Origin: Conexibacter woesei Iso977N
Lineage (GTDB): Bacteria > Actinomycetota > Thermoleophilia > Solirubrobacterales > Solirubrobacteraceae
Direction of reading: 5' to 3'
Length of the DNA: 64,000 nucleotides
Assembly (NCBI RefSeq): GCF_000424625.1
Contig: NZ_AUKG01000002.1
Location: forward strand, 1,674,001 to 1,738,000
A model generated the notes under the pieces. That model made no database searches and was not told the origin of the DNA. It saw only the letters and a program-made list of their open reading frames with translations. Shown piece by piece: positions 1 through 64,000 of the stretch. Positions within the stretch are counted from its first letter, which is position 1, and each line of letters opens with the position of its first letter. A program made the translations under genes and the position numbers.

Positions 1-946
1 TGCCGACGACCTGCAGCGCCGTCTTGACGTTGTCGGGCCGCGTGCCGAGGTACAGGCCGACCTGGCCCGTCCCCGCGTAGGACCCGGTGAACGAGTAGAC
101 GCTGTAGGCCAGCCCGCGCTGCTCGCGCACCTCCTGGAACAGGCGCGACGACGAGGTGCCGCCGAGCACGTTGTCCAGGACGCGCAGCGCGAAGCGCCGC
201 TCGTCGTCGCGGGCGATGCCGGGCGCGCCGAGCGCGACGTGGTACTGCTCGGTCTCCTTGGCCAGGAAGCGCCGGCGCGCGACCGCGCCGCCCGGGACGG
301 CCAGCGGCTCCAGCGCGCCGCCGGGGCGCACGGTGTCGCCCAGCGTCTGCTGGACCAGCTCGACGATCCGGTCGTGGTCGATGCTGCCGGCGGCGGCCAC
401 GACGACGTTGCCCGTCGTGTAGCGCGCCGCGTGGAAGTCGCGGATCTCGGCCGCGGGCGTGCCCGCGACGACCTCGCGCGTGCCGATGATCGCCCGTCCC
501 AGCGGGTGGTCGCCGAACGTCGCCTCGCCGAGCACGTCGAAGACGCGGTCCTGCGGGTCGTCCTCGTACATCGCGATCTCCTCGAGGACGATCTCCCGCT
601 CCTGCGAGAGGTCCTCGTCGGCGATCTTGGGCCGCCAGACCATGTCGGCCATGACGTCGAACGCCCGCTCCAGATGCACGTCGAGGACGCGCGAGTAGAC
701 CGACGTGGTCTCCTTGCCCGTCCCCGCGTTGATCTCGGCGCCCATGCCGTCGAAGATCTGGTCGATCTCCAGCGACTCGTAGCGGGCCGTCCCCCGGAAG
801 AGCATGTGCTCCAACAGGTGCGACAGGCCCGCCCGGTCGGCGTCCTCGAAGCCCGAGCCCGTCCCGATCCAGAACCCCAGCGCCGCGGATCGCACGGAGT
901 CCATGGACTCCGTGACGACCCGGACGCCCGAGCTCAGCTCGGTCAG
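1..946 (-). CDS. M16 family zinc metallopeptidase, C-terminus cut by window edge
   Basis: Zinc-dependent processing peptidase of the M16 (pitrilysin / mitochondrial processing peptidase) family. The inverted zinc motif HLLEH is near residue 40 of the predicted protein, in the context GLSHLLEHMLF, and the usual N-terminal phrase SSGVRVVTES precedes it. About 315 of an expected 420-430 residues are present; the C-terminal part lies beyond base 1. The gene follows pnp by 23 bases, a common bacterial pairing. No ATG, GTG or TTG lies in frame before the conserved start region. The best start is CTG at 946, preceded by GAGGA with a 7-base gap, giving a protein beginning M-TELSSGVRVV. An ATG start at the MDSVRSAALG segment is the canonical alternative but removes conserved residues. 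Family assignment is firm; the start is inferred. Confidence 0.88.
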   Translation of the reverse strand, partial: MTELSSGVRVVTESMDSVRSAALGFWIGTGSGFEDADRAGLSHLLEHMLFRGTARYESLEIDQIFDGMGAEINAGTGKETTSVYSRVLDVHLERAFDVMADMVWRPKIADEDLSQEREIVLEEIAMYEDDPQDRVFDVLGEATFGDHPLGRAIIGTREVVAGTPAAEIRDFHAARYTTGNVVVAAAGSIDHDRIVELVQQTLGDTVRPGGALEPLAVPGGAVARRRFLAKETEQYHVALGAPGIARDDERRFALRVLDNVLGGTSSSRLFQEVREQRGLAYSVYSFTGSYAGTGQVGLYLGTRPDNVKTALQVVG

Positions 947-969
947 GCGGTGTTCCTCGCGCAGGGTGC

Positions 970-3309
<2,340 letters not shown>

Positions 3310-3389
3310 ATATGTCATTCCTCCATTGGCCCACGCGTCGGACTCGGCGGGCCGGCTTCTTTGTTCTCGTCTCGGATCCGAACTCGGGG

Positions 3390-3851
3390 TCAGTCTACCG
3401 AGGGACGGAGCAGCGCAGGGGTATTGGCGACGCCTGCACGCATGCCGTCACGCAGGTCCCTCGCTACCCGCTGGGCCACCGCTTCGGACCGCCGGTCGGT
3501 CTCGAAGCGTCCGACGTCGAGCCCGAGCCGCTCACAACGATCCCACAGGTGCGGGTCGTCGATGCGGCCCTGGTCCGCGAACAGGCTGTCGTGGAAGGGC
3601 CAGAAGGCGCCCTGGAGCGCCGCCGCCTCGGCGGCATGCGCGAGCGGGACGGCGCGCGGATGGCGGGCCTTGAGGGCGAAGTGCCGGAAGACGACGGTCG
3701 CGTCCTCGTCCCGGAGCCGGATCGCGGCGACCGCGCAGCGCGGGCAGCTGAAGTCGGCGTACATGACGACCAGCTCCGGGTCCTGCGCGTCGCCCCGGAC
3801 ATGGTCGCTGTCCGTGACCGGCGGAACCGGAGCGCTGGTGAGATCGCCCAT
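3390..3851 (-). CDS. DsbA-like thioredoxin-fold protein
   Basis: Thioredoxin-fold oxidoreductase of the DsbA / Thioredoxin_4 type, 153 residues. The redox motif CPRC is at residues 36-39 after the strand VVMYADFS. The inserted helical domain and the cis-proline segment (ANTPALL) follow. There is no signal peptide, so it probably acts in the cytoplasm. The protein ends about 8 residues after the cis-proline, before the usual last strand and helix, so it looks short at the C-terminus. It lies 80 bases upstream of pnp on the same strand. Only 25 bases separate its start from the divergent SRPBCC gene, so the two promoters must overlap each other or lie inside the neighbouring gene. Confidence 0.8.
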   Translation of the reverse strand: MGDLTSAPVPPVTDSDHVRGDAQDPELVVMYADFSCPRCAVAAIRLRDEDATVVFRHFALKARHPRAVPLAHAAEAAALQGAFWPFHDSLFADQGRIDDPHLWDRCERLGLDVGRFETDRRSEAVAQRVARDLRDGMRAGVANTPALLRPSVD

Positions 3852-3876
3852 GCGGGGTCAGACCGTACTGGAGTAG

Positions 3877-4341
3877 ATGAAGGTCTACGAGCTGCGGCGC
3901 GAGCAGGTGCTACCCGGGACGCCGGAGGAGGTGTTCCCGTTCTTCGGCGAGGCCCGGAACCTCGAGGCGATCACGCCGGAGTGGCTCGGGTTCGAGGTGG
4001 TGACGCCCGAGCCGGTGCAGATGCGGGTCGGGACGCTGATCCAGTACCGGCTCAAGCTGCACGGGATCGGCGTGGACTGGCTGACGTCGATCCAGGCGTG
4101 GGAGCCCGGGGTGCGGTTCGTCGACACGCAGGTGCGAGGGCCGTACCGGCTGTGGCACCACACGCACGACTTCGCGCCGGGCGAGCGACCGGGGACGACC
4201 GTGATGCGCGACACGGTGAAGTACGCGATCGGCTGGGGCTTCGGCGGCGAGGTCGCCGCGCGGGCCTTCGTCGTCCGGGATGTGGAAGCGATCTTCGAGC
4301 ACCGCGCGCAGGCGGTGCCGGCGCTGCTGGCTACGCGCTGA
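3877..4341 (+). CDS. SRPBCC-fold (START-like) protein
   Basis: 154-residue protein of the polyketide cyclase / START-like fold. It opens with the typical line YELRREQVLPGTPEEVFPFF, followed by the conserved EAITPEWLGFEV segment and an FAPGERPGTTVMRDTVKYA strand. Such proteins bind hydrophobic ligands in a central cavity; relatives are often annotated as cell division inhibitor-like or ligand-binding SRPBCC proteins, and the ligand here cannot be read from sequence. It is divergent from the DsbA-like gene with a 25-base gap. It is convergent with the peroxiredoxin gene, and the last 11 bases of the two reading frames overlap. Confidence 0.8.
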   Translation: MKVYELRREQVLPGTPEEVFPFFGEARNLEAITPEWLGFEVVTPEPVQMRVGTLIQYRLKLHGIGVDWLTSIQAWEPGVRFVDTQVRGPYRLWHHTHDFAPGERPGTTVMRDTVKYAIGWGFGGEVAARAFVVRDVEAIFEHRAQAVPALLATR

Positions 4342-4798
4342 CGGCCTGGAGGCCGTCGAAGATCAGGTTGACGCCCGGCAGGTCGCCGGGTGAGTCGGCG
4401 AGGTGGCTCCAGGCGACGGTGCCGTCCGGGCCGACGATGATCAGCGCGCGGTTGGTCATCCCGGCCGGCTCGAAGTAGGCGCCGAGCGCCTTGGACGTCG
4501 CGCCCTTGGGCTCGAAGTCGGAGAGCTGCTCGATCGTGATGCCGAGCTTCTCCTTGAAGGCCGTCTGCGAGTAGCTCGCGTCGGTCGAGACGCCGTACAT
4601 CACGGCACCCTGCTCGGCGAGCTCGGGCAGCGCCTCTTCGTAGACCTGCAGCTGGTCGGTGCAGACCGGGCTGAAGGCGAAGGGGTAGAAGACCAGGATG
4701 GTGGTCCTGCCCTTCAGGTCGTCCTGGGTGAAGTCCTCGCCGTCGGCGGTCTTCAGGACGAACTCCGGGACCGGAGTGCCCGGAGCGATGATCGCCAT
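4331..4798 (-). CDS. AhpE-like 1-Cys peroxiredoxin
   Basis: Thiol peroxidase of the AhpC/TSA family that reduces hydroperoxides. The peroxidatic cysteine is C46 in FYPFAFSPVCTDQL, the actinobacterial variant of the PxxxT/SxxC motif. It is the only cysteine in the 155-residue protein, so this is a 1-Cys enzyme of AhpE type that needs an external thiol (in this phylum possibly mycothiol or mycoredoxin; inferred) for recycling. The start lies 3 bases after the rpsO stop, so it is probably co-transcribed and coupled with rpsO. Its 3' end overlaps the convergent SRPBCC gene by 11 bases. Confidence 0.92.
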   Translation of the reverse strand: MAIIAPGTPVPEFVLKTADGEDFTQDDLKGRTTILVFYPFAFSPVCTDQLQVYEEALPELAEQGAVMYGVSTDASYSQTAFKEKLGITIEQLSDFEPKGATSKALGAYFEPAGMTNRALIIVGPDGTVAWSHLADSPGDLPGVNLIFDGLQAVSA

Positions 4799-4801
4799 GG
4801 C

Positions 4802-5074
4802 TTAGCGGCGGAGGCCGAGCTCGGCGATGAGGGCGCGGTAGCCCTCGAGGTCGTTCTTGCTCAGGTAGTTGAGCAGACGACGGCGCTGGCCGACCAGCAT
4901 CAGCAGGCCACGACGCGAGTGGTGGTCCTTCTTGTGCTCGCGAAGGTGCTCGGTGAGATCGTTGATCCGCGCGGTCAGCAGGGCGACCTGGACCCGGGTG
5001 CTCCCGGTGTCCTGGGCGTTCTCCCCGAACTTGGCGACGATCTCCTGCTTGCGGTCAGCGGTCAGCGTGCTCAT
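4802..5074 (-). CDS. rpsO: 30S ribosomal protein S15
   Basis: Primary 16S rRNA-binding protein of the small subunit, 90 residues, the normal family length. Diagnostic segments are [15 protein letters not shown], the [11 protein letters not shown] helix with its paired histidines, and RRRLLNYL. It lies downstream of ribF (25-base gap) at the end of the nusA-infB-truB-ribF run, the usual bacterial order. The peroxiredoxin gene sits between rpsO and the pnp region, where many bacteria have pnp directly after rpsO. Confidence 0.98.
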
Positions 5075-5099
5075 GTGCGGCGCGGAAGGTTAGCAGCCG

Positions 5100-5984
5100 T
5101 CAGCCGGCGACGATCGCTCGCGCCTCGTCGACGTCGGCATGCATCTGCTCGACGAGCGCATCAACGGATTCGAATCTGCGTTCTCCCCGCAAACGGCGCA
5201 GGAACTCGACCCGGATCTTCTGACCGTAGAGGTCGCCGGACCAGTCGATCAGGAACGCCTCGATCAGCTCGCCGCGGCCGGTGACGAACTGCGGGCGCAC
5301 GCCGACGTTGGTCGCGGCCGGGACGACGGTGCCGTCCGGGAGCTTCGCGCGGCACGCGTAGACGCCGTGGCCCGGGGTCACGTAGCCGGGGCGCGGGACG
5401 AGGTTCGCGGTCGGGAAGCCGAGCGTGCGGCCGCGCTTGTCGCCGTGCTGGACCTCGCCGTCGACCGCGAACGGCGCGCCGAGCAACGCGTCGGCGTAGT
5501 GCACCGCGCCGCCGGAGACCAGCCCGCGGATGTGCGAGGAGGAGACGACCTCGCCGTCGACCTCCAGCAAGGGCACCACACGCGTCTCGAAGCGTGGGTC
5601 GTCGCGCAGCATCTGCGCGTCGCCCTGGGCCTTGTGGCCGAAGCGGAAGTTCTCCCCCACGCTCACGTGCGTCGCGGCGACGCGTTCCACCAGCACATGC
5701 TCGACGAAGTCCCTGGCGTCCTGGGCGGCGAACGCGCCGTCGAACGGGATCACCACCAGCTCCTCGACGCCGAGCGAGGCGACCAACTCCGCCTTGCGAT
5801 CGAGCGTCGTCAGCAGCTTGGGCTCCGAGCCCGGAGCGACCACCGACTGCGGGTGCGGATCGAACGTCACGACGGTCTCCGCACCCGCGATCACCTCCCG
5901 GTGACCGAGGTGCACACCATCGAACGTCCCGATCGCGACCTTGCGCGGCCGCGGCTCCACGTCGGGGAGGTACGTGAGCTTCAC
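5100..5984 (-). CDS. ribF: Bifunctional riboflavin kinase / FAD synthetase
   Basis: Makes FMN from riboflavin and then FAD. The N-terminal FMN adenylyltransferase domain carries AIGTFDGVHLGHREV (nucleotide-binding HxGH type) and SVGENFRFGHKAQGD. The C-terminal riboflavin kinase domain carries GDKRGRTLGFPTANL and the family phrase GVYACRAKLPDG...ATNVGVRP. The correct start is GTG at 5984, whose last two bases form the TGA stop of truB (GTGA). This gives 294 residues; a much longer open frame upstream is only truB in another frame. Position after truB and before rpsO is the common arrangement. Confidence 0.95.
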   Translation of the reverse strand: MKLTYLPDVEPRPRKVAIGTFDGVHLGHREVIAGAETVVTFDPHPQSVVAPGSEPKLLTTLDRKAELVASLGVEELVVIPFDGAFAAQDARDFVEHVLVERVAATHVSVGENFRFGHKAQGDAQMLRDDPRFETRVVPLLEVDGEVVSSSHIRGLVSGGAVHYADALLGAPFAVDGEVQHGDKRGRTLGFPTANLVPRPGYVTPGHGVYACRAKLPDGTVVPAATNVGVRPQFVTGRGELIEAFLIDWSGDLYGQKIRVEFLRRLRGERRFESVDALVEQMHADVDEARAIVAG

Positions 5985-6823
5985 GCCCGGAAGCCTACGC
6001 GGGGCTTGGCGCGGGCGGCGGTGACGTCGGACACGCAGACCGGATCGCCGGCCGGATCGAGGAGCAGGAGGCGGCCGTCGGGGGTGCCGGAGGGCAGGTC
6101 GACGACCTGGCCGTGGCCCGCGCGGCGGGCGGTGTCGTCGTCGAGGGTGATCGTCGGCAGGACCTGGGAGAGCGCGGTGCCCAGCGGGACGATCGTGGGT
6201 TCCCACGGCTCCGTGTCCGCGCGGTCCGGTGGCGGCGCTGCGTCCTCGACGCGATACGGGCCGATCGCGGTGCGGCGCAGCTCGACGCAGTAGGCGTCGT
6301 GGAGGTCGGCGATCAGGGAGCGGACGTAGGTGCCCGACGAGCAGGCGATCGCGTAGGCCGCGCGGCCCGCGTCGTCGTCGCGCCAGAGCTGGTCGAAGCG
6401 GGTCACGGTGACCGTGCGCTCGGGCACCTCGACCTCCACCCCGGAGCGGGCCAGCGCGTAGGCGCGGCGGCCGTCGATGCGGATCGCGCTGTAGGCCGGA
6501 GGCCGCTGCGTGACGGCGCCGGTCGGGAGCACGGCGTCGCGCGAAGGGATCCGGCCGGTCTCCACCAGCTCGCCCTCGGGATCGCCGGTCGTCGACGTCC
6601 ACCCCAGCCGCGCGACCGTCTCGTACTCCTTGCCCAGCTCCATCAGCCACTGCTGGATCCGCGTCGCGCGCCCGAGCAACACCAACAACAACCCGGTCGC
6701 GAACGGGTCGAGCGTCCCCGCGTGGCCGACCTTCACCCCGCGCGGCAGCGCACGCCGGACCCGCGACACGACGTCATGCGACGTCGGCCCCGCCGGCTTG
6801 TCGACGAGGACCACCCCGTCCAA
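5981..6823 (-). CDS. truB: tRNA pseudouridine(55) synthase
   Basis: Converts U55 of the T-loop to pseudouridine in tRNAs. The catalytic aspartate is in GHAGTLDPFATGLL, and the N-terminal DGVVLVDKPAGPTSHDVV and ACSSGTYVRSLIADL segments are conserved. The TTG at 6823 is chosen as start because it precedes DGVVLVDKPAG directly and GGGGAGA lies 10 bases upstream, giving 280 residues. Starts further upstream would run into nrnA. The gene is 16 bases downstream of nrnA and shares its stop with the ribF start (GTGA overlap). Confidence 0.95.
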   Translation of the reverse strand: MDGVVLVDKPAGPTSHDVVSRVRRALPRGVKVGHAGTLDPFATGLLLVLLGRATRIQQWLMELGKEYETVARLGWTSTTGDPEGELVETGRIPSRDAVLPTGAVTQRPPAYSAIRIDGRRAYALARSGVEVEVPERTVTVTRFDQLWRDDDAGRAAYAIACSSGTYVRSLIADLHDAYCVELRRTAIGPYRVEDAAPPPDRADTEPWEPTIVPLGTALSQVLPTITLDDDTARRAGHGQVVDLPSGTPDGRLLLLDPAGDPVCVSDVTAARAKPRVGFRA

Positions 6824-6839
6824 AACGGCGGCGTCTCCC

Positions 6840-7844
6840 CTAGCGCGACGACAGCGCCAGCTGCGCCGCGATCTGCTCGCGCAGGAACGCGACCAGCTCG
6901 TCGTCGCCCAGCTCGGTCGTGAAGCCCGCGGCCTGGCGGTGCCCGCCGCCGCCACCGGCGCGGGCGATCGCGCTCACGTCGACCTCGCCGTCGGTGGAGC
7001 GCAGCGACACCTTCTTGCGGATCCCGCCGGACTCGACCTCGCGGGCCAGCGCGGCGACCTTGGTGCCCTCGACCGACCGCAGGTGGTCGATGATGCCCTC
7101 GGTGTAGGAGTCCTCGGCGCCGACCGCGTCGAAGTCCTCGCGGGTCACCCGCGCGACGGTCAGGCCGCCGTCGTCGAAGCGCTCGACGCGCGCCAGGGCA
7201 CGCCCCAGCAGCTCCAGCTTCGCGTACGGCATGTCCTCGTACAGGCGCCGGTAGATCGCGTGCGAGTCGACGCCGGCCTCGATCAGCTCGGCAGCCATGA
7301 CGTGCGCGCGCGGCCCGGTGTTCTCGTACATGAACCGGCCCGTATCGGTGACCAGTCCGACGTACAGCGCATCCGCGATGTCCTGGTCGGGCTCGACGCC
7401 GAGCGCCCTCATCAGGTCCCAGACGATCTCGGTCGTGCAGGCCGCGTCGGCGTCCACCAGGTTGACCGTGCCGAAGCGCGTGTTGTCGTGGTGGTGGTCG
7501 ACGTTGAGGATGTGGACGTCGTCGCCCTTGACGATCCCCAGCGGGTTGCGGTCGATGTTCCCGCAGTCCAGGTAGATGATCGTGCGCTCGGGCAGATCGA
7601 CGGGCGGCACCGTCGACAGCCCGGCGAGGTCGAAGAACCGGTACTCGTAGGGCAGCGGGAACTCGTCGGCGGCCATCAGCATCACGCTGTCCTTGCCGAG
7701 CGCCGTGAGGATCCGGTGCATCGCGACCAGCGAGCCGAGCGCGTCGCCGTCGGGATGCTCGTGGGTCACGAGGCAGAACCCATGCCCGGTCCGGATCTCC
7801 TGAAGCACGCGCTCGCGCGCGGCCGCTGCCCCGTTGCGGTTCAT
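6840..7844 (-). CDS. nrnA: DHH-family nanoRNase / pAp phosphatase
   Basis: DHH/DHHA1 phosphoesterase that degrades 2-5-mer RNAs and removes the 3'-phosphate from pAp, both cytoplasmic housekeeping roles. Visible motifs are the HEHPDGDALGS metal site near residue 28, YLDCGN, the DHH signature in NVDHHHDN, and the DHHA1 motif GGGGHRQAAG near the C-terminus. Length is 334 residues, normal for the family. The ATG overlaps the rbfA stop as ATGA. The rbfA-nrnA-truB order is typical of actinobacteria and Firmicutes. Confidence 0.93.
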   Translation of the reverse strand: MNRNGAAAARERVLQEIRTGHGFCLVTHEHPDGDALGSLVAMHRILTALGKDSVMLMAADEFPLPYEYRFFDLAGLSTVPPVDLPERTIIYLDCGNIDRNPLGIVKGDDVHILNVDHHHDNTRFGTVNLVDADAACTTEIVWDLMRALGVEPDQDIADALYVGLVTDTGRFMYENTGPRAHVMAAELIEAGVDSHAIYRRLYEDMPYAKLELLGRALARVERFDDGGLTVARVTREDFDAVGAEDSYTEGIIDHLRSVEGTKVAALAREVESGGIRKKVSLRSTDGEVDVSAIARAGGGGGHRQAAGFTTELGDDELVAFLREQIAAQLALSSR

Positions 7845-8188
7845 GAGTCCTCGTCCTCCGTGACGACCGTGACGTCCTCGATCAGCGCCTCGAGCCGCGC
7901 GGCGCGGACCGCGGTGTCGTCCAGCTCGAACTCCAGGGTCGGCGTGCGCTTCATCCGCAGCTCGCGGGCCAGGCGAGCCTGGAGGATGCCGTGCGCTGAC
8001 GCCAGCCCCTCCAGGGTCGCGGCCTGCTCGGCCTCGGTCCCGAAGACGCTGACGAACACCCGCGCATGACGCAGGTCAGCACTCGTCCGCACATCGGTAA
8101 CTGTCACGAATCCGACCCGTGGGTCCTTGAGAGATTGATTCACGGCATCGCCGAGCACTTCGCGGACGGCCTCGTCCACGCGGCGCAT
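7841..8188 (-). CDS. rbfA: 30S ribosome-binding factor A
   Basis: Late 30S maturation and cold-adaptation factor with a KH-like fold. The start MRRVDEAVREVLGDAV, then SLKDPRVGFVTVTDV and the ARVFVSV strand, match the family. The ATG at 8188 is chosen because GGAGGA lies 6 bases upstream, giving 115 residues, close to the usual 110-125. A longer open frame running back into infB is not supported. The gene is 34 bases downstream of infB, and its stop overlaps the start of nrnA (ATGA). Confidence 0.95.
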   Translation of the reverse strand: MRRVDEAVREVLGDAVNQSLKDPRVGFVTVTDVRTSADLRHARVFVSVFGTEAEQAATLEGLASAHGILQARLARELRMKRTPTLEFELDDTAVRAARLEALIEDVTVVTEDEDS

Positions 8189-8222
8189 GCGCGCTCCTCC
8201 AGGGCTCATCCTATATCCCAGA

Positions 8223-11200
8223 CTACGACGGCTGGAGCTGTCGCTCCACCTGCCGCGTCTCGTACACCTCCAGGACATCGCCTTCGCGGATGTTCTGGAA
8301 GTTGTTGAGCACGATGCCGCACTCGTAGCCGGCGGCGACCTCGCGGGCGTCGTCGTTGAAGCGGCGCAGGGTGTCGACCGTCGTCTCCCCGATGACCGTG
8401 GCATCGCGGATGACCCGGACCTTCGACCCGCGGCGCACGACGCCGTCGGTGACGTAGGAGCCGGCGATGATGCCGATCTTGGAGGCGCGGAACGTCTGGC
8501 GGATCTCCACGGTGCCGATCGTGTCCTCCACGATCTCCGGCGCCAGGAGGCCGGTCATGGCCGCCCTGAGGTCGTCGAGCGCCGCGTAGATCACCGAGTA
8601 GTTGCGGATCTCCACGCCCTGGCGGTCGGCCAGCGCGGCCGCGTCACCCACCGGCCGCACGTTGAAGCCGATGATGACGGCCTCCGATGCGGCGGCGAGC
8701 ATGACGTCGGACTCGTTGATCCCGCCGACGCCGCTGTGCAGCACGTCGACACGGACCTCGTCCTGCGGCAGGCGGGCGATCTCGTCCTCGAGCGCCTCGA
8801 CCGAACCGGCGACGTCGCCCTTGATGACGAGCGGCAGCTCGGCGGCCTCTTCCTGACGGGCACGGCGGAAGACGTCCTCGAAGGAGACCTTGCGGCCCGA
8901 GCGGCGTGCGATGGCCTCGGCCTTCTCACGCGTCTCGCGCTCGGCGGCGATGCGACGCGCCTCCTTGTCGCTCTCGGCCACGCGGACGACCTCGCCCGCG
9001 GCGGGGACGCCGTCGAAGCCCAGGATCTCCACCGGATCGCCCGGGACCGCTTCGGTCACGCGCTCACCGCGGTAGTCGATCATCGCGCGGACGCGGCCCG
9101 GCTCGGGGCCGGCCACGATCGACTCGCCGACGCGCAGCGTGCCGCGCTGGATCAGGACCGTCACGACCGGGCCGCGGCCCGGGTCGAGCTTGGACTCGAT
9201 GACGACGCCCGACGCCTCGGCGGTCGGGTTGGCCTCGAGCTCCTCGAGCTCGGCGACCACGAGGATCGTGTCGAGCAGGTCCTCGAGGTTGGTCCCGGCC
9301 TTGGCCGAGACGTCGACGTACTCGGTCTCGCCACCCCACTCCGACGGCTGGAGGCCGCGCTGCGTGAGCTCGGTGCGCACCCGGGTGGGGTCCGCGCCCT
9401 CCTTGTCGATCTTGTTGACCGCCACGATGATCGGGACGTCGGCCGCGTTCGCGTGGTCGATCGCCTCGTCGGTCTGCGGGCGCGCGCCGTCGTCGGCGGC
9501 GACCACGATGATCGCGATGTCGGTCACGCGGGCGCCACGGGCACGCATGGCGGTGAACGCCTGGTGGCCCGGGGTGTCCAGGAACGTGATGGTCTTGCCG
9601 TTGTGGTGGACCTGGTAGGCGCCGATGTGCTGGGTGATGCCACCGGCCTCGCCGGCGGCGACGTCGGTCCTGCGCATCGCGTCCAGCAGCGACGTCTTGC
9701 CGTGGTCGACGTGACCCATGATGGTCACGACCGGCGGGCGCTCGACGAGATCCTCGTCGGCGTCGTCGTACTCGATCTCGTCGTCGGCCTCGTCGGACAG
9801 GGAGACGATCTCGATCTCCTTGCCGAGCGCGTCGGCGACCAGCTGGATCTCCTCGTCGCCCAGCGTCTTGGTCACCATCGCCAGCACGCCCATCGACATG
9901 AGCTGCTTGATGACGTCCGGGATCGGCACGCCGAGGTACTCGGCGACGTCCTTGACGGTGGAGCCGGAGTTGATGCGGACCGTGTCGATCCGCGTCATCT
10001 GGTCGACGGCCAAGACGTCCGGCGTCTCGGGCATCGGCGTGCGACGACGGCGACGACGGCGACGCGGCGGACGCTGCGGCGCGGGGCCGGGCCCACCGCC
10101 GGGGCCGCCACCCGGACCGCGGCGTGCGGCCTGGGAGTCGATCACGACGCGGCGCTTGCCGGCGCCCGGACCGCCCTCGGAGCGCATGCCGCCACGCGTC
10201 GGACGGCCGCCCGCGCTCGCGGGCACGGACTGCGTCTCGTCGCGCTTGGGGCGCCTCGGGGGCTCCGGGACGGAGATGATGCGCGGGCCGGCGCCCTTCT
10301 TGGGCGGCTCGACGTGCGGGACGATCCTCGGGCCCGTGTCCTCCTTGCCCTTGGCGCCGGGCTTGCCCTTGGCGCCCGGGGTCGCCGGCTTGGCCTCGGC
10401 GGCGGCGGGCTGCTCGGCAGGCGCCTCGGCGGCGGGCTGCTCGGGCTGCGGCGCGACGACGCGCACCGGCTCACGGCGCAGCGACTTCTTGCCGGCGCGC
10501 GGGACGCTGCCCTTCTCGGGCGCGCCGGAGCGCGCCGGGGCGGGCCTGGCGGGACGTGCGGGCTCGGCCGGGGCGGCGGGCGCCCTCGGCGCCTTGGCCT
10601 TCGGCTGCCTGGGCGCGGCGGGCTGCTCGGCGGGCGCGGCGGCCGGAGCCTCCGGCGCCTTGGCGGCGGGCTGCTTGGGCGCGGCCTTCGGGGCCTGCGT
10701 CTCGGCGGTCGGCTGCTGGGCCGCGGCGGGCGCGGTCGGCTGCGGCGTCTCGACGGGCGCCGTCGGCTGCTCGGCGGCCGGGGCCGCGGGCTGGTCGGTC
10801 GGCGCGGTGCGCGCCTGGCCGGGGCCGGAACGGCCCATCTGGCGGCGCGGGTCGACCGGCAGGTCGTCGAGGACGGGACGGCGCGGGACGGGGCGCGCGG
10901 GCTGCGGCGAGCCGCCGCGGGCACCCTGGCCGCCACCCTGCGCGCCACGCGCCGGGGCCTGGCCCGGACGCACGGGAGCGCCACGGCCGGCGGGAGCGTT
11001 GCCGCGCACGGGCGCGCCGCGCCCGGCGGGGGCGCCGCTCTGGCCCGGACGGACCGGCTGGCCGCGACCGGCCGGCGGGCGCACGGGCGCGCCGCGGCCC
11101 TCAGGCGGGCGCACGGGTGCGCCTCGGCCTTCGGCGGAGCGCGCCGGCTGGCGCCGGCCCTCGGGCGGCGTGTCGCCGCTCTCGGCCTTCTCGGAAGTCT

Positions 11201-11381
11201 TTGGTGCCGGGGCGCCGTTCCCAGCTGCGGAAGGGCTGCCGATCGCGCGCAGCGCGTCGGCCTCCTCTACCGAGGAGGCAGCGGCCTTCACATCGAGGCC
11301 GGCAGCCTGGAGCTTGTCGAGGAGGTCCTTGCTCGGGATCCCCTGCTCCTTGGCGATCTCATGGATTCGCTTCTTTGCCAT
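8223..11381 (-). CDS. infB: Translation initiation factor IF-2
   Basis: GTPase that places initiator tRNA on the ribosome. Residues 1-50 form an IF2_N helix bundle ([20 protein letters not shown]). A disordered Ala/Pro/Gly/Arg-rich linker of about 390 residues follows, with repeated GRGAPVRP-type units, ending in a run of eight arginines. A second IF2_N-like segment covers about 460-510. The GTPase domain has G1 GHVDHGKT near residue 554, G3 DTPGH, G4 NKID and G5 SAK, followed by the beta-barrel and C1/C2 domains. At 1052 residues it is long for the family because of the linker. Its start overlaps the end of ylxR by 23 bases. Confidence 0.98.
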
Positions 11382-11621
11382 GCAGTCTGATCGATTCTAC
11401 GAAGTCTTCGGAAATGTCAGCACGTCCCCGCAGGGCACGGCCGATCGCGCGCCGCTCGATCGCGCGCTGGGCACACCCGGGGCCGCACACATATGCGCCA
11501 CGCCCGGGCAATGTCGCTGCCGGATCCGCCACGACCCGACCCGCCACCGCAACAAGGCGCAGCAGCTCGGCTTTGGGACGGATCGTCCCGCAGCCGATGC
11601 AGCGCCGGTGCGGAGTAGAGC

Positions 11622-11622
<1 letters not shown>
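11359..11622 (-). CDS. ylxR: YlxR family (DUF448) protein, start codon unclear
   Basis: Small basic protein, probably RNA- or nucleoid-binding, normally encoded between nusA and infB as here. The reading frame encodes the family N-terminus RRCIGCGTIRPKAELLRLV followed by LPGRGAYVCGPGCAQRA, the two hallmark segments. No ATG, GTG or TTG occurs in this frame between the conserved N-terminus and the region inside nusA; the frame simply runs open back into the nusA acidic tail. The first usable canonical start is GTG at 11547, which would give 62 residues and lose the CIGC motif. The coordinates given cover the conserved segment from the codon that overlaps the last base of the nusA stop. Non-canonical initiation, a -1 frameshift off nusA, or a sequencing error are all possible. 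The 3' end overlaps the infB start. Confidence 0.75.
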
Positions 11623-13265
<1,643 letters not shown>

Positions 13266-13279
13266 TGGTGCTCCTGCTC

Positions 13280-13696
13280 CTAGGACTCGACGAGGTTGGA
13301 TCGGGAGATCGCGTCGTACGGGATCGACACGACGCCGGTGCCTGCTGCGACCGTCACCTCGGTGTCGGACGCTCCCACCAACTCACCGGTGAACGACTTG
13401 TGGCCGTCGTGCGCCTCACGCGTTCGCACGCGCGCACGCCGACCGATGAACCGCCGGTAGTGATCCGGCTTGCTGAGAGGACGCTCCGGGCCGGGCGAGG
13501 AGACGGTCAGGCCGTACTCCTCCAACAACTCCGGCAGGGCGTTCGTGACGCGCTCGCACAGGTCGAGCGTCACGCCTTCGGGATGGTCGATGTAGAGCTC
13601 CACGTTGCCGTCCTGGAGCTCCGCGAGCAGCACCTCGACCTCGGGCTCGCGCTCGGCGAGCTTGCTCTCGATCTCAGCCTGGATGGTGTTGCTCAT
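13280..13696 (-). CDS. rimP: Ribosome maturation factor RimP
   Basis: 30S maturation factor of two domains, acting before 3'-domain assembly. Conserved parts are [21 protein letters not shown], the [20 protein letters not shown] segment and the C-terminal SH3-like barrel ([17 protein letters not shown]). It is first in the rimP-nusA-ylxR-infB operon, as in most bacteria. The open frame allows a TTG three bases upstream; ATG 13696 is preferred because GGGGAGGG sits a few bases before it. A strong hairpin terminator lies about 12 bases upstream. Confidence 0.94.
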
Positions 13697-13707
13697 CAAC
13701 CCTCCCC

Positions 13708-13740
13708 TCTCAAAATGAAAGAGCGGGCTATCGCCCGCTC
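13708..13740 (-). terminator. Rho-independent terminator before rimP
   Basis: A perfect 8-base inverted repeat, GAGCGGGC / GCCCGCTC with a 4-base loop, covers 13721-13740. In the minus direction it is followed by TTTCATTTT. It would end the transcript of the TPR gene and isolate it from the rimP operon, or act as a leader hairpin for rimP. Confidence 0.8.
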
Positions 13741-13799
13741 CCTGTACATCACCGGCGACGAGGCGCCGGCACGGAAGTTGTCCTCGCAGAATAGCAGCG

Positions 13800-14174
13800 T
13801 CAGGCCGCTTTGCGCCGTGCCTGGTCGCGGTATTTCCTGTAGTCCGCCCGCTGGGGCTGGAGGGTCGCGGCGAGCGCCAGCGGCTTCAGCGCCTCGGCGT
13901 CGCGGCCCAGCTGCTGGTAGGCGCGGCCGAGGCAGAACAAGGCGTAGTCGTTGGTCGGCGCGTGCTCGACGACGGCCTCGAACTCGGCGACGGCCTCCGA
14001 GTAGCGCTGGGCCAGGAACAGCGCGCGGCCATAGGCCTCGCGGACCGAGTCCTTGTCCGGTGCCAGCTCGCGGGCGCGCCCGAGCGGGACGGTCGCCGCG
14101 TGGTGGTCGCCGGACTCCAGGAGCTCGGTGCCTTGCCGGAACAGCTCGTAGGCGCCTGGATCCTCACTCGTCAT
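13800..14174 (-). CDS. TPR repeat protein
   Basis: 124-residue protein made of about three tetratricopeptide repeats, for example AYGRALFLAQRYSEAVAEFE and ALFCLGRAYQQLGRDAEALK. It has no signal peptide, so it is probably a cytoplasmic scaffold; its partner is unknown. The ATG at 14174 is 2 bases after the transglutaminase stop, implying coupling, so it may serve the MoxR/DUF58/transglutaminase module upstream. It is the last gene before a terminator. A long open frame that continues into the transglutaminase region in this frame is not coding. Confidence 0.82.
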   Translation of the reverse strand: MTSEDPGAYELFRQGTELLESGDHHAATVPLGRARELAPDKDSVREAYGRALFLAQRYSEAVAEFEAVVEHAPTNDYALFCLGRAYQQLGRDAEALKPLALAATLQPQRADYRKYRDQARRKAA

Positions 14175-14176
14175 GG

Positions 14177-16471
14177 TCAGCCAGTGTATGCGCGGCGGCG
14201 GCGCGGTCTCAACGCGTCCCACACCTCCGCGGACCGCGGCGGCAGCGCCCACAGCGCGCGCAGCCGGCCGCGCAGCCCGAGGCCCGCGGCCAGCTCGCGG
14301 CGCAGCGCGCGGCGCTGTGCGGGAGTCGTCGGGACGGCGCCGCGGCCGTAGCGCGCGACGCGCAGCGTCCGGACGTAGGCCAGCGCGCCGTCGCTGCCCG
14401 CCAGCAGCGTCTCGACGCGTGCCAGCGTCAGGTCGGGCGCCGTGTCGCGGCCGGACCGGACGAGCGCCATCCGCAGCTCCTCGAGCTCCGGATCGCCGGA
14501 GCGCGCGAGCATCCGCCGGCGCCGGACCGAGGCCACCAACAACGCGATGAAGGCCACCAAGATGATCACGGCCAGGACGCCCAGCGCGGTCCAGCTGGTC
14601 CCGCCACTGCTCCTCTGCGCCGACGTGCCGCCCGACGTCGGGTCGCTCGTGCGGTCGCTGCTGGGTGCCGCGGCGCCCTTGCTCACCGGCGTCGTCGCCC
14701 TGACCGCCAGCGTGTCGGTCGTCTGGCCGCGCGCGGGCGAGTCGCCCGGCGTCGGGTCGAACGTCACCCAGCCGATGCGCGGGAAGTAGACCTCGACCCA
14801 GGAGTGCGCGTCGTAGTCGCGCAGCACGTGGTCCCTGCCGTCGTGCGAGCCGGGCGAGAAGCCCGCGACCACGCGCGCGGGCGCGCCGGCCATCCGCAGC
14901 AGCAGCGCGGTCGCGCCCGCGAAGTGCTGGCAGTAGCCCGCGTGGTCGCGGAACAGGAACGCGTCGAGCGGCGCGAGCCTGCCGGGCGGAGGCGGCGTCT
15001 CGGTGTAGCGCGCGCCGCGGTTGACGCGGGCCATCACGTTCTGGACCAAGTCGTAGGGGTCGGTCGACGCGGCGGCCAGCTGCTGGGCCAGGCGGAACTC
15101 GCGCGCGTAGGACGAGGCGCCCATGACGTCGTCGGCGTTCATCTGCTGGAACCCGTAGCGCCCCTGAGCGAGGTTCGAGGTGCCCGAGCCGTAGGGCGCG
15201 AACTGGACCCTGAGGTCGTCGCCGTAGCCGGGCGTCGGCGGGACCGACACCGTCAGCTGGCGGAAGACCCACGGCGGGTAGCGCGTCCCGGCGCCGTGCA
15301 GCTCGACGGTCCCGGGCGTCGGGTAGTAGACGGTGGCGTCGTAGCCGTCGCCGCGCTTGAGCGGCCTGCCGTCGGAGACCCACGTGCCCGGCGTCGCCTC
15401 GACCGGGTGCTTGCTGGCGTGGTCGATCGCCAGCGTCGTGCCCGCGCCGACGAACGGCAGCGACTTCAGCGCCTTGATCTCGACGTGGAACGTCTGCGTC
15501 CAGCCGGGATGGCCCGCGGAGATCTCGGTGTCGTCGGAGTCGCCGAGCACGCCCCTGGCCTGGACCCACTCGCGCCCGTCGAAGTCCTCCAGGTTCTCGG
15601 TCTTCATGTACAGCTCGCCCCTGACGCCCTGCACCCGCGCCATCTCGGTGCCGTCGCGCGGCCAGGTCAGCGGCGCGTAGCTGTGGTTCCAGGAGAAGGT
15701 GGTGGTCTTGCCCGCCTGCAACGACTCGGCGAGCGCCTCGTAGTCGACCCACGGCCGGTCGGAGGCCAGATGCGGCGCCAGCAGCGCCGAGGCGAGGATC
15801 GCGGTCAGGCCGAGGCCGATCGCCGCGGTCGCCTCGCGGCCCTGGAGGCGGTCGGCCCACAGGAACGCGGCGAGCAGGACGGCGAAGACGAGCCCGTCGA
15901 AGTACGGGTGGCCGGGCCGGTGCTCGATGATCGCGATCGCGTAGGTGGCGGTCAGCAGCGCGGCGGCGCCGAAGCGCCGCGGGTTCGGCTTGAGCGCGAG
16001 GACCGCGGCGGCCAGCAGCAGCACGCCGCCGCCGGCGATCAGGACGACCAACACCCACATGTCGGACCCGCGGTAGGGCATCCGCAGCGCGGGCAGCGTC
16101 CCGATGCCGTCGCCGATCCCGCTCGCCAGCGCGTCCCAGTGCCAGGGCTTCAGGTACCAGCCGGGCACGCCGGCCAGCGCGAGGATCACGACCAAGGACA
16201 CCAACAACGCCGCGGCGGCGGCGGGCAGCCGCCAGCGCCGGCGCGCGCCGTCGAGCTCGAGCGCGGCGGCGGTGGCCAGGCCGCCGATCACCGCGACGAC
16301 GAACAGCGCGACCAGCTTGCCGCCCGACGACGGGCGCGTGATCGCCGCCCAGTGCGTCGCGCCGAACAGGGCCAGCGCGCAGAAGGCGACGAAGCGGACG
16401 GTCCAGGCGTCGGCGCGCAGCGCGACGCCCGTCCCCGCCCCGCTGCGCAGCGGTGCCGGAACCGCGCTCAC
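14177..16471 (-). CDS. Membrane-anchored transglutaminase-like protein (TgpA type)
   Basis: 764-residue membrane protein with six or more N-terminal transmembrane helices (for example VRFVAFCALALFGATHWAAI and FVVAVIGGLATAAALEL). An extracytoplasmic transglutaminase-core domain follows, then one C-terminal helix (LGVLAVIILVAFIALLVAS) and a cytoplasmic tail. The catalytic triad is visible: Cys in YCQHFA near residue 511, His in DAHSWVEV near 553 and Asp in FDPTPG near 570. Such genes usually stand with a MoxR ATPase and a DUF58 protein, exactly as here, and are thought to act on surface proteins or peptides; the substrate is unknown. Start GTG 16471 overlaps the DUF58 stop as GTGA. Confidence 0.9.
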   Translation of the reverse strand: MSAVPAPLRSGAGTGVALRADAWTVRFVAFCALALFGATHWAAITRPSSGGKLVALFVVAVIGGLATAAALELDGARRRWRLPAAAAALLVSLVVILALAGVPGWYLKPWHWDALASGIGDGIGTLPALRMPYRGSDMWVLVVLIAGGGVLLLAAAVLALKPNPRRFGAAALLTATYAIAIIEHRPGHPYFDGLVFAVLLAAFLWADRLQGREATAAIGLGLTAILASALLAPHLASDRPWVDYEALAESLQAGKTTTFSWNHSYAPLTWPRDGTEMARVQGVRGELYMKTENLEDFDGREWVQARGVLGDSDDTEISAGHPGWTQTFHVEIKALKSLPFVGAGTTLAIDHASKHPVEATPGTWVSDGRPLKRGDGYDATVYYPTPGTVELHGAGTRYPPWVFRQLTVSVPPTPGYGDDLRVQFAPYGSGTSNLAQGRYGFQQMNADDVMGASSYAREFRLAQQLAAASTDPYDLVQNVMARVNRGARYTETPPPPGRLAPLDAFLFRDHAGYCQHFAGATALLLRMAGAPARVVAGFSPGSHDGRDHVLRDYDAHSWVEVYFPRIGWVTFDPTPGDSPARGQTTDTLAVRATTPVSKGAAAPSSDRTSDPTSGGTSAQRSSGGTSWTALGVLAVIILVAFIALLVASVRRRRMLARSGDPELEELRMALVRSGRDTAPDLTLARVETLLAGSDGALAYVRTLRVARYGRGAVPTTPAQRRALRRELAAGLGLRGRLRALWALPPRSAEVWDALRPRRRRAYTG

Positions 16472-17592
16472 GCGACCGCTCCCCCGGTCGCGGCGGGCTC
16501 GGGACCGCGGCGGGCCTCGCTCAGCTCGTAGCCGAGGCAGCCCGCGACGCTGAACGCCGCGCGCCGGCCGGCCAGCTCGCCGGGGATGACGAGCACGCGG
16601 CCGCCGCCGGGCGCGTGGGCCAGCGCGCGCGGCGGGCGCGACAGGCGCCGCGCGGCGACGTAGACGATCGGCCCGCGCCGCGCCGCCAGGCCCGACAGCG
16701 GCGGCGGCGAGCCGCCCTCGACGAGCGCCAGGCGCGCGTGAAGGTGAGCCCATCCCACCAGTCCGGGATCCATCGCGGCCGGGCGGCGGTCGCCGGGGAT
16801 CATCAGCGCGCAGCCGCCGGCACGCGCGAGGTGGACGGCCAGCGACGCGGTGGCGCGGACCGCGGCGTCGAGGTCGTCCTCGCTCGCGGCCCCGCGCGGG
16901 TCCAGGACGACGAGCGGGCGCGTGTCGCTGTCGGCGCGCAGGCGCCGCTCCAGCAGCTCGCCGCGCTTGGCCAGCGACGGCCAGTACATGCGCGAGGCCG
17001 GCGTGCCCTCACGCGCTTGGCGCAGGCCGTCGAGCTCGATCTCGGCCGCGACCGAGGAGCGGCGCCCGAGCTGCAGCGAGCCGGACCCGTCGCCGCCGCC
17101 CGACGGCGACAGCACCGGCTCGATCCGCGGCAGGATCAGCACCTCGTCGGCCGCGACGTCGGTCCCGCGCGCGACGCGCACCATCAGGCCGAACGGGTCG
17201 CGCACCGCGACGCGCGGCGAGGTCAGCACCTTGCGCCCGCGCCTGGCGAAGCGCACGTCGATGTGCACGCGGGTCAGGCGCCGCCCGGTCGCCAGCGGCG
17301 CGGGCGCGGGCAGCAGCGGGTCGAGCAGCGCGCCGGTCGGCAGCGGGCGCGTGCCGGTCACGCGCAGCACGACCGGGACCGGCTCCTCCTCCATCGCGCG
17401 CGTCACGCCGACCGTGCGCGAGACCGCGATCCCGCGCGCGCCGCCGACCACCCACAGCAGGCAGCCCAAGGCCACCAACACGAACGCCGCGCCGGCGACG
17501 TAGAGCGGTTGCGCGTCGAGCGTGCCCGCGACGACGATCAGCAGGACGCCGAGTGCCGCGGTCCGGAGGAGCGGGCGGGCGGTCTCCTCCAT
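16468..17592 (-). CDS. DUF58 domain protein
   Basis: 374-residue protein with two N-terminal transmembrane helices (about 10-60) and a von Willebrand-A-like DUF58 domain containing the family signature around REGTPASRMYWPS. DUF58 proteins partner MoxR AAA+ ATPases and are thought to be chaperoned or metal-binding effectors. This one lies between moxR (17-base gap) and the transglutaminase gene (GTGA overlap). The ATG at 17592 is the first start after the moxR stop, with AGGAG a short distance upstream. Confidence 0.88.
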   Translation of the reverse strand: MEETARPLLRTAALGVLLIVVAGTLDAQPLYVAGAAFVLVALGCLLWVVGGARGIAVSRTVGVTRAMEEEPVPVVLRVTGTRPLPTGALLDPLLPAPAPLATGRRLTRVHIDVRFARRGRKVLTSPRVAVRDPFGLMVRVARGTDVAADEVLILPRIEPVLSPSGGGDGSGSLQLGRRSSVAAEIELDGLRQAREGTPASRMYWPSLAKRGELLERRLRADSDTRPLVVLDPRGAASEDDLDAAVRATASLAVHLARAGGCALMIPGDRRPAAMDPGLVGWAHLHARLALVEGGSPPPLSGLAARRGPIVYVAARRLSRPPRALAHAPGGGRVLVIPGELAGRRAAFSVAGCLGYELSEARRGPEPAATGGAVA

Positions 17593-17609
17593 GGCCGATG
17601 AACCCGCTC

Positions 17610-18569
17610 CTACAGCGCCGGCGTCGCGGCGAGCGCGTCGGCGACGACCTGCTCGGGCGTCGCGTCCAGCGCCTCCGGCGCCAGGACGATCCGGTGCGAC
17701 AGCACCTGGCGCGCGAGCGCCTGGACGTCGTCGGGCAGCGCGTGGTCGCGCCCCTGCAGGAGCGCGCGCGCCTTGGCGGCGCGCAGCAGCATCAGCCCCG
17801 CGCGCGGCGAGGCGCCCAGCTCGGTCCGCGCGTCCTCGCGCGTGCGCTGGAGCAGGGCGACGATGTAGGCCCGCAGGCGGTCGGAGGCGTTGACGCGCGT
17901 GGCGATGTCGATCGCCTCCAGGACGTCGGCGGCCGACGCGACCGGCTCCATCTTCTCGACACGGTCGCCGGCCTCGTGGGCGCGCAGCATGTCGACCTCG
18001 GCGGCCGGCGTCGGGTAGCCGAGCGACAGCCGCGCCATGAAGCGGTCGACCTGCGCCTCGGGCAGCGGGTAGGTGCCCTCGAACTCGACCGGGTTCTGCG
18101 TGGCGAGCACGACGAACGGGCGCGCCAGCTCGTGCGAGTGCACGTCGACCGTGACGCGCCGCTCCTGCATGCACTCCAGCAACCCGGACTGTGTCTTGGG
18201 CGACGCGCGGTTGATCTCGTCGACGAGCACGACGTTGGCGAAGATCGGGCCGGGCCGGAACTCGAAGCGGTCCTCGCGCTGGTTGAAGATGTTCGTGCCG
18301 ACGACGTCGGCGGGCAGCAGGTCGGCCGTGCACTGCACGCGCTGGAACCCGAGGTCGGTGACGCGCGCGAAGGCACGGGCGAGCGTGGTCTTGCCGACGC
18401 CGGGCAGGTCCTCGATCAGCACGTGGCCCTCGGCGAGGATGCAGACGAGCAGGTCCTCGAGGATGCTCTGCTTGACCTCGACCGCGTCGTGGACGGCCTC
18501 GGCGATCCGGCGCGCGAGCAGCCCGGCCCGCGCGACCTCGGAGCCGTCGAGCGAGCCCTCGGTGCTCAT
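17610..18569 (-). CDS. MoxR family AAA+ ATPase
   Basis: AAA+ ATPase with Walker A GVGKTT, Walker B VVLVDEINRA, sensor 1 in VLATQNPVEFEGTYPLPEAQ and the arginine-finger phrase AQVDRFM, 319 residues. MoxR proteins act as chaperones that mature partner complexes, usually those encoded beside them, here the DUF58 and transglutaminase proteins. The ATG overlaps the coaBC stop as ATGA, so it is coupled to coenzyme A synthesis and the mihF-gmk-rpoZ run only by position. Confidence 0.95.
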   Translation of the reverse strand: MSTEGSLDGSEVARAGLLARRIAEAVHDAVEVKQSILEDLLVCILAEGHVLIEDLPGVGKTTLARAFARVTDLGFQRVQCTADLLPADVVGTNIFNQREDRFEFRPGPIFANVVLVDEINRASPKTQSGLLECMQERRVTVDVHSHELARPFVVLATQNPVEFEGTYPLPEAQVDRFMARLSLGYPTPAAEVDMLRAHEAGDRVEKMEPVASAADVLEAIDIATRVNASDRLRAYIVALLQRTREDARTELGASPRAGLMLLRAAKARALLQGRDHALPDDVQALARQVLSHRIVLAPEALDATPEQVVADALAATPAL

Positions 18570-19816
18570 CGCTGCGCTCCCGCTCCGGCGCGGAGGCGGT
18601 CGACGGTGGCGAGGATCGCGCGCGCGACCTCGGCCTTCGTGCCGCGCGGGACGGCCTCGTCGCCGGCGGCGGTGACGATCGTCACCTCGTTGTCGGTGGC
18701 ATCGAACCCGATGCCCGGCTGCGAGACGTCGTTGACCACCACCGCATCCAACCCCTTCCGCTGCAGCTTGTCGCGCCCGTACTCGACCGCGCCCGCGCCA
18801 TGTTCCGCGGCGAAGCCGACGAGCGTCTGCTCCGGGCGGCGGGTGGCGGCGAGACCGGTCAACACGTCCTCTGTACGTTCGAGCACCAGCGCCAGCTCAT
18901 CGCGATCGGTCTTCTTCAGCTTGCCTTCGTGCGCGCTCGCGGGCCGGAAGTCGGCGACCGCCGCGCTCATCACCAAGACGTCGCAGCTCGCAAAAGCTTC
19001 CTTCGACGCCGCGCCGAGCTGCGCCGCGGTCTCGACGTCGACGTAGGTCACGCGCGGGTGGCGCGACAGCGTGACGTTCGCCGCGATCACCGTGACCTCG
19101 GCGCCGAGCGCCGCGGCCTCCTCGGCGACCGCGAAGCCCATCCGGCCCGACGAGCGGTTGCCGACGTAGCGGACCGCGTCGATCGGCTCGCGCGTCCCGC
19201 CCGCGGTGATCAGGACGCGCAGGCCGTCCCACGGGCGGGCGCCCGCGGGGACCACGGCCTCGAAGGCGGCGACGAGGTCGGCGACGTCGGCCAGCCGGCC
19301 GGTCCCCCACTCGTTCCTGGTGGCCAGCGCGCCGGTGGTCGGCGCGACGATCGTCACGCCGCGCGCCTGCAACAGCGACAGGTTGCTCTGCGTCGCCGGG
19401 TGCTCCCACATGTGGTGGTTCATCGCGGGCGCGACGAGCACCGGGCAGGACGCGGCCAGCGCCGCGGAGGTCAGCAGGTTGTCGGCCAGCCCGTGCGCGA
19501 GCTTGGCGATCGTGTTGGCCGACGCGGGCGCGATCAGGTAGGCGTCGGCGTTGCGGACCAGCTCCAGGTGCGAGGCCGGATCGTGGTCCGGCGGCTGCTG
19601 GTCGGGGAACGCGCCCCGGGCGGGGTCGCGTTCGAACTCGTCGGTCAGGACCGGGGCGCCGGTCAGCGCCGCGAACGAGGCGGCGCCGACGAACTTCTGG
19701 GCGGTCGGGGTCTGGATGACCCGGACCGCGTGCCCGGCCTTCGTGGCCAGGCGCACGACCTCGAGCGCCTTGTAGGCGGCGATGCCCCCGCTGACCCCGA
19801 GGAGCAGGCGCGCCAT
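18566..19816 (-). CDS. coaBC: Bifunctional phosphopantothenoylcysteine decarboxylase / phosphopantothenate-cysteine ligase
   Basis: Two steps of coenzyme A synthesis in one protein. The N-terminal flavoprotein (CoaC) has GVSGGIAAYKALEVVR, the catalytic-site PASANTIAKLAHGLADNLL and the APAMNHHMWEHPA substrate loop. The C-terminal ligase (CoaB) has VLITAGGTREPIDAVRYVGN and SSGRMGFAVAEEA. It is 416 residues, the expected size. It lies 15 bases after rpoZ and overlaps moxR by four bases (ATGA). The gmk-rpoZ-coaBC order is widely conserved. Confidence 0.96.
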   Translation of the reverse strand: MARLLLGVSGGIAAYKALEVVRLATKAGHAVRVIQTPTAQKFVGAASFAALTGAPVLTDEFERDPARGAFPDQQPPDHDPASHLELVRNADAYLIAPASANTIAKLAHGLADNLLTSAALAASCPVLVAPAMNHHMWEHPATQSNLSLLQARGVTIVAPTTGALATRNEWGTGRLADVADLVAAFEAVVPAGARPWDGLRVLITAGGTREPIDAVRYVGNRSSGRMGFAVAEEAAALGAEVTVIAANVTLSRHPRVTYVDVETAAQLGAASKEAFASCDVLVMSAAVADFRPASAHEGKLKKTDRDELALVLERTEDVLTGLAATRRPEQTLVGFAAEHGAGAVEYGRDKLQRKGLDAVVVNDVSQPGIGFDATDNEVTIVTAAGDEAVPRGTKAEVARAILATVDRLRAGAGAQR

Positions 19817-19831
19817 GGTGACCAGCCGCTC

Positions 19832-20059
19832 CTAGCGGTACTGGTACTTGATCTTGCCCGCGGCGACTTCCTCGAGGGCGATCGTCAAGTAGTTCTTCGA
19901 GATGGTCTCGACCATCGGCGGCGGGAACTCGTCGAACGTCCCCTCACCCAAGTTGTGGTAGTACGAGTTGATCTGGCGCGCGCGCTTGGCGGCGACGAGG
20001 ACCGAGGCGTAGTTGGAGTCGACGTGGTCGAGCAGCTTGTCGATGCGGGGACTGATCAC
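19832..20059 (-). CDS. rpoZ: RNA polymerase omega subunit
   Basis: 75-residue omega subunit that helps fold and assemble beta'. The start ISPRIDKLLDHVDSNYASVL and the phrase AAKRARQINSYYHN match RpoZ. The start is GTG 20059, overlapping the gmk stop as GTGA; a longer open frame upstream is gmk in another frame. Placement between gmk and coaBC is standard. Confidence 0.95.
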   Translation of the reverse strand: MISPRIDKLLDHVDSNYASVLVAAKRARQINSYYHNLGEGTFDEFPPPMVETISKNYLTIALEEVAAGKIKYQYR

Positions 20060-20655
20060 GCGGTCATTGTACCCCGGACGATGGACTCCAGCTGCTCGGC
20101 GGCGTCGTGGAGCCGGTCGTTGACGACGACGTGCTCGAACTCGCCCGCGGCGGCCAGCTCCTCCTCGGCGACCTTGAGCCGCCGCTCGACCTGCTCGGGG
20201 TCGTCGGTGCCGCGCCCGATCAGGCGCTCGCGCAGCGTCGCCTCGTCGGGCGGCTCGATGAAGATCTGGGTCGCGCTCGGCAGCGTCTCGCGCACCTGGC
20301 GCGCGCCCTGGACCTCGATCTCCAGGACGACCGGATGGCCGCCGGAGGTGTGGCGGTCCAGCTCCTCGCGCAGCGTCCCGTAGCGGCGGCCGCTGTACTC
20401 GGCCCACTCGACGAACTCGCCCGCATCGACCCTCCGCGCGAACTCCTCGTCGGAGATGAAGTGGTAGTCGACGCCCTGCGTCTCTCCCGGTCGCGGCCGG
20501 CGCGTCGTCGCCGACACGCTCATCGCGAGCTCGGGGACACGCTCGCGCAGCAGGCGGATGAGCGTGCCCTTGCCGACCCCGGAGGGTCCGGTGATGACAA
20601 ATACGCCGGGCAGAGCCGGGAGGCTACTTGCGGAGCATGCTGATGAGCTCAGCAC
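20056..20655 (-). CDS. gmk: Guanylate kinase
   Basis: Phosphorylates GMP to GDP with ATP. The P-loop is GPSGVGKGT, the GMP-binding region is SATTRRPRPGETQGVDYHFI, and LEIEVQGARQV is also conserved. The ATG at 20655 lies inside the end of mihF (32-base overlap) and gives a loose N-terminal extension of about 16 residues before the conserved core. No better ATG, GTG or TTG lies between it and the core. MihF followed by gmk is an actinobacterial arrangement. Confidence 0.95.
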   Translation of the reverse strand: MLSSSACSASSLPALPGVFVITGPSGVGKGTLIRLLRERVPELAMSVSATTRRPRPGETQGVDYHFISDEEFARRVDAGEFVEWAEYSGRRYGTLREELDRHTSGGHPVVLEIEVQGARQVRETLPSATQIFIEPPDEATLRERLIGRGTDDPEQVERRLKVAEEELAAAGEFEHVVVNDRLHDAAEQLESIVRGTMTA

Positions 20656-20965
20656 GCTGGCGATCCGAGAGGCCGCCGATGGTCTTCGAGGGCGAGATCC
20701 GGCAGGTCTGCAGGATCTTGTTCGCCTTCACCCGCCCGTACTTCGGGACGGCCAGGAGCATGTCGAAGACCTTGGCGGTCTCGAGGAACTCGGGCGGGTC
20801 GAGAAGCAGTTGGTGGATCGACACTCGACCGGCCTTCAGGTCGCGCTTGAGCTGCGCGCGACGGGTGCGGATGACGTTCGCCTTCTGGAGGGCGTCCATC
20901 CGCTGGTTGAGGCTGCGTTCGGGTGCCGCCGTGTGCTTGGTGGGCGAGTTGGCGGCCGGCGACAT
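20624..20965 (-). CDS. mihF: Actinobacterial integration host factor MihF
   Basis: Small basic nucleoid-associated protein, 113 residues, with the helix-two-turn-helix core KVFDMLLAVPKYGRVKANKI, then RISPSKTIGGLSDRQRAEL. It is unrelated to the HU/IHF fold; it bends DNA and supports site-specific recombination in mycobacteria and Streptomyces (sIHF). A poorly conserved N-terminal arm of about 20 residues precedes the core. It overlaps gmk by 32 bases and heads the operon, with a promoter placed so close that the mRNA is predicted leaderless or nearly so. Confidence 0.93.
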   Translation of the reverse strand: MSPAANSPTKHTAAPERSLNQRMDALQKANVIRTRRAQLKRDLKAGRVSIHQLLLDPPEFLETAKVFDMLLAVPKYGRVKANKILQTCRISPSKTIGGLSDRQRAELISMLRK

Positions 20966-20975
20966 CGGGGCGCCG

Positions 20976-21003
20976 ATACTACACGCCTCGGACCCCTCGG
21001 CAA
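20976..21003 (-). promoter_or_regulatory. Predicted mihF promoter (near-leaderless)
   Basis: On the minus strand a -35-like TTGCCG (21003-20998) and a -10-like TAGTAT (20981-20976) are separated by 16 bases. The expected start of transcription falls about 4 bases before the mihF ATG at 20965. There is no Shine-Dalgarno sequence, which agrees with leaderless translation. Confidence 0.5.
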
Positions 21004-21089
21004 GCGCCGATGGCTCAATTCGGCTGGACCTCGACCTGAGGTCGACCCTTGTTCAGGTTGGTTGACGGTCGCGCCGGGTTTTGCAGGCA

Positions 21090-21136
21090 CTTTGCGGGGC
21101 CTCTGCGACCATCCGCAAAGCGGTCCCTCGGACCGC
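21090..21136 (-). terminator. Terminator hairpins after the pyr operon
   Basis: Two perfect hairpins abut in the minus direction about 95 bases past pyrD. GCGGTCC / GGACCGC with a 3-base loop (21120-21136) is followed by TTTGCGG. CTTTGCGG / CCGCAAAG covers 21090-21120 with a longer loop. They lie between the pyrD stop and the mihF promoter, a fitting place for termination. The T-run is short, so efficiency is uncertain. Confidence 0.5.
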
Positions 21137-21228
21137 CGGCCGCTGTTTGCGACGTTCCGGGCGGGCGTATGTGCGTAGTCCACACCTACCCGTCCGGACG
21201 GCCGGGCGTCCTTGTTCATACAAGCGTC

Positions 21229-22289
21229 TCAGGAGTGCCGAAGCGGCCAGTTCGAACCTGCCGCGCGTGCCCGTCCGGCGAGCCCGCGCACCACCCGGCG
21301 CGGCCACAGCGGACCGCCGTAGATGAAGGCGGTGTAGGCCTGGACGAGCGTCGCTCCGTCCTGCAGTCGCGCCCACGCGTCGTCGGCGTTCTCCACCCCA
21401 CCCACCGAGATGATGGTGAAGTCGGCGCCGAGGCGCTCCCGCAGCCGCCGCAGCACCTGCGTCGAACGTTCGGCCACGGGCGGGCCGGAGAGGCCGCCGG
21501 CGCCCGCGGCCTCGACCTCGGCCCGAGGGGTCGCGAGACCGTCGCGCGAGATGGTGGTGTTGGTCGCGATCAGCCCGTCGAGGCCGACCCGGAGCGCGAA
21601 CGCGGCGACCGCGTCGACGTCGTCGTCGGCGAGGTCGGGCGCGATCTTGACGAGCAGCGGGACGGCGTTGGCGCCCATCCCCTCCCGCACCGCCGCGACG
21701 AGCGGCTCGAGCTGCTCGACGGCCTGGAGGTCGCGCAGCCCGGGGGTGTTCGGTGACGACACGTTGATGACGAGGTAGTCGGCCAGCGGCGCCAGCGCGG
21801 CGGCGCTCGCGCGGTAGTCGGCGGCCGCGTCGTCGGCGAGCTTCGTCTTGCCGATGTTCACGCCGACGACGAGACCCGGGTCGCGGCGCTTGGCGAGCCG
21901 GACCACGGCCGCCGTGGCGCCACCGTTGTTGAAGCCCATGCGGTTGACCAGCGCGCGGTCGGCCGGCAGCCGGAACAGCCGCGGCCGCGGGTTGCCCGGC
22001 TGGGGCTGCGCGGTGATCGTCCCGACCTCGACGAACCCGAAGCCGAGCGCGGCGAGCTCGTTCAGATGCGCGGCGTCCTTGTCGAAGCCCGCGGCGAGGC
22101 CGAGCGGCGACGGGAACGTCAGCCCCATCGCCTCGACGCGCAGCGCGCCGTCCCGGACGCCGCACGCGCGCGCGACCGCGCGCCGCAGCGGCCGCGGCGC
22201 CAGCGTCAACGCCAGCGCGCGCGTGCCGAGCCGGTGCGCGGTCTCGGCGTCGACCCGCCGCAGGACGAGCGTGAAGAACGCGCGCCAGA

Positions 22290-22293
<4 letters not shown>
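21229..22293 (-). CDS. pyrD: Quinone-dependent dihydroorotate dehydrogenase (class 2), probable CTG start
   Basis: Oxidises dihydroorotate to orotate with FMN and membrane quinone. The class 2 N-terminal helix is present ([17 protein letters not shown]). The FMN and substrate segments [44 protein letters not shown] and GGLSGPPV are intact, and the catalytic Ser of class 2 enzymes lies in the NVSSPNTPG loop. No ATG, GTG or TTG occurs in frame near the conserved N-terminus. A CTG at 22293 overlaps the carB stop as CTGA, like the ATGA and GTGA couples around it, and gives 354 residues. The enzyme type is sure; the start is inferred. Confidence 0.93.
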
Positions 22294-25381
<3,088 letters not shown>

Positions 25382-25382
<1 letters not shown>

Positions 25383-26524
25383 CAGGCAGGGCTCCCGCTC
25401 TTGATCGCCTCGAGGAAGCGGTCGAATTGGTAGAGCGCGTCGTTGGGACCGGGCCCGGCCTCCGGGTGGTACTGGACGGTCGCGGTGTTGTGCTCGAGCA
25501 GCTCGAGCCCCTCGACCGTGCGGTCGTAGAGGTTCACGTGCGTGAGCGCGGCCTCGCCGAAGTCGGTCTGCCAGCGCACGGGCTCGTCGGCCTCGACGCG
25601 GCCGGTGCCGTCCGGCGCCTTGACCGCGAAGCCGTGGTTCTGGGCGGTGATCTCGATCTTCCCGGTCCGGAGGTCCTTCACGGGGTGGTTGCCGCCGCGG
25701 TGGCCGAAGGGCAACTTGTAGGTCTCGAGGCCGACGGCCTGGCAGAGCAGCTGATGGCCGAGGCAGATCCCCCACGTCGGGCGCTGGCCGACGAGGTCGC
25801 GGATCGTGTCGACGATGTAGCCGAGCGCCGCGGGGTCGCCCGGGCCGTTGGCCAGGAAGAACGCGTCGGCGTCGGTGGCGAGCAGCTCGGCGCTGGTCAC
25901 CGTGCACGGGTGCAGCGTGACCTCCGCCCCGCGCTCGACGAGGTTGCGGACGATCGACGACTTGATCCCGGTGTCGATCGCGTGGATCTTCACGGCGCCG
26001 CCGTAGCCGACCGTGTGCGCCTGCTGCGGCGTGACGACCTTCGCGAAGTCCGCGCCGGTCATCGACGGCTCGTTGTTGATGATGTCGCGGGCCTCGGCCT
26101 CGGAGATCTCGCCGCTGAAGATGCCGCCGCGCATCGCGCCGGCGTCGCGGATGTGGCGCACGAGCGCGCGCGTGTCGACCTCGGAGATCGCCGGGATCCC
26201 GCAGTCGATCAGCCAGTCGAGCCAGCCGCGCTCGGCCTCCGGCGCGTCCTCGCGGTTGACCGAGGCGCGCATGATCGCGGCGCGCGCCCAGACGCGGTCG
26301 GACTCCATCGCGCGCTCGCTGGCGCCGTAGTTGCCGATGTGCGGGTAGGTGAAGGTGATCAGCTGCCCGGCGAAGCTCGGGTCGGTCATCGACTCCTGGT
26401 AGCCGGACATGCCGGTCGTGAAGACGACCTCGCCGACGGCGTGGCCTTCCGCGCCGACGGAGATCCCGTCGAAGCGCGTGCCGTCCTCGAGCAGGACGTA
26501 GGCATTGGGTTGAACGGGGGTCAT
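25382..26524 (-). CDS. carA: Carbamoyl-phosphate synthase small subunit (glutaminase)
   Basis: Class I glutamine amidotransferase subunit that feeds ammonia to CarB. The N-terminal CPSase domain has [19 protein letters not shown] and [10 protein letters not shown]. The amidotransferase triad is visible: Cys near 252 in [10 protein letters not shown], and His and Glu in [13 protein letters not shown]. It has 380 residues and overlaps pyrC (ATGA) and carB (TGATG). With carB it forms the third and fourth biosynthetic steps encoded in the pyr operon. Confidence 0.97.
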
Positions 26525-27861
26525 CGCACCACTTCCAGCTGGCGGGCGCGGAACGCGAGCGTCCCGGCCGCGATGGTCAAGAGCACCTTGCCGCGCAAGG
26601 TGTTGCCGTCGAAGCAGCAGTTCGCCGAGCGCGACTCATAGCCGCCGTCGCCGACGACCCACTCGCGGTCGAGGTCGACGAGCGTGAGGTTGGCGGGCGC
26701 GCCGGGCGTGATCCCGGGCGTCGGCAGGTCGAACAGCGCGGCGCCGTCGCTCAGCCGCTGCACGAGCAGCTCGAGCGTGAGGACGCCGGGCAGGACCAAG
26801 TTGGTGTAGATCGCCGCGAACGACGTCTCCAGGCCGGTCGTGCCCATCGGCGCCTGCTCGAAGGGCACTTCCTTCTCGTCGCGCGCGTGGGGCGCGTGGT
26901 CGGTCGCGATGCAGTCGATCACACCGGACTTCAGGCCCTCGATCAGCGCCTGGCGGTCGTCCTCGGTGCGCAGCGGCGGGTTCATCTTGCAGCGCGTGTC
27001 GAGCGTCCGGACCGCCTCGTCGGTGAGGCAGAGGTGGTGCGGCGAGGCTTCGCCGGTGATCCTGACCCCGCGCTGCTTGGCATCCGCCAGCGCCTCGATC
27101 GACTCGCGCGCGCTGAGGTGCTGGATGTGGATCTTGCCGTCCTCGTAGCCGGCGATCAGCGCGTCGCGGGCGACCATCGTGGCCTCCGAGATCGACGGGA
27201 TCCCGGTGATCCCGAGCTGGGCGGAGACCTCGCCCTCGTGCATCGCGCCCTTGCCGCTCAGCGACGGGTCCTCCTCATGCAGCGCGATCACGCCGCCGCA
27301 GAGGCGCTGGTACTGCAGCGCCTTGCGCAGCATGCCGGCGGAGACCACCGGCTTGCCGTCGTCGGTGAAGCCGGCGGCGCCCTCCTCGCGCAGCGCGGCC
27401 ATCTCGGTCAGCTCGTCGCCGGCCATCCCGCGGGTGACGCAGGGGACGAAGCCGACGGGGATCCGGGCGTCGCGCGCGGCGGCGTCGCGGACGGAGCGCA
27501 GCAGCGGCGCGGAGTCCAGCGGCGGGTCGGTGTTGGGCATCGCCAGGACGGCGCAGAACCCGCCGGCGGCCGCGGCGCGGGTGCCGGTCTCGAGGTCCTC
27601 CTTGTGCTCCTGGCCGGGCGTGCGGAAGTGCACGTGCGGGTCGACGAAGGCGGGGAACAGCGCGCGGCCCTGGGCGTTGAGCGTCTCGGCGCCGTCGGGC
27701 GCGGTCAGGCTGCCGGCCGCGCCGATCTCGGCGATCTCGCCGTCGCGGACGAGGACGTCGCGTTGTTCGTCGAGTTGGGCGCGCGGGTCGAAGACGCGGG
27801 CCTCGCGGATCAAGATGTCCGTCTTGGGCAGGGCGCTCTGGACGAGCAGCGGCTCGGGCAT
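26521..27861 (-). CDS. pyrC: Dihydroorotase
   Basis: Zinc amidohydrolase that closes N-carbamoyl-aspartate to dihydroorotate. Metal ligands are in [20 protein letters not shown], and the rest of the site is in [24 protein letters not shown] and [16 protein letters not shown]. It has 446 residues and is of the class I type found in actinobacteria. The ATG directly follows the pyrB stop with no gap, and the stop overlaps the carA start (ATGA). Confidence 0.96.
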
Positions 27862-28794
27862 TTAGGCGGGCACTCCTTCGGGCGTGCGGGCTTCGGTCGG
27901 GACGTGCGCGAGGACCTCGTAGAGGACGGCCATCCGGACGACGACGCCGGCGGCGACCTGCGCGGTGATGACGGCCTGGGGCGAGTCGACGACCTCGGCG
28001 CTGAGCTCGACGCCGCGGTTGACGGGGCCGGGGTGCATCAGCACCTGCTTGGCGCCGAGGCGGCGGCCGTTGATCTGGTACCAGGCGGCGTACTCGCGCA
28101 GCGAGGGGACCCAGGATTCGGTCATGCGCTCGTGCTGCATGCGCAGGGCGTAGACGACGTCGGCCTGGCCGAGGTCGTCGAGCGTGTAGCGGATCTCGCA
28201 GCCGAGGGCCTCGATCCCGCGCGGGATCAGCGTCGGCGGGCCGGCGAGCGTGACCCTGGCCCCCATCTTCTGGAAGGCCATGATGTTGCTGCGCGCGACG
28301 CGGCTGTGCAGGACGTCGCCGACGATCCAGATGTTGAGGCCGTCGAGGCCGCCGAGGCGCTGGCGCAGCGTGTGGACGTCGAGCAGCGCCTGGGTCGGGT
28401 GCTCGTGCTTGCCGTCGCCGGCGTTGACGACCGCGGCGGGCGTCCAGCCGGACACCAGCTCGGCGGCGCCGGCCCAGGGGGTCCGGATGACGATCGCGTC
28501 GGGCTTGTGGGCGCCGAGAGTCAAGATGGTGTCCTTGAGGGACTCGCCCTTCTCGACGCTGCTGCCGGACGCGGAGAAGTTCACGACGTCGGCGGAGAGG
28601 CGCTTGGCGGCCAGCTCGAAGCTGCTGCGTGTGCGCGTGCTCGCCTCGTAGAAGAGGTTGAGGACCGTGCGGCCGCGGAGCGCGGGCACCTTCTTGATCT
28701 CGCGATCGGCGACCTCGGCGAACGACGCCGCCCGGTCGCAGATGCGCTCGATGTCGGCGCGCTCGAGCTGCTCGACGGATACCAGGTGCTTCAT
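27862..28794 (-). CDS. pyrB: Aspartate carbamoyltransferase catalytic subunit
   Basis: Joins carbamoyl phosphate and aspartate in the first committed pyrimidine step. The carbamoyl-phosphate motif is FYEASTRTRSSFELAAKRL, and HPTQALLDVHT and MHPGPVNRGVELS are conserved. It has 310 residues. No pyrI regulatory chain is present in the window, so the enzyme is probably unregulated by pyrI and controlled through PyrR. The start overlaps the pyrR stop (ATGA) and the stop abuts pyrC. Confidence 0.97.
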   Translation of the reverse strand: MKHLVSVEQLERADIERICDRAASFAEVADREIKKVPALRGRTVLNLFYEASTRTRSSFELAAKRLSADVVNFSASGSSVEKGESLKDTILTLGAHKPDAIVIRTPWAGAAELVSGWTPAAVVNAGDGKHEHPTQALLDVHTLRQRLGGLDGLNIWIVGDVLHSRVARSNIMAFQKMGARVTLAGPPTLIPRGIEALGCEIRYTLDDLGQADVVYALRMQHERMTESWVPSLREYAAWYQINGRRLGAKQVLMHPGPVNRGVELSAEVVDSPQAVITAQVAAGVVVRMAVLYEVLAHVPTEARTPEGVPA

Positions 28795-29342
28795 GCCGTC
28801 ACCTCGCTCAGTTCCGTGATGCGTACTTCATCAACTTGGTCGAGTTCTTCCACATGGACGTTGACGCGCTCGGAGCGCGAGGTCGGCAGGTTCTTGCCGA
28901 CGTAGTCCGGGCGGATCGGCAGCTCGCGGTGGCCGCGGTCGGCGAGGACCGCGAGCTGGACCTTGGCGGGGCGGCCGTAGGAGAACAGCGCCTCGATCGC
29001 GCTGCGGACCGTGCGGCCGGTGAAGAGGACGTCGTCGACGAGGACGATCGTGCGGCCGTCGAGCTCGAAGTCGACGTGGCTGGCGTGGATCGTCGGCTGC
29101 TCGGCGCGGCGGCCGACGTCGTCGCGGTAGAACGAGATGTCGAGGTCGCCGATCGGGACCTCGCGCTCCAGCAGGTCGATCAGCAGCGCGTGGATGCGGC
29201 GGGCGAGGATCGCCCCGCGGCGGTGGATGCCGACGATCGCCAAGCGGTCCGGCTCGTCGTTGCGCTCGACGATCTCGTGCGCGATGCGCACGAGGGTGCG
29301 GCGCATGTCGTCCTCGTCGAGGACGACCTTCTCGTGATCCAT
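28791..29342 (-). CDS. pyrR: Pyrimidine operon regulator / uracil phosphoribosyltransferase
   Basis: RNA-binding repressor of pyr genes that senses UMP/UTP against PRPP, with a phosphoribosyltransferase fold. The PRPP motif is VLVDDVLFTGRTVRSAIEAL, and the basic RNA-facing segment includes GIHRRGAILARRI. It has 183 residues and heads the six-gene pyr operon. A PyrR-type binding element sits 9 bases before its ATG and includes its Shine-Dalgarno sequence, so it probably represses its own translation and that of the coupled genes. Confidence 0.97.
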   Translation of the reverse strand: MDHEKVVLDEDDMRRTLVRIAHEIVERNDEPDRLAIVGIHRRGAILARRIHALLIDLLEREVPIGDLDISFYRDDVGRRAEQPTIHASHVDFELDGRTIVLVDDVLFTGRTVRSAIEALFSYGRPAKVQLAVLADRGHRELPIRPDYVGKNLPTSRSERVNVHVEELDQVDEVRITELSEVTA

Positions 29343-29350
29343 GGTGTTCC

Positions 29351-29373
29351 GTCCTTCCTGGCCTCACGGGACC
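29351..29373 (-). promoter_or_regulatory. PyrR-binding loop sequestering the pyrR ribosome binding site
   Basis: Read on the minus strand, a stem begins GTCC (29372-29369) and closes with GGAC (29354-29351). It frames the loop CCGTGAGGC that matches the PyrR recognition loop. The Shine-Dalgarno sequence GGAAGGA (29358-29352) forms the 3' side of the stem, 9 bases before ATG 29342. PyrR in Mycobacterium smegmatis is known to repress by hiding the ribosome binding site in just this way. Confidence 0.75.
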
Positions 29374-29432
29374 GGGTTAAAGGGTCGGTGCTGGGTTCAA
29401 CCTAGCAGCGCGCGCGGGCGTAGAGTCGCTCC

Positions 29433-30248
29433 ATGAGCGACCAGGAGCGTGCGCGTGCGACGTGGGCCGCCGGGGACTTCCCGGAGGTGGCCCGGACGAC
29501 GATCCCGAGCGTCGGGCCGGCGCTCGTCGCGGCGGCGGGAATCCGGACCGGCGACCGCGTGCTGGACGTCGGCGCGGGGTCGGGCGCGACGTCGATCCCG
29601 GCGGCGCTGGCGGGTGGTGACGTGGTCGCTTCGGACCTCACGCCGGAGCTGCTCGCGGCGGGGCGGTCGGCGGCGGTCGCGGCGGGCGTCGCGCTGGAGT
29701 GGGTCGAGGCCGACGCGCAGGCGCTGCCGTTCGACGACGGGGCGTTCGATGTGGTGCTGTCGTCGTTCGGGGCGATGTTCGCGCCGGATCATGCGCGGGT
29801 GGCGTCCGAGTTGGTGCGGGTCGCGCGGCCGGGCGCGACGATCGCGATGGCCAACTGGCGGCCGGGCGGATGGGTGGCGGAGATGTTCGGGACGCAGGCG
29901 TCGTTCCTGCCTGCTCCGCCGGCCGGGTTCCAGCCGCCGATCCTGTGGGGCGACGAGGCGCACGTGCGGGAGCTGTTCGGGGATCGGGTCGCGTCGCTGA
30001 GCTTCACGCCGGCGGTCCAGGTGCTCGACGCGTTCGCCGGTCCGCGGGAGCTGGTCGAGTTCTACAAGTTGAACTTCGGGCCGACGATCATGGCGTTCCG
30101 GGCGCTGGCGGGCGAGCCGGAGCGCGCGGCAGAGCTGGACGCGGCGCTGCTGGCGTTCGCGGAGCGGACGAACCGCGCGGCGCCGGGCGACGCGGGCGGC
30201 GCGCGCTACGAGTTGGAGTACGTCTTGGTGGTCGGCACGCGGTCCTGA
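29433..30248 (+). CDS. Class I SAM-dependent methyltransferase
   Basis: 271-residue Rossmann methyltransferase. Motif I is VLDVGAGSGATSIPAA, the acidic residue binding the SAM ribose is in VVASDLTPELL, and motif IV region is FDVVLSSFGAMFAPDH. It resembles the UbiE/COQ5 and Methyltransf_11 group that acts on small molecules; the substrate is unknown. It is transcribed divergently from pyrR across 90 bases and converges on the ribonuclease Z gene, overlapping its 3' end by 43 bases. Confidence 0.88.
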   Translation: MSDQERARATWAAGDFPEVARTTIPSVGPALVAAAGIRTGDRVLDVGAGSGATSIPAALAGGDVVASDLTPELLAAGRSAAVAAGVALEWVEADAQALPFDDGAFDVVLSSFGAMFAPDHARVASELVRVARPGATIAMANWRPGGWVAEMFGTQASFLPAPPAGFQPPILWGDEAHVRELFGDRVASLSFTPAVQVLDAFAGPRELVEFYKLNFGPTIMAFRALAGEPERAAELDAALLAFAERTNRAAPGDAGGARYELEYVLVVGTRS

Positions 30249-31183
30249 CGGTCCGGGCGCTCCGGGCGGTGGTGCTCGGGCGGGCCCTTCTCGGGGAACG
30301 GGACGTCGATCCAGTCGCCGTCGTGCGGGACGACGGTGTTGGCGAACGTCGCCTGCGCCTCCTCGCGGATCTGGCGTCCGGCGTAGCGGGTCGAGATGTG
30401 GGTCAGCGCGAGCTGCCGGACACCCGCGTCCTGCGCGAGCTCGGCGGCCTGGCGGGCGGTCGAGTGGCCGGTCTCGTGCGCGCGCTCGCGGTCCTCGTCG
30501 AGGAACGTGGCCTCGTGGACGAGGACGTCGGCGTTGGCGGCCGTCTCCCGGATCATGTCGCAGGGCGAGGTGTCGCCGGTGAAGATCAGGCGGCGGCCGC
30601 GGCGGGTCTCCCCCATGACCTGCTCGGGTGCGACGCCGTTGACGGTCTCGCCCTTCTGCAGGCGGCCGAAGTCAGGGCCGAACTCGACGCCCAGCTTCCT
30701 GGCCAGCTCGGCGTCGAAGCGTCCGGGGCGGTCGTGCTCGAACAGCGCGTACCCGTACGCCTCGCCCCGGTGGCGCACGCGCAGCACGTGGATCTCGTAG
30801 CCGTCGAAGTCGACGATCGCGTCGCCCTCGAGGTCGGTGACGTTGAGGCGGTACTTCAGGCGGCCGAAGACTGTGCGCTGGAGGTCGGCGAGCAGGCGCT
30901 CGGTGCCGGGCGGGCCGAAGACGGTCAGCGGCGTGGTGCGGTCCCGGAGGTCGAAGGACTTCAACATGCCCGGGAGCCCGAGCCAGTGGTCGAGGTGGAG
31001 ATGCGTGAGGAAGACCTCGGTGATCTCCGGCAGCCCGCCCTGGCGGATGAGCTGGCGCTGGGTGCCCTCGCCGCAGTCGATCAGGAGCTTGTCGGAGCCG
31101 TGGCGCAGCAGCGTGGCCGGGAGGCCGCGGGCGGCGGAGGGAACGGAGCCGGCGGTGCCGGCGAAGTGGATCGAGAGGTCCAT
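30206..31183 (-). CDS. rnz: Ribonuclease Z (tRNA 3' endonuclease)
   Basis: Metallo-beta-lactamase-fold nuclease that trims the 3' end of tRNA precursors. The zinc motif is THLHLDHWLGLP, the start is IHFAGTAGSVPSAARG, and further ligands are in FTGDTSPCDM and ALTHISTRY. The length, 325 residues, is typical of the short form. The last about 35 residues are charged and low complexity. The 3' end overlaps the methyltransferase gene by 43 bases. A tRNA gene lies about 500 bases away on the other strand. Confidence 0.93.
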   Translation of the reverse strand: MDLSIHFAGTAGSVPSAARGLPATLLRHGSDKLLIDCGEGTQRQLIRQGGLPEITEVFLTHLHLDHWLGLPGMLKSFDLRDRTTPLTVFGPPGTERLLADLQRTVFGRLKYRLNVTDLEGDAIVDFDGYEIHVLRVRHRGEAYGYALFEHDRPGRFDAELARKLGVEFGPDFGRLQKGETVNGVAPEQVMGETRRGRRLIFTGDTSPCDMIRETAANADVLVHEATFLDEDRERAHETGHSTARQAAELAQDAGVRQLALTHISTRYAGRQIREEAQATFANTVVPHDGDWIDVPFPEKGPPEHHRPERPDRQDRVPTTKTYSNS

Positions 31184-31229
31184 CGGGCGCCGCTGAGGCT
31201 ATCTGGCGCTGCGGTTAGGGTCCTGCGTC

Positions 31230-31667
31230 ATGTTGAAGGAGTTCCGTACGTTCCTGTTGCGCGGCAACCTCGTCGACCTCGCCATCGCGGTGGTCATCGG
31301 CGCGGCGTTCGGCGCGGTCGTGACCGCGTTGGTGAGGGACCTGGTCACCCCGCTGATCGCCGCGATCGGCGGCCAGCCCGACTTCAGCGACCTCTCGTTC
31401 ACGATCAACTCCTCGAAGTTCCTCTACGGCGAGTTCCTGAACGCCCTGCTCTCCTTCGTGATCATCGCGGCGGTGGTGTTCTTCTTCGTCGTCAAGCCCG
31501 TCGGAGCGCTCCTCGATCGTGTCCAGACCGGCGAAGCCGTCGACGAACCGACCCGCGAATGCCCCGCCTGCCTGAGCCAGATCCCCTTCGCCGCCCGCCG
31601 CTGCGCCTTCTGCACCGAAGAAGTCGGCCCGGCCACCCCACCGGCAGCAGCAGCGACCCCCGCCTAA
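31230..31667 (+). CDS. mscL: Large-conductance mechanosensitive channel with C-terminal zinc ribbon
   Basis: Pressure-release channel of the inner membrane. The N-terminal helix and first transmembrane helix are LKEFRTFLLRGNLVDLAIAV and the following VIGAAFGAVVTAL. The second transmembrane helix is near 70-95 (FVIIAAVVFFFVV). In place of the usual short C-terminal helix it ends with CPAC-x11-CAFC, a likely zinc ribbon, then a Pro/Ala tail, 145 residues in all. The start is 46 bases from the divergent rnz gene. tRNA-Arg follows 26 bases downstream. Confidence 0.93.
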   Translation: MLKEFRTFLLRGNLVDLAIAVVIGAAFGAVVTALVRDLVTPLIAAIGGQPDFSDLSFTINSSKFLYGEFLNALLSFVIIAAVVFFFVVKPVGALLDRVQTGEAVDEPTRECPACLSQIPFAARRCAFCTEEVGPATPPAAAATPA

Positions 31668-31692
31668 CCCGATACGCTGCCCCTGCGCACCC

Positions 31693-31765
<73 letters not shown>

Positions 31766-31770
31766 CTGAC

Positions 31771-31798
31771 CGGAAGCCCCGCCGCTGCGGGGCTTCCG
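31771..31798 (+). terminator. Terminator after tRNA-Arg
   Basis: A perfect 12-base-pair stem CGGAAGCCCCGC / GCGGGGCTTCCG with loop CGCT, followed by TCGTTCT, lies 5 bases past the tRNA. Confidence 0.85.
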
Positions 31799-32243
31799 TC
31801 GTTCTGGGACCGCGAGATCGGGCCGTCATCGTGACTCACCCGCCTCGCGCCGACGGATCGTCTCGATCTTGACCGCCGGTCCGAAGCGGCATCTACGGTC
31901 CGTCATGTACCCGGTCCCCTTTCGAAAGACTGAGGTGGCGACCCAGACACCCAGGGCGCACCTTGCCAGGTGGCAGGGTTCCGGGACCCCCATCCGGCGG
32001 GCTCGTTTGGCATGAGCAGTGCTTAACGCGTAATGTTGCTGACTGTTCGCTCACGATCAAAGCTCAAGCGATCATGACATAGAGCGTTTACAAAGCGGCC
32101 ACCCGGTCCCGCACTCGGATGAGACGGGGTCGGCCAGCTTCGCTCGCGGATGCATGCAGAGGCCAGCCGTGGGGGCTGCCCTCTTCCGACGAGCCGAGGC
32201 CCTGGAGACCGAGCCTCGGCCAACACCATCTACGGGAGGTCAG
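31799..32243. other. Gene-free stretch, more AT-rich, with two small hairpins
   Basis: No supported gene in 445 bases. The stretch is visibly less GC-rich than its surroundings. Two adjoining short inverted repeats (CCTTGCC / GGCAGGG around 31958-31978 and GGGT / ACCC just after) could form a structured leader or small RNA. A direct repeat GATCA occurs twice near 32055-32077. The last part contains the leader and GGGAGG ribosome binding site of the next gene. Short open frames here look non-coding. Confidence 0.5.
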
Positions 32244-32636
32244 ATGAGGTTCGATATCAAGCCGCGCCGGCTCATTTTGGGTCTTTGCGCGGTGGCGCTG
32301 TTCGTTTTTCCGGCTGCGGCCATGGCGACGTTCGTCAACTTCCATGACGTCGGCGGTTTCGCCCACGGCCTGGCCGATGGCGACAACAACAACGGCTACG
32401 TCCGCGATTACGTCCACGCCGACAACGGAACCAACAGGTGGTTGGTGACCCAACGCTGGCAGGACACCAACAACCTTGGCTTCGACCAGTGCGGCGCCTG
32501 CCCAACGATCGATCGCGGCATTTCGCCGACGCTCAACGAGTGCCACGAGTCGGTTGACACCCAGGCCGCAGACGTGAACGGGTTCTCGCAGATGTCGAAC
32601 CACCGTCACTACCACGCCAACTACTGCGGCTCGTAA
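32244..32636 (+). CDS. Small secreted protein of unknown function
   Basis: 130 residues with a clear signal peptide (basic KPRRL, hydrophobic ILGLCAVALFVFP, cleavage after AAAMA). The mature part of about 100 residues is rich in Asn, Asp, His and Gly and has four cysteines (DQCGACPT, ECHES, NYCGS), so disulfides are likely. I recognise no family. GGGAGG lies 4 bases before ATG 32244, which decides the start over an upstream one. It stands in a more AT-rich patch with a second secreted protein 34 bases on. Confidence 0.7.
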   Translation: MRFDIKPRRLILGLCAVALFVFPAAAMATFVNFHDVGGFAHGLADGDNNNGYVRDYVHADNGTNRWLVTQRWQDTNNLGFDQCGACPTIDRGISPTLNECHESVDTQAADVNGFSQMSNHRHYHANYCGS

Positions 32637-32657
32637 GGCGACCACAATGCATTTGAA

Positions 32658-32663
32658 TATGAT
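32658..32663 (+). promoter_or_regulatory. Strong -10 element for a leaderless start
   Basis: TATGAT matches TATAAT at five of six positions and lies 7 bases before ATG 32671, inside an AT-rich stretch. That places the transcription start at or next to the start codon. No good -35 is seen, and no Shine-Dalgarno sequence is present. Confidence 0.5.
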
Positions 32664-32670
32664 TAGCGGT

Positions 32671-33237
32671 ATGCGTCTCAACAAGAAGCACGTGCGCTAC
32701 GCGGTGGCCCTCGCTGTCTGCGGAGCGTGCACCGGAGGTGCGGCGGCGTCGATCGCTTCTTCGATCGGCGGGGACGACGTCAACGCGCCGGTCGACAAGC
32801 CCACGACCAAGATCCAGGCGCTCGATGCGCCGGCGGCCAAGACGCTGCCGGAGTACAAGGTGGCCGCCTTCGGGTCCGGGAGCTTGATCTGCTTGGCAGT
32901 TTCTGGTCTGGACGGCCAGGCGAGCGTGACGCGGATGTGTTTCAACCCCGACCAGCCGCCCTACAGCAACGGTGGTGTCGGCACGTTCAAGTTTGCCACC
33001 GCCAGCGGCTCCCTCAACATCGGCGTGGTGCCCGGTAACGCCACCAGCGCAGTAGCGGACGCCGGCAACGGCGCGGCGCGTTACCCGGTGCAGGCCATCG
33101 ACAGCGAGGTGGCCGGCGGCAAGTCGTTCGGGTACTTCGAGACGACCGGCGACTCCACCGACCAGATCGAGTCGGCCCAAGCGCAGGATGCCGACAAGGC
33201 GGTCGTGGCGAACTACAAGGCCGTTCCCGCGCGCTAG
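32671..33237 (+). CDS. Secreted or surface protein of unknown function
   Basis: 188 residues from ATG 32671 (MRLNKKHVRYAVALAVCGAC). The N-terminus has a basic patch and the hydrophobic stretch YAVALAVCGACTGGAAASIA, a signal peptide or membrane anchor. The rest is Ala/Gly/Ser-rich with two cysteines (LICLAV, TRMCFNP) and no recognised domain. Two other in-frame ATGs lie upstream (32647, 32659), but the -10 element sits between them and 32671, favouring a leaderless start at 32671. A terminator hairpin follows the gene. Confidence 0.7.
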   Translation: MRLNKKHVRYAVALAVCGACTGGAAASIASSIGGDDVNAPVDKPTTKIQALDAPAAKTLPEYKVAAFGSGSLICLAVSGLDGQASVTRMCFNPDQPPYSNGGVGTFKFATASGSLNIGVVPGNATSAVADAGNGAARYPVQAIDSEVAGGKSFGYFETTGDSTDQIESAQAQDADKAVVANYKAVPAR

Positions 33238-33268
33238 CCGATCGAGCTGGAGCAACTCCGCATTGCCG

Positions 33269-33309
33269 AAGCCCCTGGCTGCCGCTCCTACCGGCGCCGG
33301 GGGCTTTGT
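33269..33309 (+). terminator. Terminator after the second secreted protein
   Basis: AAGCCCC (33269-33275) pairs with GGGGCTT (33300-33306) around a longer loop, followed by TGTCGTT. It lies 31 bases after the stop codon. Confidence 0.6.
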
Positions 33310-33482
33310 CGTTCATGATGGAGTGGGAGCGACGTCCACCGTGACGGTTTTGTCGGCGATGACGAGTCGCGGGCCGGCACGCCTGGACGTGGACGCCGCG
33401 GCACGCATCGTGTTGACGTCCAACTTGCTTGAGGAGTGCCGAGGGGCGTGCAACCCTCAGAGGCATGGAGCATGATGCCGCG

Positions 33483-33704
33483 ATGAGTGAGGATCCGTTG
33501 GCCCGGTTGGCGGCGGAGTTGGAGCGGTTGTCGGCGGCGCATTTGAAGTTGGGTGAGGCGACTGCTGCGTTGATCCCGCAGGCGGCTCCGGAGGAGCGGC
33601 GGATCTTGGGTCAGGCGGCGAAGGCCGCTCGGGCCGCTGCTCGCAGCGCCTCCGAGGCGAGTGCGAAGGCGCTCACCTCGACGTCGCCCTCGCCCGAGCG
33701 TTAG
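33483..33704 (+). CDS. Small helical protein of unknown function
   Basis: 73 residues from ATG 33483 (MSEDPLARLAAELERLSAAH), nearly all predicted helix, with heptad-like Leu/Ala spacing that may form a coiled coil. No family is recognised. Leucines are often TTG and other codons end in T more than in neighbours, a codon use unlike the surrounding genes. An in-frame ATG lies 18 bases upstream. The 3' end overlaps the convergent gene by 32 bases. Confidence 0.55.
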   Translation: MSEDPLARLAAELERLSAAHLKLGEATAALIPQAAPEERRILGQAAKAARAAARSASEASAKALTSTSPSPER

Positions 33705-34035
33705 CGGCGCGGTAGCGCTGGTCGCCCCAGGCCACCAGCGACTGCAGGGTCGTCAGCCCGCGCTCGGCGTCGGTGCGCATCTCCTCGAAGGCCGAGCAGG
33801 CGAGGTCGACCTCCTCGAGGGTGACGTCGGGCTGCTCGGCGCAGAAGCGGCCGATCCAGCGGACCGCGGCGGCGTCGTAGCGCTCGGGTTCGCGGTCGCG
33901 CAGCAGCACGCAGACGTGCAGCGCGTCGTCGAGGTTGATCTGCGGCAGCTCGGCGGCGGCGGCGCGGATGATGAGGAGGTTCTTCGTCGCAAGTGCGCGA
34001 CGGAAGCGGGCGTGGGGTGAACCGGCATCTGACAC
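33673..34035 (-). CDS. Conserved-looking hypothetical protein
   Basis: 120 residues from GTG 34035, soluble and mostly helical (LHVCVLLRDREPERYDAAAV, RWIGRFCAEQPDVTLEEVDL). Composition and third-position GC are those of a real gene. No domain is recognised. It lies 39 bases upstream of the end of ligD on the other side and overlaps the small helical gene by 32 bases at its 3' end. Confidence 0.65.
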   Translation of the reverse strand: MSDAGSPHARFRRALATKNLLIIRAAAAELPQINLDDALHVCVLLRDREPERYDAAAVRWIGRFCAEQPDVTLEEVDLACSAFEEMRTDAERGLTTLQSLVAWGDQRYRAANARARATSR

Positions 34036-34074
34036 GAACAGATGTTCGCATGGCCGTCCAGCACTTTTGATGTG

Positions 34075-36504
34075 TCAGGAGGTGCCGAGCGGGAGCTCCT
34101 GGACGACCGTCAGCGCGTCGGCGAAGAGGTCGCCCTGGTCGCGCACGCGGGCGAGCATGCCCGCCATGTCGTGCACCAACGACGACGCGTCGCCCGCAGC
34201 CACCGCGGCCCGGACCTCGTCCCACGACAGCGGCGTCGACACCGTCGGCCGCTCACGCGCGCGCGGCGAGTAGGGCGCGACCGTCGTCTTGTTGACGTCG
34301 TTCTGCGACCAGTCGACCAGCACCTTGCCGCCACGCAGCGCCTTCGTCTGGCGCGCCACGACCAGGTCCCCCGCCTCGGCCTCCAGCAGCTCGGCGACCG
34401 CCTTCGCGAAGCCCTTCGTCTGCGCGTAGGTCACGCCCGGGACGTTCAACGGCACGTAGACCTGCATGCCCTTCGACCCCGACGTCTTCGGGACCGCCCT
34501 CAACCCCAAGTGCTGGAACATGCCCTCCAGCACCTGCGCGACCGCGCAGCACTCCAGCAGCCCCGCGGGCTCGCCCGGGTCGAGGTCGAACGCGACCATC
34601 GTCGGCGCCCCCACCCCGCCCTCGGACCCCGGGTCGGCACGATGCATCGGCGTGTGCAGCTCCAGGTCGGCGAGGTTGCCCAGCCACGCCAGCGTCGCCA
34701 CGTCCTCGGCCAACACGTAGTTGATGGTCTTGCCCTTCTCCAGCCTCACCGGCGCCGTCGCGATCCAGTCCGGCCGGTGCCTCGGCGCCTGCTTCTCGTA
34801 GAAGTACTCGCCCTCGGACCCGTGCGGGTAGCGCTTCAGCGTCAGCGGTCGCCCATGCAGGTGCGACAACAACACCGGCGCCAGCTCGACGTAGTAGTTG
34901 ATGAGGTCGCCCTTGGTCTCCCCGCTCGGCCACAGCGGCTTGTCCAGGTTCGTCAGCCGCAGCTCGCGCCCGTCGACCTCGGCCCGGACCGCGGAGCCCC
35001 TCGAGCCCCTGGACGGCGCCACCGGCTCGCGCACGACCAGCGCCGCCGGCTTGTCCTCCCGCAGCCCCTTGTAGGACGGCGCGCGCAGCACGCCCTCGCG
35101 CGTCCACTCCACGAACTCGACCTCGGCGACCAGCGCCGGCTCCACCCACACCGCCTCGCGCGGGATCCTCACACCGGACGGCACCACGTCGAACGGCGAC
35201 GTCTCCCGGACCAACTCCCCCAACAACCCCGCGAGCCGGTCCAGCTCCCTCTCCGTGAACCCCGTCCCGACCCGCCCCGCGAACCGCAGCGCGCCGTCCT
35301 CCTGGACCCCCACCAGCAGCGCCCCGATCCGCGACTGGCGCCGCCCCTCCCCCGGCAGCCACCCACCGATCACGAGCTCCTGGCGGTTGGTGTTCTTGAT
35401 CTTCCGCCACGCGCCCCCGCGCCGCCCGGTCTCGTACACCGAGTCGACCCGCTTGGCGACGATCCCCTCCAGCCCCTGCTCGCGCGTCGCCGCCAGCAGC
35501 CCCGCACCACCACCGACGACATGGTCCGGGACCTGCCAGCGCTCGCCGTCGGCCAGCAGCGCCCGCAGCACCTCCCGGCGTTCCAGATAGGGCCGACCAG
35601 CCAGCGACACCCCGTCCAACCACACCAGGTCGAACGCCATGTACGTGACCGGGTTCTCCTTGGCCAGCCGCCGGACCGCGCTCTCCTTCGCCAGGTGCAT
35701 CCGCCCCTGCAGCGCGCCGAACGACGGCCGCCCCTGATCGTCGAACGCCACCACCTCGCCGTCCAGCACCACGCGGTGCATCGACAGCGCCCGGTTCATC
35801 CGCGCCAGCTCCGGATAGCGCGCCGTGACGTCGTTGCCGTTGCGCGTGACGAACCGCATCCGCCCCGGCTCGCTGAAGCACACCGCGCGCACGCCGTCCC
35901 ACTTGATCTCGTAGGCCCACGACGCGTCGTCCCTGGCCGGCGGCACCGGCCCCGCCTTGGCCAGCATCGGGACCAGCGCGGTCGGCATCTCCTCGCCGCC
36001 GAGCACCCACCCGCCGGGCGTGTCCCCTGCCGGCGCGCCCATGCGGTGGATCATCCAGTCCTTCTCGTCCGGCCCGATCGGGAACAGCGCGAACTCACCG
36101 GTCACCCGCTCGCCGTGCAGCCGGACCTCGACCTTCCTGGCATCCCACTTCAGGACCTCGTACGTCCCCCGGTCCCAGATCGTCATCGTCCCCGCGCCGT
36201 ACGAGCCCTTCGGGATCGACCCGTGGAACTCCAGGTACTCCAGCGGATGGTCCTCGGTGTGGACCGCCAGCCGGTTGTCCCTCAGCGCCCACGGCAGCCC
36301 GTTCGGGATCGCCCACGACGCCAGCGCGCCGTCGTGCTCCAGCCGCAGGTCCCAGTGCAGCCGCGTCGCCGAGTGCTCCTGGATCACGAACCGCAGCGCG
36401 CCGTCGTCCGACGATGACGACGAAGCGCCGCCCGCCGGCTCCGGCGTCGCGCCGAAGTCGCGCTTGCGCGCGTACTCCGCGAGGTCCGGGCCGTCGTCGG
36501 TCAC
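34075..36504 (-). CDS. ligD: Multifunctional NHEJ DNA ligase LigD (PE-LIG-POL)
   Basis: ATP-dependent ligase of bacterial non-homologous end joining. Domains in order: a 3'-phosphoesterase at about 25-140 (RFVIQEHSATRLHWDLRLEH with its His/His/Asp site); the ligase at about 165-470 with nucleophile Lys in YEIKWDGVRAV, then LDGEVVAFDDQG and the OB fold; and a primase-like polymerase at about 520-780 (TNLDKPLWPSGETKGDLINY, with catalytic Asps in FDLDPGE). This order matches the Pseudomonas type and not the mycobacterial POL-PE-LIG. GTG 36504 is taken as the start, 13 bases after the response regulator stop (809 residues). No Ku gene is in the window. Confidence 0.95.
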   Translation of the reverse strand: MTDDGPDLAEYARKRDFGATPEPAGGASSSSSDDGALRFVIQEHSATRLHWDLRLEHDGALASWAIPNGLPWALRDNRLAVHTEDHPLEYLEFHGSIPKGSYGAGTMTIWDRGTYEVLKWDARKVEVRLHGERVTGEFALFPIGPDEKDWMIHRMGAPAGDTPGGWVLGGEEMPTALVPMLAKAGPVPPARDDASWAYEIKWDGVRAVCFSEPGRMRFVTRNGNDVTARYPELARMNRALSMHRVVLDGEVVAFDDQGRPSFGALQGRMHLAKESAVRRLAKENPVTYMAFDLVWLDGVSLAGRPYLERREVLRALLADGERWQVPDHVVGGGAGLLAATREQGLEGIVAKRVDSVYETGRRGGAWRKIKNTNRQELVIGGWLPGEGRRQSRIGALLVGVQEDGALRFAGRVGTGFTERELDRLAGLLGELVRETSPFDVVPSGVRIPREAVWVEPALVAEVEFVEWTREGVLRAPSYKGLREDKPAALVVREPVAPSRGSRGSAVRAEVDGRELRLTNLDKPLWPSGETKGDLINYYVELAPVLLSHLHGRPLTLKRYPHGSEGEYFYEKQAPRHRPDWIATAPVRLEKGKTINYVLAEDVATLAWLGNLADLELHTPMHRADPGSEGGVGAPTMVAFDLDPGEPAGLLECCAVAQVLEGMFQHLGLRAVPKTSGSKGMQVYVPLNVPGVTYAQTKGFAKAVAELLEAEAGDLVVARQTKALRGGKVLVDWSQNDVNKTTVAPYSPRARERPTVSTPLSWDEVRAAVAAGDASSLVHDMAGMLARVRDQGDLFADALTVVQELPLGTS

Positions 36505-36517
36505 GAGCGCGCGGCCG

Positions 36518-36868
36518 TCAGGTCGTCGCGACCCGCAGCACCGTCGCGCGCAGCTCGTCGATCGACGCGTCCTTCTCGACGTACGCCGCCGCGCCGGCGC
36601 GCTTGCGCTCGCCGTACTCGCGCGGGTGCCCGGACAGCACCACGACCCGGACGTCCGGCGCCACACCCTGCAGCTCTCCGACCGCGTCGCGGTCGACGTC
36701 GAGCAGGTCGAGCAGCACGACATCGGGCCGGACCTCGCCGGCCACGCGGAGCGCGCCGTCGACGTCGGGCGCCTCGCCGACGATCTCGATGTCCGCGTCG
36801 TCCTCCAGCTCCGCCCGGATCAACGCGCGGTACGCGGTGGAGTCGTCGCAGTGCAGGACGCGGATCAT
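36518..36868 (-). CDS. Receiver-only response regulator
   Basis: 116-residue CheY-like receiver domain with no output domain. The acidic pair is in RVLHCDDSTAY, the phosphorylated Asp in VVLLDLLD, the Thr/Ser switch in VVVLSGH and the Lys in AYVEKDAS. The partner kinase is not nearby. ATG 36868 is chosen since the receiver fold begins there. It lies 13 bases upstream of ligD on the same strand, so co-transcription with a repair ligase is likely. Confidence 0.85.
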   Translation of the reverse strand: MIRVLHCDDSTAYRALIRAELEDDADIEIVGEAPDVDGALRVAGEVRPDVVLLDLLDVDRDAVGELQGVAPDVRVVVLSGHPREYGERKRAGAAAYVEKDASIDELRATVLRVATT

Positions 36869-36955
36869 GCCGCGCTCAGGGTACCCGCCGTGTCCGACAC
36901 ATGCGGGCGGACGCCTGCGACAGCGTCCGCCCACCTGTCACGCGCTCGGCGGCGC

Positions 36956-39900
36956 CTAGTGCGCGTACACCTCCAGCTCGTACAGCGAGTAGCCGTACGA
37001 CGTCGCGCGCTGCACACCGGTCAGCCGGACGTAGCGGGCCGGGACCGCCGCGCCGAACGCGTCGTCGTCGGTCCCGCCGTCGCCGGCGGTCGTCGCGTAG
37101 GCCTGCCTCCAGGACGTCCCGTCGGTGGACGTCTCGATCTTGTAGGCCTTGCCGTACGCGCTCTCCCAGCGCAGGATCGTCCGCGCGACGGTCCTGACCG
37201 AGCCGAGGTCGACGGTGATCGACTCGCCGTCCCTCCACGCCGACGCCCAGCGCGTCGACAGGTTCCCGTCGACCGCGTTGCTCGCCGGCAGCGTCGGCTG
37301 GAACAGCCCGTGCTGGTAGCTCGTCGCGCTCACCGGACGCCCGAGCGCCAGGTTGCTCACGTCATCCCCGCGCCCCGCCGGGAACGACACGACCTGCTGG
37401 TAGGTCGGCCGGTTCTGCCACGCGATCGCGTCGTCGGTCACGCCGCCCAGCGGCGACTGGACGATCGTGTCGGCGCACCACTGGTCGCCCGCCGAGCACG
37501 ACCTGTCACCCGGGTACGTGGTCGCCGCCGGCTCGCCGACCGCCGCCGCCAAGGACGACAACAACGTCGCGCGGCACTGCGACAGGTCGCCGCCGCCGCA
37601 GTACCTCACCGGCAGCCCGTTCTGGACCGGCTGCCCGAGCAGCGACCGCAGGTCCTTGTCGACGTAGCCCCACCAGCCGAACTGGAACGACGAGCCCTTG
37701 TGCGACTGCGCCTGGTTCGTCGAGACCGCGCCACCGGACACGTCGCCGTTCTGCCCGCCCGACGGCGACTCGTTGATCTGCAGCGCCCGGACCGTCTTGG
37801 CGTACAGGTCGTCGCCCATGCCCGGCCGGAACTCGGCGCTCACGAGCTTCGGCCACCACGCGTCGAACACCCGGATCGCGTCGGCGTCGACGTACCTCCT
37901 GTCGCCCTGCGCGGCCTCCACGCGCCGCGCGCCGTGGTCGAGCCACGTCCGCAACGCGCTCACCGCCGACGCCGTCGCCGGGTCGCTCGGCACGCCCCCG
38001 CTGTCGATCACCCTCAACAACGTCGGCAGCACGCGCGAGCCGCGCAGATCGGTCGTCGCCGCGTTCTCCATGATCTTGGTCAGCCCCGCGCGGTCGAGCT
38101 TCTGCCCCTGCGCCAGCGCCGTCTTGACGCCGCGGTCGAGCAGGTCGACGCGCTGCACCGACCCGTAGGAGAAGTTGCCGTCCGCCGCGCTGTAGCCCGG
38201 CGCCTGCTTGTTGTTCCAGGACACGAAGTAGTCCTGGTTGACGGCCTGCGGATGCTGGGCCGGCGGCGTGACGTCCTCCGTGTTGGTCGCCGGGTTCCAG
38301 TTGCGCCACTCGTACTGCGGCTCGGCCTTGACCGGCAGGTTCGGGTCGGCGCCCGCCGCCCGGACCGGGTTGCGGCCCGAGTCGTAGAAGGCGCTCTGGT
38401 GGTCGTTGACGTAGAACCAGTTGAACGCGAAGTCGATGTTGGAGGCGGCCGACTTGAAGCCGTCCGCGTCCTTCATGACGTCGGGGTCGTTGAGCATCTG
38501 GAAGCCGAGCGCCGAGTCGGCCTCGTGCAGGTAGGTCGAGCGCAGCGCCGTGTAGGCCACCGGCCTGCCGGCGCGCGTCGCGGTCCCGGTCACCAGGCCG
38601 TACTTGGTGCGATAGGTGACCAGGTTGTAGGACCCGCTCGCGGTGCCGTCGGCCAGCGTCGGCGACCAGGAGTCGGAGCGCTGCAGCTTCTCCATCGGCG
38701 TGCACGTCCCGTGGAACATGTAGGACTTGCTACTACGCGACGGCGTGCTGCCATCGGGCTCGCACAGCGTCACCGCGTAGGTGTCGGTGATGTCCTGCTC
38801 GGCCGACGTCGGCGACCACGCGTAGTCCGGGCCGCGTCCGATCTCCACGTAGAAGTTCAACCCCGAGAACGAGACGCCGCGGGCGCTGATGCCCGGGCCC
38901 TGCAGCTCCTCCTGCATCAGCAGCTGCGGCGCGAAGTAGCCGGTCTGCGGGCCGAAGACCGCGACCGGGTTGCCGCTCTTGGTGTTGGCGCCGGAGACGA
39001 CCAGCGCGTTGGACATGCCCTGGTGGTGGCCGCCGAGCTTGAGCCCCGGCATCGCGCCGCCGGAGAACATCCCGGCGAGCTTCTTGTACTTCTTGGGCAC
39101 GCCCTTGACGCGCAGCGAGCGCGCCTTCGCCGACGCCGCGGCCGCGCTGGCGCTCGCCGCGCTGCCCGTCGGGTCCTGGACGACGTCGCTGTCCTGCAGC
39201 GTCCCCGCGTCCGGCATCGCGACGCCGCTCGTGTCGCCCGGCGCGCTGCCGTACGGGAACCTCGTCCCGTCGTGGACGGTCGTCGTCGCCTCCGGGTCGT
39301 CCTGGTCGCGCAGCGCGGCCCAGACCCTGTCGCCCTGCGCGACGCCGTACTTGGCCTCCGCGGCCTGCTTGACGAGCGCCGAGTTCAGCTCCTCCCCGCC
39401 GCCGTTGCCGAACAGCCCGCCGATGACCGCGGCGATCGCGATCAGGTCGGTGCGCGTGAACGGCTCCGGGCCGCCGGCGTTGGTGATCGCGTCGGCGTGG
39501 CCGGTGACGACGTACTCGCCCGGGAACGTCCGGTCGCCGTGCGACTTCGAGATGTAGGCGTTGACGCCGTCGAGGTAGTCGTCGATGTCGCTCAGCAGCT
39601 GCGCGCCGCGCGGGCCGGAGTCCGCCAGCCGCTGGACCTGGGCCTGCAGGTCGTCCTCGGTGTAGGGCGCGGCGCGCCAGAGGTTCTGCTCCAGCACGCG
39701 GTTGCCGGGCGCGCCGCCCGCGAACGAGGTCAGCTCGCCGCGGCCGACGTGGCGCATCAGGTCCATCACGAACAGCCGGTCCTCGGCGCCCGCGTAGCCC
39801 GCGCCGAACTCGGTCCCGGCGCGCGTGGTGCCGGTGATGTGCGGGATGCCCCTGTCGTCACGGACGATCGTGACGTCGGCGCGCGGGCTGTAGGTCCTCT

Positions 39901-40219
39901 CGGCGCTCGTCGACGGGACCCCGAGCGACGCGTCGTTGAAGAAGTTGTTCAGGTTGCTGTCGGTCAGCGTGTTGGCGCCCTGGGTCAGCGCGGCGTACGG
40001 GCCGAGCTGGTCGTCGGTGTGCGCGGGCCGGACGCCGAGCGCCTTGTTGGCCAGGATCTCGGCCAGCGTCGCATGGCCGTTGGCGCCGGGCGGCAGGATG
40101 TCGGAGCACTGCCCGAGGCAGTAGTCGGGCGGTGCGGCCGCCGAGGCGAGCGTGGGTGTGAGCGCCAGGGCCGTGACGGCGGCGAGCGCGAGCACGACGC
40201 GGACGGTGCGTCGGATCAT
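36956..40219 (-). CDS. Secreted penicillin acylase family Ntn-hydrolase with C-terminal discoidin domain
   Basis: 1087-residue exported enzyme. A signal peptide (VRVVLALAAVTALALTPTLASA) is followed by the alpha-chain region with VTIVRDDRGIPHITG and YAGAEDRLFVMDLMRH, and a spacer that should be cut out. The new N-terminal nucleophile is Ser near 402 in GMSNALVVSG. The beta chain follows, and an F5/8 type C (discoidin) domain covers about 955-1087 (LGRPVSATSYQHG ... YELEVYAH). Such enzymes cleave acyl-amides, for example beta-lactams, acyl-homoserine lactones or lipopeptides; the substrate cannot be read here. Divergent from a PucR-like regulator. Confidence 0.9.
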   Translation of the reverse strand: MIRRTVRVVLALAAVTALALTPTLASAAAPPDYCLGQCSDILPPGANGHATLAEILANKALGVRPAHTDDQLGPYAALTQGANTLTDSNLNNFFNDASLGVPSTSAERTYSPRADVTIVRDDRGIPHITGTTRAGTEFGAGYAGAEDRLFVMDLMRHVGRGELTSFAGGAPGNRVLEQNLWRAAPYTEDDLQAQVQRLADSGPRGAQLLSDIDDYLDGVNAYISKSHGDRTFPGEYVVTGHADAITNAGGPEPFTRTDLIAIAAVIGGLFGNGGGEELNSALVKQAAEAKYGVAQGDRVWAALRDQDDPEATTTVHDGTRFPYGSAPGDTSGVAMPDAGTLQDSDVVQDPTGSAASASAAAASAKARSLRVKGVPKKYKKLAGMFSGGAMPGLKLGGHHQGMSNALVVSGANTKSGNPVAVFGPQTGYFAPQLLMQEELQGPGISARGVSFSGLNFYVEIGRGPDYAWSPTSAEQDITDTYAVTLCEPDGSTPSRSSKSYMFHGTCTPMEKLQRSDSWSPTLADGTASGSYNLVTYRTKYGLVTGTATRAGRPVAYTALRSTYLHEADSALGFQMLNDPDVMKDADGFKSAASNIDFAFNWFYVNDHQSAFYDSGRNPVRAAGADPNLPVKAEPQYEWRNWNPATNTEDVTPPAQHPQAVNQDYFVSWNNKQAPGYSAADGNFSYGSVQRVDLLDRGVKTALAQGQKLDRAGLTKIMENAATTDLRGSRVLPTLLRVIDSGGVPSDPATASAVSALRTWLDHGARRVEAAQGDRRYVDADAIRVFDAWWPKLVSAEFRPGMGDDLYAKTVRALQINESPSGGQNGDVSGGAVSTNQAQSHKGSSFQFGWWGYVDKDLRSLLGQPVQNGLPVRYCGGGDLSQCRATLLSSLAAAVGEPAATTYPGDRSCSAGDQWCADTIVQSPLGGVTDDAIAWQNRPTYQQVVSFPAGRGDDVSNLALGRPVSATSYQHGLFQPTLPASNAVDGNLSTRWASAWRDGESITVDLGSVRTVARTILRWESAYGKAYKIETSTDGTSWRQAYATTAGDGGTDDDAFGAAVPARYVRLTGVQRATSYGYSLYELEVYAH

Positions 40220-40270
40220 GGGACCGGTTCCTCCTCCGGGAATGGGATGGACACGCCCCAGATGCCCGTC

Positions 40271-40307
40271 GTTCGTTCGAGCGAACTAGGAGGAACCGCG
40301 ACGTTCC
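40271..40307. promoter_or_regulatory. Two inverted repeats between acylase and PucR-like genes
   Basis: GTTCG-N6-CGAAC (40271-40286) and GGAAC-N6-GTTCC (40292-40307) share 5-6-5 geometry and are centred exactly 21 bases apart, two helical turns. They lie in the 115-base divergent region and are likely operators, perhaps for the adjacent regulator. Confidence 0.5.
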
Positions 40308-40334
40308 GCACTGCCTGGTTGTAGGTTCCCTCCA

Positions 40335-41576
40335 ATGGAGGCGGGAGGAGCGTCGGCGTCAGGACACGCCGCCCGGATCGGCGACGTCGACCTCGCCGCG
40401 CTGCTCGCCGTCCACGTCGAGGAGCTGGCCGACGACGTGCTCGAGCGCTTCGCCGCCGGAGCCGGGCCGGACGGCGCGCCGGACGCCGCGACGCTGCGCA
40501 ACCTGCGCCTCGGCGCCCGCGCCGCGGTCGAGCGCTTCCTCGCGCGCCTGCGCGGCGACGCGCTCCCGGACGAGGGCGTCGCGCTGTTCGTCGCGCACGG
40601 GCGCGCGCAGCAGGCCGCGGGCCGGACGCTCACCGAGTTGTTGTCGTTCTACCGCCTCGGCGGGCTGGCGATGTGGGAGCGCTCGACCGCGCTGCTGCCC
40701 CAGGACGCGTCGCTGCCCGCGGCCGAGACGTTCGCGTTCGGCCGCGCGGTGCTGGAGCTTGTTGATGAACTCAGCGTCGCCGCCGCCGCGGGCTTCAGCG
40801 CCCAGGAGGCCGAGGCGCGGCGCCGCGACCGCGCGCTGCGCGAGCGGCTCGTCTCGCTGCTGCTCTCCAACCCGCCGGTCGGCGACGACGTCCTGCGCAG
40901 CGCGGCCGCCGCGGCCGGCTGGACGCTGCCCAACGACGTCCGCGTCGCGGTCGCCGCGCTGCCGGCCGACCCGCTCGCGGTGCCCGCCGGTCCCGGCCCG
41001 GACCGCGTCCTGACCGCGACGGTCCCGGACGGGCGCCTCGCGCTCGTGGTCGCCGACGACGCCGAGGCCGAGCGCTGGCTCGCGCGCGCGATGACCGCTC
41101 TGGGCCTGGAGGCGCCGCTGGCGATCGGGCCCGCCGTGCAGGCGCCGCACGCCGCGCGCTCGGTCGCCCGCGCGGTCGCGCTGCTGGACCACGTGCGCGC
41201 GGGGACGCTGCGCCCCTCCGACGATCCCGACGGCATCGTCCGCGCCGACGACCACGAGCTCGCGCTGCTGCTCGGCGCCGCGCCGGACCTGGCCCGCGAG
41301 GTCGCCGCGCGCCGGCTGGCGCCGCTCGACACGCTCGACGCCGCGGCGCGCGAGCGGCTCACCGCAACCCTCGCCGCCTGGCTCGCCGACCCCGGCCGGC
41401 CGCAGGCGATGGCCGACCGCCTCGGCCTCCACGTCCAGACCGTCCGCTACCGGTTGAGGGCCCTGCGCGAGCTGTTCGGCCCCGCGCTCGAGGACCCCGA
41501 CGCGCGCTTCGAGCTGGCGCTCGCGCTGCGCGTCGGAGCGGGCGATCAGCCCTCCAGGTCGAGCACCGCGTCGTAG
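40335..41576 (+). CDS. PucR-like transcriptional regulator
   Basis: 413 residues. The C-terminal PucR-type helix-turn-helix reads ADRLGLHVQTVRYRLRALRE, and a GGDEF-like central region precedes it (LVVADDAEAERWLARAM). The N-terminal helical region (about 20-160) resembles the RsbR-like or globin-like sensor arms found in this family. It probably controls the divergent acylase gene or itself through the inverted repeats between them (inferred). The start ATG 40335 lacks a Shine-Dalgarno site. The 3' end overlaps the next gene by 31 bases. Confidence 0.85.
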   Translation: MEAGGASASGHAARIGDVDLAALLAVHVEELADDVLERFAAGAGPDGAPDAATLRNLRLGARAAVERFLARLRGDALPDEGVALFVAHGRAQQAAGRTLTELLSFYRLGGLAMWERSTALLPQDASLPAAETFAFGRAVLELVDELSVAAAAGFSAQEAEARRRDRALRERLVSLLLSNPPVGDDVLRSAAAAAGWTLPNDVRVAVAALPADPLAVPAGPGPDRVLTATVPDGRLALVVADDAEAERWLARAMTALGLEAPLAIGPAVQAPHAARSVARAVALLDHVRAGTLRPSDDPDGIVRADDHELALLLGAAPDLAREVAARRLAPLDTLDAAARERLTATLAAWLADPGRPQAMADRLGLHVQTVRYRLRALRELFGPALEDPDARFELALALRVGAGDQPSRSSTAS

Positions 41577-41851
41577 ACCTCGGCGCTCAGCTCCGCGATC
41601 CGCGCGGCGAGGCCGTCAACGTCGCGGGCCGCGTTGACGAGCACGAAGATCCGGCCGTCGCGCGCGACGTTCATGCCCTCCGCCGCGCACAGCCGCTCGG
41701 CGACCGCGTGCCACCCGCGCGGCTTGCCGGCCAGCGCGATCGCGCGGCCCTCGTCGCCGATGTCACGCCGTACGCCGCGCTCCCGGACCACCACCGTGAC
41801 CGGCTCGCCCGGCAGGTACTCCAGCGCGGAGGTCAGCAGCTCGCCGTGCAT
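41546..41851 (-). CDS. Hypothetical protein, 101 residues
   Basis: Soluble small protein from ATG 41851 (MHGELLTSALEYLPGEPVTV) with alternating strand and helix (VVVRERGVRRDIGDEGRAI, RIFVLVNAARDVDGLAARI). No family recognised. Composition fits a real gene. It converges on the PucR-like gene with a 31-base overlap, and diverges from the MFS gene. The much longer frame that extends upstream of it is antisense to other genes. Confidence 0.6.
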   Translation of the reverse strand: MHGELLTSALEYLPGEPVTVVVRERGVRRDIGDEGRAIALAGKPRGWHAVAERLCAAEGMNVARDGRIFVLVNAARDVDGLAARIAELSAEVYDAVLDLEG

Positions 41852-41937
41852 GGGAGCGAGCGTAACCGTCCGCCGCCGAACGGTCCACCTCACGGACCCG
41901 GAGTCGGGAGCGTCATGAAACCGACACCGCCGATGTG

Positions 41938-41986
41938 GTTCGATTCCCATCGAATCTTCGCTATGATGGTTCGACGTCTTTCGAAC
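41938..41986 (+). promoter_or_regulatory. Promoter of MFS gene flanked by two operator palindromes
   Basis: GTTCGA-N6-TCGAAT (41938-41955) and GTTCGA-N6-TCGAAC (41969-41986) are near-identical palindromes centred 31 bases apart. A -10-like TATGAT lies between them at 41962-41967; a 17-base spacer puts the -35 region inside the first palindrome. This is the layout of a repressor-controlled promoter of TetR or MarR type. No such regulator is encoded next to it. Confidence 0.65.
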
Positions 41987-42007
41987 TACCCTCGCAGGAC
42001 GACCCCC

Positions 42008-43258
42008 ATGACCGCCATTCCCTCTCCCCGCACCCTGTCTCACCGCATGCCCACGCTCTCGCGCGGAGCCTCCTTCTGGATGCTCGTCGCGACGCTCGGC
42101 TTCCTGCTCTTCGCCTCCAGCGCGCCGTCGCCGTTGTACATCGTCTACCAGGCGAAGTGGCACTTCTCCCCGATCACGCTGACCAGCGTGTTCGCCGTCT
42201 ACGCCGTCGCGTTGTTGCTGGCGTTGATCTTCGCCGGGTCGCTGAGCGACCGCGTCGGCCGCCGGCCGGTGCTGCTCGGCGCGCTCGCGGTGCAGCTCGT
42301 CGCGATGGTCCTGTTCGGCCTCGCGCACGGCGTCGGCGCGCTGTTCGCGGCCCGGATCGTCCAGGGCGTCGCGACCGGCGTCGGCATGGGCGCGATCTCC
42401 GCGGCGCTGATCGACCTCGCGCCGAAGCACCGCCCGCACCTCGGCGCGGTCCTGTCGGCCGCCGCGCCGCCGTTCGGCCTGGCGCTCGGCGCGCTCGGCT
42501 CCGGGCTGCTCGTCGAGTACGCGCCGGACCCGCTGCGCCTCGTCTACTGGCTGCTGACCGGCGTGTTCGTGCTGGCGATCGCCGGGACCCTGGCGATGCC
42601 GGAGACCGTGCAGCGCTCGGCCGGCGCCTCGCTGCGCTCGACGTTCTCGCCGTCGATCGGGATCCCGCCCCAGGCGCGCGCCTCGTTCCTGGCCGGCGCG
42701 CCGGTCCTGCTGGCGACGTGGGCGCTCGGCGGCCTGTACCTGTCGCTCGGCCCGTCGCTGGTCGCGGGCGTGCTGGGCAACTCCAGCCACGTGATCGGCG
42801 CGCTGGTCGTCGTGGCCGTCGCCGGGACCGGCTCGATCGCGAGCCTGCTCGTCGCCAACCGGCACCCGTCGCACGTCCTGATCGGCGGCGCGCTGGCGCT
42901 GGCGCTCGGCATCGGGATCACGTTGTTGGGGTTGAACGACGGGATCACGTCGCTGTTCTTCATCGGCAGCGTCATCGCGGGCGTCGGCTTCGGCGCCGGG
43001 TTCAGCGGTGGCTTCAAGTCCACCGTGTCGCTCGCGCCGCCGACCGAGCGCGCGTCGCTGGTCGCCGCGGTCTACGTGCTCTGCTACGGCGGGTTCTCGA
43101 TCCCGGCGGTCGCCGCCGGCGTCGCGGTCTCGCACGCGGGGCTGCTCGCCACGACCAACGTGTACGGGTCGGTCCTCGTGGTGCTGGCCCTCGGGGCGGC
43201 CGCCGCGACGCTGGCGCGCCACCGCCGCGCGACGGCGACGGCCGCCGTGGCCGCCTAG
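42008..43258 (+). CDS. MFS transporter
   Basis: 416-residue major facilitator with about 12 transmembrane helices. The motif A loop between helices 2 and 3 is GSLSDRVGRRPVLL. Helices such as FWMLVATLGFLLFASSAPS and SVLVVLALGAAAATLA are plain. It is most like drug or metabolite exporters; the substrate is unknown. ATG 42008 follows AGGA with a 7-base gap. Its promoter lies between two operator palindromes. It shares the four bases CTAG with the stop codon of the convergent DUF11 gene. Confidence 0.9.
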   Translation: MTAIPSPRTLSHRMPTLSRGASFWMLVATLGFLLFASSAPSPLYIVYQAKWHFSPITLTSVFAVYAVALLLALIFAGSLSDRVGRRPVLLGALAVQLVAMVLFGLAHGVGALFAARIVQGVATGVGMGAISAALIDLAPKHRPHLGAVLSAAAPPFGLALGALGSGLLVEYAPDPLRLVYWLLTGVFVLAIAGTLAMPETVQRSAGASLRSTFSPSIGIPPQARASFLAGAPVLLATWALGGLYLSLGPSLVAGVLGNSSHVIGALVVVAVAGTGSIASLLVANRHPSHVLIGGALALALGIGITLLGLNDGITSLFFIGSVIAGVGFGAGFSGGFKSTVSLAPPTERASLVAAVYVLCYGGFSIPAVAAGVAVSHAGLLATTNVYGSVLVVLALGAAAATLARHRRATATAAVAA

Positions 43259-46200
43259 AGCGCGCCCGGATCCCCGAGGCGGTTGGACGCCTGCTGCTTG
43301 GCCGCGCACGTCCTGTACGCGCGCGACCAGCGCAGCGCCCGGCCGCCGCGCAGCGTCGCCCGGACCGTGAAGCGATAGGTCGCCCGCGGCGCGCCGCGCA
43401 GGTCGACGGTCGCCACCCAGCGGCCGTCGGCGCGCCTGCGGACCGCGATCCGGCGCCCCTGCACCGTGACGCTTGCGCGGACGATCGTGCGCCCGCGCCG
43501 CTCGCGCAGGCGGATGACGAAGCGCCGCTTGGAGGTACAGGACGCCGCGACGGTCAGCGGCGGCGACCCCTGGCCGCCGACGCTCGGCGGCGAGGCCGGG
43601 ACGGCCGGCGTCTCGCCCGGCGCGGGCGCGGCGGGCGCCTCGGCAGGCGGCGGCGCAGCGGCGCACGCGTCGCCGCACGGCGCGACCGCCACGTCGGCCT
43701 CGGCCTCCGGCGCGTCCGCACTGTCGTCGCTCGTCGCGGTCGCGCGGTTGACGACCGTCGTCCCCGCGGCGGCCGTCGTGACCGTCACGGGGATCGCGAA
43801 CGCGCGCTCCGCGCCCGCCGCGATCGCGGCGGCGCGGCACGTCACGGTCCCGGCGTCGGCGGCGCAGCCGTCCGGCAGACCGCCCGCGACCGCCAGGCCC
43901 GCGGGCAGCGGGTCGGTCACGACGACGCCTTGCGTGTCGGCGTCGCCCGTGTCGCGCGCGGTCAAGGTGTAGGTGATGGTGTCGCCGACCGCTGCGGTGG
44001 GCGTGTCCACCGACTTGCTCAGCACCAGCGCGCTCGTTCCGGGCGTGAACGTGACCGCCGCCAGGTTGTTGGAGAAGTCCTCCTCGGCCGCCTGGCCGGC
44101 GACCGCCGCCGTGTTGGTCACCGGCGTCCCGGCACTCCCGGCCGCCAGCCGCCCGGTGATCCGGAACACGCGCTCGCCGCCGACCTCCAGCTGCGGGATC
44201 GCGCACTGCGGCAGGTCGCGCGGCGCCCCGGGGAACGGGCCGACCTGGCAGTCGCCGGTCGCGCCACCGCCGGCCTCGGCCCTCACGTCCTGCAGCGCGT
44301 CCGGGATCAGGTCCGCGACGGCGACATCGGTCACCTGCGGGCCGTTGTTGCGCACGGTCACCGTGTAGGTCACGAGCCCGCCCGCGGCCGGGTGCGCGGG
44401 TGTGAACGACTTCGTGATCGAGAGGTCGGTGACCGGGACCGTGTCGAACGTCGAGGACGCCTTGTCGTTGCTCGGGTCGGTGTCGGTCGCCGACCCGGCG
44501 CTGACCGTCGCGGTGTTGGTCACCGTCTGGCCGGGCGGGTACGGCGGGATCGTCGTGGCCAGCGTGCCACGGACGGTGACCGTGACGCTCTCGCCGGCGG
44601 CCAGCGGCCCGGCGTCGCAGCGGACGGTCTGCGCGTCGGGCGTGTCGCAGGGCCCGCGCGGCGAGACGCCCGAGCCGCCGAGCAGCGCGGCGGGCAGGTG
44701 GTCGACGACCGTCGCCTCCGGCGCGGTGTCGGGGCCGTGGTTGGTGACCACGAGCGTGAAGACGACGTCCTCGCCGGGGACGTACCGGTCCGCGGTGGTC
44801 GCCGGGGCGCTCGAGGTCGTCTTGGTCAGCGCGAGGTCGACGTCCGGCGTCGAGACCGCGCCCGCGTCGATGGCCGTGTCGTCGCTCGCGTCGCCGTCGG
44901 GCGCCGCGCTCACCGTCGCGGCGTTGGAGATCTCGCCGGCCGGCGCGCCGGCCGCGACGCGCACGGGGATCCGGATCGGCGGGTAGTCGGCGCCGGGCGC
45001 CAGCGCGTCGGCGCGCGTGCATGCGATCGCGCGCGTGCCGGTGCAGGTCCAGCCCGCGCCGGTCGCGGGGCCGGTGGCGGTGAGGGCGGCGTCGAGCGTG
45101 TCGGTCACGCGCACGGTCCCGCTCGACGCGGCGTCGCCCGCGTTGGTGACGTCGAGCGTGTAGGTCGAGGTGCCGCCGCTGACCAGCGCGGGGCTGTGGG
45201 ACTTGCCGATCGCGAGGTCCGGGACCGCGATGGCGGTCCGCGCGGGCGCGGTGGTCACGCGGTCGCGGGTGCCGAGGTCCTCGGCGGTGAAGGCGACGTC
45301 GGCCGCGTTGTCGATCACCGTGCCGGTCGTCAACCCGCCGGTGGCGACGCGCACGCTGAGACCGACGACGCGGGTCGCACCCGGAGCGAGCGTGCCGAGC
45401 GCGAGCGCGGCCGGGTCGGCACCGGGCACGGCGGTGCCGTCGACCGTGACCGAGCCGGGGACGAGCGTGACGCCGGCCGGGAGGTCGTCGGCGAACACGA
45501 CGCCGGTCGCCGCGTCCTCGCCGCTGTTGCGGATCGTGGTCGTGTAGGTCAGCACGTCGCCGAGCCCGGCGGCGGACCTGTCCACCGTCTTGGTCGCGGT
45601 GATGCGCGGCGCGTGCAGGTCGGTGGCGATCGTCACCACGCCGGGCTGGTAGGCGTCGCCCCTCGTGCTGAGCTTGACCGCTGTGGAGGTCTGCCCGTTG
45701 CCGAGCAGGTTGGTGGTGTCGAGCTGGTGGACGTCGAAGCCGAGCTGGTTGTCGTAGGCCGGGTCGCGCAGGCGGTCGTCGGCGCCGTCGATGGTGATCG
45801 CCGAGCGGAACGCGTTGTTGGACGGCGCGCCCTGGGGCAGGCCGACGTCGCCGGCCGGGCTCTGAAGCGTCACGGCGTCGCCGGTCGTGTTGCGGTCGCC
45901 CTCGTAGGCGACGATGCCGGCGCGCGAGCGGACGGTGCCGGTCGTCGGCGTCCGGAACCCCGACAGCGCGATGGTGACCGGGGCGGTCAGCGTCGTGCTG
46001 ACGTTCTGGAGGCCGTCGAAGACCGCCAGGCTGCGCGGCGGCGCGGCCTGGTCGCCGTAGGCGACGACCAGCGACCAGCCGGCGAGCTGGGCGTCGTTGC
46101 GCCCGGTGCCGGCCTGCAGGTCGGCGACCGTGTACTCGCCGCCGCCCGCGTCGCGGACCGCGCCGGTGACGTCGGCGAAGCCCTGGTAGATGTCGCCCGC

Positions 46201-46662
46201 CTCGTCGACCTGGGACGCGGTGACCGAGTTGTAGGTGTCGCTCCCGGGTGCGCGCAGCAGGACGCGGCCGCGGGCGGACGCGTCGGGCGCAGCGGCGCCG
46301 CCGATCCCGGCCTTCGTGCGCGCGCCCCAGTAGAGGCCGGCGAACAGGACGTGGGCGGTGGTCGGGAGCGTGAGCGTCGCGGCGCTGGAGTCGAACGTGG
46401 CGGGGTCGCTGTCGACGTCGACGTAGGACATCAACGTGGTGTTGTTGTTCAACGTGTTGCCGGGCGCGGTGCCGTCGCGGATCGCGGCGCAGCTGACGTC
46501 GACCGTGATGCAGCTCAGCGCGGTGTTGGCGGCGATCGCGACGTCGCCCTGCGCGTTGGCGGTGAAGCGCGGTGCGAAGGCGCGCTCGGCCTGCGCGGAG
46601 GCGGCGGCCAGCAGCATCAAGACCACCAACCACCCTGCTGCGACCCCTGCCCGAGCACGCAT
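43255..46662 (-). CDS. Secreted DUF11-repeat surface protein
   Basis: 1135 residues with a signal peptide (GVAAGWLVVLMLLAAASAQA). An N-terminal domain of about 310 residues is followed by at least five DUF11 repeats starting near 352, 482, 604, 745 and 879 (typical phrases LTYTTTIRNSGEDAATGVVF and VTYTVTVRNNGPQVTDVAVA). A Pro/Ala linker and a basic C-terminal domain near 1040-1135 (CTSKRRFVIRLRERRG ... RAYRTC) end the protein. DUF11 stacks form extended beta-sandwich stalks on cell surfaces. No sortase motif or C-terminal membrane helix is seen, so attachment may be through the basic end domain. Confidence 0.88.
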   Translation of the reverse strand: MRARAGVAAGWLVVLMLLAAASAQAERAFAPRFTANAQGDVAIAANTALSCITVDVSCAAIRDGTAPGNTLNNNTTLMSYVDVDSDPATFDSSAATLTLPTTAHVLFAGLYWGARTKAGIGGAAAPDASARGRVLLRAPGSDTYNSVTASQVDEAGDIYQGFADVTGAVRDAGGGEYTVADLQAGTGRNDAQLAGWSLVVAYGDQAAPPRSLAVFDGLQNVSTTLTAPVTIALSGFRTPTTGTVRSRAGIVAYEGDRNTTGDAVTLQSPAGDVGLPQGAPSNNAFRSAITIDGADDRLRDPAYDNQLGFDVHQLDTTNLLGNGQTSTAVKLSTRGDAYQPGVVTIATDLHAPRITATKTVDRSAAGLGDVLTYTTTIRNSGEDAATGVVFADDLPAGVTLVPGSVTVDGTAVPGADPAALALGTLAPGATRVVGLSVRVATGGLTTGTVIDNAADVAFTAEDLGTRDRVTTAPARTAIAVPDLAIGKSHSPALVSGGTSTYTLDVTNAGDAASSGTVRVTDTLDAALTATGPATGAGWTCTGTRAIACTRADALAPGADYPPIRIPVRVAAGAPAGEISNAATVSAAPDGDASDDTAIDAGAVSTPDVDLALTKTTSSAPATTADRYVPGEDVVFTLVVTNHGPDTAPEATVVDHLPAALLGGSGVSPRGPCDTPDAQTVRCDAGPLAAGESVTVTVRGTLATTIPPYPPGQTVTNTATVSAGSATDTDPSNDKASSTFDTVPVTDLSITKSFTPAHPAAGGLVTYTVTVRNNGPQVTDVAVADLIPDALQDVRAEAGGGATGDCQVGPFPGAPRDLPQCAIPQLEVGGERVFRITGRLAAGSAGTPVTNTAAVAGQAAEEDFSNNLAAVTFTPGTSALVLSKSVDTPTAAVGDTITYTLTARDTGDADTQGVVVTDPLPAGLAVAGGLPDGCAADAGTVTCRAAAIAAGAERAFAIPVTVTTAAAGTTVVNRATATSDDSADAPEAEADVAVAPCGDACAAAPPPAEAPAAPAPGETPAVPASPPSVGGQGSPPLTVAASCTSKRRFVIRLRERRGRTIVRASVTVQGRRIAVRRRADGRWVATVDLRGAPRATYRFTVRATLRGGRALRWSRAYRTCAAKQQASNRLGDPGAL

Positions 46663-46802
46663 GCCGCGGCCGACGGTAGGGCCCGCGAGCGGTCACGGCA
46701 ACCGACCTGACGCCGTTGCGCTCGGCCACCGGAAACCGGCGGTTTGCGGGGAGATCGCCCGCCGACCTCACGGAATCGCGGGGTGGCGCGTTGGAGGGCT
46801 CG

Positions 46803-47456
46803 ATGAGACTCCACACCTACGCCGCCTCGTGCAACGCCTACAAGGTCCGCCTGCTGCTCGCGCAGCTCGGCCGCGGCGACGTCGAGCAGATCGAGCACGA
46901 CATCTTCGCCGGTGCGACGCTGACCGACGAGTTCGCGCGGCTCAACCCGGCGCGCACCGTGCCGGTGCTGGAGCTCGACGACGGCTGGGCGCTGCCGGAG
47001 TCCGGCGCGATCCTGTGGTTCCTGGCCGAGGGGACGCCGCTGCTGCCGGACTCGCCGCTGGCGCGCGCCGAGGTACTGCGCTGGCTGCTGTGGGAGCAGG
47101 CCGACCTGCTCCCGGCGACCGGCGGGCTGCGCTTCCGGCTGATCACGGGGCGCTGGTCGGCGGGCGACGCCGCGGCGCGGGCGCGGCACGCTGCGGGTCT
47201 GGAAGCACTGGGGCTCCTTGACTCGCACCTGCGCGCGTCGCGGTCCGGGTGGGTCGTGGGCAACGCCTACACCATCGCGGACATCGCGCTGTACGGCTAC
47301 ACGCACGTGGCCGGCCAGGCCGGATTGCCGCTGGAGGACTTCCCGGCCGTCGTCGAATGGCTGACGCGCGTGGCGTGCACGCCGGGCTACATGAACGACG
47401 TGCAGCCGTACGGGGCCAACGCGCGGCGGCTGGAAGGCCGGTCGATCTACGGATAG
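46803..47456 (+). CDS. Glutathione S-transferase family protein
   Basis: 217 residues. The N-terminal thioredoxin-like domain has LHTYAASCNAYKVRLLLAQL and the substrate-site phrase NPARTVPVLELDDGWALPESGAI. The C-terminal helical domain has GNAYTIADIALYGYTH, the conserved N-capping box. Actinobacteria usually lack glutathione, so the thiol partner is uncertain. GGAGGG lies 3-4 bases before ATG 46803. The sigma factor gene follows 12 bases later on the same strand, suggesting co-transcription. Confidence 0.9.
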   Translation: MRLHTYAASCNAYKVRLLLAQLGRGDVEQIEHDIFAGATLTDEFARLNPARTVPVLELDDGWALPESGAILWFLAEGTPLLPDSPLARAEVLRWLLWEQADLLPATGGLRFRLITGRWSAGDAAARARHAAGLEALGLLDSHLRASRSGWVVGNAYTIADIALYGYTHVAGQAGLPLEDFPAVVEWLTRVACTPGYMNDVQPYGANARRLEGRSIYG

Positions 47457-47468
47457 CCTCTGGTCCCG

Positions 47469-48470
47469 ATGCCACCCGTCCACGCAGGCGAGCCGACGAT
47501 CGAGCGGGAGCTGGAGACCCACCGCAGGGCGCTGACCGGCTACTGCTACCGGATGCTCGGCTCGGGCTCGGAGGCCGAGGACGCGGTGCAGGAGACGATG
47601 GTGCGCGCGTGGCGCAACGCCGACGCGCTCCAGGAGCCGGCCGCGCTGAAGGCGTGGCTGTACCGGATCGCGTCGAACGTGTGCTTCGACATGCTGCAGA
47701 CGCCGCAGCGGCGGGCGACGCCGATGGACATGGGACCGGCGTCCGCCGCCGATGCCTCCCTGGGCGACGCGCTGGACTCGTGGGTGCAGCCGATCGCCGA
47801 CGCGCGCGTGCTCCCGGCCGACGGCGCCGCGGGCGGCGACCCGGCGGCGATCGCCGCGGGGCGCGAGACGCTGCGGCTGGCGTTCGTCGCCGCCCTGCAG
47901 CACCTGCCGCCCAAACAGCGCGCGGTGCTGATCCTGCGCGAGGTGCTGCGCTGGCAGGCGAGCGAGGTCGCCGAGCTGCTGGACACCTCGGTCGCGTCGG
48001 TCAACTCCGCGCTGCAGCGCGCGCGGGCGACGCTCGAAGAGCTCGACCTCGACGCCGCGGGCGGCGTCAGCTCGGTGGTCGACGGCGACGCCGAGCAGCA
48101 GAACCTCCTGGCGCGCTACGTCGACGCGTTCGAGCGCTATGACATGACCGAGTTGGTGGCCTTGCTCCAGCGCGACGCGGCGTTCTCGATGCCGCCGTTC
48201 CCGCTCTGGGTCCAGGGCCACGACGACATCGTCACGTTCATGACGACGACCGGCGCCAAGTGCGAGGGGTCGAAGCTCGTGCCGACGTCAGCCAACGGCG
48301 GGCCGGCGGTCGGGATCTACAACCCGCGCGAAGACGGCACGTTCGCGCCGTGGGCGATCGTGGTGGTCGAGACCTCAGGGGGGAAGATCTCGGGGCTGCA
48401 CCACTTCATCTACCCCGAGCTGTTCCCGTACTTCGGGCTGCCCGAGCGGCTCGAGGCCGATCTGGCCTGA
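47469..48470 (+). CDS. ECF-type sigma factor with SnoaL-like C-terminal domain
   Basis: 333 residues. Sigma region 2 is at about 10-80 (RRALTGYCYRMLGSGSEAED, then AVQETMVRAWRN). Region 4 is at about 140-190 (LPPKQRAVLILREVLRWQAS, then EVAELLDTSVASVNSALQRA). A SnoaL/NTF2-like domain covers about 200-330 (MTELVALLQRDAAFSMPPFP). This is the SigG/TIGR02960-type group, where the C-terminal domain modulates activity in place of a separate anti-sigma factor; none is encoded beside it. The last 96 bases are also the antisense coding end of the STAS-like gene. Confidence 0.92.
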   Translation: MPPVHAGEPTIERELETHRRALTGYCYRMLGSGSEAEDAVQETMVRAWRNADALQEPAALKAWLYRIASNVCFDMLQTPQRRATPMDMGPASAADASLGDALDSWVQPIADARVLPADGAAGGDPAAIAAGRETLRLAFVAALQHLPPKQRAVLILREVLRWQASEVAELLDTSVASVNSALQRARATLEELDLDAAGGVSSVVDGDAEQQNLLARYVDAFERYDMTELVALLQRDAAFSMPPFPLWVQGHDDIVTFMTTTGAKCEGSKLVPTSANGGPAVGIYNPREDGTFAPWAIVVVETSGGKISGLHHFIYPELFPYFGLPERLEADLA

Positions 48471-48668
48471 CAGGCCACACAGCTCCAGCAGCCCGCCGAG
48501 GTTCGGGTGCGGGTCGCGGACCACGAGCCGCATCCCGGCCCGCCGCGCCGCGAGCTGGAGCCTGGCGAGCCGGTCGACGCAGGCGAGGTCCGGCCGTTGC
48601 GTCATCTCCCCGACGCACAGCTCCGTCCCATCCTCGGCGACGACGACGAGCGTCGCGATCGGCTCCAT
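48375..48668 (-). CDS. STAS-like protein
   Basis: 97 residues from ATG 48668. The pattern CVDRLARLQLAARRAGMRLV, then RDPHPNLGGLLELCGLSGQI, is that of short STAS/anti-sigma-antagonist-like proteins seen in actinobacteria, which end in a LGVDEVVQPRDLPP-type phrase as here. The phosphorylatable Ser of classical antagonists is not evident. Its C-terminal third is antisense to the sigma factor gene (48375-48470), where both frames look real. Confidence 0.7.
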   Translation of the reverse strand: MEPIATLVVVAEDGTELCVGEMTQRPDLACVDRLARLQLAARRAGMRLVVRDPHPNLGGLLELCGLSGQIGLEPLGQPEVREQLGVDEVVQPRDLPP

Positions 48669-48757
48669 GCCACCTCAGACGCCACGAGCCACCGAAACTC
48701 ACCGGTGACCGGACAGGCCACCGATGATTCTGCGCGCGGCGTGCCGTCTGTGAGGGC

Positions 48758-49456
48758 ATGACCCCTTCCCCCTCCGCGTTCGTCCTCGTCCCCGGAGCCG
48801 GCGGCGACGGCTGGTACTGGTCGCGCGTCGTGCCGTTGCTGCGCGCGGCCGGGCGCGATGCCGTCGCCGTCGACCTCCCCGCCGGGGACGAGGACGCCGG
48901 GCTGGACGACTACGCCGACGCGATCCTCGAGGCGATCGGCGACCGCCGCGACGTCGCGCTGGTCGCGCAGTCGATGGGTGCGTTCAGCGCGCCGGTGGCG
49001 GCCGCCCGGTCCGGCGGCGCGGTCGTCCGGCTGGACCTGACGTGCCCGATGATCCCCGCGCCGGGCGAGTCGGGGAGCGCCTGGTGGTCGGCGTCCGGGC
49101 ACTCGGCGGCCTACGCCGCGGCCGAGCGCGCCGCCGGCCGCGACCCCGACGCGCCGTTCGACGAGCGCACCACGTTCTTCCACGACATCGCCGACGACGT
49201 CACGACCGAGGCCTACGAGCGCCCGCAGCAGGACGAGTCGGGCGCGTCGTTCTCGGAGCCGTTCCCGCTCGACGCGTGGCCGGAGGACATCCCGACCCGC
49301 GTCCTGCTCGGCCGCGGCGACCGCCTGTTCCCCTACACCTTCATGCAGGACCTGACGCGCACGCGGCTGGGCGTCGAGGCCGATGCCATCGACGCCGGCC
49401 ATCTCGCCTCGCTCTCCAGGCCGCGCGACGTGGCGGCCTGGTTGTTGAAGGACTAG
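48758..49456 (+). CDS. Alpha/beta hydrolase
   Basis: 232 residues of alpha/beta-hydrolase fold. The oxyanion region is VLVPGAGGDGWYWSRVVP, the nucleophile Ser is in LVAQSMGAFSAP, the acid is Asp in LLGRGDRLFP and the base is His in DAGHLASLSRP. It resembles small-ester or lactone hydrolases; the substrate is unknown. It starts 89 bases from the divergent STAS-like gene; a palindrome TCACCGGTGA lies between them. It shares CTAG with the convergent sulfur-carrier gene, both stops lying in that tetranucleotide. Confidence 0.88.
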   Translation: MTPSPSAFVLVPGAGGDGWYWSRVVPLLRAAGRDAVAVDLPAGDEDAGLDDYADAILEAIGDRRDVALVAQSMGAFSAPVAAARSGGAVVRLDLTCPMIPAPGESGSAWWSASGHSAAYAAAERAAGRDPDAPFDERTTFFHDIADDVTTEAYERPQQDESGASFSEPFPLDAWPEDIPTRVLLGRGDRLFPYTFMQDLTRTRLGVEADAIDAGHLASLSRPRDVAAWLLKD

Positions 49457-49728
49457 CCCCCGGCGACGGCCGGGAGGATCTGGACCTCGCCGCCGTCCTT
49501 GACGGCGGTGTCGAGGCCGTCGCCGAAGCGGACGTCCTCGCCGTCGACGTAGACGTTGACGAAGCGGCGCAGGCCGCCGTCGCCGTCGGAGATCGAGTCC
49601 TTCAACTCGGGGTGCGACGCGTACACGGACTGCAGGACGGCGCCGACGGTCGCGCCCTCGGCCTCCAGCCTGCCCGCGCCGCCGGCGGCGGCGCGCAGCT
49701 GGGTCGGGAGCTTGACGGTGACGGCCAT
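49453..49728 (-). CDS. ThiS/MoaD-like sulfur carrier protein
   Basis: 91-residue ubiquitin-fold protein (VTVKLPTQLRAAAGGAGRLE ... FVNVYVDGEDVRF) ending in the -GG tail needed for activation as a thiocarboxylate. Such carriers pass sulfur to thiamine, molybdopterin, cysteine (CysO) or homocysteine (HcyS). The start overlaps the stop of the threonine-synthase-like gene (TGATG), so the pair is made together under a SAM-I riboswitch. No E1-like activating enzyme or Mec+ protease gene is in this window. Confidence 0.88.
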   Translation of the reverse strand: MAVTVKLPTQLRAAAGGAGRLEAEGATVGAVLQSVYASHPELKDSISDGDGGLRRFVNVYVDGEDVRFGDGLDTAVKDGGEVQILPAVAGG

Positions 49729-50993
49729 CAGGCGCCGACCCCGCTCAGCACGGTGTTCTCGAAGTCGGAGAACTTCGGCTCGATCTCGTGGGCATGGAAC
49801 GTGTCGCGGACCGCGTCGAGCGTCTTGAGGCCGTCGCCGGTGATGACGAGCACGACGCGCTCCTCCGGGTCGATGTCGCCGCGGTCGGCGAGCTTGGCGA
49901 GCGTCGCGGTGGTCACGCCGCCGGCGGTCTCGGTGAAGATGCCGGTCGTCTCGGCCAGCAGGCGGATGCCCGCCTTGATCTCCTCGTCGGTGACGCTGTC
50001 GACGCTGCCGCCGGTGTTGTTGGCCAGCTCGACCGCGTACGGGCCGTCGGCCGGGTTGCCGATCGCCAGCGACTTGGCGATCGTGTCCGGCTTGACCGGC
50101 TTGCAGACGTCGGTGCCCGCGGCGAACGCGGTGGCGACCGGCGAGCAGCCCAGGGCCTGGGCGCCGTTCATCGTCGGCGCGTCGCCCTCGATCAGGCCGA
50201 GGTCACGCCACTCGTCGAAGCCCTTGGCGATCTTGGTGTACAACGACCCGGACGCGATCGGCGCGACGACGCGGTCCGGCGTGCGGAACCCGAGCTGCTC
50301 GGCGATCTCGTAGGCCAGGGTCTTGGACCCCTCGGCGTAGTACGGGCGCATGTTGACGTTGACGAACGCCCACGACTCCTGCTCGCCGGAGATCTCGGTG
50401 CAGAGCCGGTTGACGTCGTCGTAGTTGCCCCTGATCTTCACCAGGTTGGTGCCGTAGACGCCGGTCGCGAGGATCTTCTGCTCCTCGAGGTTGCTCGGGA
50501 TGAAGACGTAGGACGGCATCCCCAGCGCGGCGGCCGCGGCGGCCACGGCGTTGGCGAGGTTGCCGGTCGAGGCGCAGGCCAGCGTGTCGAAGCCGAGCTC
50601 ACGCGCGCGGGCGGCGGCGACCGAGACCACGCGGTCCTTGAACGAGTGCGTGGGGTTGTGCGCGTCGTTCTTGACCCAGACCTCCTTGAGGCCCAGGCGC
50701 TCGGCGAGGCGGTCGGCGCGCACGAGCGGCGTGCAGCCGGCGGGCAGGCCGACGCGCGACAGGACCTTGGCGCTCGGGCCGGGCTGGCCGTCGACGAGCG
50801 GCAGGAAGTCGACGTAGCGCCAGATGTTCTGCGGGCCGGAGGTGATCCGGCGCTTCAGCGAGGCGACGTCGTCGGCCAGCGCGCTGTGGTCGTACTTGAC
50901 CTCGAGCGGGCCGAAGCACTTCGAGCAGACGTACTGCGCGGTGAGCTCGTACTCGGTGCCGCACTCGCGACAGGCAAGGTTGGTGACAGCCAT
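49728..50993 (-). CDS. thrC: Threonine-synthase-like PLP enzyme with zinc ribbon, SAM-riboswitch controlled
   Basis: Fold-type II PLP enzyme, 421 residues, close to threonine synthase, which turns O-phosphohomoserine into threonine. An N-terminal zinc ribbon has Cys 8, 11, 23 and 26. The PLP lysine is K119 in NPTHSFKDRVV, and the phosphate loop region is ASTGNLANAVAAAAAALG. The C-terminal half has VLVITGDGLKTLDAV. It is preceded by a SAM-I riboswitch and followed by a sulfur-carrier gene with overlapping codons. That context suggests it may make homocysteine from O-phosphohomoserine and a protein thiocarboxylate, an inference to be tested. Plain threonine synthase is the default reading. Confidence 0.9.
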   Translation of the reverse strand: MAVTNLACRECGTEYELTAQYVCSKCFGPLEVKYDHSALADDVASLKRRITSGPQNIWRYVDFLPLVDGQPGPSAKVLSRVGLPAGCTPLVRADRLAERLGLKEVWVKNDAHNPTHSFKDRVVSVAAARARELGFDTLACASTGNLANAVAAAAAALGMPSYVFIPSNLEEQKILATGVYGTNLVKIRGNYDDVNRLCTEISGEQESWAFVNVNMRPYYAEGSKTLAYEIAEQLGFRTPDRVVAPIASGSLYTKIAKGFDEWRDLGLIEGDAPTMNGAQALGCSPVATAFAAGTDVCKPVKPDTIAKSLAIGNPADGPYAVELANNTGGSVDSVTDEEIKAGIRLLAETTGIFTETAGGVTTATLAKLADRGDIDPEERVVLVITGDGLKTLDAVRDTFHAHEIEPKFSDFENTVLSGVGA

Positions 50994-50994
50994 T

Positions 50995-51038
50995 GGGGAA
51001 CCCCTGTTCTTCGTCGATGGTCCTTGTGTGACGAAGAA
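50995..51038 (-). promoter_or_regulatory. Expression-platform hairpins before thrC
   Basis: A perfect 9-base stem TTCTTCGTC / GACGAAGAA (51007-51015 with 51030-51038) and a short GGGG-TT-CCCC fold (50995-51004) lie between the riboswitch and ATG 50993. The second fold includes AGGGG, the likely ribosome binding site. There is no U-run, so control of translation is more likely than termination. Confidence 0.55.
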
Positions 51039-51056
51039 GTTGGCTTCCTACGCCAC

Positions 51057-51141
51057 ACGTCTCCAGGAATTGGCACCTTCCCGCACGAATGCGGGGGTTG
51101 CCGGGGTTTCATCGGGCCAGTCCCTCCACCCCTCTGGACGT
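51057..51141 (-). promoter_or_regulatory. SAM-I (S-box) riboswitch
   Basis: On the minus strand the sequence contains the S-box core: AGAGGGGTGGAGGGACTGG with the kink-turn, then GATGAAACCCCGGCAACC, the P3 hairpin CCCGCA / TGCGGG, and GGTGCCAATTCC. The closing stem P1 pairs ACGTCCAG (5') with CTGGAGACGT (3'). It lies 63 bases before the thrC start. Such riboswitches sense S-adenosylmethionine and normally control methionine and cysteine genes. Confidence 0.92.
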
Positions 51142-51160
51142 GTACAGCTATGTGGTCGGA

Positions 51161-51188
51161 ACGATAGCAAGCCAACTTGAGGCTGCAA
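51161..51188 (-). promoter_or_regulatory. Predicted promoter of the riboswitch-thrC transcript
   Basis: TTGCAG (51188-51183) and TATCGT (51166-51161) are separated by 16 bases on the minus strand. They would start RNA about 10-15 bases before riboswitch stem P1. Confidence 0.4.
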
Positions 51189-51276
51189 ATCCCCATGTCG
51201 CAGCGCGGTTCCGGCTGGTCGGACGGTAGACTAAGAGGCGTTGTGATCCCGACCGTCGACGAGCCCTTCAGTCCGT

Positions 51277-52275
51277 ATGCCGAGGCTTCCCCGCCCGCCT
51301 CTGCGTCGTGCTGCCCGCTCTCGAACGGACGGGCTCACGCAGGTCGTAGAGCCTGAGACGCCGAACGTCGAGTCCGTCGAGGCCGACGGGCTGCGCTGGT
51401 TCAACATCGAGCGCCCGCGGCAGATCGACCGCGCCTGGCTGGAAGAGCACTTCGACTTCCACCCGCTGGACTACGAGGACGTCTTCTCGCGCAACCAGCG
51501 CCCGAAGGTCGACGAGTACGACGGCTACCTGTTCGTCGTCCTGCACTTCCCGGTCTACGACAAGCGCGTCAACCGGCTCAACGCGGCCGAGCTCGACATC
51601 TTCGTCGGGCCGGACTTCCTGATCACGCTGCCCAACGAGGCGCTTGCGCCGCTGCAGTACGTCTTCGACCGCTGCCAGAACAACGAGGACGTCCGCGAGG
51701 ACATGTTCAGCAAGGGCGCCGGCTACTTGTTGTACAAGGTGGTCGACGCGTGCGTGGACGCCTCGTTCCCGATGCTGCGCAAGATGGGGCTCAAGCTCGA
51801 GCGGCTCGAACAGGCCATCTTCGACGAGGAGGCCAACCGCGAGATCGTGCGCGACCTCTCCAACGCGAAGCAGGAGATCATCAACTTCCGCAAGATCGTC
51901 CGGCCGCAGCGCGCGGCGCTCCGCGACCTCGAGCGCACCAAGCGCTACGTCACGGGCGAGCTGGACATCTACTTCGACGACATCAACGACGCGTCCGAAC
52001 GCGTCTGGGACATGTTGGAGAACTACCGCGAGGTCATCGAGGGACTCGAGACCACGAACGAGTCGGTGCTCTCGCACCGCCTGAACGACTCGATCCGGGT
52101 GCTGACCGCGTTCAGCGTGATCATGCTGCCGCTGACGCTGATCGCGTCGGTGCTGGGCATGAACGTCGGCGTCCCGGGCCAGGGCTCGATCCACGCGTTC
52201 TGGATCACGATCGCGGTGATGCTCGGCGTGCTCGTCGGGATGATCTGGTGGTTCCGCGATCGGGGCTGGTTGTAG
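51277..52275 (+). CDS. corA: CorA-family divalent cation transporter
   Basis: 332 residues. A large cytoplasmic domain (WFNIERPRQIDRAWLEEHF, then FDFHPLDYEDVFSRNQRPKV) and a long stalk helix precede two C-terminal transmembrane helices. The signature GMN after the first helix is present (ASVLGMNVGVPGQG). It forms a pentameric Mg2+/Co2+ channel. The membrane loop sequence is GVPGQGS, where classical CorA has an MPEL-type segment. The first about 30 residues are not conserved and the start could lie further in. It diverges from the SAM-controlled thrC transcript across 283 bases. Confidence 0.92.
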   Translation: MPRLPRPPLRRAARSRTDGLTQVVEPETPNVESVEADGLRWFNIERPRQIDRAWLEEHFDFHPLDYEDVFSRNQRPKVDEYDGYLFVVLHFPVYDKRVNRLNAAELDIFVGPDFLITLPNEALAPLQYVFDRCQNNEDVREDMFSKGAGYLLYKVVDACVDASFPMLRKMGLKLERLEQAIFDEEANREIVRDLSNAKQEIINFRKIVRPQRAALRDLERTKRYVTGELDIYFDDINDASERVWDMLENYREVIEGLETTNESVLSHRLNDSIRVLTAFSVIMLPLTLIASVLGMNVGVPGQGSIHAFWITIAVMLGVLVGMIWWFRDRGWL

Positions 52276-52305
52276 GACTTGCGGTCCGCGCTAGCGTCCG
52301 GAGGC

Positions 52306-53154
52306 ATGGACGCTGGTGTTGCTTACTTCCCGACGCACGACGGGCTCCAGCCCGCCGAGATCGCGCGACTTGTAGAAGAACGTGGCCATCGGTGGCTGAT
52401 GTGGGCCGAGCACACGCACATCCCGGCGTCGCGGCTGACGCCGTGGGGCGGGTTCGAGGGCGCGCCGCCGCTGCCGCGCAAGTACGTGCACACGTACGAC
52501 CCGTTCGTGGCGTCGGCCTACGCGCTGGCGGCGACGACGTCGCTGCGCGTCGGGACCGGGATCGCCCTGGTCCCGCAGCGCGACCCGATCACGACCGCCA
52601 AGGAGGTCGCGTCGCTGGACCACCTGAGCGGTGGGCGCTTCGACTTCGGCGTCGGCGCCGGGTGGAACCGCGAGGAGATGGAGAACCACGGCGTCAACCC
52701 GAAGACGCGGATGCGGCGAATGCGCGAGCACATCCTGGCGATGAGGGCGATCTGGACGCAGCACGAGGCGTCGTTCGCGGGGGACTTCGTGAACTTCGAG
52801 CGGATCTGGTCCGACCCCAAGCCGCTGCAGAAGCCGCACCCGCCGATCCTGGTCGGCGGCAACGGTCCGACGGTGCTCGATCGCGTCCTGGAGTACGGCG
52901 ACGCGTGGATGCCCAACGCGTTCGACGTCGACACGCTGCTGCCGCGGATCGCCGAGCTGCGCTCGCGCGCCGATCGGCCGATCGAGGTCGTCGTGATGGG
53001 GCCGCCCGCGGAAGTTGGTGTCCTCGAGGCCTATGAGAACGGCGGCGTCGACCGCGTGCTGTTCTGGCTGCCCTCGGGGCGGCGGTCCGTGGTCGAGGCC
53101 GAGCTGGACCGCGTCGAGGCGGTCATGGCGGAGCTGCACGACCGCCCGGCGTGA
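52306..53154 (+). CDS. LLM-class F420-dependent oxidoreductase
   Basis: 282-residue luciferase-like TIM barrel. Typical segments are the N-terminal YFPTHDGLQPAEIARLVEER, the LRVGTGIALVPQRDPITTAK strand and loop, the LSGGRFDFGVGAGWNREEME motif and PPILVGGNGP. Such enzymes use reduced F420 or FMN; the substrate is unknown. GGAGG lies right before ATG 52306. The stop is one base before the next F420-type gene, so the two are co-expressed. Confidence 0.9.
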   Translation: MDAGVAYFPTHDGLQPAEIARLVEERGHRWLMWAEHTHIPASRLTPWGGFEGAPPLPRKYVHTYDPFVASAYALAATTSLRVGTGIALVPQRDPITTAKEVASLDHLSGGRFDFGVGAGWNREEMENHGVNPKTRMRRMREHILAMRAIWTQHEASFAGDFVNFERIWSDPKPLQKPHPPILVGGNGPTVLDRVLEYGDAWMPNAFDVDTLLPRIAELRSRADRPIEVVVMGPPAEVGVLEAYENGGVDRVLFWLPSGRRSVVEAELDRVEAVMAELHDRPA

Positions 53155-53155
53155 G

Positions 53156-53578
53156 ATGAGCGACGCGGCGGCGGCGGGCTGGGCGCTGCTGGAGCGCGCG
53201 CGGGTCGCGCGCCTGGCGACGCTTGCGGCCGCCGACGGCGCGCCGCACGTCGTCCCGATCACGTTCGCGTGCGATGCGGCGCGCGGGCTGATCGTCCACG
53301 CGGTCGACCACAAGCCGAAGGCGACGCGCGCGCTGGCGCGCCTCGCGAACGTGCGTGCCGACCCGCGGGCGTCGATCCTCGCCGATCACTACGAGGAGGA
53401 CTGGTCGGCGCTGTGGTGGGTCCGGGCCGACGGCCGCGCGGAGATCCTGGAGGACGCGCCCGAGTTGGTGGACTTGCTCGTGGCCCGCTATCCGGAGCAG
53501 TACGGCGGCGAGGCGCGGCGTCCGGAGGGTCCGGTCGTCGCGCTGCACGTGGAGCGGCTGCGCTCCTGGTCGGCGTGA
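53156..53578 (+). CDS. PPOX-class F420-dependent enzyme (TIGR03668-like)
   Basis: 140 residues of split-barrel flavin/F420-binding fold (RVARLATLAAADGAPHVVPI, then FACDAARGLIVHAVDHKPKA, and YEEDWSALWWVRADGRAEIL). This matches the TIGR03668 group. ATG 53156 follows the LLM gene with one base between stop and start. The pair suggests one redox pathway. A strong hairpin follows. Confidence 0.88.
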   Translation: MSDAAAAGWALLERARVARLATLAAADGAPHVVPITFACDAARGLIVHAVDHKPKATRALARLANVRADPRASILADHYEEDWSALWWVRADGRAEILEDAPELVDLLVARYPEQYGGEARRPEGPVVALHVERLRSWSA

Positions 53579-53594
53579 ACGTCGTGCGCGCCGA

Positions 53595-53632
53595 TCGCGC
53601 TCGCCCCAGAGCTTGCAGAGGGGCGAGCGCGA
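53595..53632. terminator. Bidirectional terminator
   Basis: A perfect 13-base-pair stem TCGCGCTCGCCCC / GGGGCGAGCGCGA with a 12-base loop lies between the convergent PPOX gene and a small secreted-peptide gene. It is placed to serve both; no T-run is evident on either side. Confidence 0.65.
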
Positions 53633-53639
53633 CCGGCCG

Positions 53640-53795
53640 TTAGGGCACGGACTGGAAGCTGACGCCGGCCGTGCCGCTGGCAGGCGGCTGGGTCGTTGAT
53701 ACGGCGGCGTCGGCGGTCCCTGCGGCCACGAGTACGGAGCCCGTCACGAGGAGGAGTGCGACGAGCTCTCGGTGGGAGATCCGCAGGGAGGTCAC
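53640..53795 (-). CDS. Small secreted peptide, 51 residues
   Basis: From GTG 53795 the frame encodes a basic N-terminus (TSLRISHREL), a hydrophobic core (VALLLVTGSVLVAAGTA) and a signal-peptidase-like site (ADA), then a mature part of about 25 residues rich in Thr, Pro, Ser and Gly ending SFQSVP. It is too short for normal gene calling. Support comes from the intact signal peptide, from high third-position GC and from the terminator between it and the convergent gene. No family recognised. Confidence 0.5.
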   Translation of the reverse strand: MTSLRISHRELVALLLVTGSVLVAAGTADAAVSTTQPPASGTAGVSFQSVP

Positions 53796-53857
53796 ACCCA
53801 GGATTCAACCGGCCGCGAGGGTCCTGGACAGTGGTGGTCGCCTGCGTCTGGGCGGTG

Positions 53858-53873
53858 CGGGTTCCCGAACCCG
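53858..53873. promoter_or_regulatory. Perfect inverted repeat before the lipid kinase gene
   Basis: CGGGTTC-CC-GAACCCG, seven base pairs with a 2-base centre, ends 6 bases before GTG 53880. It could be an operator or a leader hairpin over the ribosome binding site. Confidence 0.4.
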
Positions 53874-53879
53874 TAAGGG

Positions 53880-54905
53880 GTGTCACCCGACGGCGTTCGT
53901 GGTGTAGTCCAGGACGTGCCCGCCGCATCGTTGTCGTCGCTCGAAGCCCTCGGCGACCAGTTCGCGCTGAACGCTCCCACGGAGCGCAAGCGGATGCTGG
54001 TCATCGTCAACCCTTACGCCACAACGGTTTCGGACCGACTCCGGAACCTGGTGGTCTACGCGCTGCAGGGGCGCTACGACGTCGATGCGGTCGACACCGA
54101 GGCCCGTGACCACGCCACCGCGCTGACGCGCGAGGCGGCCGGCGAGGGCTACGACGTCGTCGTCGCGTTCGGCGGGGACGGGACGGTCAACGAGGCGGCG
54201 AACGGGCTCCGGGGCTCTTCGACGCCGCTGACCTGCCTGCCGGGCGGGTCGACCAACGTGTACGCGCGGATGCTCGGGATCCCGAACGACATCGTCGATG
54301 CGACCGAGCACCTGCTGCGGATCGCCGACGACTGGCAGCCGCGTGAGGTCCACATGGCGGTGGTCAACGAGCGGCGGTTCCTGTTCTCGTCGGGGCTCGG
54401 GCTGGATGCCTCGGTCGTCAAGCGGGTCGACTCGCACCCGCATCTGAAGGCGCGCTTCGGCCCGTACTACTTCGCGTGGTGCGGGTTCGGGGAGTTCCTG
54501 GGCAAGTACGTGGCGAAGCCGCCGCGGCTGGAGACCGTGACCGACGGCGGCGTGCCGGTCCCGGGCGTGACGGTGCTGGTCCAGAAGGGCGAGCCGTACA
54601 CGTACTTCCGCAAGCTGCCGATCCACGCGGCGCACGGCGCGACGCTGACCGACCGGACGCTGGCGGGCGTCGTGCTGCGGTCGACGCGGCCGACGGTCAT
54701 GCCGGGCGTGATGTTCCGGCTGTTCTCGGAGCGCGCGAAGCTGGAGCGCCACCGGCAGGTGGACGGGTTCGCGGGTGCGCACGAGGTCGTGGTGCGGTCG
54801 GTCGACGGGCGCGAGGTGCCGTTGCACGTCGATGGCGACTACATCGGCGATGTCGTCGAGGCGCGCTACGGCGTCGACGAGCTGCCGCTGCACGTGGTGT
54901 CGTAG
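53880..54905 (+). CDS. Diacylglycerol kinase-family lipid kinase
   Basis: DAGK catalytic domain protein that phosphorylates a lipid alcohol with ATP at the membrane. Motif VVVAFGGDGTVNEAANGL is the nucleotide site, the start of the fold is MLVIVNPYATTVSDRLRNL, and PGGSTNVYARMLGIP is also conserved. The start is open: GTG 53880 gives 341 residues, while GTG 53916 gives 329 and has CAGGA upstream; the first about 35 residues are not part of the fold. A perfect inverted repeat lies just upstream. The PNPOx gene follows 9 bases later. Confidence 0.88.
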   Translation: MSPDGVRGVVQDVPAASLSSLEALGDQFALNAPTERKRMLVIVNPYATTVSDRLRNLVVYALQGRYDVDAVDTEARDHATALTREAAGEGYDVVVAFGGDGTVNEAANGLRGSSTPLTCLPGGSTNVYARMLGIPNDIVDATEHLLRIADDWQPREVHMAVVNERRFLFSSGLGLDASVVKRVDSHPHLKARFGPYYFAWCGFGEFLGKYVAKPPRLETVTDGGVPVPGVTVLVQKGEPYTYFRKLPIHAAHGATLTDRTLAGVVLRSTRPTVMPGVMFRLFSERAKLERHRQVDGFAGAHEVVVRSVDGREVPLHVDGDYIGDVVEARYGVDELPLHVVS

Positions 54906-54914
54906 GCTGGCAGT

Positions 54915-55550
54915 GTGACGTCCTCACCGTTCGATGACGCGCTGGAGTCGGTGGAGCAGCTCGGCGAGCTGTACGAGCCGGCGGCGCAGCGGGCGTGGGA
55001 CAAGGACATCGGGCGGCTCGACGAGGTCGTCCGCGCGCTGATCGCCGCCTCTCCCCTGGTCGTCGTGTCGTCGCACGACGGTGCCGGCCACGCCGACGCC
55101 TCGCCCCGCGGCGGCCAGCCCGGCTTCGTGACCGTGCTCGACGACCACCACCTCGCGATCCCCGACGCGACCGGCAACAAGCGCCTCGACACCCTCAACA
55201 ACATCATCTCGACCGGCCACGCCGGCCTGCTCTTCCTGATCCCCGGCCGCGACCAGACCTTGCGCGTGAACGGCGCGGCCTGCGTGACCTCATCGCCGTC
55301 GGTCCTGGAGCGCATCGAGTCGGTCGGGAAGCCACCCCGCACCGCGATCATCGTCCGCGCCGACGAGACCTACTCCCACTGCCCCAAGGCCTTCGTCCGC
55401 TCCAAGCTCTGGCAGCCCGACGCCTGGCCGCCGCTCGACGACGTCCCCACCGCCGCCGAGGTCATGCGCGCCCACCACCCCGATCCCTCCCGCACCCTGC
55501 AGGACGAGGTCACCTACCTCGAGACATCGCTGCGCGAACGCCTCGCTTGA
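54915..55550 (+). CDS. Pyridoxamine 5'-phosphate oxidase family protein (MSMEG_1061 type)
   Basis: 211 residues of FMN-binding split barrel. The family phrases LIAASPLVVVSSHDGAGHAD, SPRGGQPGFVTVLDDHHLAI and GNKRLDTLNNIISTGHAGLL fit the MSMEG_1061 (TIGR04025) group of flavoproteins. It is probably not the vitamin B6 enzyme itself. GTG 54915 lies 9 bases after the lipid kinase stop, so the two are co-transcribed. Confidence 0.9.
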   Translation: MTSSPFDDALESVEQLGELYEPAAQRAWDKDIGRLDEVVRALIAASPLVVVSSHDGAGHADASPRGGQPGFVTVLDDHHLAIPDATGNKRLDTLNNIISTGHAGLLFLIPGRDQTLRVNGAACVTSSPSVLERIESVGKPPRTAIIVRADETYSHCPKAFVRSKLWQPDAWPPLDDVPTAAEVMRAHHPDPSRTLQDEVTYLETSLRERLA

Positions 55551-55586
55551 CCTCGCGCGCGCTCGAAGGCGTAGTTTCGGGCGACG

Positions 55587-55901
55587 ATGAGCAAGGCGTA
55601 CATCATCTCTGAGGTCGTGATCGAGGATCGCGAGCGGGGTGAGCGGTACCGGGAGCTGGCGGCGGCGTCGATCGCCGTGCATGGTGGGCGGTATGTGGTG
55701 CGGGGTGCGGAGGCCGAGGTGCTGGAGAGTGTGAGGGACCGGCGGCCGGAGGAGCGGGTGGTGGTCGTCGAGTTCAGCAGCGTCGAGGCGGCGCGGGAGT
55801 GGTACGGCTCGGAGGAGTACGCCGAGGCGCGCGCCATCGCCGATGGCGGCGCGTTGACGCGGCGGTTGACGCTTGTCGAGGGCTACGGGGTCAGGTCGTA
55901 G
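55587..55901 (+). CDS. DUF1330 family protein
   Basis: 104-residue dimeric alpha-beta barrel protein with the DUF1330 pattern (AYIISEVVIEDRERGERYRE, GGRYVVRGAEAEVLE, and VVVEFSSVEAAREWYGSEEY). Function unknown; the fold often binds small ligands. It lies 36 bases after the PNPOx gene. The 3' end overlaps the M24 peptidase gene by 19 bases. Confidence 0.9.
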   Translation: MSKAYIISEVVIEDRERGERYRELAAASIAVHGGRYVVRGAEAEVLESVRDRRPEERVVVVEFSSVEAAREWYGSEEYAEARAIADGGALTRRLTLVEGYGVRS

Positions 55902-57028
55902 GGGTAGTCGGTCAGCGTCTCGCAGCCGTCCGAGGTGACCAGGAGCAGGTCTTCGAAGCGGACGCCGCCGATGTCGTTGGCCCAGAGGCCGGGCTCGATC
56001 GCGATGACGTCGCCGGTGACGAGCGGCGCGCGGCCGGACTGGCCGAGCGACGGGTCCTCGTGGACCTCGAGTCCGACACCATGGCCGAGTGAGAACTGGA
56101 AGCCGTCGTTGGGGTGCTCCGGGTCCGGGCCGGTGCGCTGCGTCTTGATGCCGGCGGCCTCGAAGACGTCGCAGGTGATCGCGTGCAGCTCGCGCCCGGT
56201 CACGCCCGGCCGGACGGCGTCGCGCGCGGAGAAGAACGCGTCGCGGACGAGCGCCTCCTGGGCGCGCGTGGCGTCATCGGCCTCCCCCACGACGAACGTC
56301 CGCGTCATGTCGGCCCAGCACCCGGACTCCTCGTCGCGCGGCCACAGGTCGATCTGGATCGGCAGGTTCGCCGGCAGCGGCCCGGACCCCGGCTCGTGGC
56401 CGAAGCCCTGCCACACGCTGGCGACGATGATGTCGCCCGGCGCCGGCGCGCCCGCCGCGGCGCAGGCCTCGCGCAGCGCGGCGCGGACCGCCTCGGCGGT
56501 CAGCACGCCGTCCTCGACGACCAGCCGGCCCTGCTCGTCGACCGCCGCCCGGCGCAGCAGCGCCGCGGCCGCCGCCATGCCCTGGTCGGCCGCACGCTGC
56601 GCGCGCCGGATCCCGGCCAGCTCGGCGCGGGACTTCGCCCGCCGCCGCGCGCTGAACGTCTCGTGGTCGGGCGTCAGCGCGATGCCGTCGGCGCGCAGCC
56701 GGTCGGCGACCGCGAGCGGGAAGTCCGGATCGACCCGCGCGTCCTTCAACCCCATCTTGGTCGCGGCGCGCGCGATCAGCTCCAGGACCACGTCCTCGCG
56801 TGTCCTGCCGCTCTCCAGCAGCTCATAGAACCCGACGTCGCCCCACTCGATCATCTCGGCATCCGGCCGCGCGGCGGAGATCCGGTCGGTCTCCAGCGAC
56901 GACGCGAACACGAACACCCGCCCACCGACCTCGGCATAGCCGATCGGATCCCCTACACCCACCGGGATCTCATGCCGCATCGCGGCCGACCGCTCGGTAT
57001 CGGCCCAGAGGAAGACGTCGTCGGACAT
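55883..57028 (-). CDS. M24 family Xaa-Pro aminopeptidase-like protein
   Basis: 381 residues of pita-bread fold. Dinuclear metal ligands are seen as Asp in IQIDLWPRD and ADMTRTF, His in FSLGHGVGLEVHED, and Glu in VIAIEPGLW and VRFEDLLLV. The N-terminal creatinase-like domain covers about 1-140. It is probably a cytoplasmic Xaa-Pro dipeptidase; inactive relatives exist, but here all ligands are kept. It converges on the DUF1330 gene with a 19-base overlap. Confidence 0.9.
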   Translation of the reverse strand: MSDDVFLWADTERSAAMRHEIPVGVGDPIGYAEVGGRVFVFASSLETDRISAARPDAEMIEWGDVGFYELLESGRTREDVVLELIARAATKMGLKDARVDPDFPLAVADRLRADGIALTPDHETFSARRRAKSRAELAGIRRAQRAADQGMAAAAALLRRAAVDEQGRLVVEDGVLTAEAVRAALREACAAAGAPAPGDIIVASVWQGFGHEPGSGPLPANLPIQIDLWPRDEESGCWADMTRTFVVGEADDATRAQEALVRDAFFSARDAVRPGVTGRELHAITCDVFEAAGIKTQRTGPDPEHPNDGFQFSLGHGVGLEVHEDPSLGQSGRAPLVTGDVIAIEPGLWANDIGGVRFEDLLLVTSDGCETLTDYPYDLTP

Positions 57029-57079
57029 GCCCGCGACCCTACCGGCGCAGCTCGTCGCGGTCGCCCCGGTGCGTCCGCG

Positions 57080-57691
57080 TCAGACCAAGCTGTAGTCGTT
57101 GCCCGCCGTGCTGTAGGTCGCCGTGTAGTCCGGGAACGCGTTGCACGCCCTGGCAGAGCCGGGCAGGATCTGCAGGCCGGTCCTGTTGTAGGTGACGGTC
57201 GCGGGCGTCGCCGCGGTGCCGTCGGCCCAGAGCCCCGCGAGCTGGAGGGCGCCGCCCGCGGCGCTGACCAGGCAGGTCGTCGCCCCGCACCTCACGGCGA
57301 TCTGGTTGGTCCCGAAGTTGAGCTTGAACACCCCGCCGGTCGTCCACATCCTGGCGCCGACCGGCCACGGCAGCCCGGTGGTCGTCAGGGCGCACGCGCC
57401 AAGGATCGGGTTCGAGCAGCCGCCGAACACCCACGCGTTGACGTCGGCCTCGGCCGGGTTGCCCATGACGCCGTTGACCTGGACCCTGAGCGAGATGTTC
57501 GACGCCGTGCAGGTGATCGGGCCGGGCAGCAGGTTGTCGATCCTGACCAGCGGGGCGTTCAGCCCGACCGCCGCGCCGAACGGCACCGCCGCGCCCCTCA
57601 GCTCCAGCGTGTCGGCCTGGCCCGCAGCGGGCGCCGCGGCCGCCAGGCAGAGGGCCGAGAGGAACGACAGCATCAACTTGCGTACGGTCAT
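57080..57691 (-). CDS. Secreted protein of unknown function
   Basis: 203 residues from ATG 57691 with a signal peptide (KLMLSFLSALCLAAAAPAAG). The mature protein is beta-rich and hydrophobic with seven cysteines in its body, several in pairs (GGCSNPILGAC, RCGATTC), likely disulfides, and resembles the secreted all-beta hypothetical proteins common in soil actinobacteria. GTG 57700 is an alternative start. It lies 54 bases after relA on the same strand. Confidence 0.7.
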   Translation of the reverse strand: MTVRKLMLSFLSALCLAAAAPAAGQADTLELRGAAVPFGAAVGLNAPLVRIDNLLPGPITCTASNISLRVQVNGVMGNPAEADVNAWVFGGCSNPILGACALTTTGLPWPVGARMWTTGGVFKLNFGTNQIAVRCGATTCLVSAAGGALQLAGLWADGTAATPATVTYNRTGLQILPGSARACNAFPDYTATYSTAGNDYSLV

Positions 57692-57745
57692 GGCGTTCAC
57701 GCCGACCGTAGGGCGCGCGCGGCCGGCGCGCCAGAGCCGACCGGC

Positions 57746-60067
57746 CTAGCCGGCGCCCGGGGTGATGCGGTAGGCGTCGAAGACGCCTTCGATGTTGCGG
57801 AGGCGCTGGACGGCCTGCTTGAGGCCCTGGGTGTCCGGGACCTCGACGACGAAGCGGTTCTGGACCATTGGTGAGGAGACGATGCAGCGGGCCTCGACGA
57901 TGTTGAAGCCGGCCTCGGCGAACGTGCGGGACAAGTCCTCCAACAAGCGGTGGCGGTCCCAGGCGTCGACCTGCAGCTCGACGCGGAAGGCGGTCTGGTG
58001 GTCGCCCTCCCAGTGCACTCTCACGAAGCGCTCGGGGTCCTTGCGCAAGGCCACCGTGTTCGGGCAGTCGTCGCGGTGGATCGTGATGCCGCGCCCGAGC
58101 GACACGTAGCCGACGATCGGGTCGCCGGGGACCGGACGGCAGCACTTCGCCAGCCGGACCAGGACGTCCTCGACGCCGTCGACCCGGATGCCATAGCTCC
58201 CCGCCTTGCCCGTCGGCTGGCGCCGCGTGCGGCGGGTGCTGACCAGCTCCTGCGCGGGATCGTTGTCCTCCTCGGCCGCCTCGCCCTGCTTCAGGCGCTG
58301 CATGACCTTGTTGACGACGACCTTGGCGCTGATCTTCGCGCCGCCCAAGGCGATGTAGAAGTCGTCGGCCTTGCGGAAGCCCATCTCGCGGATGACGTCG
58401 GCCAGCAGCGGCGACGACACGATCTTCTGCGGCGGCAAACCCTGCTTCTTCAGTGCCTCCTGCAGGATCTCGCGGCCGGAGTGCTCGGTGTCCTCGCGTG
58501 ACTCGGCCTTGAAGAACTGCTTGATCTTGTTGCGCGCGCGCGTCGTCTTGACCAGCGACAGCCAGTCCCGCGATGGCCCGCGGTCGCGCTTGGACGTCAG
58601 GATCTCGACGATGTCGCCCGAGTTCAGCGCGTAGTTCAGCGGCACGATCCTGCCGTTGACCTTCGCGCCCACGCAGCGGTGGCCGACCTCGGTGTGGACC
58701 TCGTAGGCGAAGTCCAGCGGCGTCGCGCCCTGGGCCAGCGACTTGACCTCGCCCTTGGGCGTGAAGACGAAGACCTCCTCGTCGAAGAGGTCGACCCGCA
58801 GCGTCTCCATGAACTCCTTGGGGTCATGGAGCTCCTGCTGCCAGTCGAGCATCGAGCGCAGCCACTTGAGCTTGTCGTCGCCCTCGGGGTTGCCGCCCGT
58901 CCTCTTGCCCGGGTCCTGCTTGTACATCCAATGCGCGGCGACGCCGAACTCGGCCATGTCGTGCATGTCGCGCGTGCGGATCTGGATCTCCAGCGGCAGG
59001 CCCTCCGGCCCGATGACCGTCGTGTGCAGCGACTGGTACATGTTGAACTTCGGCATCGCGACGAAGTCCTTGAAGCGGCCGGGCAGTGGCTTCCACAGCG
59101 AGTGGATCACGCCGACCGCGCCGTAGCAGTCCTTCACCGAGTCCACGACGACGCGCATGGCGGTCAGGTCGTAGATCTCGTTGAACTCCCTGCCCTTCTT
59201 GGTCATCTTGGAGTAGATGGAGTAGAAGTGCTTGGCGCGCCCCGAGATGGTGGCCTTGATGCCCAAGGCCTCCAACTCGCTCGACAGCTCGTCGCCCGCG
59301 GACTTGACGTAGTCCTCGCGCTCCTCGCGCTGCTGGTTGACCAGGCCCTTGATCTCCTGGTACTTGCGCGGGTGCAGCGCGGCGAAGGCGAGGTCCTCCA
59401 GCTCCCACTTGATCGCGTGGATGCCCAGCCGGTGCGCGATCGGCGCGTAGATCTCGAGGGTCTCCTTGGCCTTCTCGATCTGCTTCTGCTTGGGCATCGC
59501 GTCGATCGTCCGCATGTTGTGCAGGCGGTCGGCGAGCTTGATCAGAATGACCCGGATGTCCGAGGCCATCGCGACCATCATCTTGCGGTAGTTCTCGGCC
59601 TGGGCCTCGTCGCGCGAGGTGAAGGTGATGCCGGTGAGCTTGGTGACGCCGTCGACGAGCGCTGAGACCTCCTCACCGAAGCGCTCCTGGACCTCCTCCA
59701 GCGACGCGGAGGTGTCCTCGACGGTGTCGTGCAGGAGCGCGGCGACGAGCGTCTCGGTGTCGAGCCGCATCCCGGCGCAGATCTTGGCGACGCCGACCGG
59801 GTGGTGGATGAACTCCTCGCCGGACTTGCGGCGCTGGTCGGCGTGGTGCTCGCAGGCGAACACGAACGCCTCCTCGACCCGGACGCGGTCGATCGGCAGA
59901 GCGGCCTCTTCGGCGTGCTCCTCGACGATCGCGAAGAGGTCGGAGAGCAGGCGCCGCTCGGTGGCGGTGAGGTCGGCGCGCGAGACGGCGTCGTGGCCGT
60001 CCGGATGGGCGATCAGGTCGACGGGCGTCCGGTCGCTGGCCGCGCCGTCGTCCGCCATCGGGTTCAT
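57746..60067 (-). CDS. relA: Bifunctional (p)ppGpp synthetase / hydrolase
   Basis: RelA/SpoT homologue for the stringent response. The HD hydrolase domain has the intact metal site (EFIHHPVGVAKI, ALLHDTVEDT). The synthetase domain has YDLTAMRVVVDSVKDCYGAV and KFNMYQSLHTTVIGPEG. TGS (EEVFVFTPKGEVKSLAQGAT), a helical region with CRPVPGDPIVGYV, and an ACT domain at the C-terminus complete the long form. Both catalytic halves look active. ATG 60067 overlaps the recJ stop as ATGA and is preferred (773 residues) over an ATG 42 bases further up. Confidence 0.96.
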   Translation of the reverse strand: MNPMADDGAASDRTPVDLIAHPDGHDAVSRADLTATERRLLSDLFAIVEEHAEEAALPIDRVRVEEAFVFACEHHADQRRKSGEEFIHHPVGVAKICAGMRLDTETLVAALLHDTVEDTSASLEEVQERFGEEVSALVDGVTKLTGITFTSRDEAQAENYRKMMVAMASDIRVILIKLADRLHNMRTIDAMPKQKQIEKAKETLEIYAPIAHRLGIHAIKWELEDLAFAALHPRKYQEIKGLVNQQREEREDYVKSAGDELSSELEALGIKATISGRAKHFYSIYSKMTKKGREFNEIYDLTAMRVVVDSVKDCYGAVGVIHSLWKPLPGRFKDFVAMPKFNMYQSLHTTVIGPEGLPLEIQIRTRDMHDMAEFGVAAHWMYKQDPGKRTGGNPEGDDKLKWLRSMLDWQQELHDPKEFMETLRVDLFDEEVFVFTPKGEVKSLAQGATPLDFAYEVHTEVGHRCVGAKVNGRIVPLNYALNSGDIVEILTSKRDRGPSRDWLSLVKTTRARNKIKQFFKAESREDTEHSGREILQEALKKQGLPPQKIVSSPLLADVIREMGFRKADDFYIALGGAKISAKVVVNKVMQRLKQGEAAEEDNDPAQELVSTRRTRRQPTGKAGSYGIRVDGVEDVLVRLAKCCRPVPGDPIVGYVSLGRGITIHRDDCPNTVALRKDPERFVRVHWEGDHQTAFRVELQVDAWDRHRLLEDLSRTFAEAGFNIVEARCIVSSPMVQNRFVVEVPDTQGLKQAVQRLRNIEGVFDAYRITPGAG

Positions 60068-62598
60068 GCCGCCCGGGCTGGTGCCTCGGTGCTCGCGCTG
60101 GTCAGCCATGCCGTCCCCTCCGCGTGGCGGCGCGCCGCGGCGACGAAGGCCGGTGAGCGCTCCAGGTCCGTGTGCTGGGCCAGCGGGACCGAGACGGTCC
60201 CGCTGTCGTCGTCGACGTCCACGAGGCCGAGCTCGGCCAGGACGGCGAGCAGGCGCCCCGCGGCGTGCGCGGGCCGGTGGCCGAGCGCGTCGGGCAGCGA
60301 TCCACCGTCGCGCAGCGCGCGATACGCGCCGACGAGGGCGGGGCGAAGCGCCGTATCTCGATCCAACACATCCCGCGAATAGCGTAGCTCAGGCTCACCC
60401 CAGGCCAGATGGGCCATCCGGGTGGGATCGCCGGCGGTCAGGACCGCCTGCTGGTCGGGGTGCAGCGGTGGGTCGAGGGCCACGACGTGGTGGTAGGTGT
60501 CGGCGATCGCGGGATCGCGTTCCAGCGCGTCCCACGACGTGATCGCGAAGCCGCCCAGCCGCCCGGTCAGCTGGTGCGCGCGGGCCGGCCCGTCGGCGGC
60601 GACGACGAGGACCGACTCGCCCGTGTGGACGAGCGCCGCGATCGTCCCGGCCAGCCCGGTCCCGCGCCGGTCCCGGACCGTGCGGCCGCCGCCGGAGGCG
60701 GACCGCGCGAGGGCGCGCGCCGCGGCTGCGGCGAGGGTCGACGGCTGGGCGGAGCCGCGCGCGTCGGGGCCGGCGGCGAGCGTGGCGGAGGTGCTGGCGG
60801 TCGTCGCGCCGACCGCGACGAGGCTGCGGGACTCGGCGGCGGCGAGGACCAGCTCGGTCCACTCGGCGCTCCCGACGTCGGGCTCGCCGACCAGCTCCGG
60901 CGCTTCGGCGGCGGCGGGCAGGAGCTTGCGCAGGACGAGCCGGGGCTCGACCGCGCCCTGCCACTCGTTGAGCTCGAGGGTGAACGTCGCGTGCAGCTTC
61001 CCGTCCGCGGCGCCCTCGGGCAGCGTGCCCATCCCGAAGGCCACGGCGCGCGCCCGGATCCCGCCGGCCTCGACCGTGAAGCGGACGTGCTTGCCCTCCG
61101 ACATCGGCCTCGGGTCGACCAGCCGCGCGGCCGGGACCAGCAGCGACACCGACGGGTTGCCGATGCCGAACGGCGCCAGCCGCCCCAGCTCCTCGGCCAG
61201 GCCGGTGCCCAGCTCGTCGCCGCTCACGACCGCGTCGACGCGCTCGACCGGCAACAGGTCCTCGGGGTTCAGAACGGACGCGGCGTGCGCGCAGAACGCC
61301 GCCCGGAACGCCTCCAGCTCCGAGCGCGCGATCGTGCAGCCCGCGGCGGCGCGGTGACCGCCGTGCCGGAGCAGGTGCTGGGCCGAAGCATCAAGACCAC
61401 CAAGAAGGTCGAACGCCGGGATCGAGCGCCCGGACCCGGTCCCCTCCGCCTCGCCCTCGCGCAGCGCGATCATCACGACCGGCCGGTGGTGGCGCTCGGC
61501 GATCCGCGACGCGACGATCCCGATCACGCCCGCGTGCCAGCCGTCGGCCCACAGCACGTACGCGGGCTGCTCGCCGAGCTCGGCGACCTGCGCCTCGGCC
61601 TCGAAGCGGATCCGCTCCTCGACGAAGCGCCGGTCCGCGTTGGCGCGGTCCAGCTCCTCGGCGATCTCGCGCGCGGCGTCCTCGTCCTGGCAGAGCAGCA
61701 GCTCCAGCGCCGCGTCGGCGCGGTGCAGCCGGCCGGCCGCGTTGATCCGCGGCCCGAGCTTGAAGCCGAGCGCGTGCGCGTCGACCCGCGTCGGGTCGGT
61801 GCGCGAGACGCGCATCAGCGCGCGCAGGCCGATCTTCTCGGTCCGCCCCATCACGGCCAGCCCGGACCGCACCAGCCGCCGGTTCTCGCCGACCAGCGGG
61901 ACGCAGTCCGCCACCGTCGCCAGGGCGACCAGGTCGAGGTCGGCCAGCGCGATCGACGCGTCGTGCCCCGCGGCGGCCAGCAGCGCGCCCGCGACCTTGT
62001 GGGCGACGCCGCCGGCGCACAGGTCCGGGCACGGGTAGCCGCAGACCGCCGGGTGCACGATCGGCGCGTCGGGCAGCCTGCCGTCGGCGCGCGGCGCGTG
62101 GTGGTCGGTGACCACGACGTCGAGCCCCAACGACACCGCCAGGGCGACCTCGTCGACCGCGGTGATCCCGCAGTCGGTCGTCACCAGCAGCTTGGTCCCG
62201 CGCGCGGCGAGCTTCTCGACCGTCGCGGCGCTCAGCCCGTAGCCGTCCTCGGCGCGCGACGGCAGGTACCAGTCGACGTCGGCGCCGACCGCACGCAGCG
62301 TCCGCACGAGGATCGCCGTGGACGTCACGCCGTCCACGTCGTAGTCGCCGTGCACGGTGATCCGCGTCCCCGCAGCGGCGTGGCGCAGCATCGCCTCGAC
62401 CGCGCGCTCCAGACCGGGCCCGAACGCCGACGCCGGATGCTCGTCGCTGGCCGCCAGCCAGTCGCGCGCGTCCTCGACGGTCTCGATCCCGCGCCGGACC
62501 ATCACCTGCCCGACCGGGAAGCTCATCCCGAGATCGCGCGCCAGCGACAGCGCCGCGGCGCTGTCGCACGGCGGGACGTCGAGTCGGGGCGTGAGCAT
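60064..62598 (-). CDS. recJ: Single-stranded-DNA-specific exonuclease RecJ, with long C-terminal extension
   Basis: 5'-3' exonuclease of recombination and repair. DHH motifs are VHGDYDVDGVTSTA near residue 82, LLVTTDCGIT and VVTDHHAPR. DHHA1 has RHGGHRAAAGCTI, and the OB domain follows. After about residue 565 comes a further 280 residues (FAITSWDALERDPA, DTALRPALVGAYRALRDGG), a degenerate helicase-like region and wHTH-like end that ordinary 570-residue RecJ lacks. relA follows with an ATGA overlap, as in many bacteria. Confidence 0.94.
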   Translation of the reverse strand: MLTPRLDVPPCDSAAALSLARDLGMSFPVGQVMVRRGIETVEDARDWLAASDEHPASAFGPGLERAVEAMLRHAAAGTRITVHGDYDVDGVTSTAILVRTLRAVGADVDWYLPSRAEDGYGLSAATVEKLAARGTKLLVTTDCGITAVDEVALAVSLGLDVVVTDHHAPRADGRLPDAPIVHPAVCGYPCPDLCAGGVAHKVAGALLAAAGHDASIALADLDLVALATVADCVPLVGENRRLVRSGLAVMGRTEKIGLRALMRVSRTDPTRVDAHALGFKLGPRINAAGRLHRADAALELLLCQDEDAAREIAEELDRANADRRFVEERIRFEAEAQVAELGEQPAYVLWADGWHAGVIGIVASRIAERHHRPVVMIALREGEAEGTGSGRSIPAFDLLGGLDASAQHLLRHGGHRAAAGCTIARSELEAFRAAFCAHAASVLNPEDLLPVERVDAVVSGDELGTGLAEELGRLAPFGIGNPSVSLLVPAARLVDPRPMSEGKHVRFTVEAGGIRARAVAFGMGTLPEGAADGKLHATFTLELNEWQGAVEPRLVLRKLLPAAAEAPELVGEPDVGSAEWTELVLAAAESRSLVAVGATTASTSATLAAGPDARGSAQPSTLAAAAARALARSASGGGRTVRDRRGTGLAGTIAALVHTGESVLVVAADGPARAHQLTGRLGGFAITSWDALERDPAIADTYHHVVALDPPLHPDQQAVLTAGDPTRMAHLAWGEPELRYSRDVLDRDTALRPALVGAYRALRDGGSLPDALGHRPAHAAGRLLAVLAELGLVDVDDDSGTVSVPLAQHTDLERSPAFVAAARRHAEGTAWLTSASTEAPARAA

Positions 62599-62647
62599 CC
62601 CACCGCACGATGGCAGCGCGACCGGACGCCAAGACCGAGCGTTCCCG

Positions 62648-62678
62648 CACGCTCCGGAGATTTCGCCTCCGGAGCGTG
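62648..62678. terminator. Long hairpin between the membrane-protein gene and recJ
   Basis: A perfect 12-base-pair stem CACGCTCCGGAG / CTCCGGAGCGTG with a 7-base loop lies 8 bases after the stop of the membrane-protein gene. There is no T-run, so it may be a weak terminator or a processing site separating secF from recJ. Confidence 0.55.
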
Positions 62679-62686
62679 TTGTAGGA

Positions 62687-62962
62687 CTAATCCAGCTGGA
62701 GCGCCGGGATCTTGCGGCGCACGCCCTCGGCGTACACCACGGCGATCCCGATCAGCGTGCCCGGGATCGCCTCGAGCGCCTGCAGGATGTGCGTGTCGGA
62801 CTCACCCGGCACGGTGAAGCCGTTGACGACCAGGCCCGAGATCACGGCCCCGATGATCGCGCCCAGGAAGGCGCCCACGATGCCACCCCAGAACCGGTCC
62901 GGGATGAAGATCGTGAAGTGCCAGAGGGCCAGGCCCATCATGATCCACGCGAACATCGCCAT
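62687..62962 (-). CDS. Small membrane protein (GlsB/YeaQ/YmgE-like)
   Basis: 91 residues with two or three transmembrane helices, the glycine-zipper helix being GGIVGAFLGAIIGAVISGLV. This is close to the transglycosylase-associated / GlsB/YeaQ/YmgE stress-membrane family. The C-terminal part (about 52-91) is amphipathic. The start is 2 bases from the secF stop, so it is co-transcribed. Confidence 0.75.
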   Translation of the reverse strand: MAMFAWIMMGLALWHFTIFIPDRFWGGIVGAFLGAIIGAVISGLVVNGFTVPGESDTHILQALEAIPGTLIGIAVVYAEGVRRKIPALQLD

Positions 62963-62964
62963 GG

Positions 62965-64000
62965 CTAACGCGGTCTCCCGTGACGCTTGTTGCGCGAGCG
63001 CCTGGGCTTGTCGCGCTTGTCATCCTTCAAGTACAGCTCGTCGGGCGAGGCGTCGGCCGCCACGTCCGGCTCGGGCTCCGGCTCGGCGTCGCGCTCCTTC
63101 TGAGCGACGCGCGTCGGCGCCGTCTCGTGCGCGATGTCCTGCACCATCTGCTGGAACTCGTTCTGCGACACGCCGCGCTCCGGGTCGTCCGGGGACGTGA
63201 TCCGGCGGCTCGGGCCCTTCGGCTCCTTCGGGTCGACCGTGAGGCCGTGGCCCGCGGTCGCGTAGGCCGGGACGTGCCCGCCGCTCTCGGCCGCGATGCG
63301 TGCGCGCCGGCGGCGGTAGAGCTCCTCGCGCTCCTTCCAGTGCGTGAGCACCGGCGAGGCGATGAAGATCGACGAGTAGGCACCCGAGACCACGCCGACG
63401 AGCAGCGCGAACGCGAAGTCCTTGAGCGTGTCGCCGCCGAAGAACAGCAGCGACAGGATCGGCAGCAGGGTGCAGAACGAGGTCGCCAGGGACCGCGTCA
63501 GCACCTCGCTCATCGAGCGGTTGACGATCTGGGAGAACGCGGCTCGCGGCATGCGCGGCACGTTCTCGCGGATGCGGTCGAACACGATGATCGTGTCGTA
63601 CAGCGAGTAACCGAGGATGGTCAGCAGCGCCGCGACCGTCGACGTCGTCACCTCCCGGCCGGTGAGCGAGTACACGCCTGCCGTGATCAGCAGGTCGTGC
63701 ATCAGCGCTATGAGGACTGGGACGGCGAACTTCCACTCGAAGCGCAGCGCGATGTAGGCGCTGATGACCAGCAGCGACGCGATGATCGCGATCACCGCCG
63801 ACTTCGCCACGGTGTTGCCGAACGTCGGGCCGACCGATTGCGACTGATACGCCCTGGGCGCGCCGAACGCCCTGGTCAGCGCGGGCTGGACCTCGGAGAT
63901 CTGCCTCGGGTCGGACTCACCCAGCGTGATCTGGATGCCGTCGCCCTTGAGCTCCTTGTCGCCCCTGACCTTCTGGACCTCGGGGTTCCTGAAGCCCGCC
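62965..64000 (-). CDS. secF: Protein translocase subunit SecF, N-terminus cut by window edge
   Basis: Membrane subunit that, with SecD, uses proton flow to help pull proteins through SecYEG. The core helices are visible (AVIAIIASLLVISAYIAL), with the signature ILGYSLYDTIIVFDRIREN and the pore-side motif VGPTFGNTVAKSA. The frame continues open to base 64000, so the first helix and part of the periplasmic domain are missing. A charged tail of about 120 residues (EPEPEPDVAADA, RRSRNKRHGR) follows the last helix, longer than in E. coli. secD would be expected just beyond the edge. Confidence 0.95.
   Translation of the reverse strand, partial: AGFRNPEVQKVRGDKELKGDGIQITLGESDPRQISEVQPALTRAFGAPRAYQSQSVGPTFGNTVAKSAVIAIIASLLVISAYIALRFEWKFAVPVLIALMHDLLITAGVYSLTGREVTTSTVAALLTILGYSLYDTIIVFDRIRENVPRMPRAAFSQIVNRSMSEVLTRSLATSFCTLLPILSLLFFGGDTLKDFAFALLVGVVSGAYSSIFIASPVLTHWKEREELYRRRRARIAAESGGHVPAYATAGHGLTVDPKEPKGPSRRITSPDDPERGVSQNEFQQMVQDIAHETAPTRVAQKERDAEPEPEPDVAADASPDELYLKDDKRDKPRRSRNKRHGRPR

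What the first reader, a model, noticed from the sequence alone, without database searches (positions are those of the whole stretch)
41938..41986. Paired GTTCGA-N6-TCGAAC operators around the MFS promoter, with no neighbouring regulator
Two near-identical palindromes, centred 31 bases apart, flank a TATGAT -10 element. This is typical of TetR/MarR control of an exporter, but the genes on either side encode no such protein. The regulator must be elsewhere and could control a wider set of genes.
Basis: seen in the sequence. Interest (0 to 1): 0.55.

Follow-up and report, generated by a model that had tools for sequence, protein, structure and literature searches.

The report
Operators of an unlinked ArsR-type repressor
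Two matching DNA switches in front of an exporter-like gene are most likely bound by a small repressor protein encoded elsewhere in the same genome, and the same switch sequence sits in front of the genes of this repressor family in many other bacteria.

Summary
In detail: GTTCGA-N6-TCGAAC copies at 41938-41955 (one mismatch) and 41969-41986 (perfect), centres 31 bp apart, flank TATGAT before an MFS gene (ATG 42008). TetR/MarR is not supported. The best regulator is an unlinked 102-aa ArsR-family protein (G000:C4:274100-274405), the only own-genome match of its kind at E<=1e-10, with a perfect palindrome ending 20 bp before its start. A same-genus MFS orthologue keeps both sites at the same spacing. 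Upstream of 80 named relatives of this ArsR the motif is exact in 17 and within one mismatch in 36; 179 permuted controls average 0 and 0.03. Operator type follows the recognition helix. In 14 of 30 MFS-homologue loci an ArsR relative is divergently adjacent. Other likely targets: an F420-type LLM oxidoreductase (5 of 5 close same-genus orthologues), a MsnO8-like LLM enzyme, more MFS exporters, a small ORF before an SDR gene. Closest solved relative: RexT, a thiol-sensing repressor. Binding, repression and signal are inferred. A PucR-type regulator gene is adjacent, so "no neighbouring regulator" is wrong as worded.

The parts
41938..41955 (.). upstream operator, GTTCGATTCCCATCGAAT (one mismatch); overlaps the place of a -35 element
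   Evidence: kept in the G001 orthologue as GTTCGATGACTTTCGAAG
41969..41986 (.). downstream operator, GTTCGACGTCTTTCGAAC (perfect); covers the expected transcription start
   Evidence: kept in the G001 orthologue as GTTCGACGTCTCTCGAAC
41962..41967 (+). -10-like hexamer TATGAT (TTCGAT at 41939-41944 would be a poor -35 at 17 bp)
   Evidence: sequence and identity in G001; the consensus scan gave no promoter
42008..43258 (+). MFS transporter gene (416 aa), the controlled gene
   Evidence: Pfam MFS_1 E=2.6e-25; only weak matches to drug-efflux families, below NCBIfam cut-offs; start supported by the G001 orthologue
40335..41576 (+). PucR-type regulator gene (HTH_30), upstream neighbour; not the likely owner of the palindromes
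   Evidence: found beside the MFS homologue in 2 of 30 loci (own and G001, within the flanks held)

Best explanation
The two palindromes are operators of a RexT-like ArsR-family repressor encoded elsewhere in the genome (G000:C4:274100-274405). A dimer binds each GTTCGA-N6-TCGAAC site; the upstream site covers the -35 place and the downstream one the expected start of transcription, about three helical turns apart, so RNA polymerase is kept off the MFS promoter. The repressor also represses itself and a small scattered regulon: an F420-type LLM oxidoreductase, a MsnO8-like LLM enzyme, a small ORF upstream of an SDR gene and, in relatives, further MFS exporters. Release is probably triggered by a toxic or thiol-reactive small molecule acting at the single Cys (Cys40). 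Shown by sequence: the sites, their conservation, their linkage to the ArsR gene, their co-variation with its recognition helix. Inferred: binding, repression, the signal.
For: (1) One own-genome protein of this kind at E<=1e-10, and a perfect palindrome ending 20 bp before its start. (2) Of 30 ArsR loci fetched (own included; 78 matches in 59 of 121 genomes) 20 have a copy with <=1 mismatch within 180 bp upstream. (3) 80 named loci: 17 exact, 36 at <=1, 52 at <=2 mismatches from 150 bp upstream to 6 bases inside the gene; 179 permuted half-sites give means 0/0.03/0.39, maxima 0/1/4; of exact arms with spacers 0-15, 17 loci at 6 and 1 at 14. (4) Recognition-helix co-variation: T-R-S-H-H class 23 of 24 with a <=1-mismatch GTTCGA operator, 0 with GTTCCA; S-Y-H class 0 of 15 with GTTCGA, 7 of 15 with GTTCCA-N6-TGGAAC. 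(5) In 14 of 30 MFS-homologue loci an ArsR relative is divergently adjacent. (6) F420-type LLM: 5 of 5 close same-genus orthologues (66-100% identity) have a perfect operator just upstream. (7) Of 20 genomes with an exact GTTCGAYNNNNRTCGAAC, 18 have the ArsR; of the 101 others, 41 (Fisher p=3.7e-5); the backwards control has 0 in 121. (8) RexT, the closest solved relative (E=8.2e-29), is reported to bind ATTCG-N15-CGAAT, the same half-site core (PMC8960804 section 7).
Against: No binding or expression data. Perfect own-genome copies (4) are only modestly above the rough expectation (1.2). The same-genus genome G006, which has no such ArsR at E<=1e-10, still has 5 places at <=1 mismatch against 1 for the control (0 exact), so loose matches are not specific. 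28 of 30 MFS-homologue loci (53% identity or less) lack the GTTCGA pair at <=1 mismatch, and 14 of 19 LLM loci lack the operator, one of them a second same-genus copy, L131. 5 of 30 ArsR loci and 28 of 80 have no match within 2 mismatches; 43 of 74 proteins of the T-x-S-H-H class have no operator at <=1. Two of the 20 genomes with an exact motif lack the ArsR, and several exact copies in relatives look like chance hits inside genes. The loci are related, so counts are not independent. RexT's published spacing (N15) differs from N6.
Confidence: 0.87

Rival explanations
1. A TetR or MarR regulator encoded elsewhere binds the pair.
For: Palindrome size and promoter position would suit such a protein. 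A MarR-type gene (NCBIfam MarR-family matches below cut-off) lies 2.7 kb from the LLM operator in L012.
Against: The promoter side of that MarR gene, printed, shows no GTTCGA palindrome by eye; the motif is tied to ArsR genes in relatives and other phyla and changes with the ArsR helix.
Confidence: 0.06
2. The adjacent PucR-type regulator (40335-41576) controls the MFS gene through these sites.
For: Adjacent, and syntenic with the MFS gene in G001, 83% identical.
Against: Found beside 2 of 30 MFS loci (flanks of about 1.5 kb, shorter at contig ends); no operator in the 300 bp before its own gene (best 3 mismatches); it does not explain the same palindrome at ArsR and LLM genes.
Confidence: 0.04
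3. The palindromes are chance TTCGA-rich sequence without function.
For: The half-site is common in this genome; <=2-mismatch matches in the window are at the chance level.
Against: Both sites and their spacing are kept in the orthologue while the DNA further upstream has diverged; cross-phylum linkage to ArsR genes.
Confidence: 0.03

Closest known systems
RexT of Nostoc/Anabaena PCC 7120 (ArsR-SmtB family; PDB 7txm, 7txn, 7txo)
   Same: Closest solved sequence (E=8.2e-29; 56% identity to the stretch aligned); TTCG half-site core; the Cys matching RexT Cys41 is present.
   Different: RexT Cys40 is Val here and this protein has a single Cys, so the vicinal disulfide of RexT cannot form; operator spacer N6 instead of the published N15; likely targets are exporters and LLM enzymes, not thioredoxin.
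PyeR of Pseudomonas aeruginosa (ArsR repressor of pyeR-pyeM-xenB)
   Same: ArsR-family repressor, autorepressing, over an MFS transporter and a xenobiotic reductase (PMC7950407 passages).
   Different: There one operon; here targets scattered over the genome. PyeR's operator and its sequence relation to this protein were not tested.
Metal-sensing ArsR/SmtB repressors (SmtB, CadC, ArsR)
   Same: Same winged-helix family (Pfam HTH_5 E=2.8e-8); SmtB, CadC and ArsR chains are the next, much weaker PDB matches.
   Different: Below the cut-off of NCBIfam HTH_metalloreg (49.6 of 55 bits); one Cys only; no metal-site motif seen by eye.

Membership tests
ArsR family | ArsR-type winged HTH by curated profile | tested here: met
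   Pfam HTH_5 33.9 bits (cut-off 22) and HTH_20 30.4 (cut-off 27)
RexT-like ArsR group | closest sequence relation to RexT among solved proteins | tested here: met
   7txm E=8.2e-29, next 3.5e-6; membership of the RexT cluster of PMC8960804 itself was not tested
RexT-like ArsR group | Cys at RexT position 41 | tested here: met
   alignment with RexT; Cys in 121 of 122 subfamily proteins
RexT proper (vicinal disulfide switch) | Cys40-Cys41 pair | tested here: not met
   Val39-Cys40 in this protein; Cys at the first position in 2 of 122
RexT proper | thioredoxin gene beside the regulator | tested here: not met
   frames around the ArsR gene in L014 (read by eye, not profiled) show a permease-like gene upstream and no thioredoxin; thioredoxin is the divergent neighbour in 3 of 63 scanned frames
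Metal-sensing SmtB/ArsR | NCBIfam metalloregulator cut-off | tested here: not met
   49.6 of 55 bits
TetR or MarR control | TetR/MarR gene with the palindrome directly upstream | tested here: not met
   none among the 11 own-genome places at <=1 mismatch, by reading the frames (not all profiled); a search at 2 or more mismatches was not made
Autoregulated repressor | binding to its own promoter and to target promoters | not testable with these tools
   site position only

The most novel reading that the evidence does not exclude
GTTCGA-N6-TCGAAC is the shared DNA code of a large, mostly unstudied ArsR subfamily in several phyla, with one near-invariant Cys, whose members sense thiol-reactive toxicants (quinones, antibiotics, oxidants) with a switch that does without RexT's second Cys, and which control exporters together with flavin or F420 oxidoreductases; a few recognition-helix positions tune the code between GTTCGA and GTTCCA operators.
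Probability: 0.45. Interest if true: 0.65.

Novelty: new member of a known kind. Interest (0 to 1): 0.5.

Why it matters
It turns an orphan operator pair into a testable regulon with a named regulator, and gives an operator sequence for an ArsR group whose closest characterised protein is RexT. The 2022 RexT paper (PMC8960804 section 11) puts 7085 sequences in RexT's cluster and calls RexT the only member studied; that the present protein belongs to that cluster is my inference. With the motif, targets of such repressors can be listed in other genomes, and what ArsR proteins with a lone conserved Cys sense becomes open to simple reporter tests.

Tried and rejected
Rejected: TetR/MarR ownership; PucR ownership. 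tRNA or rRNA origin of the hits: no tRNA in L012-L020 and one tmRNA in L013 about 4 kb from the site; one rRNA match, in L009, about 600 bp from the site (10 of the 11 loci given, L010 left out because it overlaps L003). Own-genome hits judged unrelated by position: L017, L019, L020 inside listed frames, L018 18 bp behind a gene. The site before a PIG-L gene (L016, L135) is kept in two species but is a direct repeat of GTTCGAA, so left out of the regulon. Relatives' exact hits L051, L052, L054, L060, L067, L068, L069 have no convincing target and were not counted as regulon; likewise the 1-mismatch hits in L136-L141 and L143. Extra ArsR paralogues of G001 in L146 and L147 lie in stretches with no <=1-mismatch site.

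Literature: the searches (open-access library, capped listings) showed no paper giving this motif for this ArsR group. Seen: PMC8960804 abstract and outline and sections 7, 8, 11; passages only of PMC7950407, PMC13421787, PMC9137774, PMC11009283, PMC9416677, the last two showing no such motif in the passages found; the rest as listings. Ehira and Ohmori 2012 (RexT) was not read. A structure prediction was not obtained.

Full report
What is there. The window holds GTTCGATTCCCATCGAAT at 41938-41955 and GTTCGACGTCTTTCGAAC at 41969-41986, centres 31 bp apart, with TATGAT at 41962-41967 between them. The next gene is an MFS transporter, ATG 42008 (Pfam MFS_1 E=2.6e-25). The consensus promoter scan found nothing, so the -10 is supported by its hexamer and by its identity in the orthologue. 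The upstream gene is a PucR-type regulator, so a regulator gene is in fact adjacent, though not TetR/MarR.

Is it chance? Within the window the count of <=2-mismatch matches (3) is what chance gives (3.78). In the genome, 11 places match at <=1 mismatch against 1 for the backwards pattern, but the half-site is common here and independence alone would give about 1.2 perfect copies against 4 seen. In the six same-genus genomes the counts at <=1 mismatch are 14, 8, 4, 4, 2 and 5 against controls of 2, 2, 0, 0, 1 and 1; the last pair is G006, which has no such ArsR, so loose counts are not specific. Counting is weak evidence. Conservation is strong: in G001 the MFS orthologue (75% identity) has both palindromes and TATGAT at the same spacing, whereas the DNA further upstream has diverged.

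Who binds it. The 4 perfect copies lie before the MFS gene, across the start of an F420-type LLM oxidoreductase (L012; TIGR03620 314.6 bits, cut-off 219.8), before a small ORF upstream of an SDR gene (L013), and ending 20 bp before a 102-aa ArsR-family protein (L014). A one-mismatch copy lies 9 bp before a MsnO8-like LLM gene next to a DHA2-type MFS gene (L015; TIGR03558 417.5 bits, cut-off 166.95; TIGR00711 265.1, cut-off 230.2), and the identical site lies before what reads as its orthologue in G001 (L134, by eye). The ArsR is the only own-genome match at E<=1e-10 (weaker ArsR relatives were not followed). Of 121 genomes searched 59 have such a protein, with 78 matches.

Footprint across relatives. 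Of the 30 ArsR loci fetched, 20 have a palindrome with <=1 mismatch within 180 bp upstream, 5 more at 2 mismatches, 5 none (L032 and L033 code for the same protein). Over all loci then held, 16 distinct pairs at <=1 mismatch lie 27-35 or 42 bp apart, near three or four helical turns; not all of these are before ArsR genes. The F420-type LLM search (73 genomes) gave 19 loci in 17 genomes: the five close same-genus orthologues (G000, G001, G002, G004, G005) all have a perfect operator just upstream, the 14 others have none at <=1 mismatch, among them a second, 50%-identical copy in G005. Exact GTTCGAYNNNNRTCGAAC occurs in 20 of 121 genomes, the backwards control in 0; 18 of these 20 have the ArsR, against 41 of the other 101 (p=3.7e-5). 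Sites near further exporter genes: exact in G001 (L132, Pfam MFS_1) and G068 (L063, Pfam MFS_1), one mismatch in G001 (L133, TIGR00711 230.1 bits, cut-off 230.2) and, with the same site sequence, G004 (L112, by eye); and an exact site at the start of a MsnO8-like LLM gene in G044 (L061, TIGR03558 459.2).

MFS and ArsR as neighbours. In 14 of 30 MFS-homologue loci fetched (of 49 matches) an ArsR relative is divergently adjacent, so the pairing of this exporter type with this repressor type recurs; in the window species the partner lies elsewhere. PucR was found beside 2 of 30.

Across phyla. From 150 bp upstream to 6 bases inside the gene, GTTCGA-N6-TCGAAC is exact in 17 of 80, <=1 mismatch in 36, <=2 in 52; 179 permuted half-sites give means 0, 0.03, 0.39 and maxima 0, 1, 4. 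The exact cases include Micromonospora, Paenibacillus, Bacillus, Cohnella, Phyllobacterium and Candidatus Solibacter; close species count several times. Of 63 divergent frames scanned, 28 match MFS_1, 5 zinc-binding dehydrogenase, 3 thioredoxin, 3 EamA, 2 ABM, and 3 are elongation factor G; 17 of the 80 loci gave no usable frame. Of four cyanobacterial loci printed, L163 and L181 show ATTCGA-N5-TCGAAT by eye; L180 has GTTCGT-N6-ACGAAC and L167 no clean palindrome.

Recognition code. Over 122 distinct proteins from the named and unnamed loci: class T-R-S-H-H, 24 proteins, 23 with a <=1-mismatch GTTCGA operator (18 exact), 0 GTTCCA; class T-x-S-H-H, 74, 31 GTTCGA (11 exact), 0 GTTCCA, 43 neither; class S-Y-H, 15, 0 GTTCGA, 7 GTTCCA, 8 neither; other, 9, neither. 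Upstream DNA and helix change together, which argues that these proteins bind these sites.

How it likely works. A dimer on each palindrome would cover the -35 place and the transcription start of the MFS promoter; two sites three turns apart allow cooperative binding (inferred). The signal is inferred from RexT: its proposed peroxidatic Cys41 (PMC8960804 section 8) corresponds to Cys40 here, a Cys in 121 of 122 proteins, but the partner Cys is absent in this protein and in all but 2 of 122. So RexT's disulfide is excluded here; oxidation, mixed disulfide or alkylation of the single Cys, or a non-covalent ligand, remain. Exporters plus LLM and dehydrogenase enzymes as targets or neighbours fit a toxicant-responsive regulon, as in P. 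aeruginosa PyeR, an autorepressor over an MFS gene and a xenobiotic reductase (PMC7950407 passages).

Origin. The best named matches are Patulibacter and Solirubrobacter, so the window is probably from the Solirubrobacterales (inference; the own record is not named).

Verdict. A new member of a known kind, with a cross-phylum operator sequence that I did not find in print in the searches listed under Tried and rejected.

Noticed in passing
L016 6024-6041 and L135 2028-2045: A GTTCGAA-N3-GTTCGAAA direct repeat is kept before what read as orthologous PIG-L genes in the own genome (Pfam) and G001 (by eye); another regulator's site by its look.
   Followed up: partly
L112 959-976 and L133 1999-2016: The same one-mismatch site sequence lies at the start of DHA2-like MFS genes in two same-genus genomes; in L112 a flavin monooxygenase-like gene (by eye) is divergent.
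   Followed up: partly
window 36956-40219: Penicillin-amidase-family protein with a C-terminal F5/8 type C domain.
   Followed up: no
window 43255-46662: 1135-aa protein with five DUF11 stretches, convergent to the MFS gene; between MFS and GST in the G001 locus only fragments match it.
   Followed up: no
window 46716-48470: GST gene followed by a sigma-70-family (ECF-like) gene with a SnoaL-like C-terminal domain; the GST is near the MFS gene in G001 too.
   Followed up: no
L013 5787-5993: 69-aa ORF behind a perfect operator and a GGAGG ribosome site, no Pfam match and no relative in the loci held.
   Followed up: partly
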